A stretch of DNA of 42,013 nt from the NCBI GenBank assembly GCA_013177895.1, contig JABLXV010000026.1:1-42013 (forward strand), given 5' to 3'. The notes under the pieces are model-generated. The model was not told where the DNA came from. It saw only the letters and a program-made list of their open reading frames with translations, and did no database searches. How positions within the stretch are numbered: the stretch's first letter is position 1; each line of letters begins with the position of its first letter. The translations under genes and the position numbers were made by a program. Shown here piece after piece: positions 1 through 42,013 of the stretch. The stretch comes from Brevinematales bacterium (GTDB lineage: Bacteria > Spirochaetota > Brevinematia > Brevinematales > GWF1-51-8).

Positions 1-32
1 ATACTTTATTGTGAACTATAATCATCATTGGA

Positions 33-1616
33 TTATAGAACGATTGGGATATCAATCCCCGGTTTGTTACCGTGAGAATCAGGAAAAATTAGGCTTAAAA
101 ATTGCTTGATTAATTGGGGCCAATACACCTGCTCTATCCAAGATTTGATTTCATTCCAAATTATTACTTCACTTTTTCTATACCCATATTCATCATCACT
201 ATTTCTCATTTTAAATTTACATTCAATAATATATAATACATTGCCTTTTTGACATCCTATATCGACTTGAGCTGAAATTCCTCGGTTTAAATATATATTT
301 TCCGGATTCTCCCAAATTTTATATTCCTTCTCATTAAATGTTTCGATAACAAACGACCTAACTTCTTCTTGAAAAAGAGACCCTCTGTTACTCGCAATTT
401 CACTTTTTCTTGATTGATATACTTTTTCTGTCCATGTATTTAATATATCATAAACTGCAAGCCAATTAATAATTATTATGCTGTTAGAAATGACAAGTAA
501 TGGAAGAAATCCTCGAACAAATGGATTGATTATTTCTTTGTTTATGCAATTATTCATGAATTGTTCAATTACTAAATCCCTTTTTCTTTTTTTTTCTTTT
601 TCAGTTTTTGCAAATGATTCTTTAAAAAGCATAGTGTATATATCAAGAAAAATATTTTTCATTGTTGTAATAAAATCATTTTTATCAGCAATTGAATATC
701 CATTGAGTTTAATATTACTAATTATTCTTTCTTGTCTCAACCCACAGTCATCTTGACCAAAAGCGAATCTTGACCATGTTAGTGTACAAAGACAACAAAC
801 AATGTGCTTTGGATTCATATTATATACTTGAATATTCATTTCCTCCCAAAATTCTACGTAAGATAAAAATATATTCGTGTTTAAAAATATAAAAGAATAA
901 GGAGAATAATATTCTTTTGTTTCAATATAAATTCCAGAGCAAATTAGTGGGTAAGATGGGGTTTCATTTATGATATCAAAAAACGGAGCATTTATTGAAA
1001 ACATATATAAAATTTTATTGTATTTGCTATTTCTATCATCAATAAGATTCATTAAAAATTCAAGTTCCTCAGAAGCTTTCGTTGAATATCTATTTTTATT
1101 CAGTATTAATCTACATCCTTTATTTACTCTTCTCAAACCCGAGGTTAACAAATAATATTCTTCTGCAATGAAAACCATCTCTATTGAAGAAAGAATATCA
1201 ATGTCATTTAATAAAGGGATTAAAGTATTGTTATTTTTCCCAACATCATCATATTTATCAGAACCATACTTAAAAATAAAACAATCCAGAGTTTTTCTAA
1301 TAAAAAAAGATGTCTCCACCTGACGATATTCGTTTAAAAGAAAGTCATACCTGAGTTTTCTTATAATTTGTAACCAAAAAAATGTGCTGTGCTTATTAAT
1401 TAATTCTTCAAGAATATTTTCAAGTTTTCCTGCTAGATTCAAAAAGAAATCTGATCTTTCTTTAAACGTTGAACTATTCTTTCGATAGATATCCCTTTCC
1501 TCGCAATACAACCTATAAAACCTTTCTTTAAAAGTGTTCTTCATTTCAGCTACTTTTTTCACGTTATTTAGTAAAAAAACATCTAGATATTGTTTAACGT
1601 CAATATTAAAGCTCAT
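33..1616 (-). CDS. Orphan PD-(D/E)XK nuclease-like protein (527 aa)
   Basis: I do not recognise a named family. The first 400 residues have no motif I can assign. The last ~118 look like a restriction-endonuclease-type fold: a Glu-bearing helix near residues 410-425 (NRGSLFQEEV), then Asp 452 in QVDIG, and Glu465-Cys466-Lys467 in IIECKFK, which is the D-x(n)-ExK pattern of PD-(D/E)XK nucleases. Such a domain would cut DNA, but the substrate is unknown. The gene is strikingly AT-rich beside GC-rich neighbours, with many Asn, Lys, Ile and Phe codons, which suggests horizontal acquisition. It stands alone, divergent from gatB. A GGTGG sequence lies about 5 nt before the ATG and a consensus promoter lies upstream. 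A defence role is a guess from composition and fold; an orphan nuclease of unknown function is the safe call. The frame is intact and ends inside the window. Confidence 0.7.
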   Translation of the reverse strand: MSFNIDVKQYLDVFLLNNVKKVAEMKNTFKERFYRLYCEERDIYRKNSSTFKERSDFFLNLAGKLENILEELINKHSTFFWLQIIRKLRYDFLLNEYRQVETSFFIRKTLDCFIFKYGSDKYDDVGKNNNTLIPLLNDIDILSSIEMVFIAEEYYLLTSGLRRVNKGCRLILNKNRYSTKASEELEFLMNLIDDRNSKYNKILYMFSINAPFFDIINETPSYPLICSGIYIETKEYYSPYSFIFLNTNIFLSYVEFWEEMNIQVYNMNPKHIVCCLCTLTWSRFAFGQDDCGLRQERIISNIKLNGYSIADKNDFITTMKNIFLDIYTMLFKESFAKTEKEKKRKRDLVIEQFMNNCINKEIINPFVRGFLPLLVISNSIIIINWLAVYDILNTWTEKVYQSRKSEIASNRGSLFQEEVRSFVIETFNEKEYKIWENPENIYLNRGISAQVDIGCQKGNVLYIIECKFKMRNSDDEYGYRKSEVIIWNEIKSWIEQVYWPQLIKQFLSLIFPDSHGNKPGIDIPIVL

Positions 1617-1661
1617 AAACCACCAAATTAATCATACTTTCATTCAATAACCCAAATCAAT

Positions 1662-1689
1662 ATTATAGTCATTATGAAATTTTTGTCAA
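1662..1689 (-). promoter_or_regulatory. Consensus sigma-70 promoter of the nuclease-like gene
   Basis: Read on the minus strand, TTGACA (1684-1689) is followed after 16 bp by TATAAT (1662-1667). Both hexamers match consensus perfectly. The predicted start gives a leader of about 40 nt before the ATG at 1616. Confidence 0.7.
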
Positions 1690-1704
1690 TCATTACGTAT
1701 GCCC

Positions 1705-1734
1705 CGTCACCCTGAGCATCGTCGAAGGGTGTAT
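1705..1734. repeat. Short intergenic palindrome (CACCCT...AGGGTG type)
   Basis: CACCCT (1708-1713) and AGGGTG (1726-1731) form an inverted repeat around a GAGCATCGTCGA-like core. A related ATCCT...AGGAT palindrome with a CTTCGAC...GCTCAGG core occurs at 33709-33729. It lies between the divergent nuclease gene and gatB and looks like a dispersed intergenic repeat rather than a terminator, because it has no T-run. Confidence 0.5.
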
Positions 1735-1773
1735 ATACCTCCCCCATAATTTTATTTTTCCCACGATATAAGT

Positions 1774-1779
1774 TATAAT
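1774..1779 (+). promoter_or_regulatory. Probable -10 element of gatB
   Basis: A perfect TATAAT lies 28 bp before the gatB ATG. No good -35 is visible at the correct spacing (TTTATT at 1751-1756 is weak), so only the -10 is supported. Confidence 0.4.
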
Positions 1780-1806
1780 ATTGCTCGACGGAAACCGGAG
1801 GCGAAC

Positions 1807-3255
1807 ATGGAATACGAGGCAGTCATCGGGCTGGAAGTGCATGTCCAGCTCAATACCGCGACAAAAATCTTCTGCAGCTGTTCTACCGAATTCGGCGCGG
1901 CTCCCAATTCGCACGTGTGCGAAATATGTATGGGCCAGCCGGGCGTACTGCCGGTGCTGAACCGCGAGGCGCTCGACAAGGCGGTCAAGGCCGGACTCGC
2001 GCTGAACTGCGGGATTTCGGACTACTCCAAGTTCGACCGTAAAAATTATTTCTATCCCGACCTCCCCAAGGGTTACCAGATATCGCAGTTCGATTATCCC
2101 ATCTGCGGGACCGGGCACCTCGATATCGACCTGCCCGACGGGACGACCAAGCATGTCGGCATCACCCGCGCGCATCTCGAGGAGGACGCCGGGAAACTCG
2201 TGCATACCGAGGGCGCCGCGTACTCGCTGGTCGACCTGAACCGCGCGGGAGTACCGTTACTGGAAATAGTCTCCGAGCCGGATATGCGTTCGTCCGAGGA
2301 GGCGTTCCACTACCTCAAATCCCTGCGTAATATTATGAAGTACATCGGCGTCAGCGACGTCAACCTCGAAGAGGGGAGTCTCCGCTGCGACGCCAATATC
2401 TCCATACGCCCCATGGGCGAGACCAAGCTCGGCACGAAGGTCGAGGTCAAGAATATGAACAGCTTCAACGGAGTCCGCAAGGCGATCGACCATGAGATCG
2501 AGCGGCAGATATTCGCGGCTGAGAACGGCGAACGGATCGTGCAGGAGACCCGTCTCTACGACGCCGCCGCCAATAAGACCCATCCCATGCGGAGCAAGGA
2601 GGAGGCCAACGATTACCGTTACTTCCCCGAGCCCGACCTCCCGCCGGTCTGCGTGACCCCCGAGGAGATCGATACGATACGTAAGACTCTGCCCGAACTG
2701 CCGCGCGGGAAAATGCGCCGTTTCGAGGCCGATTATAAGATCACCCGGCAGGACGCGATTACGCTGACCGACGATTTCGAGCTCGCGGCGTATTTCGAGG
2801 AGTGTCTCAAGGGATACAAGGGCGAGCCGAAAAAGGCCGCGAACTGGATACAGGCGGAGGTGATGGCGATACTGAACGAGCTCTCGATGGGAATCACCGA
2901 GTACGCCGCGAAAATGATGCCCGCCGCGCAGGTCACCGAGCTCCTGAACTTCGTCGAGGACGGCACGATCACCGGGAAGATGGCGAAGGACGTGTTCGCC
3001 GCGATGGTCGACACTAAAAAGACCGCGAGACAGGTGATCGGCGAGAAGGGGCTGAAACAGGTCAGCGACAGCGGCGAATTGGAGAAAGTTGTCGATAAAG
3101 TAATCAGCGATAACCCGGCGGAAGTCGAAAAGTACCGTTCCGGGAAAAAGAACGTCATCGGGTTCTTCGTCGGCCAGATTATGAAGGATACCAAGGGACA
3201 GGCCAACCCGAAGATGGTGAACGAGATACTGACGAAGAAGCTGGATCAGGCTTAA
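1807..3255 (+). CDS. gatB: Asp/Glu-tRNA amidotransferase subunit B
   Basis: GatB is the tRNA-binding and kinase subunit of the GatCAB complex, which converts Glu-tRNA(Gln) and/or Asp-tRNA(Asn) to the amidated forms in the cytoplasm. The 482-residue length is normal for the family. Visible landmarks are the N-terminal YEAVIGLEVHVQL, the zinc-type cysteines (CSC near residue 22 and CEIC near residue 38), GQPGVLPVLN, KNYFYPDLPKGYQISQ, VEVKNMNSFNGVRKAI and DYRYFPEPDLPP. The C-terminal third is the helical YqeY-like tail domain that grips tRNA. GGAGGCG 4 nt before the ATG fixes the start. gatA and gatC are not adjacent, so the complex is encoded at separate loci. It is followed after 59 bp by a beta-propeller gene and may be co-transcribed with it. 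Confidence 0.97.
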   Translation: MEYEAVIGLEVHVQLNTATKIFCSCSTEFGAAPNSHVCEICMGQPGVLPVLNREALDKAVKAGLALNCGISDYSKFDRKNYFYPDLPKGYQISQFDYPICGTGHLDIDLPDGTTKHVGITRAHLEEDAGKLVHTEGAAYSLVDLNRAGVPLLEIVSEPDMRSSEEAFHYLKSLRNIMKYIGVSDVNLEEGSLRCDANISIRPMGETKLGTKVEVKNMNSFNGVRKAIDHEIERQIFAAENGERIVQETRLYDAAANKTHPMRSKEEANDYRYFPEPDLPPVCVTPEEIDTIRKTLPELPRGKMRRFEADYKITRQDAITLTDDFELAAYFEECLKGYKGEPKKAANWIQAEVMAILNELSMGITEYAAKMMPAAQVTELLNFVEDGTITGKMAKDVFAAMVDTKKTARQVIGEKGLKQVSDSGELEKVVDKVISDNPAEVEKYRSGKKNVIGFFVGQIMKDTKGQANPKMVNEILTKKLDQA

Positions 3256-3314
3256 AGTAAAAAAACAGGGGTAGAAGCAGTACGTTTTTACCCGCAATAA
3301 ACATGGGAGGAATC

Positions 3315-4400
3315 ATGAGAATTCTGGCTATAGTATTAGTAATGGCGGCCGCGCTTCTGAACGCGGCAAACGGTGTCACCCTTAAAAAGATCGCGACATT
3401 CAACGGAATGGGCGCGCCGAAAGCGGTCGAAGTATCGCCCGACGGGACATGGGTGACCGTGATGAACCTGGAAGGGATGAATGTAACGATTATCGACCCG
3501 AAGACCCTCACAGTTATTAAGGTAGTCAACTTCGCTCCTTATAAAACATCGGCTCCCGGTCATAATTACACCACGCATGAAGCGATCTCGTCATTCGCGG
3601 AAAAACCGGTGGAGTGCGGGTTTACTCCCGACGGCCAGTACGCATGGGTATCGTTCCATAACGGCGCATGTGTCGTCCGTATCGACAAGAACGAGATGGA
3701 TCCGCCCGACGGAATGCTTTCCCAGAAAGCTAAGATCGAGGATAAGGTAAATAAGAAATCCTACGTGAAGACTATGCCTAAAGTTAAAGTACTCAGCACC
3801 CCGAAGGTCATTCAGGTGACCCCCGACGGGAAGTACGTGCTGGTCGCCAACTGGTTCGGCCAGTCCATATCGGTGATCGACGCGGCGTCGATGAAGAAGA
3901 TCAAGGATATCAAAACCGGGGATAATGTTATCCCGCGCGGTATCGCGATCACTTCCGATTCCAAGATCGCGTATGTCGCCAATATGAAGGGCGGTTCTAT
4001 CGCGGTCATCGACCTCGTCAAGCTCGAGAAGGTCAAGAACCTTTATATCACCGGAAACCCCCGTCATATCGTGCTTTCCCCGGATAACAAATTCCTCTAT
4101 ATCACCGACAACTCCGGCGGTAAGGTCATCAAGTACGATATCGAAGCGGGTAAAATAGCTAAATCGCAGTACGTCGGCGCAATGGCTCGTACTGTCGCGA
4201 TTACCCCCGACGGGAAGTACCTGATAGCCGCGGCGCACGGCGCGGATCTCCTTGTAGTTCTGGACTCCGATACATTGGCGATCCTGTCGAAAACCACCTT
4301 CTTCAAGCCGATGGGGATATCCGTATCGCCCGACGGGAAGCAGGTTTGGGTATCGAGTTACGGCGGCGGATATGTCAGCGCGTTCGAACTCACGGAATAA
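3315..4400 (+). CDS. Secreted YVTN-type beta-propeller protein
   Basis: This is a 361-residue exported protein made of repeated ~42-residue blades. Residues 1-20 are a signal peptide (MRILAIVLVMAAALLNAANG). Blade signatures recur: VSPDGTWV, TPDGQYAWVS, TPDGKYVLVANW, TSDSKIAYVAN, SPDNKFLYITD, TPDGKYLIAAA and SPDGKQVWVSS, each followed by an xVID or similar strand. This matches the YVTN/NHL-like seven-blade propeller superfamily, whose members usually act as binding scaffolds outside the cytoplasm; no catalytic residues can be assigned. I chose ATG 3315 over ATG 3303 because GGGAGG (3305-3310) lies inside the longer reading and is well placed for 3315. gpsA follows after 11 bp, so the two probably share a transcript, though no functional link is evident. 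Confidence 0.85.
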   Translation: MRILAIVLVMAAALLNAANGVTLKKIATFNGMGAPKAVEVSPDGTWVTVMNLEGMNVTIIDPKTLTVIKVVNFAPYKTSAPGHNYTTHEAISSFAEKPVECGFTPDGQYAWVSFHNGACVVRIDKNEMDPPDGMLSQKAKIEDKVNKKSYVKTMPKVKVLSTPKVIQVTPDGKYVLVANWFGQSISVIDAASMKKIKDIKTGDNVIPRGIAITSDSKIAYVANMKGGSIAVIDLVKLEKVKNLYITGNPRHIVLSPDNKFLYITDNSGGKVIKYDIEAGKIAKSQYVGAMARTVAITPDGKYLIAAAHGADLLVVLDSDTLAILSKTTFFKPMGISVSPDGKQVWVSSYGGGYVSAFELTE

Positions 4401-4411
4401 CGGTTAACCCA

Positions 4412-5401
4412 TTGAAAATATCGGTAATCGGCGCGGGCGGCTGGGGAACCGCGCTCGCGATACGCGCCTCGAAGCGTCACGATGTCACTCTGTGGTCGTA
4501 CTCCGAGACGGAAGCGGAATCGATCCGTTCCGCGCGCGAGAATAAGGACTACCTTCCGGGCGCGCCTATTCCCGATAACATACTGGTAACAAGCGACCGC
4601 GCCGCGGTGAATGAGTCCGATATGTGGCTCTTCGCGGTGCCGTCGCACTTTTTCCGCGGTACAGTCCGTCTCTTCTCCGATATGCCCCGCGCCGGCAGGA
4701 TTTTAGTCAGCGCGACCAAGGGCTTCGAATTCCCGTCCGAAAAACGCATGAGTACCGTGCTCGCCGAGGAACTCCCCGACGGCGGCAGTATCACCGTCAT
4801 CTCAGGGCCCAGTCATGCCGAGGAAGTCGCGCACGGCCAGCCGACCGGAGTAGCGGCGGCGTCCTCCGACGAGGCATGCGCACGCGCGGTGCAGGAAGCG
4901 TTCTCCGACGAGACATTCCGCCTCTATACGAACGACGACGTACTTGGGGTCGAGGTCTGCGGCGCGGTAAAGAACGTGATCGCGATCGCGGCGGGAGTCC
5001 TTCGGGGGCTGGGGTACGGCGACAATACGATGGCCGCGCTGATTACGCGCGGGCTCGCGGAAATACGGAGGCTCGGCCTCGCGCTCGGCGCGAAAGAGTC
5101 TACCTTCTCCGGGCTTGCCGGGATGGGCGACCTTGTCGTGACCTGTACGAGCAGGCACAGCCGTAACGGGCGTACCGGCGAACTTCTCGCCTCGGGAAAG
5201 ACGATGGAACAGATCACCGGCTCGATGAAAATGGTCGCCGAAGGGGTGGAGACAGTCAAGACGGCGGTAAAATTCGAGGACGAGCTCAATATCCCCATGC
5301 CTATTTCCAGAGCAGTCTACCGGATGCTCTACGAACATTCCGACCCGCTTCAGGAACTCGGTTCCCTGATGACCCGTCCGTTAAAAAGCGAAACCATCTA
5401 A
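4412..5401 (+). CDS. gpsA: Glycerol-3-phosphate dehydrogenase [NAD(P)+]
   Basis: GpsA reduces dihydroxyacetone phosphate to sn-glycerol-3-phosphate in the cytoplasm, the entry step of phospholipid synthesis. The Rossmann motif ISVIGAGGWGTALA begins at residue 3. Further landmarks are SATKGFE, ISGPSHAEEVAHGQPT, the catalytic-lysine segment GAVKNVIAIAAG, LITRGLAEIRRLG and FSGLAGMGDLVVTCTS, ending near KMVAEGVETVK. The proposed start is TTG 4412, giving 329 residues, the usual length. A longer reading starting inside the upstream gene would add an unrelated basic extension before the NAD-binding strand. The ribosome-binding site is weak, so translational coupling to the upstream gene is plausible. 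coaX follows after 10 bp. Confidence 0.95.
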   Translation: MKISVIGAGGWGTALAIRASKRHDVTLWSYSETEAESIRSARENKDYLPGAPIPDNILVTSDRAAVNESDMWLFAVPSHFFRGTVRLFSDMPRAGRILVSATKGFEFPSEKRMSTVLAEELPDGGSITVISGPSHAEEVAHGQPTGVAAASSDEACARAVQEAFSDETFRLYTNDDVLGVEVCGAVKNVIAIAAGVLRGLGYGDNTMAALITRGLAEIRRLGLALGAKESTFSGLAGMGDLVVTCTSRHSRNGRTGELLASGKTMEQITGSMKMVAEGVETVKTAVKFEDELNIPMPISRAVYRMLYEHSDPLQELGSLMTRPLKSETI

Positions 5402-5411
5402 GGAGTACATC

Positions 5412-6185
5412 GTGCTTCTCACTATCGATATCGGGAATACGAATATCACCTACGGCGTGTTCGACGGCGGCGGCGAAGTGATCCAATACGCGAACTCGAA
5501 GACCGACAAGCAGATGACGACCGACGACCTCGCGGTGCATTTTTTCCGTCTCCTCGACCTGTGGGGGATCGGTAAATCCGGCATCACGGGAGTGATCGTC
5601 TCAAGCGTCGTGCCGCGTCTCGACTACCCGTTCCAGCACATGTTCGGCAAATATATGAACATCGCGCCCGTTTTTATCGACCGCGCGCTGATACCGGTCA
5701 GGATCGAGTACGACAACCCCGATGAAATCGGCGCCGACCGTATTGTGAACGCCTACGCGGGGATATGCATGTACCCCGGTAAAAACCTCATCATCGTCGA
5801 TTTCGGCACCGCCACCACGTTCGACGTGGTCTCCGCGGATAACACCTATATCGGCGGCCTGATCGTTCCGGGTATTCTGACATCATTGAGCGCGATGGAG
5901 GAAAAAGCCTCCAAACTCCCGCATATCGATTTATCCATCACGCCGAAACTGATCGGCAAGAATACGGTCGACGGCATCCGTTCGGGGCTCCTCAACGGGA
6001 GCGGGGCGATGATGGACGAAGTGAACCGCAGGATCAAGGCCGAAATGGGATGGAAGGATTGCGTGATTATCGCGACGGGAGGCCTGAGCGAGCTAATACA
6101 ACAGTCATCTACGTCGATAAATATAATAGACAAACACCTGACATTGAAGGGTTTGTATTATATCTGGAAGCTGAAGAATGCTTAA
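5412..6185 (+). CDS. coaX: Type III pantothenate kinase
   Basis: CoaX phosphorylates pantothenate, the first committed step of coenzyme A synthesis, in the cytoplasm. The 257 residues carry all the type III marks: the ATP-binding DIGNTNITYGVFDG at residue 5, DNPDEIGADRIVNAYAG with the catalytic Asp, the IIVDFGTATTFDVV cation/ATP motif, GGLIVPGI and the late ATGGLSELI. The start is GTG 5412 with AGGAG at 5401-5405. The stop overlaps the ATG of the amidase by 8 nt, which indicates translational coupling. Type III enzymes are insensitive to CoA feedback and to pantothenamides. Confidence 0.96.
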   Translation: MLLTIDIGNTNITYGVFDGGGEVIQYANSKTDKQMTTDDLAVHFFRLLDLWGIGKSGITGVIVSSVVPRLDYPFQHMFGKYMNIAPVFIDRALIPVRIEYDNPDEIGADRIVNAYAGICMYPGKNLIIVDFGTATTFDVVSADNTYIGGLIVPGILTSLSAMEEKASKLPHIDLSITPKLIGKNTVDGIRSGLLNGSGAMMDEVNRRIKAEMGWKDCVIIATGGLSELIQQSSTSINIIDKHLTLKGLYYIWKLKNA

Positions 6186-7488
6186 AAGGGCTTCGATCCT
6201 TGTCTTATTAATTCTGACCGGCGCGTTTTATAATTTCACGAGCGCGGACGTCCCTCCCGGAAAGGGCGCGGTATCGCTCGTGAAATTCTGCAAGGATTAC
6301 CATCTCCACCTGAAAATCAATCTCGACCTCGGATACTGCGACCTGATGAACGACGACCTGAAAGTGCGTCTTTTCCTAACGATGCCCTATCTGGTGCACA
6401 AGGATAAAGTTTACTATTTCGACGAGCGCCTCGGCACGGATTCCTCCGGGGGTATCGTGCTCCCCAAGGCCTACGCGGAAACGCTGATTAAAATAGTTAA
6501 AAAGTTCTCCGATATGAATCCCCCGTTAAACGGTAAGGTGATCGAGACGGAGCAGTTCGTGGACATGGGGAAACTGACTAACACGCAGAAGAAAACGAAC
6601 GCCGCGCCCGTTAATCCCGGGATACACGAAAACATCATAATTATAGAAGAAGTTTCGACGAATAAAAAGCCCGGTATTACGGCGGTCGAGGAAATCAAGC
6701 CCGCGAAAATCACCAACCAGAAATCTACCAACGATTTAAAGAGTGACAAAACTCCGCCGGCTTGTTATAATAATGACGGATTTGTCCCGATCAACGCGAT
6801 CATAATCGACGCGGGGCACGGCGGAAACGACCCCGGGGCGCTCGGAAAATCCGGCGCTAAGGAGAAGGATATCGTCCTGAACCTCGCGAAAATGGTGTAC
6901 CTGAATTTCAAGCCGGAACCCGGCCTGAAGGTATTCCTCTCCCGGAAGACGGACGTGTTTGTCACGCTCGAGGACAGGGTGGAGTACAGTTCGAAGGTCG
7001 CGAAGGACTATCACGCGATTTTCGTGAGCATCCATGCCAACGCCAGCCCGGATAAGAACGCGAAGGGGATCGAGGTATACTACCTGTCGGACAATGTTTC
7101 CGATATGGAGTCCACGCAGGTGGAGGTGCTCGAGAACGCTGGGTTCTCCAAAACGGATGTGGAAAAGACCGCGGTGCTTTATTCGATTATCGCCGATCTG
7201 ATACATGACGGTATCAAGCTCGAATCCCAGCAGATGGCGAACTTCGTATATAAGACGCTGGTCAATACCACGAAAGCCCCCGGACGCGGCGTGAAGGCGG
7301 GGAATTTTTACGTGCTGAAATATAACCCGATCCCCGCCATACTGGTCGAGGTCGGATTTATATCGAGCAAAGAGGAAGAGAAGCGTCTGCTATCGAAGGA
7401 CTACCAGGAACTGGTGGCGAAAGGGTTATACTACGGGATTAAGAAATATGTAACAGAGTACAATAAAACGAAAGGATTTTGCCAGTGA
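6178..7488 (+). CDS. N-acetylmuramoyl-L-alanine amidase (Amidase_3), secreted
   Basis: The product is a 436-residue exported zinc amidase that cleaves the lactyl-amide bond between MurNAc and the stem peptide in the periplasm. Residues 1-23 form a signal peptide. Residues ~30-110 resemble a substrate- or wall-binding N-terminal domain, followed by a low-complexity linker of about 90 residues. The catalytic domain starts near residue 207 with INAIIIDAGHGGNDPGALG (zinc His) and continues with GAKEKDIVLNLA (zinc Glu), VSIHANASPDKNAKGIE (zinc His) and AILVEVGFISSKEEEKRL (catalytic Glu). It overlaps coaX upstream, and its TGA overlaps the GTG of the GerMN-like gene downstream. The order amidase then GerMN-like gene suggests a shared role in wall remodelling. 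Confidence 0.92.
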   Translation: MLKRASILVLLILTGAFYNFTSADVPPGKGAVSLVKFCKDYHLHLKINLDLGYCDLMNDDLKVRLFLTMPYLVHKDKVYYFDERLGTDSSGGIVLPKAYAETLIKIVKKFSDMNPPLNGKVIETEQFVDMGKLTNTQKKTNAAPVNPGIHENIIIIEEVSTNKKPGITAVEEIKPAKITNQKSTNDLKSDKTPPACYNNDGFVPINAIIIDAGHGGNDPGALGKSGAKEKDIVLNLAKMVYLNFKPEPGLKVFLSRKTDVFVTLEDRVEYSSKVAKDYHAIFVSIHANASPDKNAKGIEVYYLSDNVSDMESTQVEVLENAGFSKTDVEKTAVLYSIIADLIHDGIKLESQQMANFVYKTLVNTTKAPGRGVKAGNFYVLKYNPIPAILVEVGFISSKEEEKRLLSKDYQELVAKGLYYGIKKYVTEYNKTKGFCQ

Positions 7489-8018
7489 AAGTAAAAAGAT
7501 GGATAGAGGACCATAAGGTTCCGCTCATACCGGTAAGCATCATCGTCGTGGTACTGGGAGTCGCCGCATGGCTGACCATCCGTTTTCTCATGCTCAGCCA
7601 GATGCAGTACACGTTCTACTACCCCGATATGCTGTTCCAGAAGATGGAATCGGAGCCGCGTTCGCTGAAAATCAACCCCGTGACGGACTATATGGAGCAG
7701 AAACTGGTGGAGGATTATTTCCTCGGCCCGTTGAAGTACGAGCTTCGGATGCCGGTGGAGGACGACCTGAAGGTATCGGATATATGGCTGGTCCGCGATA
7801 AGAGCTCGACGGGAATCGTCGTCAATTTCAGCGATAAGCTTTCGGTTTATATCCGCGATAAGAACGACCAGATGGTGTGGCTGATTCAGGGGCTGTTAAT
7901 GACGCTGAAACACAACACCGGCGTGAAGCAAATTGTGCTTTTAGAGCGCGGAAACAAGATACCCGAGGGGCAATATATAGGGAAATGGCAGCCCGCGTTC
8001 CCGATACTTGTTGAATAA
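7485..8018 (+). CDS. GerMN-like membrane-anchored protein
   Basis: A 177-residue protein with one N-terminal membrane segment (residues ~15-36, VPLIPVSIIVVVLGVAAWLT) and a periplasmic domain. The pattern TFYYPD near residue 44, a central LVRDKSSTGIVVNFSD and the later WLIQGLLMTLKHNTGVKQIVLLE fit the GerMN (sporulation/spore germination) fold, which binds cell-wall material in other bacteria. Spirochaetes do not sporulate, so a general peptidoglycan or division role is inferred. GTG 7485 is preferred to TTG 7479 because AAAGGA lies 8 nt upstream and the start overlaps the amidase stop as GTGA, a coupled arrangement. Family assignment is moderate; a DUF of similar fold is possible. Confidence 0.7.
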   Translation: MKVKRWIEDHKVPLIPVSIIVVVLGVAAWLTIRFLMLSQMQYTFYYPDMLFQKMESEPRSLKINPVTDYMEQKLVEDYFLGPLKYELRMPVEDDLKVSDIWLVRDKSSTGIVVNFSDKLSVYIRDKNDQMVWLIQGLLMTLKHNTGVKQIVLLERGNKIPEGQYIGKWQPAFPILVE

Positions 8019-8118
8019 AATTTTTTTTATAAAGTATTAAACTTATCAAGCGCGTAAGTCGATGATAATAAGGCACAATTTACAGACTCATTTTTTACGA
8101 AAAGTTAATCGGAAATGC

Positions 8119-8147
8119 TTGACTTTTTGAGAAAAAATAGACAAAAT
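8119..8147 (+). promoter_or_regulatory. Candidate sigma-70 promoter of flaA
   Basis: TTGACT (8119-8124), a 17-bp spacer and CAAAAT (8142-8147), with AGGAG at 8191-8195 and the ATG at 8203. The surrounding 8019-8202 region is AT-rich. No sigma-28-type CCGATAA box is visible, so flaA appears to be read by the housekeeping sigma factor, unlike flgM in this window. Confidence 0.5.
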
Positions 8148-8202
8148 ATACCATAAAATAGTCTATCTACGGAAGGGAAATATTAATTCAAGGAGTGAAG
8201 AT

Positions 8203-9189
8203 ATGCGGACAAAAATTCTCGGCGCAGCGGTTGCTCTGGTTGCTTTTTTCTGCGGCAGCGTTTACTCTGCCACGGAGAAGGTTCTGATCGATTTTACGGA
8301 ATTTGAAAAGAATATGACTCAGGTTCTGGATAAGGATAAGCAGGTTCACAAGGAAGAAATAGCTAAACATCCCGAACTTGATTTCGCTCAGTACGGTTAT
8401 CCGACTGTCGAGTTTTCCATCGATGATTGGAAGCTCGAAATGTGGAGAATCAAGCTGAACTCTTCGGCAAATACCGTAAAAAACAATCTGGACTCCTACT
8501 GCCAAAAAGTTGAAAGTAAGAGATTTGGCACGGTTATGGGTGTGAGAATCCATTTCCCCCAGTGGAAGTTCCTTTCATGGGCATTGGTCTCGCCTCCCTA
8601 CGATTTTTTCGCCTACTACGATAACGGTTCTTATGTGAACCAGCTTACCGCCGACGGCGAAAATGAAATGCCTATGGGTGTTTTGGTCAATGTCGGACAG
8701 ATCAAGTATATTCAGGCATGGGTTTACGGCTTGAATTATACACATCAGATCGCTCTTCGTCTGAAAGACCGCGACGGCAATATCCAGGAATATTTCCTCG
8801 GACATACGCAGTTCGACGGCTGGCGCCAGCTGACTTGGGTGAACCCTGTTTATGCTGACGATATCCGCGACCGCATACTGCAGCGTATCCCGTTGTATCC
8901 GTTGAGCTATCCTTATGTGAAGTTTGACTCCTATGTAGTTTACAAGCCGGAAACCGATAATGGCGGCGACTTCATCATCTACTTCAAAGATGTAAAGCTC
9001 GCTTTCGACCGCGCGATTGTCCGCGAAAGTTTAGATATAGAGGACGAAAAGTGGTGGGGAATTCTCGCCCAGAAGACGCTGGATCAGAAATTATATGAAC
9101 TCAAGACTATAGGCGAGCAGCTTCACCTGATGAAACAGGAACAGATGAGAATGTCTAATGAAACAGTTCCCGGTGGTGGAGCTAACTAA
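8203..9189 (+). CDS. flaA: Flagellar filament outer-layer (sheath) protein FlaA
   Basis: FlaA coats the FlaB core of the spirochaete periplasmic flagellum and is exported by the Sec pathway. The 328 residues start with a signal peptide cleaved near residue 22 (FFCGSVYSA|TEK), unlike FlaB flagellins, which use the type III route. The mature part is rich in aromatic residues and has the family-like blocks VIDFTEFE-type start, WRIKLNSSAN, GVRIHFPQWKFLSWALV, IKYIQAWVYGLNYTHQIALRLKDRDG, FDGWRQLTWVNP and the repeated YPYVKFDSYVVYKPE ending in FIIYFKDVKLAFD. A short charged Gln/Met-rich tail follows. AGGAG 7 nt before the ATG supports the start. It has its own promoter and a strong terminator. As far as known, this family is confined to Spirochaetota, so it is the key taxonomic marker here. 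Confidence 0.9.
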   Translation: MRTKILGAAVALVAFFCGSVYSATEKVLIDFTEFEKNMTQVLDKDKQVHKEEIAKHPELDFAQYGYPTVEFSIDDWKLEMWRIKLNSSANTVKNNLDSYCQKVESKRFGTVMGVRIHFPQWKFLSWALVSPPYDFFAYYDNGSYVNQLTADGENEMPMGVLVNVGQIKYIQAWVYGLNYTHQIALRLKDRDGNIQEYFLGHTQFDGWRQLTWVNPVYADDIRDRILQRIPLYPLSYPYVKFDSYVVYKPETDNGGDFIIYFKDVKLAFDRAIVRESLDIEDEKWWGILAQKTLDQKLYELKTIGEQLHLMKQEQMRMSNETVPGGGAN

Positions 9190-9230
9190 GCTTACCGTTA
9201 ATCCGGAGGGGATTAATCCTATAAATATAA

Positions 9231-9259
9231 AGAGGCTATCTACGGATAGCCTCTTTTTT
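9231..9259 (+). terminator. Rho-independent terminator of flaA
   Basis: A perfect 10-bp stem, AGAGGCTATC (9231-9240) with GATAGCCTCT (9245-9254), closes on a TACG loop flanked by C and G, i.e. the extra-stable cUACGg tetraloop, followed by TTTTT. The AT-rich upstream flank could let it act weakly in the opposite direction too. Confidence 0.92.
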
Positions 9260-9346
9260 ATTATGCTCGATGCCGCTAATATGGATTTCCTGATCAAGAA
9301 TGTATTTCATCCGTCAGAACTGACAGATCAATGAGTTTTAACTCAA

Positions 9347-9397
9347 ATTGACTGCTTCGCGGCGCTCGCAGTGACGGGATACTTTCCGATATCCCGT
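9347..9397. repeat. Half copy of the dispersed repeat plus an 8-bp hairpin
   Basis: 9347-9375 (ATTGACTGCTTC...CGCAGTGAC) resembles one arm of the composite inverted repeat described at 12851-12967. It overlaps a perfect hairpin, ACGGGATA (9374-9381) with TATCCCGT (9390-9397), just beyond the stop of the minus-strand gene. There is no T-run, so terminator function is uncertain. Confidence 0.45.
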
Positions 9398-9400
9398 GCA

Positions 9401-10231
9401 TTAGAACGAATCGTAGATGAGTTTCAGCATCAGCAGATCGCCTTCGACATTCGGGCTTTCGCACACCAGCGCTCCCCCCGCATCGTAATCGTATAGAACC
9501 TTCAATATCTCGCGGTAACGGACGTCGCTTTTCCGGAATATCGTATGCCGCCGCTCCCCCGATTCGCCGTACTCTATCCCGGAAAAATGGATATGCATAT
9601 TTTTCAATACGTCGCCGCCAATATCATGGTCGAGCATTTTCAATATCCGCTCGACTTCGTCGTAGGAATTATTTTTCCCGGTACGGGCATGCCAATGCGA
9701 CAGGTCGATACATGGAAGGACGCTCCCGCCGAGATTGGCGCTCATCTCCACCAGCTCGTACAATGTGCCGAACTGGGACTTTTTCCCCATCAGTTCCGGG
9801 CGAATCCATACCCTCAGCGCTTCCTTGCCCGCGAGCTGGACGATATGTTCCAGATGCTTCTGGATACGCGGGAATACGAAACGCGGCTGTTCCCCGAGAT
9901 AGTACCCGGGGTGAAAAACCATGCTCCATCCGCGGGCGACGTCGAGAGAGCGGGCGGTCTCAAGTATCGCCTGGTAACTTTTTTCGATAATTTTGGGGTC
10001 TTTGGAATTCAGATTGATAGTGTACGGGGCGTGCGCGGTCAGGACAAGACCCAACTCTTTCGCGAGGAGTCCCACCTGCTTCATCAGCGGAAAATTCTGG
10101 CGGATACCGCGCCCGAACTCCAGCTCCATTCCGTCGAGACCCAACGCTTTAATACGCCGGAGACCGTTCAGTAAAGTGCGCGGCCTCGCGGAAATCGGGA
10201 TTCCCGCCGTTAAAAAATAGAGCCGGTCCAT
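9401..10231 (-). CDS. Endonuclease IV-like / xylose-isomerase-type TIM-barrel protein
   Basis: This 276-residue protein has the metal-ligand pattern of the AP-endonuclease-2 superfamily. Its ligands fall in the order seen in endonuclease IV: His in LTAHAPYTINL (~res 67), His in VFHPGYY, Glu in RPELMGK, Asp and His in CIDLSHWHAR, His in MHIHFSGIEY, a late His in GERRHTIF and Glu in LVCESPN near the end. Such proteins are either trinuclear-zinc AP endonucleases of base-excision repair or sugar-phosphate isomerases. The near-complete ligand set favours a nuclease-type active site, although the usual D-x-H ligand pair is altered. It follows the NUDIX gene by 8 bp on the same strand, so a small nucleotide/DNA-damage operon is plausible. 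Start ATG 10231. Confidence 0.78.
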   Translation of the reverse strand: MDRLYFLTAGIPISARPRTLLNGLRRIKALGLDGMELEFGRGIRQNFPLMKQVGLLAKELGLVLTAHAPYTINLNSKDPKIIEKSYQAILETARSLDVARGWSMVFHPGYYLGEQPRFVFPRIQKHLEHIVQLAGKEALRVWIRPELMGKKSQFGTLYELVEMSANLGGSVLPCIDLSHWHARTGKNNSYDEVERILKMLDHDIGGDVLKNMHIHFSGIEYGESGERRHTIFRKSDVRYREILKVLYDYDAGGALVCESPNVEGDLLMLKLIYDSF

Positions 10232-10239
10232 AAAAACAG

Positions 10240-10656
10240 TTAAAAAAGATTGAGGAGCGTTTCTTTTGACGGATAAAAAGTATCCGAAGACTCCCGAATC
10301 GCCTGTTCGGTAAAGAAGCCTACCGCAACAATCGATTCATCCTGCGCGACAACATGAACACCGGCTAGCGCATCGTCGGGAACCTCGGCAAGAAACGCGA
10401 TCAGAACGACATGCCGCTCGGTCTCGGGGCTGATATACTCGTCGATAAATAACAGATCGCTGACGTCCGCGTTATCGAACCCGAGTTCCTCGCGAAGCTC
10501 GCGTTTCAGCGCGTCTTCCATCGTTTCGCCGAACTCCACTTTTCCGCCGGGCAAAACCCAGTAACGGCTTTCTCCTCTCTCATGGCAGGCCAATAATAAA
10601 GCATTATCGTTGCCGAATATTGCGCCCTGTACTCGCACCTTCACAACCGGTTTCAT
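10240..10656 (-). CDS. NUDIX hydrolase
   Basis: The 138-residue protein is a single NUDIX domain that hydrolyses a nucleoside diphosphate linked to another group. The NUDIX box is intact: GGKVEFGETMEDALKRELRE followed by ELGF, matching G-x5-E-x7-REU-x-EE-x-GU. The substrate cannot be read from the sequence; MutT-like sanitising of oxidised nucleotides or ADP-sugar hydrolysis are both possible. AAAGGA lies about 8 nt before the ATG at 10656. It is the first gene of a two-gene minus-strand unit with the endonuclease-IV-like gene. Confidence 0.9.
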   Translation of the reverse strand: MKPVVKVRVQGAIFGNDNALLLACHERGESRYWVLPGGKVEFGETMEDALKRELREELGFDNADVSDLLFIDEYISPETERHVVLIAFLAEVPDDALAGVHVVAQDESIVAVGFFTEQAIRESSDTFYPSKETLLNLF

Positions 10657-10701
10657 ATTCTGATCCTTTCAATTTTTTCAGATATTCGTAATTTCTACCC
10701 C

Positions 10702-10729
10702 ATCGGTAAGTTACCATAGAAATACCGAT
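10702..10729. promoter_or_regulatory. Inverted repeat upstream of the NUDIX gene
   Basis: ATCGGTA (10702-10708) and TACCGAT (10723-10729) are perfect inverted arms, and GGTAAGTTACC (10706-10716) is a second, overlapping palindrome. They lie in the 185-bp leader region of the NUDIX gene and could be an operator or alternative RNA hairpins. No regulator can be named. Confidence 0.3.
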
Positions 10730-10841
10730 TTTACAAGTAAAAAATAATATTTTCGTTAAGTCATTTGCTCAATTAATTGTATATCGGCGTTCCTAAAGAC
10801 TTCCGCAACGTTTTTTATGGCGCTTTTTTAAATCGGCGGCG

Positions 10842-12824
10842 TTATAGCGACGGGTCTAATATCGCCATCGCCTGGTACTTCTTCCCCGTTTTCAGGAATT
10901 TTACCACCACATACGAGAACGGTTTACCGTTGATATATTTAAATGCCTGGACATACATTTCGTTGTCCTTCGCGGTCACGGAATCGAATACTATCGTAAT
11001 ATTCGTATGAATGGACGCGGATAGCTTCCGGTCGGTTGCCAGCGTCTTCCATGTCACATCCTCCTTCTCCACCTTTAACTCCGTAGGATCCTCCGTCCCG
11101 ATCGCCAGAATTTTCTGATCGAACGGACGGTTCTGATAAAAGAGGTTGACTTGCTCGTTCAGGATGCCGATGGGGGTCTTTGCCTGATCGATACGGTTAT
11201 CGTAGAGACAGTATTCCAATACCGACGAGGGAGATTCGAGCGATAGGGATATGATCTTATCGTCGAAACTCAGGTTCGTCAGCAGCTCTTTATCGAGCGT
11301 CACGAAGTTGGAAAACACGTTCGTCACAGTCGTATAGATCAGTATCGCGGACACGGGTATCGGGAACGTGCTCTGGAGGATGGCCACATACTTGGGATGC
11401 TTTGCCTGATTGGTCATACCCGCTTCAATCAGATCCAGGCTCAGGTTATACATCTTCAACGGCTTCAGAAGCGCCATCGCGTCCGTATTGATGAGCGAGT
11501 ACCCGTTCTTGGGTTTTGCTCCGGGCTGCATCGCCTTCGCGGTGGTAATCAGTTCGTTCAGCCTGATCCGGGTAAATTGGTATTTCTTATAGAGTATCTC
11601 GACGAATTTAAAAAACTTCTCCCCGGTGTTATCGAACGCATATCCGAGGGTATTCACCGCGCAGAAAAAATCCCATATCGGGTTCTCGGTCTGGTTCTTC
11701 ATAAAGAGGTTCTGCAGGATAAAACGGTTCCGTTCGAGCACCTTATCGTAAAGGTTGGGGAATTTTACCTTCAGCACCATCGATCCGAGGTACTCCGTCA
11801 TACTTTCCGCTAAAAGGTGAGAATCATCCTCGAAACGGATGAGCGTCGAGAAATAAGCGTGCGATATTTCATGCGCGAGTATCTCGAATAGCTTGAGTTC
11901 GCTATTTTTCGGCAGGAATGGTATCGCGGAATAAATCACCTGCTTCTCGTTTTGGAGTCCCGCGAATGAGAAAATGCTCGGCGAGACATGGATGCAGTTC
12001 GCGAAATACTCCCCGTCGATAAACATCTCCATCCCCTTATACTGGGACAACTGGTTGACGACATGGATTTCCGAGAACGGGTATCCCCCGACTTTCTCAC
12101 GGAGAGTCGTCATGGAGAAACTCGCATATTCGAGAATTTTATCGACATTCTGGGTGTTATCGGAATACAGGTAAACATCCCCTAGGTGGTATCGTTTTAA
12201 CGGCGCGATGAAAAGGCTGCCTGTAAGGATCGGGAACGGGACTTCGCTGTCCCATTGGGAGATCCTGTCGGTATCGGTAATTCCCTCGGATGTGAGTTTC
12301 CCGCCCATGACGGAATAAAAGTTTTTCGGGGTTCTGATGGTAAGTGAAAAGTTGAAATTGGGGACTTCGGCGAACGGGAGAGGCAGCCATATCTTCTTCG
12401 AGTCGAAGAAGAGGTAGTTCTTGGTGATAACGAAACGGTCTTCGTAAATCGGGCCCTGCACTTTAAATACCAGAGACACAGTCGCGGTCTTTTCGCTCCC
12501 CAGAGGCGGGATTTTAATACGGTAGATGCCGTACCCGTAACCGATACCCTGCTCCACCCCGATTGACTGGCCCGCGTAGAACACATGATCGAGGGTCACC
12601 GAGGGGTGCGAGATGAGATAGACCTCGTCTATCGCGGTATCGCGGAAATTTTTAATAGTATATTCAATTCTGCCGGAGAGCAGAGATTGTTCGGGATTGT
12701 ATTCTATAGTACCGCTGACGGAAATCAGCGATACGGTTCGCTTGAGAAAGAACTCTTCACAGGAAGATAAATAGAGAAAAAATAGAAGAAAGAACCCTCC
12801 GGCGAGAAGGCGAACTGCTTTCAT
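10842..12824 (-). CDS. Large lipoprotein with an M1-type (gluzincin) metallopeptidase domain
   Basis: A 660-residue predicted lipoprotein: residues 1-22 are a signal sequence ending in the lipobox LSSC. A beta-rich N-terminal half follows (IEYTIKNFRDTAIDEVYLISHP, like the N-terminal domain of M1 aminopeptidases). The zinc motif HEISH lies near residues 318-322 and LLAESMTEYLG follows with Glu near residue 340, corresponding to the M1 third ligand. The spacing is 17 rather than the usual 18 residues, and I do not see a GAMEN exopeptidase motif, although KGMEMFIDGEYF sits about where it should be. This suggests an M1-like protease of altered specificity. ATG 12824 is used because GGGG lies about 6 nt upstream and it gives a proper lipoprotein signal; a longer start at 12872 would read into a dispersed repeat. 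Confidence 0.72.
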   Translation of the reverse strand: MKAVRLLAGGFFLLFFLYLSSCEEFFLKRTVSLISVSGTIEYNPEQSLLSGRIEYTIKNFRDTAIDEVYLISHPSVTLDHVFYAGQSIGVEQGIGYGYGIYRIKIPPLGSEKTATVSLVFKVQGPIYEDRFVITKNYLFFDSKKIWLPLPFAEVPNFNFSLTIRTPKNFYSVMGGKLTSEGITDTDRISQWDSEVPFPILTGSLFIAPLKRYHLGDVYLYSDNTQNVDKILEYASFSMTTLREKVGGYPFSEIHVVNQLSQYKGMEMFIDGEYFANCIHVSPSIFSFAGLQNEKQVIYSAIPFLPKNSELKLFEILAHEISHAYFSTLIRFEDDSHLLAESMTEYLGSMVLKVKFPNLYDKVLERNRFILQNLFMKNQTENPIWDFFCAVNTLGYAFDNTGEKFFKFVEILYKKYQFTRIRLNELITTAKAMQPGAKPKNGYSLINTDAMALLKPLKMYNLSLDLIEAGMTNQAKHPKYVAILQSTFPIPVSAILIYTTVTNVFSNFVTLDKELLTNLSFDDKIISLSLESPSSVLEYCLYDNRIDQAKTPIGILNEQVNLFYQNRPFDQKILAIGTEDPTELKVEKEDVTWKTLATDRKLSASIHTNITIVFDSVTAKDNEMYVQAFKYINGKPFSYVVVKFLKTGKKYQAMAILDPSL

Positions 12825-12850
12825 GAAACACCCCTGCCATATCACGGCCT

Positions 12851-12967
12851 GTTGACGAACTGTTTTTGTCATTGCGAGGTAATCCCTCAGGATTAGCGAA
12901 GCAATCTATTTTATTAATAGGTATAATGTTATACAGACTGCTTCTTCGCTTTGCTCATCGCAGCGAC
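12851..12967. repeat. Composite inverted-repeat element, copy 1
   Basis: Left arm 12868-12907 begins GTCATTGCGAGG and ends GAAGCAATCT. Right arm 12935-12967 reads AGACTGCTTC... to ...CGCAGCGAC and is the imperfect inverse of the left. About 27 bp of AT-rich DNA lies between them. A further 17 bp outside the left arm (12851-12867) is shared, with one mismatch, with copy 2 at 33770-33897 on the other strand. This looks like a non-autonomous MITE/REP-type element. It separates the lipoprotein gene from the ParB-like gene. Confidence 0.75.
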
Positions 12968-13021
12968 AGGAAACGATAGAATTTTCCTGTTCGTCATCAA
13001 GCCCTATCAGAGCGTCCCGTT

Positions 13022-13399
13022 TTACCGAATTCCGAAAATCCTCTTAATGAAGTTCCATATGCGTTGGAATATATTCGGCGAAACCAGGCTCTTTTTCTTT
13101 TTCATTCCGTCCAGAAGCTCGTCCTGACTGAAATCCTTGCGGATCATATTTTCTTCCATCTCCATTTCGAGGAATTCGATATTATCCCTGGGATCGACTA
13201 TTTTCGCCTCGACTTCTTCCAGACCCAACTCCCTGGCAGCGGTCAATCGGCGGTAACCCGCGATCAACTCGTTATCACCGGTCAACAATATAGGATTTAA
13301 TATTCCATGCTTCTTTATGCTTTTTTTCAGATTGGATAGATCACCGATGTCCTTACGGACTCTTTTCCCGACTCGTATGTCCTTAATTTTTACGACCAT
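13022..13399 (-). CDS. ParB N-terminal-domain protein without a DNA-binding domain
   Basis: A 125-residue protein consisting of a ParB/sulfiredoxin-like nuclease fold. Residues 1-90 give the familiar order IKDIRVGKRVRKD, LKKSIKKHGILNPILLT, a GYRRLTAARELG motif (ParB box II, nucleotide binding) and IEFLEMEMEENMIRKDFS. A ParB would continue with a helix-turn-helix, but here the chain ends in a lysine-rich, amphipathic tail, FQRIWNFIKRIFGIR, that could touch membrane or nucleic acid. Full ParB proteins bind CTP and DNA; whether this short form does is unknown. No parA is adjacent. ATG 13399 is preferred, with GAGG 6 nt upstream; ATG 13402 is equally readable. Confidence 0.75.
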   Translation of the reverse strand: MVVKIKDIRVGKRVRKDIGDLSNLKKSIKKHGILNPILLTGDNELIAGYRRLTAARELGLEEVEAKIVDPRDNIEFLEMEMEENMIRKDFSQDELLDGMKKKKSLVSPNIFQRIWNFIKRIFGIR

Positions 13400-13430
13400 C
13401 ATGCACCTCATTATAAAAATACCGGTTTTT

Positions 13431-13459
13431 ATTATAACGGATAATACCGTTTTCGTCAA
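13431..13459 (-). promoter_or_regulatory. Promoter of the ParB-like gene
   Basis: On the minus strand, TTGACG (13454-13459), a 17-bp spacer and TATAAT (13431-13436). Overlapping and just downstream, AATACCGGTTTT (from 13418) and AATACCGTTTT (from 13444) are near-identical direct repeats 25-26 bp apart, possible binding sites for a regulator. Confidence 0.6.
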
Positions 13460-13515
13460 TTTTCGAGCGGTTACTCATTAAAATTCCGGGATTTCCCGCG
13501 CTTTAACTCATGCTC

Positions 13516-13544
13516 TTGAAAATACTTCCGACAAAATATATAGG
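13516..13544 (+). promoter_or_regulatory. Candidate promoter of the OmpA/flagellar operon
   Basis: TTGAAA (13516-13521), a 17-bp spacer and TATAGG (13539-13544), with an AAGGAGGG ribosome-binding site at about 13556-13563. Each hexamer is only a partial match. Confidence 0.35.
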
Positions 13545-13567
13545 ACATTTTTTCCAAGGAGGGTCAT

Positions 13568-14764
13568 ATGGCAAGTCTGTTGAGGGGAATCTTGCCTTTC
13601 GTCCTGTTCATGCTTCCCGCCGTATCGATGTTTCCCGTCAAAATCGAGTACAACATTCTCAAGGGTCTGAAGTACCGTATGAAAATCATGGTCTATCAGG
13701 ATATTTACCTGAACGGAAACTATCATTCGAGCATCGAATCGATGAACAAGGCGCTTCTCGAGGTACTGTGGGTCACCAACGGTATCGGGTTCTACCGCGG
13801 CAAGTTCAATTATTACCAGAAGAAGGCGAATACCGACATGTCGATGCAGTTGATGACTGTGTACGACTCCGAGTTCTACCGCAACACGCAGGGGCAGATG
13901 AAGGTGCCCAAGCAGTTTATCATGCCTACCCTGCGCGGCATCCCGTCGTTCCCGACGAACGAGCTGAAGGTCGGCGACACTTGGTGGGCGGACGCGGAGG
14001 AGCTGCACGAGGGTATCCTCACCGGCGCGAAAAATATCCTGCGCTTCGCTCTCAACGTGCATTACACCTACATGGGGCTGCAAACCAACCTTTCCGGCCA
14101 GCTTCTCGCGCACTTCTATGTCGATTATCACGCGATCCAGTACCCGAAGAACGACCCGGATATTATGAGCTTCACCGGATTCTCGCACATGGATTTCTAT
14201 TGGGATATGCTCCTCGGCGGGCCGCACGCCTACACCGAGGAATACTCCTTCCTGTTCACATTCCACGATGGCCAGACGGTGCTCTATAACGGCACGACCT
14301 CGGCGACCGTCGATTACCTGACCGATATCACGAACGACGCGAAAGTCAAGCTCACGCAGGAGCTTTCCAATAAGCTCGGTCCCGCTTCGGGCGCCGGACT
14401 CAAGGAGACTCCCGACGCGATTGTCGTCAACCTCGGCAATATCCTGTTCGATTACAATATGGCGACCCTCAAGCCCGAGGCGAAAACTATCCTCGATAAG
14501 GTCGCGGAGGTGCTGAACCTGCACCCGTCGCTGGATATCGAGGTGTCCGGGCATACCGACAACACCGGCAAGCCGGAGAACAATATGACGCTGTCCGAGC
14601 TCCGCGCGAAAGCGGTCGTCGATTACCTGATATCGAAGGGCGTCGACCCCGACCGGCTGTCGTATATCGGTTACGGGAGCACGAAACCCATCGCGCCGAA
14701 CACGACCGAGGAAGGGCGCGCTCTGAACCGGCGGGTTGAAATAAAGATACTGACGAAGGAATAG
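13568..14764 (+). CDS. OmpA-family protein, first of a tandem pair
   Basis: A 398-residue exported protein. Residues 1-22 are a signal peptide. Residues ~23-270 are a beta-rich domain I cannot assign, with the block KVPKQFIMPTLRGIPSFPTNEL that is conserved in the next gene. From ~290 to the end lies an OmpA C-terminal domain: ILFDYNMATLKPEAKTILDKVA, then VSGHTDNTG, the peptidoglycan-binding TLSELRAKAVVDYL, LSYIGYGSTKPIAPN and a final LNRRVEIKI. This domain holds diaminopimelate of peptidoglycan in the periplasm. AAGGAGGG 5 nt upstream marks the start. Its paralogue follows after 59 bp, then a flagellar rod gene after another 13 bp, so an envelope role linked to periplasmic flagella is inferred. 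Confidence 0.85.
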   Translation: MASLLRGILPFVLFMLPAVSMFPVKIEYNILKGLKYRMKIMVYQDIYLNGNYHSSIESMNKALLEVLWVTNGIGFYRGKFNYYQKKANTDMSMQLMTVYDSEFYRNTQGQMKVPKQFIMPTLRGIPSFPTNELKVGDTWWADAEELHEGILTGAKNILRFALNVHYTYMGLQTNLSGQLLAHFYVDYHAIQYPKNDPDIMSFTGFSHMDFYWDMLLGGPHAYTEEYSFLFTFHDGQTVLYNGTTSATVDYLTDITNDAKVKLTQELSNKLGPASGAGLKETPDAIVVNLGNILFDYNMATLKPEAKTILDKVAEVLNLHPSLDIEVSGHTDNTGKPENNMTLSELRAKAVVDYLISKGVDPDRLSYIGYGSTKPIAPNTTEEGRALNRRVEIKILTKE

Positions 14765-14823
14765 ACGCTTATGTAAACGCGATATATTCCGAGAATCTAA
14801 AGGTAGAAGTAACGGAGCGTAAT

Positions 14824-15999
14824 ATGAGGCGATTCGTGGTAGTATCCCTTTTAACGCTGGTATCCGTTTCCCTTTTCGCGGTCAAGCTCGAATTCAAGGA
14901 CCCGGCGGGACGCAAATACCGTATTAAAAGTATGATAACGCAGAAAATCTATTATAAAAACAAGCTGGTCGGCGCCGAAGAGACCATGTTCAAAACCGTG
15001 ATGGAAGTACTCGACGTATCCGGTAAGACCGCGCATTACGCCGGGAAGTATTTCGACCTCTCCAAGAAAGCGGATTATCATGAATCCTACAAACTCGAAA
15101 ACCAGTACGAAACCACCGAATTCTACCGCGACAACCTCGGACTGATGAAAGTACCGGCGCAGTTCATGATGCCCACCCTGCGCGGAGTCCCGACTTTCCC
15201 GTCCTACGACCTCACCCCGGGTATGTCGTGGAACGCACCCGCCGAGGAGCTGATCCTCGGTACCGCGTCGAACAATATCCATGTCAGCATGAACGTCTCG
15301 TACAAATATATGGGTATAGTGACCAATAACGGCAAGCCCCTTGCGTTCCTGCTGATCGATTACCATATCGCGCACCATCCCGACAACGACCCCGAACTGG
15401 CGTCGTTCACCGGGTACTCACATATCAATTATTTCTGGAGCATGGAATACGGCGGCCCCTACTCCTATTCCGACGAATTCAACTTCACGTTCACCTATAA
15501 AAAGGGCGACACATGGCGGATAGAGGGGACGTCGGAGGCGGTAGTCGAAGTAGTCGAGGATGTGACAAAGCCCGAGAAGGCGAAACTGGTCACCGAGATC
15601 ACCGACAAGCTGAAGAACAAGCCCGGCGCGGAGATCAAGACCACCGACGACGGGATAATCGTCAATATGGGGCAGATACTGTTCGATATCGACAAGGCCT
15701 CGCTGAAACCGGAGTCGAAGGCGGTGCTCGATAAGCTCGCGGAAGTTCTGCGGAAATATCCCCTGCTGGATATTCAGGTCTCCGGGCACACCGATATTAC
15801 CGGCAACGAGAAATGGAATATGACCCTGTCCGAGCTCCGCGCGAAAACTGTGGCGGATTACCTCGTATCGAAGGGGGTCGATCCCCTGCGTATTTCCTAC
15901 ATCGGCTGCGGGAGTTCCAAGCCCATCGCGCCGAACAATACCGAGGAAGGGCGGATGCTGAACAGACGTGTGGAAATTAAGATCATTACGAAGGAATAG
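14824..15999 (+). CDS. OmpA-family protein, second of a tandem pair
   Basis: This 391-residue paralogue of the preceding gene has the same plan: signal peptide (residues 1-19, ending SVSLFAV), an unassigned beta-rich domain with KVPAQFMMPTLRGVPTFPSYDL, and an OmpA C-terminal domain (ILFDIDKASLKPESKAVLDKLA, VSGHTDITG, TLSELRAKTVADYL, GCGSSKPIAPN, LNRRVEIKI). The two proteins are similar throughout, so this is a gene duplication with divergence, not a repeat of the OmpA domain alone. GGAG about 6 nt before the ATG supports the start. The stop is 13 bp from the flagellar rod gene, whose ribosome-binding site GGGAGG lies in the gap, so these are almost certainly co-transcribed. Confidence 0.86.
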   Translation: MRRFVVVSLLTLVSVSLFAVKLEFKDPAGRKYRIKSMITQKIYYKNKLVGAEETMFKTVMEVLDVSGKTAHYAGKYFDLSKKADYHESYKLENQYETTEFYRDNLGLMKVPAQFMMPTLRGVPTFPSYDLTPGMSWNAPAEELILGTASNNIHVSMNVSYKYMGIVTNNGKPLAFLLIDYHIAHHPDNDPELASFTGYSHINYFWSMEYGGPYSYSDEFNFTFTYKKGDTWRIEGTSEAVVEVVEDVTKPEKAKLVTEITDKLKNKPGAEIKTTDDGIIVNMGQILFDIDKASLKPESKAVLDKLAEVLRKYPLLDIQVSGHTDITGNEKWNMTLSELRAKTVADYLVSKGVDPLRISYIGCGSSKPIAPNNTEEGRMLNRRVEIKIITKE

Positions 16000-16012
16000 A
16001 CGGGAGGACATC

Positions 16013-16861
16013 ATGGTAAAAGGAATCTATACCGGCGCGAGCGGAATGATCGCCACCGAGAACGAACTCAACTCGGTCGCGAACAACCTCGCTAACGTCA
16101 ACACCGACGGGTATAAAATGGAGACAAGCGTCCTCAAGGCGTTCCCGGAGATGCTTGTCAAACGGCTGAATGACGACGGGCTGGTGGTATTCCCGCTCGG
16201 CTCCTACGACCTCGGCCCGGTGGTCGGGAAAATGGGCACCGGCGTGGAGTTCAACGAAGCGTTCATCCGTTTCGAGCAGGGCAACCTGCAGGAGACCGGC
16301 AACGAGTTCGATTTCGCGCTCGAGGGTCAGGGTTTTATGACTATCATGACTCCCGACGGGGAACGCTATACCCGCGACGGGAATTTTAAGATAAGCGTGG
16401 ACGGCTTTCTGGTCGATAAGGAAGGAAATAAGGTGCTCGGCGAGAACGGGCCTATCCAGATCGGCCAGAATAATTTTGCGATCGATAACTTCGGTAACGT
16501 CTATGCCAACGCGGACGTCCCGTGGAACCAGTTCACCGACAAGTCCGGCAACGACTGGAAGAATATAATCAAGCTCGATAAACTGAAGATCGTCGATTTC
16601 CAGGAGAAACGCTACCTGAAGCGCGAGGGGTACAGTATGTACGCCGCGACCGAACTTTCCGGCCCCGCGTTCGTGATGCCCGATAATATCAAACCGAAGG
16701 TCTATCAGGGCTTTGTCGAGAAATCGAACGTTAACCCCGTATGGGAAATGACGCGGATGATAGAAATACAGCGCCTCTACGAGGCGAACCAGAAGGCCAT
16801 CCAGACCGAGGACGAGATGCTGAATAAAGTCATCAACCAGGTCGGACGGGGAATGGCGTAG
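16013..16861 (+). CDS. flgF: Flagellar hook-basal body (rod) protein, FlgF/FlhO type
   Basis: A 282-residue rod/hook-family protein exported by the flagellar type III system, so it has no signal peptide. The N-terminal rod motif is clear, GIYTGASGMIATENELNSVA then NNLANVNTDGYK. The middle shows ALEGQGFMTIMTPDGERYTR and GNFKISVDGFLVDKEGNKVL, as in FlgF/FlgG. The C-terminal motif is EKSNVNPVWEMTRMIEIQRL followed by YEANQKAIQTEDEML. GGGAGG at 16003-16007 fixes the start. Spirochaetes usually place two such genes (flhO/flgF and flgG) side by side; here only one is present, and the operon ends in a terminator. Its partners are the two OmpA-type genes upstream. FlgG cannot be excluded from length alone. 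Confidence 0.87.
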   Translation: MVKGIYTGASGMIATENELNSVANNLANVNTDGYKMETSVLKAFPEMLVKRLNDDGLVVFPLGSYDLGPVVGKMGTGVEFNEAFIRFEQGNLQETGNEFDFALEGQGFMTIMTPDGERYTRDGNFKISVDGFLVDKEGNKVLGENGPIQIGQNNFAIDNFGNVYANADVPWNQFTDKSGNDWKNIIKLDKLKIVDFQEKRYLKREGYSMYAATELSGPAFVMPDNIKPKVYQGFVEKSNVNPVWEMTRMIEIQRLYEANQKAIQTEDEMLNKVINQVGRGMA

Positions 16862-16872
16862 CACCGTTTTTT

Positions 16873-16919
16873 AAATAAAAAACGCCCCGCGGATATGATA
16901 AATGTTCGCGGGGCGATTG
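16873..16919. terminator. Bidirectional terminator between convergent genes
   Basis: CGCCCCGCG (16883-16891) pairs with CGCGGGGCG (16907-16915) across a 15-nt loop. An A-rich run precedes it (16873-16882) and TTGTTTTAT follows, so each strand reads GC stem then U-rich tract. It serves the rod gene on the plus strand and the YfhO gene, which ends at 16938, on the minus strand. Confidence 0.85.
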
Positions 16920-16937
16920 TTTTATATCGGCTTACTC

Positions 16938-19508
16938 TTAAACTTCCTCATCCTTGCGGCGGAGATACCCGATCAGGTAAATAATCCCGTAGATCGCGGA
17001 TAGCAGGACGCCCCCTCCGATCACTCCCAGCGAAACCTTCAGAAGCGACGACGCGGGCTCGAACCTGAACTCCACGGTGCAATCCCCTGGCTCGAGCTTG
17101 ACTCCCTGCATGATATAATTCACCTTCAGGAGTTCCGCGGGCTTACCGTCGACATACACCTTCCACTCGGGGTCGAATCGCGTCACATTCAGCAGGATAC
17201 CGCCCTGCTGGTTGGATATGACATTGATTTTCAGATACCACGGCTCATACTCGACCACCTTCTGCGGAATCACGTCCGCGACATTGGTCGAATTATCGGG
17301 CATATTCCCGAGCACGACCGCCGCCTTATGGAAGTCGAACGCGGGATTCGCGAGATACTTCAACGCGTCGGCGTTATTGGTCACCGCCACAAAGGCGGGG
17401 AAAAGCCCCACCCTCGGGAGCGGGTTCTTTACCGCGAACAGGTACTGCGTCGTATTATATATCCCGGGCAAACTCTGGATATAGGCAAAATTCGTGTTAT
17501 TGGTCAGCGAATAGACAAAAATCTGCGGCTGCTGACCCGTATAGATTCTGCCGTCGGTAATCAGGTACTTCACGTTGGCGATCTGGAATAGCCGGACGTT
17601 CAGGTTGATCAGATCGTCCAGCGACTGCACCATACTGCCGTTGACAGTGTTCAGCATAGCCCTGAAGAACGCGTCATACTCGGGTTCGACGCGCGACATG
17701 GCGGTGGTGTCCAATGTATCGATGCCGTAATATTTAAAGTTATGATTCATGTACTCCGAGCCTACCGCAGTCACCGGGATAGCGCCCACCTGAGTTGGGG
17801 TCGGGATATACATAGAGATTCCCACCCTGAATTTATCGGCGTCCTTCGTGAAATAATCGGTCACCCCGTCCTTCACAAAGAATTCCTGCGGGTTAAAATA
17901 AGCCTTATTGATGAAAAAGAGGTTGATGCTCCACAGCTCATAGAAAAGCAGGACGATAAACGGGATAAAGTAGATCACCTTCACCTGCTTGACCAGATTA
18001 TCCTTTCTGATACTCCACACGAGATAAAAGACCGCAAGAGTCAGCACGGAATAAACATTCATCCGCAGGAGCGCGCCGTTCATATTATCATACTGGACTT
18101 TTCCGAGGCTCGCGATAATCCCCGTCCCGGACATCATCAACCCGATCATCCAGAGGAAACCGAGGGCGAGGAGCCCGACCAGAAAGTACATCACGATATT
18201 AAATTCCTGTTGCTCCGGGGAAAGCGCTATTTTCTTCGCGTCCTGGGGCTTATCGGGCTTGGGATATTTCCTGATCGCCTGCAATACCCATTGGAAGCCG
18301 AATGCCGCCAGGATGGAGAACGCAAACGCGAACACCCCGATAAATTTCGCGGGCGCGCGGAGTTTATCCATCATCGGCAGGCGCGACCATATCCAGAAGA
18401 ACGGCGATCCGGGAGGAAATTGGCCGAAGGACAGCAGAAGCGCGGCTATACCGCCCCAGAAGAAAAATTTCGTCGTAAAATCCTTGCGCCTGAACCCGAA
18501 GATGATGCCGAGTATCCCGAATACGATCACGAAATACCCGACCGATTCGCTGTTTCCGCAATACGGCTTCGTCCCCCAGTAGGGCATCTCCTTATCGCCG
18601 GAAATCGCCCCGTGGTAGCCGAACGCCAGATTATCCAATACCTCGCGCGGATCCATCGACCACGCGGTTATAAATTTCCACTTCTCGTCTTCCGATTGCT
18701 TCGGTTCATTCACCGCCTCGCCCGTACTGATACCCCGGAACTTGAATGTGCTGATCAGCCCCTTCAGGCTGTGCGCGTATGCCAGCAGGAATACTATCCC
18801 GATCATGGCAATTTTCCCGATTGCCAGCAGCGCTTTTTTAGCGTCAATTTTTTCTTCCGGGCTACCGGGAGATTTCCTGAATATAAGAAAGACGGTATAA
18901 ATTGCTATCAGTACGAAGAAATACATTCCGCGCTGGGGATCGTTGATAATCATCATCGCCCCGGAGATACCGGTCATAATCAGCGACACGACCGTCTTGA
19001 GGATACTTTTATTCGCCTTATCGAACGCGAGTGTCAGGAAGTAGAAGATCATCGCGGGATACGGAACCATGCTCACGACGCTGATATGCCCGCCGAACAC
19101 CAGCGCGATAAAGTGCGGGGTGAACGAATACGCGACCGCCCCGAATATCGCCCCATACCATTCCGCGCCGAGTTTCTTCAGGAGCAGATAGGAGAATATC
19201 AGCGCCAGCGAGATGGATGCGGCATACGCGAGCGCAATCGATACATTCAGGGGGAACAGCGCTAAAAATCCAATCCAGAGCGCTGTCGGAAATTCCCCCA
19301 GGTTTATCCCCAGCCAGTTGGCGCTCATCCAGTTCCCGGTAATCCCGTTCTGGATGGCGTGCAGGTAGACGCTTCTCGACGCGAAGTTTCCGTCGCCTCC
19401 CTGGATAGCCGCCCCGAGAAAGATCGAATTATAAAATAAAAATAACGGCAGTATGACGGCTACCGCGATAACTATTACGGTTATCCAGATTGAGGACGAT
19501 TTTTTCAT
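16938..19508 (-). CDS. YfhO-family membrane protein (GT-C glycosyltransferase type)
   Basis: An 856-residue integral membrane protein. About a dozen hydrophobic segments fill the first ~520 residues (starting WITVIVIAVAVILPLFLFYN), and a soluble domain of ~330 residues follows, with a final membrane helix (LGVIGGGVLLSAIYGIIYLI). The features QGGDGNFASRSVYLHAIQNG and YSFTPHFIAL near the N-terminus and TRFDPEWKVYVDGKPAELLK near the C-terminus are typical of YfhO, a family implicated in adding sugars to lipoteichoic or surface glycans from lipid-linked donors. ATG 19508 is preferred to ATG 19520, because GGAG lies 7 nt upstream of the former. It follows the methyltransferase gene directly (TAAATGG), so the two are one unit. 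Role in glycan decoration is inferred. Confidence 0.8.
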   Translation of the reverse strand: MKKSSSIWITVIVIAVAVILPLFLFYNSIFLGAAIQGGDGNFASRSVYLHAIQNGITGNWMSANWLGINLGEFPTALWIGFLALFPLNVSIALAYAASISLALIFSYLLLKKLGAEWYGAIFGAVAYSFTPHFIALVFGGHISVVSMVPYPAMIFYFLTLAFDKANKSILKTVVSLIMTGISGAMMIINDPQRGMYFFVLIAIYTVFLIFRKSPGSPEEKIDAKKALLAIGKIAMIGIVFLLAYAHSLKGLISTFKFRGISTGEAVNEPKQSEDEKWKFITAWSMDPREVLDNLAFGYHGAISGDKEMPYWGTKPYCGNSESVGYFVIVFGILGIIFGFRRKDFTTKFFFWGGIAALLLSFGQFPPGSPFFWIWSRLPMMDKLRAPAKFIGVFAFAFSILAAFGFQWVLQAIRKYPKPDKPQDAKKIALSPEQQEFNIVMYFLVGLLALGFLWMIGLMMSGTGIIASLGKVQYDNMNGALLRMNVYSVLTLAVFYLVWSIRKDNLVKQVKVIYFIPFIVLLFYELWSINLFFINKAYFNPQEFFVKDGVTDYFTKDADKFRVGISMYIPTPTQVGAIPVTAVGSEYMNHNFKYYGIDTLDTTAMSRVEPEYDAFFRAMLNTVNGSMVQSLDDLINLNVRLFQIANVKYLITDGRIYTGQQPQIFVYSLTNNTNFAYIQSLPGIYNTTQYLFAVKNPLPRVGLFPAFVAVTNNADALKYLANPAFDFHKAAVVLGNMPDNSTNVADVIPQKVVEYEPWYLKINVISNQQGGILLNVTRFDPEWKVYVDGKPAELLKVNYIMQGVKLEPGDCTVEFRFEPASSLLKVSLGVIGGGVLLSAIYGIIYLIGYLRRKDEEV

Positions 19509-19520
19509 ATTTTTCTCCAT

Positions 19521-20192
19521 TTATTGTTTTTGACTGACCGCGATGATTCGATGAGAGAGACGGGGAAATAATCCCGCGAAAAAGCGGCTTACCGCCCCCT
19601 TGAACGGGAATATGATATCGCCGGAAACTTTTTTTATGATAAACCCGTGCTCTTTAAGCGCCTTTTTGAATAGCCGCTTGGTATAGTCCCTGAAATGCAT
19701 CGACCCGTAGCGCGCGCTGTTGATCGGCGGGATATCGAGAAATATCAGGATAAAGGTCGCCAACTGATAGATGTTGGGTACCGACGCGATAAACGTTCCG
19801 CCGGGCTTCAGTACACGGAACGCCTCTGCCATCACGAACTCGGGGTTCACGATATGCTCGAGCACCTCGGTGGAGATCACCAGATCGAAACTGTTATCTT
19901 CGTACGGTAGAATATTCTTCGATATGTCGTGGCAAACAGCATTGATTCCCTTCCCGCACATGATACCTACTCCGGTATCGGAGATATCCACCGAGTGCTT
20001 CTCCACGGCGGAATCGAGCATATCCAGCATCATGCCGTTACCCCCGCCGATATCGAGAACACTGCTATAGACGATCTTTCGTTTTTTTATCAGGTTCAGG
20101 ACTTTTTTATGAAGAATCGGCTCATCATACTTACCATCGGAAAATATTTTATTAAATATCTGTTTCTGGTCGGCGTTATCGAACTGTTCCAC
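19521..20192 (-). CDS. SAM-dependent methyltransferase, class I (a)
   Basis: A 223-residue Rossmann methyltransferase. Motif I is VLDIGGGNGMML (near residue 45) and SVDISDT is the acidic strand-2 end; NSFDLVISTEVLEHIVNPE and LKPGGTFIASVPNI follow. The second half, FRDYTKRLFKKALKEHGFII and the final LFPRLSHRIIAVSQ, resembles two neighbouring methyltransferases. I chose GTG 20192 because CTCCT on the plus strand (20198-20202) is an AGGAG site 5 nt upstream; an ATG at 20267 would add 25 residues without support and reach toward the divergent promoter. The substrate is unknown, probably a lipid, sugar or glycan, given the cluster. The gene is divergent from the next one. Confidence 0.82.
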   Translation of the reverse strand: MEQFDNADQKQIFNKIFSDGKYDEPILHKKVLNLIKKRKIVYSSVLDIGGGNGMMLDMLDSAVEKHSVDISDTGVGIMCGKGINAVCHDISKNILPYEDNSFDLVISTEVLEHIVNPEFVMAEAFRVLKPGGTFIASVPNIYQLATFILIFLDIPPINSARYGSMHFRDYTKRLFKKALKEHGFIIKKVSGDIIFPFKGAVSRFFAGLFPRLSHRIIAVSQKQ

Positions 20193-20278
20193 ACTCGCTC
20201 CTATAGTTCGGCGTTCCGATATTCTAATATGCCACAAGCCGTTTGTCAATTTCCTCTCATAGCTCATAGCGGGGATTA

Positions 20279-20307
20279 TTGACTTTTCCCGCCCCCCTGT
20301 TTAAGAT
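20279..20307 (+). promoter_or_regulatory. Promoter of the rightward methyltransferase gene
   Basis: TTGACT (20279-20284), a 17-bp spacer and TAAGAT (20302-20307). The ATG follows at 20335 with AGGAG about 7 nt upstream. The 142-bp intergenic stretch is shared with the divergent methyltransferase. Confidence 0.5.
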
Positions 20308-20334
20308 ATTTGGACTGAAAACAGGAGCTCCGAT

Positions 20335-21039
20335 ATGCCCGGGAAAAGTGTGGTTGAAAAATTCAACAACGAACGTTATAACAACGACGAAAGTATGAAT
20401 CTGAAAAATAGTATGAATACGTTAAGATACAATCTTATCGTAAAAAGAATAGAAAAAATTATGAAAACAAATCCGGTAAAAAATCCGAAAATCATCGACT
20501 TGGGATGCGGCCCGGGGCATCTGTGTAAAAGTATTCACGAAAAGGGATTCCCGGTTATCGGGGTGGATATTTCGGAAAATTCCCTGAAACTGGTCCGCGA
20601 AAAAGGTATCCCGACGATAAAAGCGGATTTGCAGGAAAAACTCCCGTTTAAGGACGACGAACTGGATATTTTAGTCGCTTCGGAGGTCGTCGAGCATATA
20701 TTCGATACGGAAACATTTATGTCCGAATTGAAGCGGGTAATGAAACCCGGCGGATCGATCATTATAACCACTCCGAACGTCGCGTCCTTAGCACGGCGTT
20801 TCTTGTTATTTTTCGGGAAAAATCCGTACCTCGATTATAAACTCTCCGGTACCGCCGGGCATGTCCGGTATTTCACGTTTAAAAATATGCGGGATTTCGC
20901 GCGCCAGTTCGGTTTGAAAGTCGTATCGTTGGAGACCGACGCAGTCAATCTTTCCGGTTCAGGGAAGCTGTATTCCCGGCTGCTCGGGAAAATCTTCCCG
21001 ACTTTCGGTAAGACCATTATTCTACAGTGCGTAAAATAA
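20335..21039 (+). CDS. SAM-dependent methyltransferase, class I (b)
   Basis: A 234-residue methyltransferase with motif I IIDLGCGPGHLCKS at ~53, the strand-2 acidic end VIGVDISENS, and DILVASEVVEHIFDT then MKPGGSIIITTPNVASLA. The C-terminal half ends LLGKIFPTFGKTIILQCVK, the same ending style as the neighbouring methyltransferases, so these are paralogues. Lys- and Asn-rich residues 10-50 differ from the others and may cover the substrate. AGGAG before the ATG supports the start. It lies upstream of a third methyltransferase and reads away from the first. The substrate is unknown; methylation of a sugar or lipid in surface-glycan assembly is inferred. Confidence 0.82.
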   Translation: MPGKSVVEKFNNERYNNDESMNLKNSMNTLRYNLIVKRIEKIMKTNPVKNPKIIDLGCGPGHLCKSIHEKGFPVIGVDISENSLKLVREKGIPTIKADLQEKLPFKDDELDILVASEVVEHIFDTETFMSELKRVMKPGGSIIITTPNVASLARRFLLFFGKNPYLDYKLSGTAGHVRYFTFKNMRDFARQFGLKVVSLETDAVNLSGSGKLYSRLLGKIFPTFGKTIILQCVK

Positions 21040-21098
21040 TTTATTCCGCGTTTCGCGGGTACGCATTATATTTACCCTAATTCAAGGAGATTTGTTTC

Positions 21099-21866
21099 AT
21101 GGACAACACTTCGATGCAAAAAGACTCCTTTCACGAAGAAGGAAAAATGTGGATCTGGGATCTCCGGCACCGGCAGATGTTCTGGGAGGCCGAACGTGTG
21201 ATCCGTGATAATAAAATTGATAAGCCCGCGGTGGTGGATTACGCCGCATGCGGCGGGGAAGTGCTTACCGAGATTCACCGGAAATACCCCTCCGCGTACT
21301 GTTACGGCCTCGACCTCGTTTCCTCATCCATCGATACCCTGAAGGCTCAGGGGATTGCAGGAAAGACACACGACCTCGAGAACCCGCTCACTCTCGACCG
21401 TAAATTCGACATCGCGCTCGCCGGCGAGGTGATCGAGCACCTCATTTCCCCGGATAATTTTCTCTACTCCATCAATAAAAATCTCAACGACGGCGGCACC
21501 CTGATACTGTCTTTCCCCAACGCTATGCATATCATTTCGATACTTACCCAGGCATTCCTCGACCTGCCCCCGTGGACAGGCGCGCGTTACCGTTCCTTCC
21601 ATATCCGCGAGTACACCCTGAGACTGACGCGCCGTCTTTTAGCCGCGCACGGCTTTAAGGTTATCCGCCGCTACGGGAACGAGATTCCCTATATGCCGGC
21701 ATTTACCCGCGTGTTTACCCGTGTCTTTCCCCGTTGGGGAAGGTGTATTATACTGGTCGCGAAAAAAGTCGCCCCGCCGAACGAGGAGATGATTAAAAAT
21801 ACGGGCGCAATTTCCGACACGATGAAGCTCCTGAAATTCCTGAAACAGAATAAGCAGTGGAAATAA
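21099..21866 (+). CDS. SAM-dependent methyltransferase-like protein (c), variant motif I
   Basis: A 255-residue protein of the same family as its two neighbours: FDIALAGEVIEHLISPDNFL, NDGGTLILSFPNAMHIIS, RSFHIREYTLRLTRRLLAAH and VFPRWGRCIILVAKK align in order. Motif I, however, reads VVDYAACGGEVL in place of the usual DxGxGxG, with GLDLVSSS as the acidic strand-2 end. The glycine pattern is reduced, so SAM binding may be altered. A charged tail after residue 230 (KQNKQWK end) is unique. AAGGAG lies 8 nt before the ATG. The next gene, an ATPase, starts 25 bp after the stop, so the two may be co-transcribed. Confidence 0.72.
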   Translation: MDNTSMQKDSFHEEGKMWIWDLRHRQMFWEAERVIRDNKIDKPAVVDYAACGGEVLTEIHRKYPSAYCYGLDLVSSSIDTLKAQGIAGKTHDLENPLTLDRKFDIALAGEVIEHLISPDNFLYSINKNLNDGGTLILSFPNAMHIISILTQAFLDLPPWTGARYRSFHIREYTLRLTRRLLAAHGFKVIRRYGNEIPYMPAFTRVFTRVFPRWGRCIILVAKKVAPPNEEMIKNTGAISDTMKLLKFLKQNKQWK

Positions 21867-21891
21867 AATCTCCTGTATCTTTAGGTAATAC

Positions 21892-24204
21892 ATGAAAATC
21901 ACAGAAGCAGAAATCCGTCATGCCGGCCCGCTGAAAAAGCAGACCGTGACTTTCGAACCCGTCACCCTGATTGTCGGGAATAACGAACGGGGAAAAACCA
22001 CCCTTTCGGATGTCCTCATCCGCGAACTTTTCCAGCCGTCCAAGGGAAAATCCAAATCCCCCGCCGATAACGTCATCAATCCGCGCTTTCAGGATACGTG
22101 CGACGTCAAAATCACTACCGACGGCGAACAACTACCCGGCGATCTTGCCGGCTACGCGTCCCTCCTGGTTATCCGCGAGGGCGACATCCGATGGTCGTGG
22201 AAATCCGGCAAGGACATCGAATCGAAGGATTACTGGAATACGGATATCAAAGAGGTGCTGTACGGGCGGGACGGGGTCTTCACTAAGATCAACGCGGAAT
22301 TAGGCGAACTCCTCGGGGTGCGCACCAACGCGAGCTGGCTGATGCAGCTTCGGAAAAACACCGCGCAGTACCGCGAAGCGGTCGTCCATGCGTGCGGGGA
22401 AATCGGCCGCGCCAAATCCGCGCGCGAGCGTCTCGCGGGACTCACCGCCGATTATGCCGCTGTTCGCGCCGAATGGGAGCGCCAGCAGGCCGGCCTGCAG
22501 GTCAACGACCTCCAGCGGAAATACGACGCGGGGTTCACCTACTTCCGGCTGATCGACGAGAAAAAAAAGAATAACGAAGAACTCGCCGCCATCGAGGCGC
22601 GCGGCCCGGAGAAAATCCGCAAGGACTGGGTCGACGCCGAACGGGAATCCGTCCGTCTGGACGGCGAAATCGCTATAGAAGAACAGAAGCTGAAGAGCCT
22701 GAAATCCGACAGCAGTAACCTTACTGAATTCGACAGGAGTATCGCCGAGAAGGAGGAATACCTCCGCAGGAAACAGGCCGAACTGGACGGGCTTTCCCGG
22801 AGCACGGGGAATGCCAAACCCGCCGGCTCGCGGACGGCGTTGACAGTGATTGCGTCGGTGTTAACCGTACTCGGGTTGACCGGGATAACCCTGACAATCC
22901 TCGCGATGATGAAAAAACTCGACTTCGACCCTATCGTCCTCCTGCTTCTCTCCATCGCGTTCTTTCTCCCGGGTACTGCGGGCATCATATACGCAATCGC
23001 CGCCCCCCGGCCGGCGCAGCAGCAGAACGCCGGACTTCACATGCAGGCCGGCCTGCTGAACGAGACGATCGGGAATACCCGCGCGGAGATCGACGGGCTT
23101 ATCCGCCGGCGCGCCGCGTTACAGGCCGCGCTTTCTGAGAACACCCCGGAATCGATCGAGCGTAGGCTCGCGGAACTCCGTGCTAGGCAGACCGCGACCG
23201 ACGCGGTCAAGCGCGAGCTGCGGCTGGTGTACGCGTCGATAGATCAGGTCGAGGCGGCATGCGGCAGGCTGTCCGAGCTTCGCGGGCGCGCGGGAAATCT
23301 CGACTCGTCGATGGATCAGACCCGCCGGGCGGTCGAGGAATTATTCGGTAACGATAATGAAACCTATATTCAAAGCGAGATGAAAACCCTCCAGAAGGAA
23401 ATATCGAAAAAGACCGGCGGCACGGATATAAAATATATCGAGGAGCAGTTCGCGGAGCTCGACGGACGGAAAAACGGGATCGAGGCGGAAATGTCCGCCC
23501 TACGGCAATCGATAGAAAGCGCGACCTCCGGGGCGCGTTCGGGTGCGCAGACCGCCTATTCGGCGTTCCTCCGGGACTTCGGGAAAAGCGCCGACCGTAT
23601 CCGTTCGTTCTACAGCGAGATCGAACGCGTTATCCCCGGCGAGAACCCCTACCTCCTCTTCGGAATCGCGGAGACTCTCGAGGAATGGGAACGGAGGATC
23701 GACGCGGATATCCGTTACTCCCAGATCGCGGATAAGGCGTTCACAGGGATACAGGCCAATGTGGATATCCTCCTCAACGGCGTGTTCCGCAGCGCGGGCT
23801 TTAGTAAAGCGCTCGCCGCCATCTCCGGCGGATTTTATACCGGCGTGGAGACCGTCATCAGACCAAACTCCCCGCGCGGCGGGAACGATATCGAGATCGG
23901 CGCGATCACCTCGTCGGGCGAGAAATACCGTTTCGCCGATCTGAGCACCGGGGCGCGGAATATGTTCTATTTCGCCATCCGTATGGGTATCGCGATCGAC
24001 CGTTTCGCGCAGACCCCGTACATATTCCTGCTCGACGACGCGTTCCTCTCATTCGACCATGACCGCCGCCGGAACGCCCTCACCCTGCTGAAGGAGTATG
24101 CCGGGATGGGATGGCAGATCATCTATTTCAGCGTGAACGACCTTTCGATGGAGAACACGTTCGCCGAAGTCTTCGGCGGCGACTTTATGAAACTCGTCCT
24201 GTAA
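21892..24204 (+). CDS. SMC/Rad50-like ATPase with two membrane segments (YhaN type)
   Basis: A 770-residue ABC-type ATPase. Residues 29-37 are the Walker A motif GNNERGKTT. Long coiled coil covers about 165-310 and 385-560. Between them two hydrophobic stretches (roughly 314-336 and 343-365) look like membrane helices. The C-terminal half carries the ABC signature-like LSTGARNMFYFAIRMG (~684) and Walker B YIFLLDDAFLSFD (~710-722), with a final IIYFSVND (D-loop/switch). This is the head-coil-head plan of Rad50/SbcC, and the membrane insertion resembles Bacillus YhaN. A nuclease partner such as SbcD/YhaO would be expected, but none is adjacent; it sits in a glycan cluster. Only a weak AGGT precedes the ATG. 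Function is unknown; DNA repair or envelope-linked roles are both possible. Confidence 0.75.
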   Translation: MKITEAEIRHAGPLKKQTVTFEPVTLIVGNNERGKTTLSDVLIRELFQPSKGKSKSPADNVINPRFQDTCDVKITTDGEQLPGDLAGYASLLVIREGDIRWSWKSGKDIESKDYWNTDIKEVLYGRDGVFTKINAELGELLGVRTNASWLMQLRKNTAQYREAVVHACGEIGRAKSARERLAGLTADYAAVRAEWERQQAGLQVNDLQRKYDAGFTYFRLIDEKKKNNEELAAIEARGPEKIRKDWVDAERESVRLDGEIAIEEQKLKSLKSDSSNLTEFDRSIAEKEEYLRRKQAELDGLSRSTGNAKPAGSRTALTVIASVLTVLGLTGITLTILAMMKKLDFDPIVLLLLSIAFFLPGTAGIIYAIAAPRPAQQQNAGLHMQAGLLNETIGNTRAEIDGLIRRRAALQAALSENTPESIERRLAELRARQTATDAVKRELRLVYASIDQVEAACGRLSELRGRAGNLDSSMDQTRRAVEELFGNDNETYIQSEMKTLQKEISKKTGGTDIKYIEEQFAELDGRKNGIEAEMSALRQSIESATSGARSGAQTAYSAFLRDFGKSADRIRSFYSEIERVIPGENPYLLFGIAETLEEWERRIDADIRYSQIADKAFTGIQANVDILLNGVFRSAGFSKALAAISGGFYTGVETVIRPNSPRGGNDIEIGAITSSGEKYRFADLSTGARNMFYFAIRMGIAIDRFAQTPYIFLLDDAFLSFDHDRRRNALTLLKEYAGMGWQIIYFSVNDLSMENTFAEVFGGDFMKLVL

Positions 24205-24267
24205 ACCTTCGCCTTACCATTCCCTGCCTGCGAAACTCAGTACCGGTTACCTAAAGTAGCCGTAGAT

Positions 24268-24296
24268 TTGATTTGTGAAAGTATCTATGTTAAAAT
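24268..24296 (+). promoter_or_regulatory. Promoter of the GDP-mannose dehydratase gene
   Basis: TTGATT (24268-24273), a 17-bp spacer and TAAAAT (24291-24296). It lies downstream of the first in-frame ATG (24275), which argues that the true start is further on (24338 or 24371). Confidence 0.5.
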
Positions 24297-24370
24297 ATCT
24301 TTCCGTTATTTTATTGAAAGTATTGACAGATAACGGAATGAAAAAAAACGATAGCATATCAGAGGAAAAA

Positions 24371-25348
24371 GTGAAAACTGCTTTAATAACGGGTATCAAC
24401 GGACAGGACGGCAGCTACCTTGCCGAATACTTGCTGAGTTTGGGTTACACTGTCATAGGTTTGCTCCGGCGAAGTTCATCCCCGAACCTGAAACGTTTGG
24501 GAAAAGTGATCGATAAGATCGTTCTCGAATACGGGGATTTATTGGACGAGGTGTCTCTGCAAAGGATTTTCAAAAAGTACCCGATAGACGAAGTGTATAA
24601 TTTAGCGGCGCAAAGTTTCGTAGGTTTATCATGGGAACAGCCCATCTATACATCCGATGTTAACGCTATGGGAACACTGAAACTCCTCGAGGTAATCCGT
24701 ACGACGTCCCCTAAAACGAAGTTCTATCAAGCCTCTACATCAGAAATGTTCGGGATGGTTCAGCAAGTCCCCCAGAACGAAACTACCCCGTTCTATCCCC
24801 GTTCGCCCTACGGGGTTTCAAAGTTATACGCCCATTGGATGTCCGTCAATTACCGCGAGAGCTATAATATCTTCGCGTGCTCGGGTATCCTTTTTAACCA
24901 TGAGAGCCCCCGACGCGGAAACGAATTTGTTACTAAAAAAATCGTCAATGCGATAAAAAAGAACGAAATTCTGCGCCTGGGAAATATTTACTCTAAACGG
25001 GATTGGGGCTACGCAAGGGAATATGTCGAAGTCATGTATAAAATGCTTCAACTGGACACTCCCGAGGATTTTGTGATCGCGACCGGGGAAACGCATACTA
25101 TCAAGGAATTTGCCGAGATGGCATTCGCGTTCACCGGCGAGGAAATCCACTTTGAGGGAGAAGGCCTCGATGAAAAAGGGTTTACGAAAAGCGGGCGTCC
25201 GGTACTGGAAATCGACCAGCAGTTTTACCGGCCTGCCGAGGTCAACCTGTTAGTTGGGGACGCTTCCAAGGCGAAACGTTTATTGAATTGGGAGCCCAAG
25301 GTGAAATTTAACGAATTGATCGAAATAATGATGAAATCCGATGAATAG
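24371..25348 (+). CDS. gmd: GDP-mannose 4,6-dehydratase
   Basis: The product converts GDP-mannose to GDP-4-keto-6-deoxymannose, the first step to GDP-fucose, GDP-rhamnose or related deoxysugars. The short-chain dehydrogenase/reductase marks are present: TALITGINGQDGSYLAEYLL (NADP-binding), YNLAAQSFVGLSWEQP, FYQASTSEMFG (catalytic Ser/Thr), YPRSPYGVSKLYAHW (catalytic Tyr-x3-Lys) and FNHESPRRGNEFVTKKI, the last being characteristic of Gmd. I prefer GTG 24371 because GAGGA lies 5 nt upstream and the first residues match the family start; ATG 24338 would add 11 residues and ATG 24275 lies upstream of the likely transcription start. Length is 325. It supplies a deoxyhexose to the glycosyltransferases downstream. 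No GDP-fucose synthetase is visible. Confidence 0.92.
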   Translation: MKTALITGINGQDGSYLAEYLLSLGYTVIGLLRRSSSPNLKRLGKVIDKIVLEYGDLLDEVSLQRIFKKYPIDEVYNLAAQSFVGLSWEQPIYTSDVNAMGTLKLLEVIRTTSPKTKFYQASTSEMFGMVQQVPQNETTPFYPRSPYGVSKLYAHWMSVNYRESYNIFACSGILFNHESPRRGNEFVTKKIVNAIKKNEILRLGNIYSKRDWGYAREYVEVMYKMLQLDTPEDFVIATGETHTIKEFAEMAFAFTGEEIHFEGEGLDEKGFTKSGRPVLEIDQQFYRPAEVNLLVGDASKAKRLLNWEPKVKFNELIEIMMKSDE

Positions 25349-25409
25349 TCGCCGCCTGTTCGGAACAACGCGCTAGCATACAATTCTATTTATGATCACG
25401 GAAGTATAT

Positions 25410-26627
25410 ATGAATGAAAAAAGTAAGAGAATAAGTATATTTATTCCGCAGGTCGGAACCGGATTAAAGGCCGGCATCTGCGGCGGCGGAACCCGTTTTT
25501 TCGAACTCCTCCGGGCGATGATACGCGACGGCGGCTTCGATATCACAATCGGTTTCACCTCGGGCGGCCTCGAAACATTCCGTAACTATTTCGCAAACGA
25601 TCCGGTTGTTATCGACGCGATTAAGGTCATTCCAATCCGCGCGTCCCTTTTCCTGAAGAACGAACCCTTCCGCCTGTTCCGGGCATGGTCGTATTTTGTA
25701 TCCACCCTTCACCTGCGTAGTCTTACCCGCCGGAAGGATTTCGGCTCGTTCGATATAGGGCTCTCCCCCAGCGACTTTTTTTACCATATCGAGCCGCTGG
25801 TAAAGATGAAAAAAAAGGGTAAAATCGCGAAATTGTTTTCCACGAGTTATCACCGTTACCCCAAGCCCGGCGAACGCAAGGGGATCTATCTCATCAACTG
25901 GTTCATGTACCGCCAGCAAAAAAACGTCTTCCGTAACGTCAGCAAATACTCCGATAGGTTATTCATCAACGGGAGCGCGGAGGGACGTGAGATAGCGAAG
26001 GAACTTTTACAATACGGATACAGCGGCGAGCCAATCTATGTCGACCTCGGGGTCGATAAGGAATTTATCGATACGGTTCCAGCCGACCCGGAGAAAAAAT
26101 TCACGCTCATCCATATCGGGATGCGGACGAATAAGGGAATCTACGACCTCCCGGCTATCTGGGCGGCTGTGCTCGCGAAGTTTCCCGACGCGACTCTCGG
26201 CATGATCGGGGGGATTTCCGCGGAGGATAAATATAAACTGACCGCGGAATTCGAGAAACTCGGCGCGAACCGGAATCTCGAATACCTGGGATATATCTTC
26301 GACGAAAAGAAATTCGCGCTGATGAAATCGGCGAAGCTGTTTATCGCGCCGTCCCACGAGGAAGGGTGGGGTATCGCCGTCGGTGAGGCGATGGCATGCG
26401 GAATCCCGGTGGCGGGGTACGACCTGATCGCCTATAAAAGCGTCTACGGTGAGGCGATCAGCTATGCCCGTTCGTTCGATACCGCCGAGTTTGCGGAAAA
26501 GGTCTGCGCGCTGTTATCCTCCCCCGAGGAGTACGAATCCTATCAGAAGAAAGGAACCGCGACCATTTTAAAATACGACTGGAAAGAAATATTCGCCCGC
26601 GAACTGGAATACTACAAAAAAGGATGA
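25410..26627 (+). CDS. Glycosyltransferase, GT4 family
   Basis: A 405-residue retaining glycosyltransferase of the GT-B fold, transferring a sugar from a nucleotide donor to a growing glycan at the inner face of the membrane. An N-terminal GT-B start (RISIFIPQVGTGLKAGICGG) with a glycine-rich loop is followed by a donor-binding C-terminal half carrying FTLIHIGMRTNKGIYDLP, MIGGISAEDKY, YLGYIFDEKKFALMKSAKLF and the EX7E motif in HEEGWGIAVGEAMACGIPV. The start at 25410 follows GGAAG by 5 nt; the ATG at 25392 has no site. The flippase gene begins 3 bp after the stop. The sugar is unknown, possibly the Gmd-derived deoxyhexose. Confidence 0.88.
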   Translation: MNEKSKRISIFIPQVGTGLKAGICGGGTRFFELLRAMIRDGGFDITIGFTSGGLETFRNYFANDPVVIDAIKVIPIRASLFLKNEPFRLFRAWSYFVSTLHLRSLTRRKDFGSFDIGLSPSDFFYHIEPLVKMKKKGKIAKLFSTSYHRYPKPGERKGIYLINWFMYRQQKNVFRNVSKYSDRLFINGSAEGREIAKELLQYGYSGEPIYVDLGVDKEFIDTVPADPEKKFTLIHIGMRTNKGIYDLPAIWAAVLAKFPDATLGMIGGISAEDKYKLTAEFEKLGANRNLEYLGYIFDEKKFALMKSAKLFIAPSHEEGWGIAVGEAMACGIPVAGYDLIAYKSVYGEAISYARSFDTAEFAEKVCALLSSPEEYESYQKKGTATILKYDWKEIFARELEYYKKG

Positions 26628-26630
26628 GTT

Positions 26631-27968
26631 ATGCGTCCGAATCTTTGGAAAACCGTCAAGGGACTGCTGAAAGACGAATACTACCGAAATAGCGCCATTC
26701 TCTTTATTTTTACCATGGCGAGCAATGTTTCGCAGTATATTTTTAAGATTTTCGCGAACCGGAACCTCACCAAGGAGGAATACGGCCTATTCGGGGCGCT
26801 TCTGTCGCTGATCCAGATTATCGCGATAGTTGGCGTCGTGCTGAAAACATGGAGCACCAAGGCCTTCTCGCAGATACATTCCTACGGCAACCATAAAAGT
26901 ATCCCCGGAACCTACCGTTATTTTTTCATCATTATCGGGATATTTCTCGCGGTATTCTCCGGGCTATTTATCATCTTCCTCCCCACGGTGATGAAGATAT
27001 ACAAGGCCGACGACGCCGCGCCGTTTTTTCTGCTGATGGCGATCATCGTCTTCGAGTACCTGAAAGTCCCGTTCAATTCGTTCCTCGAGAGCTTCGGGAA
27101 TTTTTTCGGGCGTTCCATATCCCTGTTAACCATGATACTGGTGAAGGTTCTCGTGCTCGGTGTTTTCCTGTTCTTCAGCCTCACCCTCGCGAAAACCATG
27201 TGGGCAGTCCTGATCGGGTATATCGCGGGATTCATCATGTTCGTTATTTTCTCGCTCCCTAAAGTCACGAAATTCGACATCCGGAAGCAGGATTCCCCCG
27301 ATAAAGAAATCTCGCAGAAAAGTTTCTCGTTCTTCTATAAAATCGGGCTCGCTATCATATTCTCCACCCTGCTCCAGACTATCGATATGCAGCTCGCGCG
27401 TATCCGTCTGGGCGAGGCGCTCTCCGGGGATTTCGCGACCGCGCGTGATCTCGGGAGTATCGTGTACTGGTTCGGGACTATCACCCTGCCCCTGTTCTTT
27501 ATATCGATCAATAACGCGTTCCATAAGAAGCAGAACTATCTACCTGTATTCCTGAAGGGGCTTTTTGTAGTGCTGGGGGTTACCGGAGTCGGGCTCTTCG
27601 GGTTTATTATCGCCATCCGCCCGTTCGTCGGATTCTACAACCCCATCTACCTCAGCGCGATCGACGCCATCCGTTATTACGCGATTTCGTGCGTGCCGTA
27701 TATCCTGATCAACCTGATGCTCCAGTTCTTCATCTCGCTCGACCGTTATAAGGTGTTTATCCCGCTCATGCTGCTCGCCCTAGGGCAAGCCGCGCTCTTC
27801 TACTTCTTCGGGCAGGATATGCAGTCGATCATCGATATCCGTTTCTACTCGGGCATCGCGATCCTGCTGTTCATGGGGGTCTATTTCTTCATCATGCGGA
27901 ATAAGTTTTATAAGGCCGAGCCGGACGAGATGGACCCCGCCTTGCCTGTAGAAGACGAGACGTTGTAA
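26631..27968 (+). CDS. Polysaccharide/oligosaccharide flippase (Wzx/MATE-like)
   Basis: A 445-residue polytopic membrane protein with about a dozen hydrophobic helices, beginning SAILFIFTMASNVSQYIFKI after a short basic N-terminus. Residues LTKEEYGLFGALLSLIQIIA are typical of the polysaccharide-biosynthesis (RfbX/Wzx) family, which flips lipid-linked oligosaccharides across the inner membrane. The tail after the last helix is acidic (ALPVEDETL). AGGATGAG precedes the ATG and overlaps the end of the GT4 gene, so the two are coupled. The last 30 nt of the gene lie inside a triplicated block that continues downstream. No Wzy polymerase is recognisable here. Confidence 0.85.
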   Translation: MRPNLWKTVKGLLKDEYYRNSAILFIFTMASNVSQYIFKIFANRNLTKEEYGLFGALLSLIQIIAIVGVVLKTWSTKAFSQIHSYGNHKSIPGTYRYFFIIIGIFLAVFSGLFIIFLPTVMKIYKADDAAPFFLLMAIIVFEYLKVPFNSFLESFGNFFGRSISLLTMILVKVLVLGVFLFFSLTLAKTMWAVLIGYIAGFIMFVIFSLPKVTKFDIRKQDSPDKEISQKSFSFFYKIGLAIIFSTLLQTIDMQLARIRLGEALSGDFATARDLGSIVYWFGTITLPLFFISINNAFHKKQNYLPVFLKGLFVVLGVTGVGLFGFIIAIRPFVGFYNPIYLSAIDAIRYYAISCVPYILINLMLQFFISLDRYKVFIPLMLLALGQAALFYFFGQDMQSIIDIRFYSGIAILLFMGVYFFIMRNKFYKAEPDEMDPALPVEDETL

Positions 27969-28138
27969 ATTTCCCGGAGCTCTTTTACAGTAACTGGAAA
28001 TCTCTACTCCGGCGCAGGCGCCCTGCCTATAGAAGACGGGACGTTGTAAATTTCCCGGCGGGTTTCATAGTACATCATTACTAGTTCTCCGGCGCAGGCG
28101 CCCTGCCCGTAGAAGACGAGACGCTGTAAATTTCACCG
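27940..28138. repeat. Three-copy direct repeat, ~80-bp period, including the flippase 3' end
   Basis: A ~36-bp core (CCTTGCCTGTAGAAGACGAG... through TGTAAATTTC) occurs at 27940-27977, 28021-28058 and 28101-28138, 81 and 80 bp apart, with a few substitutions. CTCCGGCGCAGGCG precedes the second and third copies. Copy 1 holds the last codons and stop of the flippase gene; copies 2 and 3 still spell a variant of the same C-terminal peptide plus TAA. It is a tandem duplication spacing the flippase from the next gene. Confidence 0.9.
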
Positions 28139-28148
28139 CGAGGTAACG

Positions 28149-29108
28149 ATGACAAAAAAAGTAACCATCATCAGCGCATGCCTGAACGAGGAGAAAAATA
28201 TCCTCCGGTGCCTCGATTCCATCGCGAAGCAGGATTACCCCCATGACGCGATCGAGATACTGGTCGCCGACGCGATGTCGACCGACCGTACGCGCGAACT
28301 GATCGCCGGATGGAAGAAAACCAACGACATAGAAATCAAAGTGCTGGATAACCCGCGGATAGTCGCGGAGTTCGGGAAGGCGGTCGCGCTCAAGGCGTCG
28401 ACCGGCGACTATGTGTACCAGTTCGACGCGGACGAGGAGATGGCGCAGGCCGACATGATCTCGTCGTTCGTCCGCGCGTTCGAAATATTCCCCGATATCG
28501 CGGGGGTCGAGCAGGAATTCCTGGAAATCCCCGGCGGCCCGGCGCTGAATAATTTCCTCTCGGTCATCCATATCGGCGACCTTCTCGCGCGCGATATCGC
28601 GATCAAGCCGCGCCGGGTGGATAAGCGGGTGATCGACGGGAAAGTCTACCGCAAGTACCTGCTCTATCCCGGCTACCCCGCGACTATGTTCCTGAAGCGC
28701 GAGGCGATCGAGAAGTTTATCGGCGGCGAGACCTACGAGGAGGGGCAGGTTACCCTCACGCTCGCGCAGTCGGAGAACAACAAGATCGCGATGATCGACG
28801 GCTACGGGGTTTATCATTACAGCGTCAAGTCGCTCGGGCAGTACCTGAAGAAACGGAACAAGATCGCGCTCAAGCATACGACCCGTATTCAGGAGCGGAA
28901 GACGTGGGTGAGCTATACCGGCGCGCGCACGTACATCTTCGCGTTCCTGCACCTCACGCTCGTGTTCCCGATCGTGTTCGCGGTCGCGAAGGCGATCCAG
29001 AAACGGACGCCGTTATGGCTCCTGTATGCGCCGATGGCAGTTCTCACGACCGTCGTCTATGCGTGGAACTGGCTCAAGCTGAAAATTACGCGAAAGAAAG
29101 CATGGTAG
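28149..29108 (+). CDS. Glycosyltransferase, GT2 family, membrane-associated
   Basis: A 319-residue inverting GT-A glycosyltransferase. It starts KVTIISACLNEEKNILRCLD, with ILVADAMSTDRTRELIAGW in the nucleotide-sugar pocket (a variant of DDxSxD) and YQFDADEEM as the DxD metal motif. Two hydrophobic segments near the C-terminus (ARTYIFAFLHLTLVFPIVFA and LLYAPMAVLTTVVYAW) anchor it in the membrane. GAGGT 5 nt before the ATG marks the start. It follows the flippase and its repeat block in the same direction and closes the glycan cluster. The transferred sugar is unknown. Confidence 0.87.
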   Translation: MTKKVTIISACLNEEKNILRCLDSIAKQDYPHDAIEILVADAMSTDRTRELIAGWKKTNDIEIKVLDNPRIVAEFGKAVALKASTGDYVYQFDADEEMAQADMISSFVRAFEIFPDIAGVEQEFLEIPGGPALNNFLSVIHIGDLLARDIAIKPRRVDKRVIDGKVYRKYLLYPGYPATMFLKREAIEKFIGGETYEEGQVTLTLAQSENNKIAMIDGYGVYHYSVKSLGQYLKKRNKIALKHTTRIQERKTWVSYTGARTYIFAFLHLTLVFPIVFAVAKAIQKRTPLWLLYAPMAVLTTVVYAWNWLKLKITRKKAW

Positions 29109-29173
29109 GTTCCGAAACGGACTGTCATTGCGATACCCCGCTCGGTTCCTTATTCGTTAGAATATATTTCGTA

Positions 29174-29980
29174 CTAATCTGTCCCGATATACGCTTTTTC
29201 CAATTCATCCAGCGTCATTCCAGTATTATCAAGAATATATTTTACTAGGGCGTTATTATCGGTGATTTTACGCTCATTCAACAATGTAAACACCTCACTG
29301 AGTGTCTCGGGATGTTTTTTAGCCAGGTAATAAAAGAACATCATGGATTGAGAGTAAGTTTTAGTGAAATCAGCCTGATAGAATTCAGCCCTTTTTAGAA
29401 ATAGGAGGGTTTTTAATGATAGAAGGTCATTTTTATTTTTATGCTGTATGAATAAATCCTTGTAGCTGTCAAGCGGACTGTCGACCGCAAGTTCTCCGTC
29501 TTTATCGAAACTGCCGGATTCGAAGTACATCCCGCTTCCTTCCTTAAACCACGGATATTCCTCTGATTTTAGAAAAGTAAAATAGAGAAAATCATGGCTC
29601 AATTCGTGGAGCTGTGTCCCAAAATCGGGTGTCTGATAAGGCATGATATACCAGACACGATGATCCTTATCCCAATAGCTGGTAACCTGCCGGCCGCCCT
29701 TTATCAGGATCGCCGGATATTTCTTCAGCGCCTCCTGAAACACATTTTCCTTCGTTGTATAAAATATAACTATTTCATTGCCGGGGCTGTAGTTAAAGAG
29801 CTTGTTAAAATACTGAAAGCACAGATTTCCGTGCTCCGCGTGGATTTTAGAAAAGTCAGGGCTGATATCGGAATAAACGGTTACCTTGCCCGCTGTCGCC
29901 GCGTAGGGATAATTTTTATCCTTGCAAAACACCGGCGATAGAGAAAAGAGAAAAATGATACCGGCGAATAAATGTTTCAT
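29174..29980 (-). CDS. Secreted gluzincin-type metallopeptidase-like protein
   Basis: A 268-residue exported protein. Residues 1-19 are a signal peptide (MKHLFAGIIFLFSLSPVFC). Mid-chain is a zinc motif, LHELSHDF (His125, Glu126, His129), followed after 17 residues by WFKEGSGMYFE (Glu147), as in the peptidase-MA/DUF1570-like gluzincins. It would cleave peptides in the periplasm or at the outer surface; the substrate is unknown. ATG 29980 is preferred since GGGAGAG lies just upstream; ATG 30013 would begin at the end of the previous gene. It lies at the 3' end of the minus-strand operon with the DUF4175-like gene, 35 bp after that gene's stop. AT-rich relative to its neighbours. Confidence 0.75.
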   Translation of the reverse strand: MKHLFAGIIFLFSLSPVFCKDKNYPYAATAGKVTVYSDISPDFSKIHAEHGNLCFQYFNKLFNYSPGNEIVIFYTTKENVFQEALKKYPAILIKGGRQVTSYWDKDHRVWYIMPYQTPDFGTQLHELSHDFLYFTFLKSEEYPWFKEGSGMYFESGSFDKDGELAVDSPLDSYKDLFIQHKNKNDLLSLKTLLFLKRAEFYQADFTKTYSQSMMFFYYLAKKHPETLSEVFTLLNERKITDNNALVKYILDNTGMTLDELEKAYIGTD

Positions 29981-30015
29981 AAAACTCTCCCTGAAAACAC
30001 CAGATTTCCACATTC

Positions 30016-33000
30016 CTATTCCTTCCCTGACATATACTTCTGGATGAGTTTCTTATAATAATCGCCGAGCGCGGTGTTCGGTATGGACGAGAGGTCGATT
30101 TTCTCCTGATAGAACTGGTCGTTCTCCTTGGGCGCGGACGGCTGATAGACCTTCGCCTGCTCGGCTTCGCGTTCCTCGCTGATACCCTTCGATTGCAGGG
30201 ATTTCTGCGAGTCGAGGAGCTTCTCCTCGATCTGCTTGCTCTTCTCGACCATCCCCTGATCGACCTGATAGCTCTGGAGTCCCTTGATAATATCGTCCAT
30301 CATCTTCCCGGCCTCCTGCCCGCCGGAAACAATCCCCTCGCCCGTATCCCCCATCATCTGCTTGAGGTTATCCTGGATTTCCTTCTGGAGCGACGCGAGC
30401 TGTTCCATCATCTGCTTCATCCCCGGCGTCATCTGCCCGTTCTGCTGAAGCTGCTGCATCAGGCTCTGGAGCGACTGGCTCATCATCCCCTGCATCTGCA
30501 CCAGATCGTCCATTTTCATCGACATCTGCTGTTCCTGCCCGTTCTGCCCCTGCTGCATATTCTGCATCTGCTTCTCGAGCGCGGCGTTGACCTTCATCAG
30601 GTAGAGCGACACGAGGCCGAGGTAGTTGCCGTTGATATCGAGACTCATCTTGACTATATCGTAACGCTTGTCGCGGATGCTCGCGAGGATAATATCCATC
30701 ACCTTGCGGTGATTTTCCAGCTGGGCGGCGATCTGCGCCTGCGTATCGCTTTTAAACACCAGCCCGTCGAGCGCCTCGTCGATACGTTTCCCGATATCCC
30801 CGGTCGATACGTCGAGCGCGTTGATCTTCTCCACCAGCTCGGGCTGGTCGCCCCATACCCCCGGGGATAACTGCGTCAGTTCGATACTGTCCGCCTCGCG
30901 GATGAGGAGCACGTCGAGGAAAAGTTCCTCGATGATGGCCTGCAGTTTATTCATCCGTTCCTTCATCTGGTTCTGCCCCGCCTGGTCGAGCATCTCCTTC
31001 ACCGCGTTCTTCATCTGCGACATCAGGCTGTCGGACTTCTCGAACGTCGATTGGTCGCCCATCTTATACTGCTTGGACTCGGTCAGCAGCTCCTTCGACA
31101 GGTCGGACATTTTCCCGGTCTGGGCATCCTTCATATCGCCGAGCTGTTTCTGGAACGCTTCCGTCGTCTTCTGGAATTTATCGTTATCTTTGTCGGTCTC
31201 CTTGAGGAGGTCGTAGGTGTTTTCGAGGAGCTTGAAACTGTTCAGCATCTCGGAGAATTTCTGGTAATACTCGAGGTTCTTCAGCATCGCCTTCAACTGC
31301 TTGAGAAGCTCGGGTATCTGCTTCTGGTCGAACGCCATATCCTTCTGCATCGCGTCCGGCTTCTGGTTATACTCCATCAGTTTTTTCATCAGCTCCGTCT
31401 GCTTGGACAACTTCTCGGTGATCTCCTTCATCTGAGTCATACTGTCTTTTATATCCTGAATAGCGCCCTCGTCGCCGGAAAACTTTTCCTGAAGTTCCGC
31501 CGCCGTCTCCTTTATTTTCTGCACCTGTTTATCCATTTCCTTCATCTTCTGGTTCGCCCCGGCGAGATTATTATTCGCGAGGTCTTTCTGGAATTCGGAG
31601 TACGTGTTCGACAACGCCTGCGCGGTATCCTTGAGGGTCTTCTGGTCCGCGATCCGTTCCTCCATCAGCATGGACAGGTCGGGCGATATGATTTGGAATG
31701 TAACTTTCGGGGATTTCGCGCCGAACGGGTCGACCGCGACCATATCGATTACCGCGACGTCTCCCGGCAGGAGGTCGATCTGCCCCGAGTCGAATTTCAG
31801 CGCCTTCTTGAGATAACGCGGTAGTTCCGGCACCGCCGTGCTCCCGTTCAGCGTCATGCCGTACTCGGCGCTCAGGTACGGGTCGCTGTTCGTGACCGTC
31901 ACATGATACTCGAAACGGACGATACCCTGATCGTCCTCCGCCTCGACAAGCGACATCACCGACCACTTCGTCCCGCCGAGCACGATATCCTTCACGGGGT
32001 ACAGGAGTTTGAGGGTCGGGGGAGTGTTCGGCAGGGTTTTGACCGTAAACTCCGGGGATTGCAGGAAATCGCCGTCGGAGGATACGAACTGCGCGCTGTA
32101 CTGCATGGTTCCCGACGGGTAGAAGGCGATCCGGAAGTCCGAGCCGTTCGCGCCCGTTTCCGCCTTCACCCCCTGCTGGAACCTGATCTCCTTGATCTCC
32201 TTCGTCAGATTGCCGCCGATAATCACCTTTCCGCCCGCCCACACCTCGATATCCTGGAGTTCGGGATATTCCTCCGTCTTGAACGGGTACACCACGGTCA
32301 TCGACATCCGGTTCGGCAGGAGCTTGGTCGTCCCGATCAGCTTCGCGGCCGTCATCGGGCGTTCGATTCCGTACTTCTCCGCAAGCACGGTCACGTCGAG
32401 GGACTCCCCTGCTGTAAGCTCCGCGCCGATAGTAAATACCCCGTCGGCGGATTCGATAATCCTGTCGGCCGCTTTGAGGGCGAGTTTATCGTAATTCCCG
32501 GCATAAGCGGTAAGGTCGATCAGCAGGGGTTTCTCACGGATATAGTACACGGGCAGGGTGAAGCCGGGGGATTCGCGCAGGAACGCATCGACCGCGCCGA
32601 GCGCCCGTATCGCGGGCGGAGCGATCAGCAGGATACCCGCGAGGAACACCGCCGAGGCCGCGGCGTATAGCGCCATCCGTAACGCGGCGCGTTTTTTTAT
32701 ATCGCCGACGACGCGGGCGAAACCGCCCTGCCATACGTCGCTCTCGCCGTCTATAGGGATACCCTTCCGGCGGAACTCGATATAAGAATCGAGCACCAGA
32801 CGCCGCGCGCCGAATACCTTGATCTCGAGGGTGCGTACCAAGTCCCGCATATCCCGCCTGCGCCGGACTCCTGCAACAATTAGCGCGGCGGCGGCAACGG
32901 CAAATACCGCCGCAGAGGATACGAACCACAAGGATAATTTATTGATCCACAGCACGCCGCCCAGAGCGATAAAGATGAAAAATTCGACAATCACGAGCGC

Positions 33001-33060
33001 AAATAAGAGAAATAAAAGACCCTGATTGCGTCTCAGGGTCTTTACGGCTTCTGAAATCAT
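30016..33060 (-). CDS. DUF4175-like giant membrane protein
   Basis: A 1014-residue protein. Three hydrophobic segments in the first ~155 residues (15-36, 42-63, about 128-150) flank a basic cytoplasmic stretch. Residues ~160-460 are beta-rich, probably periplasmic Ig-like domains (TLPVYYIREKPLLIDLTAYA, TPPTLKLLYPVKDIVLGG). From ~470 to the end the chain is a very long Gln/Met/Lys-rich helix/coiled coil (MQNMQQGQNGQEQQMSMKMD). This plan matches DUF4175 proteins, which often lie beside BatA/VWA-type genes. The function is not known; a scaffold across the envelope is a reasonable idea. The start has no strong ribosome-binding site and lies 19 nt after the upstream stop, so translational coupling is likely. 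Very Met-rich at the C-terminus. Confidence 0.78.
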   Translation of the reverse strand: MISEAVKTLRRNQGLLFLLFALVIVEFFIFIALGGVLWINKLSLWFVSSAAVFAVAAAALIVAGVRRRRDMRDLVRTLEIKVFGARRLVLDSYIEFRRKGIPIDGESDVWQGGFARVVGDIKKRAALRMALYAAASAVFLAGILLIAPPAIRALGAVDAFLRESPGFTLPVYYIREKPLLIDLTAYAGNYDKLALKAADRIIESADGVFTIGAELTAGESLDVTVLAEKYGIERPMTAAKLIGTTKLLPNRMSMTVVYPFKTEEYPELQDIEVWAGGKVIIGGNLTKEIKEIRFQQGVKAETGANGSDFRIAFYPSGTMQYSAQFVSSDGDFLQSPEFTVKTLPNTPPTLKLLYPVKDIVLGGTKWSVMSLVEAEDDQGIVRFEYHVTVTNSDPYLSAEYGMTLNGSTAVPELPRYLKKALKFDSGQIDLLPGDVAVIDMVAVDPFGAKSPKVTFQIISPDLSMLMEERIADQKTLKDTAQALSNTYSEFQKDLANNNLAGANQKMKEMDKQVQKIKETAAELQEKFSGDEGAIQDIKDSMTQMKEITEKLSKQTELMKKLMEYNQKPDAMQKDMAFDQKQIPELLKQLKAMLKNLEYYQKFSEMLNSFKLLENTYDLLKETDKDNDKFQKTTEAFQKQLGDMKDAQTGKMSDLSKELLTESKQYKMGDQSTFEKSDSLMSQMKNAVKEMLDQAGQNQMKERMNKLQAIIEELFLDVLLIREADSIELTQLSPGVWGDQPELVEKINALDVSTGDIGKRIDEALDGLVFKSDTQAQIAAQLENHRKVMDIILASIRDKRYDIVKMSLDINGNYLGLVSLYLMKVNAALEKQMQNMQQGQNGQEQQMSMKMDDLVQMQGMMSQSLQSLMQQLQQNGQMTPGMKQMMEQLASLQKEIQDNLKQMMGDTGEGIVSGGQEAGKMMDDIIKGLQSYQVDQGMVEKSKQIEEKLLDSQKSLQSKGISEEREAEQAKVYQPSAPKENDQFYQEKIDLSSIPNTALGDYYKKLIQKYMSGKE

Positions 33061-33079
33061 TTTATTTTATCAATATTCC

Positions 33080-33610
33080 TTACTTAGCGGTGATCCTGAA
33101 ACTCTTCGCCATCTTCGATAAATTTCCGCTGTATCCTTTGCTTGAGTCCTTAACGACCGACTGCACGTACATATAGTACTTTTTTCCCTTGACGAGAATA
33201 CAGATTCCGACCGCCATATTGTAATTTCCCTGCTGTGTCTCTATCAGGGCTATAGCGCCGTCTGTCGCGCCGGCGGCTTTGATCTCAGCCGATGGCGGGG
33301 TGATCTGGTCTTTAGGTAACGTATTCTCCGCTTCGAGACTGTCGAGCGTCCCGTTAAGCAGTCCGAGCGCGGTCATCTTTTTATCGTTCATCGGGTAAAC
33401 ATACACACCGAACGCCGCCATCCCGTCCGCAGACGAATAAGTGATATTCGGCACACCCACGCTGTCGTCGGACGAAACCGTCCAATCGTCGGGATAATCG
33501 AACTGGAACCCGGCTTTGTCCTTATAGGTGAGCATCTTCGCGGACGCGGCAGTCGCGGCCATCAGCACGATTACGGCAATCGCCGAAATCCGGGATAATA
33601 TTTTCGACAT
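33080..33610 (-). CDS. Small secreted protein (PsbP/DUF1795-like)
   Basis: A 176-residue exported protein. Residues 1-24 form a signal peptide ending ATAASA. The mature part has GFQFDYPDDWTVSSDD, the start usual for the PsbP/DUF1795 fold, then IALIETQQGNYNMAVGICIL and a final KMAKSFRITAK. Proteins of this type are small periplasmic or surface proteins whose role is mostly unknown. AGGAGG 5 nt upstream of ATG 33610 is a strong site; a longer start at 33631 is unnecessary. It is the first gene of the operon with the DUF4175-like and metallopeptidase-like genes. Confidence 0.78.
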   Translation of the reverse strand: MSKILSRISAIAVIVLMAATAASAKMLTYKDKAGFQFDYPDDWTVSSDDSVGVPNITYSSADGMAAFGVYVYPMNDKKMTALGLLNGTLDSLEAENTLPKDQITPPSAEIKAAGATDGAIALIETQQGNYNMAVGICILVKGKKYYMYVQSVVKDSSKGYSGNLSKMAKSFRITAK

Positions 33611-33648
33611 TTTTCCTCCTGGGATATTCATTCTGCAAACCTACTAAT

Positions 33649-33676
33649 ATTTTATCATACTTTTCCCATTATTCAA
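33649..33676 (-). promoter_or_regulatory. Promoter of the DUF4175 operon
   Basis: On the minus strand, TTGAAT (33671-33676), a 16-bp spacer and an extended -10, TGATAAAAT (33649-33657). It is the only good match ahead of the three-gene operon. Confidence 0.55.
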
Positions 33677-33708
33677 ATAGTTTTCACATGTTAAAAACAA
33701 TCCGGGGT

Positions 33709-33729
33709 ATCCTTCGACCGGCTCAGGAT
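33709..33729. repeat. Short intergenic palindrome (ATCCT...AGGAT type)
   Basis: ATCCT and AGGAT flank a TCGACCGGCTC core. This is related to the palindrome at 1705-1734. It opens a ~330-bp gene-free repeat cluster that extends to 34035. Confidence 0.5.
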
Positions 33730-33769
33730 GACGGGTGGATTGACGAAGACGGAAATTTAAATATTTTCC

Positions 33770-33897
33770 GTCACTGCGATGAGCAAAGCGAAGAAGCAGT
33801 CAATCTAACTATATACAATATAAACAGATAGATTGCGTCGGCTATGGTTCGGCAAGCTCACCATGACGCCTCGCAATGACAAAAACAGTTCCTCAAC
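33770..33897. repeat. Composite inverted-repeat element, copy 2 (reverse orientation)
   Basis: 33770-33806 (GTCACTGCGATGAGCAAAGC... to ...CAATCT) and 33830-33880 (AGATTGC... to ...CTCGCAATGAC) are imperfect inverse arms around ~23 bp of AT-rich DNA. Read on the minus strand it follows copy 1 (12851-12967) from end to end, including 17 bp outside one arm (33881-33897), though the two copies differ in the middle of one arm. Confidence 0.75.
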
Positions 33898-34035
33898 AAG
33901 CTTAAATGGGTGCATCCTTCGACATCCCGCTGAACGCGGGACCTGTCAACCTTCTGCCGAAGGTAGAAGGCAGGCAAGCGCTCATCCTTTGACCCGCCCA
34001 TAATGACTAGATGCGAGGCTCGGGATGACGGATGG
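33898..34035. repeat. Gene-free palindrome-rich stretch
   Basis: Contains CCCGC-TGAAC-GCGGG (33926-33940), a CCTTCT...AGAAGG hairpin at about 33951-33971, a CATCCTTCGAC motif and a GGGATGACGGATGGG end. These look like more members of the palindromic families above, spliced together. I see no gene; an upstream ATG at 34032 in the folD frame would read from this repeat and is not used. Confidence 0.5.
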
Positions 34036-34097
34036 GTTTTCCTCCGCGAACTTTGCGTTTTTCGCCCGCACCATGTAAAATATCACCGGAGAGAAAA

Positions 34098-34958
34098 ATG
34101 ATATTAGACGGTAAGGCTCTCGCGGCGATAGAACGCGAAAAAATCAAGGAAGAAGTCCGCAAGCTCGGGATACAGCCCGGCCTCGCGGTGGTGCTGATCG
34201 GCGACGACTCCGCGTCACAAAGCTACGTCAACTCGAAGGAGAAAGCGTGCGTTGAGCTCGGTTTCCTGTCGCGCGTCATGCGTCTCCCCGTGTCCACCCC
34301 CGAAGCGGAACTCCTCCAATTAGTCATGGACTTGAACTCCGATAAGGCGATCAACGGTATCCTCGTACAGCTCCCGTTACCGGGGCATATCGACGAGAAC
34401 CTGATTATCGACGCCATCCACCCGGATAAGGACGTGGACTGTTTCCACCCGTTCAACTTCGGCCGCCTGTTTATCGGCAGCCAGATCATCGAGCCGTGCA
34501 CCCCCAAGGGTATTATGCGATTATTGGAACATTATATGATAGAGGTCAAGGGCAAGAATGCCGTGGTGATCGGCAGAAGCAATATCGTCGGCAAGCCGGT
34601 CGCGATGCTCCTGATGCAGAGACATGCCACGGTCACGATCGCGCACTCGCGCACGGTCGACCTGCCCTCGGTCTGCCGGAACGCGGACATACTGGTCGCG
34701 GCGGTGGGGAAACCCCTGATGGTGAAGGGAGACTGGGTCAAGGAAGGCGCGGTGGTGATCGATGTCGGTACGAACCGTGTCCCGGACAGCACGCGCCCCA
34801 AGGGTTACCGTATGGCCGGCGACGTCGATTTCGCGGAAGTCGAGCCGAAGGTATCGGCGATAACCCCCGTACCCGGCGGCATCGGCCCGATGACAATCGC
34901 GATGCTGATGTCGAACACGCTCGCGCTCGCGAAGTACGCCCATGGGATAAAAGATTGA
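34098..34958 (+). CDS. folD: Methylenetetrahydrofolate dehydrogenase / cyclohydrolase
   Basis: FolD interconverts 5,10-methylene-, methenyl- and 10-formyl-tetrahydrofolate in the cytoplasm. The 286-residue length is standard. Visible motifs are SYVNSKEKACVELGF (catalytic Lys), GILVQLPLPGHI, HPDKDVDCFHPFNFGRL, CTPKGIMRLLEHY, VIGRSNIVGKPVAMLL (NADP loop) and the signature PVPGGIGPMTIAMLM. GGAGAG precedes ATG 34098 by 4 nt; a reading from 34032 would add 22 residues from the repeat cluster. The TGA overlaps the TTG of rsmI as TTGA. Confidence 0.96.
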   Translation: MILDGKALAAIEREKIKEEVRKLGIQPGLAVVLIGDDSASQSYVNSKEKACVELGFLSRVMRLPVSTPEAELLQLVMDLNSDKAINGILVQLPLPGHIDENLIIDAIHPDKDVDCFHPFNFGRLFIGSQIIEPCTPKGIMRLLEHYMIEVKGKNAVVIGRSNIVGKPVAMLLMQRHATVTIAHSRTVDLPSVCRNADILVAAVGKPLMVKGDWVKEGAVVIDVGTNRVPDSTRPKGYRMAGDVDFAEVEPKVSAITPVPGGIGPMTIAMLMSNTLALAKYAHGIKD

Positions 34959-35650
34959 GCGGCATCCTCTATGTGGTCGCCACCCCTATCGGCAACCTCG
35001 GGGATATCACGCTCCGCGCGCTGGAAACGCTCAAGTCGGTCGATATGATCGCGTGCGAGAACCCGGTGCATAGCCTGAAACTGCTCAATCACTTCGAGAT
35101 AAAGAAACGGTTATTGGAATACTCCCCGGCGAACGAGGCGAACAGCGCGAAGGGGATTGTCAGTCTGCTGAAGGACGGGAAGAATATCGCGCTTGTATCC
35201 GACTCCGGTACGCCGTGCGTATCCGACCCCGGCACACGTCTGACGCATCTCGCGGCGGAGGAAGGAATTACGATCGTACCGTTACCCGGGGCGTCGGCGC
35301 TCACGGCGCTTCTTTCAGCCGGAGGGTTTCCCGCCGACAGGGCGGTATTCCTCGGCTTCCTCTCGAAAAAGGAAGGCAAGGCGATGAAGGAACTCGCCGC
35401 ATTCCGCGAGATAGAGTGCGTGATCACCGTCTATGTTTCGTCGCACCAGTTAAAAAAGATACTCGGATGCATTAATAAAATATTCGGAAATGTCGAAATT
35501 ATAATAGGAAGGGAGATGACTAAGGTGAACGAGGAGTTTATCCGCGGAAGGGCGGACGAGCTTCGGGAACGCCCCATCACCGAAAAAGGAGAGTTCGCGA
35601 TACTGATCAATAACCACCGCGAACGGAAAAAAGTTGAGGACGAGGACTGA
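34955..35650 (+). CDS. rsmI: 16S rRNA (cytidine-1402-2'-O)-methyltransferase
   Basis: RsmI methylates the ribose of C1402 in the decoding centre of 16S rRNA. The tetrapyrrole-methylase fold begins LYVVATPIGNLGDITLRALE. Also visible are NIALVSDSGTPCVSDPGTRL (usually GTPGISDPG), VPLPGASALTALLSAGGFP, FLGFLSKKEGK and GREMTKVNEEFIRG. The usual AEDTRHT...LLNHF segment is changed to CENPVHSLKLLNHF. The protein has 231 residues against 270-290 typical, because it ends in KVEDED without the C-terminal extension. The start is TTG 34955, overlapping the folD stop. Confidence 0.9.
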   Translation: MSGILYVVATPIGNLGDITLRALETLKSVDMIACENPVHSLKLLNHFEIKKRLLEYSPANEANSAKGIVSLLKDGKNIALVSDSGTPCVSDPGTRLTHLAAEEGITIVPLPGASALTALLSAGGFPADRAVFLGFLSKKEGKAMKELAAFREIECVITVYVSSHQLKKILGCINKIFGNVEIIIGREMTKVNEEFIRGRADELRERPITEKGEFAILINNHRERKKVEDED

Positions 35651-35719
35651 GGATTGACCGCCGGATGCAAGATTTTTCCGGCAAGGGATAAGAAAAGAAA
35701 AAAGAGACGTTTTGAAATA

Positions 35720-35747
35720 TAAAGAATATCGGGGTAGTGACCGATAA
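35720..35747 (+). promoter_or_regulatory. Sigma-28 (FliA) promoter of flgM
   Basis: TAAA (35720-35723), a 16-bp spacer and ACCGATAA (35740-35747), against the sigma-28 consensus TAAA-N15/16-GCCGATAA (11 of 12 positions). It lies 25 bp before the flgM ATG. It is the only such site I found in the window. Confidence 0.7.
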
Positions 35748-35772
35748 TATATTGTGAGGAAGGAGGTTTCCT

Positions 35773-36063
35773 ATGGAAATCAACGGATTAGGCGGAATTA
35801 GACCGATTGACAATACCAACAAGCCCAATAAAGTGAACTTAAAGAGCGACAGCCTCGAATCGGGGTCCGATAAATTGGAGATCTCCGACGAAGCAAAGAA
35901 ACTCGCGGAGCTTTCAAAATACCAGCAGGTGGTGAATAACGCCCCGGACGTCCGTGAAGAAAAACTCGCCGAAGTGAAAGCTAAACTCGAAAGCGGCGCC
36001 TATAACAACGAAGAAGTGATGAACGCAGTCGCCGAGAAACTAATGAAGGTATTGGGATTGTAG
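35773..36063 (+). CDS. flgM: FlgM-like anti-sigma-28 factor
   Basis: A 96-residue protein. FlgM binds and blocks sigma-28 (FliA) until hook completion, when it is exported by the flagellar apparatus. The N-terminal half is Asn/Ser/Lys-rich and probably disordered. The C-terminal half has the helical sigma-binding pattern: DKLEISDEAKKLAEL, then VNNAPDVREEKLAEVKAKLE, SGAYNNEEVMNAVAEKLMKV. AGGAGG at 35761-35766 marks the start. The sigma-28 promoter directly upstream implies feedback on its own target, as in other bacteria. A terminator follows. Neighbours are housekeeping genes. Confidence 0.85.
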   Translation: MEINGLGGIRPIDNTNKPNKVNLKSDSLESGSDKLEISDEAKKLAELSKYQQVVNNAPDVREEKLAEVKAKLESGAYNNEEVMNAVAEKLMKVLGL

Positions 36064-36134
36064 TATGGTCAATACCGGCCGCTTCACTCCTATGAAGGCC
36101 GGATACGGATAAGACTAAACATTTTTACTGATAA

Positions 36135-36163
36135 AGAGTCCCGCTCAGCGGGGCTCTTTTTTT
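36135..36163 (+). terminator. Rho-independent terminator of flgM
   Basis: AGAGTCCCGC (36135-36144) pairs with GCGGGGCTCT (36148-36157) across a TCA loop (one G-T pair), and TTTTTTT runs to 36163. Confidence 0.92.
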
Positions 36164-36377
36164 GTTTATTGCGGGTTTCCTCTCTCGTGCGGGATAGATA
36201 GGATGACGTTCTCCTTTCGCCATCTCGGCTGCGCTCGATGCCCGGGTATGGAACCGCCCGTTCCAGAATCTCGCATAATAAGTAGAAGTATTTCAAACAT
36301 TTCATACTCATTTCTTGTTATTTCCCGATTCCGCGCTAAAATATATATAGATAGACTATTCCTCGAAGGAGTTTGCT
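36164..36377. other. Intergenic stretch before the beta-propeller gene
   Basis: About 210 bp without a gene follows the flgM terminator. It carries a palindromic patch (CATCTCGGCTGCGCTCGATG region, 36222-36241) like the dispersed repeats, and at its end a candidate promoter, TTGTTA (36315-36320), 16 bp, TAAAAT (36337-36342), then AAGGAG before the ATG. Confidence 0.45.
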
Positions 36378-37586
36378 ATGAAAGTATTCCGTACCGTTGC
36401 GCTATCCGCGCTGGTTTTCCTGTCGGCAGTATCGGCGGCATTCCCGGAGAGTAAAAAATTCAAGATCGGTAAATACAATACCATCCTGTTAATTACCCTC
36501 AGCAAGGAGGGCTCGTCCTTCGCGGTCAACTACCAACTGAAGGGGAAGGACTATCTGAATATTAACGGGAAGCAATACGGCGGGTATGATATCGGCGGGG
36601 CTGCGGTATTATCCGCCGACGACTCGAAGTTCGGGTTCGGTTATGAAAAGGACGGGAAATGGTATATGAATGTGAACGGGACGATTTACGATGCTTATGA
36701 AAATGCCGGGGTGCTGAAATATTCCCGCGACGGTTCGAGTTTCGGTTATAATTACCAGAAGGGCGGGAAGAAGTATTTCATGATCAACGGCAAGTCTTAC
36801 GGCGGGTATGACGATGCCGGGAAAATTATTATATCCCCTGATGGAGGGAAATTCGGGTTCTGGTATAAGCTGAACGGTAAGTATTTCCTTAATATAAGCG
36901 GTAATGAGTATGGGGGGTATCAATGGGCGGACGACCCGATGTTTTCCATCGACGGTTCTCATTACGCCTATAGTTACCTGAAGGACGGGAAACGTACCAT
37001 CATACTGAACGGCGAGGTATTCGGGGAGTACGAGGGTGTGGGCTCGTTTGCGTTTTCCGCCGACGGCGGCGTGCTCGCGTTTAATTATATGCAGAACCAC
37101 GAGTGGTATGTCAATGTAAACGGTACAGTTTACTACGGCTACAATATGGCGTCCATCCCGGCAGTTTCTCCCGACGGGAAAAAGTTCGCGTTCTGGTACG
37201 AGTATGGGGATAACCCCGGAACAGGAAAGGGTTATGTCAATATGAACGGGACTTCTCATGGCGGATATTACGAGGGGTGGAGTTATGCATTCTCGCCGGA
37301 CTGTACGTCCTATGCCATCAGCTACTGGAAGGGCGCCCAGACCTTCCTGGATATCAACGGGACGACCTACGGCGGGTATAAGATGGCATACGACCCGTTA
37401 TTCTCCCCCGATAGTTCGAAGTTCGGATTCCTTTACCAGCAGGGCGGTAAATGGTATGTGAATGTCAACGGGACGCAGACGAAGGGGCCGTATCAATCGG
37501 CGGCGTTCACCTTCAATCGGGATAACGCGATGGTGATCGCGTATATAAAAGGGGAGTACCTTTATTTCGAGGAACTGAAATTATAA
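36378..37586 (+). CDS. Secreted repeat protein, beta-propeller-like (402 aa)
   Basis: An exported protein of about eight repeats of ~45 residues. The signal peptide is residues 1-23. Each repeat reads roughly SxDGSKFGFxYxKDGKWYxNVNG followed by TxYGGYxxA, e.g. ADDSKFGFGYEKDGKWYMNV, SPDGGKFGFWYKLNGKYFLN, SPDSSKFGFLYQQGGKWYVN. The NG-T/K-x-Y-GGY motif at the end of each repeat is distinctive. The blade-like strand pattern suggests a propeller related to WD40/TolB-like or WG-repeat proteins, with a likely binding role outside the cytoplasm. AAGGAG precedes the ATG. No family name can be given with confidence. Confidence 0.75.
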   Translation: MKVFRTVALSALVFLSAVSAAFPESKKFKIGKYNTILLITLSKEGSSFAVNYQLKGKDYLNINGKQYGGYDIGGAAVLSADDSKFGFGYEKDGKWYMNVNGTIYDAYENAGVLKYSRDGSSFGYNYQKGGKKYFMINGKSYGGYDDAGKIIISPDGGKFGFWYKLNGKYFLNISGNEYGGYQWADDPMFSIDGSHYAYSYLKDGKRTIILNGEVFGEYEGVGSFAFSADGGVLAFNYMQNHEWYVNVNGTVYYGYNMASIPAVSPDGKKFAFWYEYGDNPGTGKGYVNMNGTSHGGYYEGWSYAFSPDCTSYAISYWKGAQTFLDINGTTYGGYKMAYDPLFSPDSSKFGFLYQQGGKWYVNVNGTQTKGPYQSAAFTFNRDNAMVIAYIKGEYLYFEELKL

Positions 37587-37641
37587 CCGATTACCGCACA
37601 CTGATAAAAAGGGAGCATTTTTATCAAATCACGTTATCTTC

Positions 37642-37669
37642 TTGCCTTCCTGTACGTACTCATTATAAT
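37642..37669 (+). promoter_or_regulatory. Promoter of the PQQ-type propeller gene
   Basis: TTGCCT (37642-37647), a 16-bp spacer and a perfect TATAAT (37664-37669), upstream of AGGAGG (37685-37690). Confidence 0.55.
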
Positions 37670-37695
37670 ATACGTTGACTAATCAGGAGGCGGAA

Positions 37696-38775
37696 ATGAG
37701 AAATATTTTAACGATGGGGATACTACTGTTATTCGCGGTTTCCCTGCAGGCTGAGCCCGGTAATGAGGTATGGAAGTTCCATACGGGGGATTACGTATTC
37801 TCCACCCCGTGCATCGTAGGAAACTGGGCGGTCTTCGGGAGCCGTGACGACTCCCTCTACTGTGTCGATATTTACCGCGGGAAACTGGTATGGCAGTTCG
37901 AAACCGGCGGCGATGTCAAAACCAGCCCCGTCTACTGGGAAAATAAAATTTATTTCGCGAGCGACGATTATTATATTTACTGCCTGAACGCCAAGACCGG
38001 CAAGGAGATATGGAAAACCCTGACCGAGGGCACCTACTTCGGAAGCCCGGTAATCGCCGACGGGAATCTCTATATCGGCGGGAAGGACGGTTTCGTATAC
38101 TGCGTGAACGCGAAGAACGGTAAGATTGTGTGGAAACACTCCATCGACGATTCGATCAGCTCCACCCCGTTCGTAACCGGCGGAAAAGTCTACTTAGGCG
38201 GGGACGACGCCAATATCTACTGCCTCAACGCGAAGGACGGTAAAGAGGTGTGGAAGTTCGCGGCGGCGGACGACGTGCTCTCCAGCCCGTGTGTGGCCGA
38301 CGGTAAGGTCTACGCCGGGGATTACGCCGGATACCTGTACTGTCTCGACGCCAAGACCGGCAAGGAGATATGGAATTTCCAATCGGACGACGTGATCTTC
38401 TCCAGCCCGTATATTTCGGACGGGAAGGTCTATTTCGGGAGCTGGGACGATAACTTTTACTGTGTGAACGCCAAGACCGGTAAGGAGATATGGAGCTTTC
38501 AGGCCGAGGATAATATCGAGACCTCCCCGGTCGTGGTAGACGGTGTGGCGATATTCGGGAGCGCGGACAGCTATGTCTACTGCGTCGATATCAAGGACGG
38601 TTCGCTGAAGTGGAAATATAAGACGGGATACGTGTTCGCGAACAACCCGACTGTCGCGTACGGGAAAGTGCTGATCGGCGGATGGGATCAGTATCTGCAC
38701 TGCATCTGGTCGGGAACCGCCCCGAAGACGGTCGCCTACCCCGTGATCAGCGGGATGTTCCAGATGAAGAAATAA
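37696..38775 (+). CDS. Secreted PQQ-type beta-propeller protein (BamB-like)
   Basis: A 359-residue exported protein with signal peptide MRNILTMGILLLFAVSLQA. It holds eight ~40-residue blades of the PQQ-enzyme repeat type: YCLNAKTGKEIWK, YCVNAKNGKIVWKHS, YCLNAKDGKEVWKF, YCLDAKTGKEIWNFQ, YCVNAKTGKEIWSFQ and related, each with the Trp docking residue. Enzymes of this class bind PQQ and calcium, but no catalytic residues are seen and the sequence is closer to the non-enzymatic BamB/propeller scaffolds. ATG 37696 follows AGGAGG by 5 nt. The terminator at 38788-38820 ends the transcript. A role in envelope or outer-membrane assembly is speculative. Confidence 0.85.
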   Translation: MRNILTMGILLLFAVSLQAEPGNEVWKFHTGDYVFSTPCIVGNWAVFGSRDDSLYCVDIYRGKLVWQFETGGDVKTSPVYWENKIYFASDDYYIYCLNAKTGKEIWKTLTEGTYFGSPVIADGNLYIGGKDGFVYCVNAKNGKIVWKHSIDDSISSTPFVTGGKVYLGGDDANIYCLNAKDGKEVWKFAAADDVLSSPCVADGKVYAGDYAGYLYCLDAKTGKEIWNFQSDDVIFSSPYISDGKVYFGSWDDNFYCVNAKTGKEIWSFQAEDNIETSPVVVDGVAIFGSADSYVYCVDIKDGSLKWKYKTGYVFANNPTVAYGKVLIGGWDQYLHCIWSGTAPKTVAYPVISGMFQMKK

Positions 38776-38783
38776 CGATCGAT

Positions 38784-38820
38784 AAAAAATAGCCGCGGAG
38801 TTTTTCCGCGGCTATTTTTT
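38784..38820. terminator. Terminator shared by the propeller gene and, originally, trxB
   Basis: AATAGCCGCGGA (38788-38799) pairs with TCCGCGGCTATT (38805-38816) across GTTTT, followed by a T-run. The upstream A-run makes it bidirectional, so it also terminates leftward transcription, which now comes through the AT-rich cassette. Confidence 0.9.
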
Positions 38821-38835
38821 ATAGTGCTATTACTT

Positions 38836-38880
38836 TTCCTTTTCCTCCAGGTACTTCTCCACCGACCACGCCGCGACAGC
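38836..38880. repeat. Outer copy of the trxB 3' end (45-bp direct repeat)
   Basis: Identical over 45 bp to 39996-40040, the end of trxB. Read on the minus strand it still codes AVAAWSVEKYLEEKE and then Lys and a stop (TAA at 38830-38832), next to the terminator. The upstream part of the gene is missing. Confidence 0.95.
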
Positions 38881-38912
38881 GCCCATGAATACATATGGTA
38901 TTTTAAAGCACG

Positions 38913-39614
38913 CTATTTACAGTTTTCTAAAAATTTCAATAAACCGAATAGTTCATTTTCATACCGGCTATGAAATTTCCTAAGTATCAGGATTACATCT
39001 TTCTGCGTTTTTTTCGGCAATTCCTTCATTATCTTTTTCAAATCATTGCGCTGACTGGCGTCCCGTAATAAAAATCCTGATATACTGATTATCGTAGAAA
39101 TATCTTTCTCAAATTTATCATTTTGCCTTTTCGGAAGTATCAATATCTTTTGTATGATGAAAGCCGCGGGTATCGGCAGTTGGATTTTCAATCCCTTGTA
39201 CTCGAATGTTAATACATTGGATTCTAAAATGTAAAGATAACGCAGCGGCAGGGCATTCAGATGCAATGAGGCAATATTTTCCGGTCTAGTTGTTCCTCGC
39301 CCCTTTTCTGAAATTAGGAATTCCAATTCAAAATCCGGATGCTGTAATTTCATCAATCCGCTTTCGGTATCGAAAGTTTTTATAAAATCAAGTTCTTTAG
39401 ATAATATATCCGGCAGGTTTATATCCATCTGATTCATCGGACGATGAATTAACAAATCGACATCCTGTGTTCTCAACATAGGAAAATCCGTTGTATCCCG
39501 ATAATATATCGAATAGAAGTATTGAGCCCAACTCCCGATAATTATAAAGTTTTCAAGTATACGCAAATCGTTCAGTTTCACAAGTAGTTTTTCAAGCAGT
39601 GGATAATTTTCCAT
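38913..39614 (-). CDS. Nucleotidyltransferase-fold protein of an AT-rich cassette
   Basis: A 233-residue protein. Residues 24-56 hold an N-terminal nucleotidyltransferase-like core: IIIGSWAQYFYSIYYRDT and then TQDVDLLIHRP, i.e. G-S followed by D-x-D, the metal/nucleotide motif. FELEFLISEKGRG may supply a further acid on the next strand. The rest is helical and unassigned. Related folds include AbiEii/MNT toxins and GSU2403-type proteins. Overlaps the upstream small gene by 23 bp, so the two are a coupled unit. AT-rich, Lys/Ile/Asn-rich composition contrasts with trxB. A toxin-antitoxin or defence role is inferred only from fold and arrangement. Confidence 0.72.
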   Translation of the reverse strand: MENYPLLEKLLVKLNDLRILENFIIIGSWAQYFYSIYYRDTTDFPMLRTQDVDLLIHRPMNQMDINLPDILSKELDFIKTFDTESGLMKLQHPDFELEFLISEKGRGTTRPENIASLHLNALPLRYLYILESNVLTFEYKGLKIQLPIPAAFIIQKILILPKRQNDKFEKDISTIISISGFLLRDASQRNDLKKIMKELPKKTQKDVILILRKFHSRYENELFGLLKFLENCK

Positions 39615-39915
39615 GTAATACTTTCTGGATTTCTTTTATTTCGTTCTTGACGTCTTTCAAGAGCTTTTGTAGTTTTTTCCTCTTTTCTATTTTGATTTCC
39701 AATTCTTTAATCTTTTCAGAGTCGGTTCCAATATATTTGTAGAAGACATTTTTAATCTGCGGATCATATTGCCCAAAATAGTAATAAATATGTTTCCCGC
39801 GTTTTCTAGGATATATACCCCCGGACGGCAGACTGGAAATCTCCTTCTCATATAGTATTTTCAGTTTCTCCTGCCGGTCACACTCTTCTTTTAGAATATA
39901 AAATACTTTCGCCAT
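39592..39915 (-). CDS. Small basic protein, partner of the nucleotidyltransferase
   Basis: A 107-residue protein. The middle (SSLPSGGIYPRKRGKHIYYY, then FGQYDPQIKNVFYKYIGTD) looks like a small beta-sheet domain seen in DUF6788-like and related proteins. It is flanked by a leading helix (LKEECDRQEKLKILYEKE) and a long Lys/Glu-rich coiled coil (SEKIKELEIKIEKRKKLQKL...). It is the first gene after the cassette promoter, with AGAGGAAG before the ATG, and overlaps the nucleotidyltransferase gene by 23 bp. It may be the antitoxin or DNA-binding partner; that is inferred. Confidence 0.6.
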   Translation of the reverse strand: MAKVFYILKEECDRQEKLKILYEKEISSLPSGGIYPRKRGKHIYYYFGQYDPQIKNVFYKYIGTDSEKIKELEIKIEKRKKLQKLLKDVKNEIKEIQKVLHGKLSTA

Positions 39916-39923
39916 ATCTTCCT

Positions 39924-39972
39924 CTTGTACAAGAATATATAATAATATACATCATATTGTACACTAAGTCAA
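39924..39972 (-). promoter_or_regulatory. Cassette promoter with TGTACA operator-like sites
   Basis: On the minus strand, TTGACT (39967-39972), a 17-bp spacer and TATATT (39944-39949). TTGTACA (39957-39963) lies in the spacer, and CTTGTACAAG, a perfect 10-bp palindrome (39924-39933), lies downstream near the ribosome-binding site, 32 bp away (about three helical turns). Confidence 0.6.
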
Positions 39973-39989
39973 TAAATATTCTAAGATTA

Positions 39990-40925
39990 TCAATGTTCCT
40001 TTTCCTCCAGGTACTTCTCCACCGACCACGCCGCGACAGCTCCGTCCCCGGCCGCGGTAACCACCTGGCGGAACGGCTTGCTCCGGCAGTCTCCCGCCGC
40101 GAACACGCCCGGGATATTCGTCTTCATATCCCCGTCGGTCATAATAAACCCCTTCTCGTCGAGCGAAACCCCCAGCCCGGAAAGGTACGCCGTATTCGGG
40201 TCGCCCCCCAGATAGAGGAAAATCCCGTCTACAGCGAGCTCCGACGGCGCGCCGGTTTTGACATTCCGCAGCGTCAGCTTTTCGAGCTTCTTGTCGCCGT
40301 GAAGGGTGTCTATCACGGTATCCCATAGTATTTCTATTTTTTCATTCTTCAGCGCGCGTTCCTGCACGATCTTCGACGCGCGGAGCTGGTTCCGTCGATG
40401 GACGACATAGACCTTGCTCGCGAACTTGGTGAGGAACACAGCCTCGACTATCGCGGAATCTCCCCCGCCGATCACAGCCGCGACCTTGTTACGGTAGAAC
40501 GCCGCGTCGCATGTCGCGCAGAAGGAAATACCGTTACCGATATATTTTTCTTCGCCGGGCAGGTTCAAACGTTTCGGAGTGACCCCGGTCGTGATAATAA
40601 TCGTGCGCGCCTGATAGGACTTATCGGTCATATTTACCGTGAACAAGTCTTTTTCCCGCGCGATGGAATTCACCTCGCCGTACTCGAACCATGCCCCGAA
40701 CTTTTTCGCCTGCTCGTCCATTTTCTGCGTCAGCTCGTATCCGTTGACGCCCTCGGGGAAGCCGGGATAGTTCTCGATATCGTCGGTTAACGCGGCCTGT
40801 CCGCCCGAGCCCACTTTTTCTATGACTACCGTCTTGAGGAGGCCTCTCGACGTATAGATCGCGGAGGTCAGCCCCGCCGGGCCCGCGCCTATAACGGCGG
40901 TATCGAATATGACATTATCGGGCAT
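39990..40925 (-). CDS. trxB: Thioredoxin reductase
   Basis: TrxB passes electrons from NADPH through FAD to thioredoxin in the cytoplasm. The 311 residues include the FAD motif TAVIGAGPAGLTSAIYTSRG, GGQAALTDDIENYPGFPEG, the redox-active CATC in FCATCDAAFY, the NADPH motif VIGGGDSAIVEAVFL with VHRRNQLRA, and the GDCR FAD motif near the end. ATG 40925 follows AAGGAG by 7 nt; a longer reading from 40979 is not needed. The last 45 coding bases before the final codons (39996-40040) are duplicated at 38836-38880, and the final residue differs from that copy (EEKEH versus EEKEK), with a TGA stop. The gene is intact. Confidence 0.95.
   Translation of the reverse strand: MPDNVIFDTAVIGAGPAGLTSAIYTSRGLLKTVVIEKVGSGGQAALTDDIENYPGFPEGVNGYELTQKMDEQAKKFGAWFEYGEVNSIAREKDLFTVNMTDKSYQARTIIITTGVTPKRLNLPGEEKYIGNGISFCATCDAAFYRNKVAAVIGGGDSAIVEAVFLTKFASKVYVVHRRNQLRASKIVQERALKNEKIEILWDTVIDTLHGDKKLEKLTLRNVKTGAPSELAVDGIFLYLGGDPNTAYLSGLGVSLDEKGFIMTDGDMKTNIPGVFAAGDCRSKPFRQVVTAAGDGAVAAWSVEKYLEEKEH
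39996..40040. repeat. Inner copy of the trxB 3' end (45-bp direct repeat)
   Basis: Exact match to 38836-38880. It forms part of the working trxB gene, so the pair flanks a 1115-bp AT-rich segment (38881-39995). Confidence 0.95.
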
Positions 40926-41017
40926 GGATAACTCCTTTGATGTATAACATATGGGCACTTCTAATAACCCTCTTTTCAATCACATTATAGAGGAAAAGAG
41001 GACAAGGAAGTGACCAT

Positions 41018-41082
41018 TGGGCGTGTTTTAAAAATATATCATTACTATTGTTAAAAATGTTAATAGTTTTTAGAACCGCCCA
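41018..41082. repeat. Imperfect long inverted repeat in the trxB upstream region
   Basis: TGGGCG...TTTTAAAAA (41018-41034) faces TTTTTAGAACCGCCCA (41067-41082) as an imperfect inverse. ACTATT...AATAGT arms nest inside, giving a ~65-bp AT-rich hairpin between trxB and the next gene. The rest of 40926-41221 is AT-rich and has no gene. Confidence 0.5.
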
Positions 41083-41164
41083 TATTATAATATAATATTT
41101 TTCGCCCTTTTCGGCAAACCGGACATATTATAAGCAATCGCCGGGAATAATTCAATTATCCCAT

Positions 41165-41192
41165 TTGACATAATCCTGCTTTAATTTATAAT
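41165..41192 (+). promoter_or_regulatory. Consensus sigma-70 promoter
   Basis: TTGACA (41165-41170), a 16-bp spacer and TATAAT (41187-41192), both perfect. It drives the small membrane protein gene that starts at 41222 with GGAGG. Confidence 0.75.
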
Positions 41193-41221
41193 ACTGTATA
41201 ATAATTTCAGACGGAGGAAAT

Positions 41222-41638
41222 ATGAACAAATCCGCGATTATCTTCATTAAGATCGTATTCTGGATAGGAGTAGTCTTGGACGCGTTATCGACGGCGCTAT
41301 TCCTGTTCCCGGAGTTCATGTTCTCGACCTACGGGCTGGAGGTCGCGTCGGTCGCCCCGGAAACCCGTTTCTCGCTCTATCTCGCGGCGGCTATGATGCT
41401 CGGGTGGACAGTTCTCCTCGGTTGGGGCGCGCTGAAGCCTATAGAACGGCGTGGGCTTCTCCTATTGACCGCGTTCCCGGTAGTCGCCGGGCTGATCGCG
41501 GCGGAAGCGTCGGTAGTCGCCATGGGGGTCGTGCCCGCGGGTGCGCTCGCGGGGACATGGGTATTCCAGGGATTCTTACTCGCGATGTTTATGACCGCGT
41601 ATATTGTCGCGACGAAACAGGCGGGAATATCAAAATAA
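41222..41638 (+). CDS. Small four-helix membrane protein, function unknown
   Basis: A 138-residue protein with four hydrophobic segments (around residues 7-29, 49-70, 77-99 and 107-129). I do not recognise the family. The sequence FSLYLAAAMMLGWTVLLGWG in helix 2 and a short KPIERRG loop fit a small integral membrane protein without obvious catalytic residues. A consensus promoter and GGAGG before the ATG make expression likely. It stands alone; the next gene has its own promoter. Confidence 0.7.
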   Translation: MNKSAIIFIKIVFWIGVVLDALSTALFLFPEFMFSTYGLEVASVAPETRFSLYLAAAMMLGWTVLLGWGALKPIERRGLLLLTAFPVVAGLIAAEASVVAMGVVPAGALAGTWVFQGFLLAMFMTAYIVATKQAGISK

Positions 41639-41661
41639 ACACGGATTTACGGTAATATCTA

Positions 41662-41689
41662 TTGACATCGTCTATAAGTGCATTATAAT
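41662..41689 (+). promoter_or_regulatory. Consensus sigma-70 promoter of the nucleotidyltransferase gene
   Basis: TTGACA (41662-41667), a 16-bp spacer and TATAAT (41684-41689), both perfect, 25 bp before the ATG at 41715. Confidence 0.7.
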
Positions 41690-41714
41690 TTATTAAAATC
41701 ATGGGAGTCTTGGT

Positions 41715-41981
41715 ATGTCGATAAAGGGTAATCTCGATCAAATAAAAGATATCCTTCTCAGTGAAAAATCTTATTTAAAAGAAAAATACTTTATTAGCAA
41801 TATCGGATTATTCGGGTCTTATACACGGGGCGAACAAAAAAATAAAAGCGATCTGGATATTCTCGTCGAATTCTCGAAACCTATCGATTTCTCCTATGAT
41901 AAAAAACAATCTACTTATGTATTTTTCAGTATAAAATTCGGGAAGTCCTCGAACACCCATCCATTCTTGAGAGTATCATAG
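41715..41981 (+). pseudogene. MNT-type nucleotidyltransferase, truncated or frameshifted
   Basis: The first ~58 residues are a typical minimal nucleotidyltransferase (MntA-like) start: NIGLFGSYTRGEQKNKSDLD then ILVEFSKPIDF, with GS and D-x-D intact. These proteins are AMP-adding antitoxins paired with HEPN toxins, or their relatives. The usual continuation, a helix and a strand with the third catalytic Asp (KxDLV), is missing; the chain instead drifts into FGKSSNTHPFLRVS and stops at 88 residues. In the +2 frame the DNA reads open to the window edge (KIREVLEHPSILESIIDNPE...), so a frameshift or an overlapping gene is possible. GGGAG before the ATG and a consensus promoter suggest it was recently functional. 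Confidence 0.55.
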
Positions 41982-42013
41982 ATAATCCCGAGCAGTTTTC
42001 GAGCTGTCGCGAT

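Follow-up and report, generated by a model that had tools for sequence, protein, structure and literature searches.

In the genome of a Brevinematales bacterium, the 3' end of a flippase gene appears to form a local three-copy minisatellite which probably originated through tandem duplication, near or later than the split from a sister species, and whose extra copies are likely untranslated and without selected function. The repeat of the gene end is found only in this species and is ordinary in kind. The window, i.e. the whole stretch of 42,013 nucleotides analysed here, corresponds to contig C26 in a draft genome of 3.6 Mb (G000), and the array lies within a gene run resembling surface-sugar synthesis (GDP-mannose dehydratase-like, GT4, flippase of the Polysacc_synt family, GT2). 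The features of the locus are as follows.

26631 to 27968, + strand: flippase gene, Polysacc_synt family, 445 aa (PF01943, E 2.4e-8)
27942 to 27973, + strand: core copy 1, LPVEDETL, TAA, ATTTC; the real gene end
27974 to 28019, + strand: spacer 1; its ends, CCGG and CTCCGGCGCAGGC, are common with spacer 2, its middle (27980–28006) differs
28023 to 28054, + strand: core copy 2, LPIEDGTL, TAA; in the copy 1 frame (81 bp), behind the stop, without its own start
28055 to 28099, + strand: spacer 2; its middle (28061–28086) is unlike spacer 1
28103 to 28134, + strand: core copy 3, LPVEDETL, TAA; frame shifted relative to copy 2, without a start codon
28135 to 28148, + strand: GT2 leader, in which GAGG resembles a ribosome-binding site by eye; closely matched in the sister species (G001)
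28149 to 29108, + strand: GT2 glycosyltransferase gene, 319 aa (PF00535, E 8.6e-18)
L021 3459 to 5165 and L022 3264 to 4960: the two intervening genes of the congeners G002 and G003, counterpart of window 27969 to 28148

Three direct copies (27926–27979, 28007–28060 and 28087–28140) have their block starts at 27926, 28007 and 28087, i.e. at spacings of 81 and 80 bp, and the first starts inside the flippase gene, the last eight codons and stop of which belong to core copy 1. Tandem Repeats Finder places the array at 27938–28134 (period 80, 2.4 copies, 80% matches, score 245), so that coordinates and program both confirm the direct repeats at 80–81-bp spacing reported in a preliminary description of this DNA. 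The peptides it had read, LPVEDETL or LPIEDGTL followed by TAA, are indeed found in each copy: a 32-nt core made up of the last eight flippase codons, TAA and ATTTC is present in all three, and reads LPVEDETL, LPIEDGTL and LPVEDETL in copies 1, 2 and 3, with the stop behind each. As for the ~80-bp triplicated block of that description, the three copies and their spacing stand, but only ~36 bp (CGCC and the core) is common to all of them and the spacer middles are unlike. A 12-bp left flank, CTCCGGCGCAGG, occurs in copies 2 and 3 and is absent from copy 1, and over 54 nt copies 2 and 3 are 89% alike, against 74% for copy 1. The extra copies 2 and 3 occupy the 180-nt gap between the flippase stop and the GT2 start.

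The array is far beyond chance. At up to three mismatches, a 24-nt pattern built from the three copies has three matches in the window, all of them these copies, where 0.00 are expected from 100 dinucleotide shuffles. A search for downstream copies of ORF ends (mechanical ORFs, 100 aa or longer) across 442 kb of the genome, window included, gave a repeat within 300 nt for just 1 of 371, namely the flippase end (30/32 bases), with the next-best end reaching 20/32. Unit copies thus stand head to tail beyond chance, as in a minisatellite or VNTR.

The flippase is found at E 1e-20 or better in 4 of 13 genomes of the order, all in this genus, with orthologues in all three congeners (94, 76 and 62% identical) which are ungapped at the C-terminal end, and the GT2 gene is present in 4/4 genus genomes. 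In the sister species G001, which is 92% identical at this region, flippase and GT2 adjoin, with one core and a stop-to-ATG gap of 21 nt vs 180 nt here; the aligned pieces cross the flippase–GT2 junction without N. Copy number therefore differs between close relatives (three here vs one in G001) rather than being fixed, and the tandem duplication that had been proposed is likewise supported. Flippase and GT2 are separated in G002 and G003 by two genes, for a hexapeptide-transferase and a Gfo/Idh/MocA oxidoreductase, and there is no array between the pair. That the array is a scar from the loss of these two genes was rejected, as nothing in the repeat resembles the gene ends (by eye). At E 1e-20 neither G000 nor the sister G001, an assembly of only 73% completeness, has a match for the oxidoreductase, and this may indicate a different surface sugar. 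No further occurrence of the core is present in the four genus genomes at up to three mismatches, and among the literature matches listed, judged by title, none concerned this locus.

Compared in pairs over 32 sites, the three cores show 3, 3 and 4 differences, while copies 1, 2 and 3 differ from the G001 core at 4, 5 and 3 of 32, copy 3 being the nearest. For comparison, the two species diverge at synonymous sites by 26% (flippase), 24% (GT2) and 40% (GT4), and a 65-nt gap upstream in the gene run differs at 12/65 sites (counted from the alignment). Since the core differences fall below the 24–26% synonymous difference, the copies would be younger than the species split (at 25% difference, P is 0.025 for three or fewer of 32 and 0.07 for four or fewer, for pairs that are not independent). 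However, the copies differ mutually about as much as they do from the G001 core, so an age near the split would fit as well, and the dating of the duplication is weak. As to the direction of change, a collapse between copies 1 and 3 would be expected to retain the left-hand portion of copy 1. The corresponding portion of the G001 core (CTA CCC) differs from it, which favours gain in the G000 lineage; from the few sites of one sister MAG, gain in this species is likely.

In the history that we propose, ~36 bp of the flippase end, and with it ~45 bp of spacer, would have been duplicated into the gap before GT2 in the lineage of this species, around or after the split, and a second round would have given three copies, with slippage or recombination between short direct repeats as the likely mechanism. 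Because the stop stands in the same phase in each copy, a gain or loss that pairs cores would leave the flippase unchanged, and would shift the GT2 start in ~80-bp steps, giving gaps from 21 to 180 nt; the unchanged flippase would in turn explain why the extra copies are tolerated. We modelled recombination between cores, taking every pairing at all 33 offsets, with loss and gain, giving six cases. All six yield a 445-aa flippase with the tail LPVEDETL, LPIEDGTL or LPVEDGTL, varying only at V/I and E/G, as every copy has its in-phase stop.

The peptide reading behind the stop had been described as preserved, but duplication alone gives it. The cores differ at five sites, all transitions, and three of the five are synonymous; as 11–12 of the 27 possible transitions in the core codons are synonymous (P 0.33–0.40 for at least 3/5), the reading is kept no better than chance, and it is what any recent copy of a gene end shows. 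In copies 2 and 3, no ATG, GTG or TTG stands in frame upstream before a stop, and these copies are most likely not translated.

The preliminary description also suggested a spacer for the GT2 gene, which is possible, but the absence of promoter- or terminator-like sites and of Rfam matches, and a fold that is unremarkable against dinucleotide shuffles, weaken the suggestion. In its fullest form, the array would be a regulatory leader whose copy number tunes GT2 output through distance, mRNA structure or translation uncoupling, and this appears unlikely. The array does lie directly before the GT2 start, with the gap widened from 21 to 180 nt, and a small hairpin can be drawn for each spacer. 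The gap is more strongly folded than its mononucleotide shuffles (z −2.35), but that is the weaker control; against dinucleotide shuffles the region has z −1.52, with 14/200 as good, and taken alone the spacers and repeats do not outdo mononucleotide shuffles in folding. The stretch 27800–28300 contains no promoter- or terminator-like site, and 27000–29000 no Rfam match at E up to 1, so no known RNA was recognised there. In Mycobacterium tuberculosis, tandem repeats in promoters change in copy number before a gene within populations, and this variation is proposed as an expression switch (PMC12817950). The present array is like these in its tandem copies before a gene and their differing number, and unlike them in that no promoter-like site was found. 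In the gene pairs tested from E. coli and Haloferax, coupling by reinitiation is reported to be almost lost already at ~20 nt (PMC10666635), and hence a gap of 21 vs 180 nt may matter little.

The spacers fit the duplication less well than the cores. Their middles (27 and 26 nt) align no better than random sequence, with 1216 of 2000 shuffles aligning as well, and these unrelated middles are flanked by cores differing only by ~10%. Had a clean tandem duplication taken place as recently as the cores imply, the spacers would be expected to resemble each other, which the middles do not; either each event brought in filler DNA, or the spacers decayed while homogenisation or selection held the cores alike. 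The second option corresponds to an old array, a DNA or RNA element with cores kept alike by selection or gene conversion, whose spacers degenerated and whose extra copies disappeared from the sister species. Such an array would explain the ~90% alike cores beside unrelated middles, as well as copies that differ mutually about as much as from the G001 core, yet we consider it quite unlikely: the few informative sites at the left of the G001 core run contrary to a collapse of copies 1 and 3, the core is absent from G002 and G003, and coding constraint is not evident in the five core changes.

Two sources of the spacers were rejected. Import from elsewhere is at odds with the four genus genomes, in which neither middle has another match at up to three mismatches; in best local score over the 442-kb sample, spacer 1 (27) is within the range of 20 shuffles (22–31), and spacer 2 (30) against a shuffle maximum of 28 is not counted as a finding. 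Derivation from decayed upstream flippase sequence fares no better, as shuffles reach the observed score in 1512 and 1038 of 2000 cases for the middles, and in 1608 and 1022 of 2000 for the whole spacers.

Alike copies around unrelated middles of 27 and 26 nt also recall a CRISPR, but there are only three copies, one of them in a gene, and no cas genes were found by PADLOC among the seven neighbouring proteins, for which only ATPase-type defence models were returned (for an SMC-like protein at 21892–24204). Real repeat–spacer biology, whether copying of the gene end as a ~50-bp block with unrelated, near-equal spacers, or a cis element whose cores are selected outside the reading frame, is in our view very doubtful. 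Barely credible is the proposal that the flippase C-terminus is phase- or length-variable, or that readthrough of the TAA into copy 2 adds 26 residues: copy 2 does lie 27 codons (81 bp) from copy 1 in the same frame with the stretch between them open, so that only UAA readthrough would join the two, but an 18-codon open stretch between two cores is in our judgement not unusual, the frame behind copy 2 reaches TAG after six codons, copy 3 is out of the copy 1 and 2 frame with a TAG seven codons upstream in its own, every modelled gain or loss keeps 445 aa, and the tail is ungapped in 4/4 genus members, with P439 and E441 invariant. In the model, then, the flippase end is neither phase- nor length-variable by core recombination, contrary to what had been suggested, and copy number alters neither frame nor length as it does in a phase-variable coding repeat.

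Mycobacterial interspersed repetitive units (MIRUs), such as that of senX3-regX3, lie between operon genes, can overlap the upstream stop codon and are dispersed over the genome; the core described here is unlike them in occupying one locus only among four genus genomes. A dispersed or MIRU-like repeat was accordingly rejected, with no other copy in G000 or its three congeners at up to three mismatches, and elsewhere in G000 matches to the repeat are only at E 0.7 or worse. Exact matches to the 16-nt flank CTCCGGCGCAGGCGCC are confined to this array, and at up to two mismatches it has 17 matches in the four genomes vs 23 for a reversed control. A scar of a mobile element or attachment site was likewise discarded: the core has 0 exact matches in viral contigs and occurs nowhere else in the genus, and no integrase was found among the six neighbours scanned with Pfam. 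The locus is closer to loci such as ETR and Mtub21 in M. tuberculosis, which have 57 to 77 bp units in intergenic spacers, in 1 to 5 copies, with alleles showing single-base changes and deletions (PMC2413405); in ETR-D, alias MIRU4, a 77-bp unit is present 2, 3 or 5 times (PMC2413405). Like these intergenic VNTRs, it has units of ~80 bp and a differing copy number (three vs one in G001). Unlike theirs, the variation shown here is between two species, not among strains, and the spacer middles are unrelated.

Other short arrays occur in the same genome, namely 53 bp × 4.6 (C1), and 113 bp × 1.9 and 89 bp × 2.2 (both C21), and in the four table rows examined they look non-coding or of doubtful coding. 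A doubtful frame of 106 codons ends within the 89-bp array, and the other copy precedes that end. The downstream test is blind to upstream copies, and the flippase array, its only hit, need not be the only array that carries a gene end. The 53-bp array (L057 12710–12952, C1; 4.6 copies, 95% matches) lies in a region with parts that recur at many further sites across the genus genomes, and hence seems to be part of a dispersed repeat. Its flanks are 113 bases apart in G003 vs 477 between the same flanks in G000, 461 vs 533 bases in G002 (767 and 1304 not counted) and on different contigs in G001. By these distances the array is reduced or missing at the corresponding position in G003, with G001 and G002 uninformative. 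The 113-bp array has a 65% match over query 1–465 in G001, short matches in G001 and G003, and none in G002. Within the window, a further tandem repeat at 38267–38494 (period 120, 1.9 copies) lies inside the coding frame 37675–38775, which carries repeated blocks of the type YCLNAKTGKE, presumably as in beta-propeller proteins. At L074 488–1311 (C50), an array with a ~61-bp period around GGATCACCCCCACGCATGTGGGGAATAC is, by the type of its motif, what we take to be a candidate CRISPR array.

The flippase array offers a worked case of why a preserved peptide behind a stop does not have to be coding. When a gene end is duplicated, its codons and stop are copied along with it, and a change in copy number is therefore silent for the protein. 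The unlike spacers between alike cores pose a small question on how short tandem arrays grow, and if strains of this spirochaete genus were compared, the array could serve as a typing locus.
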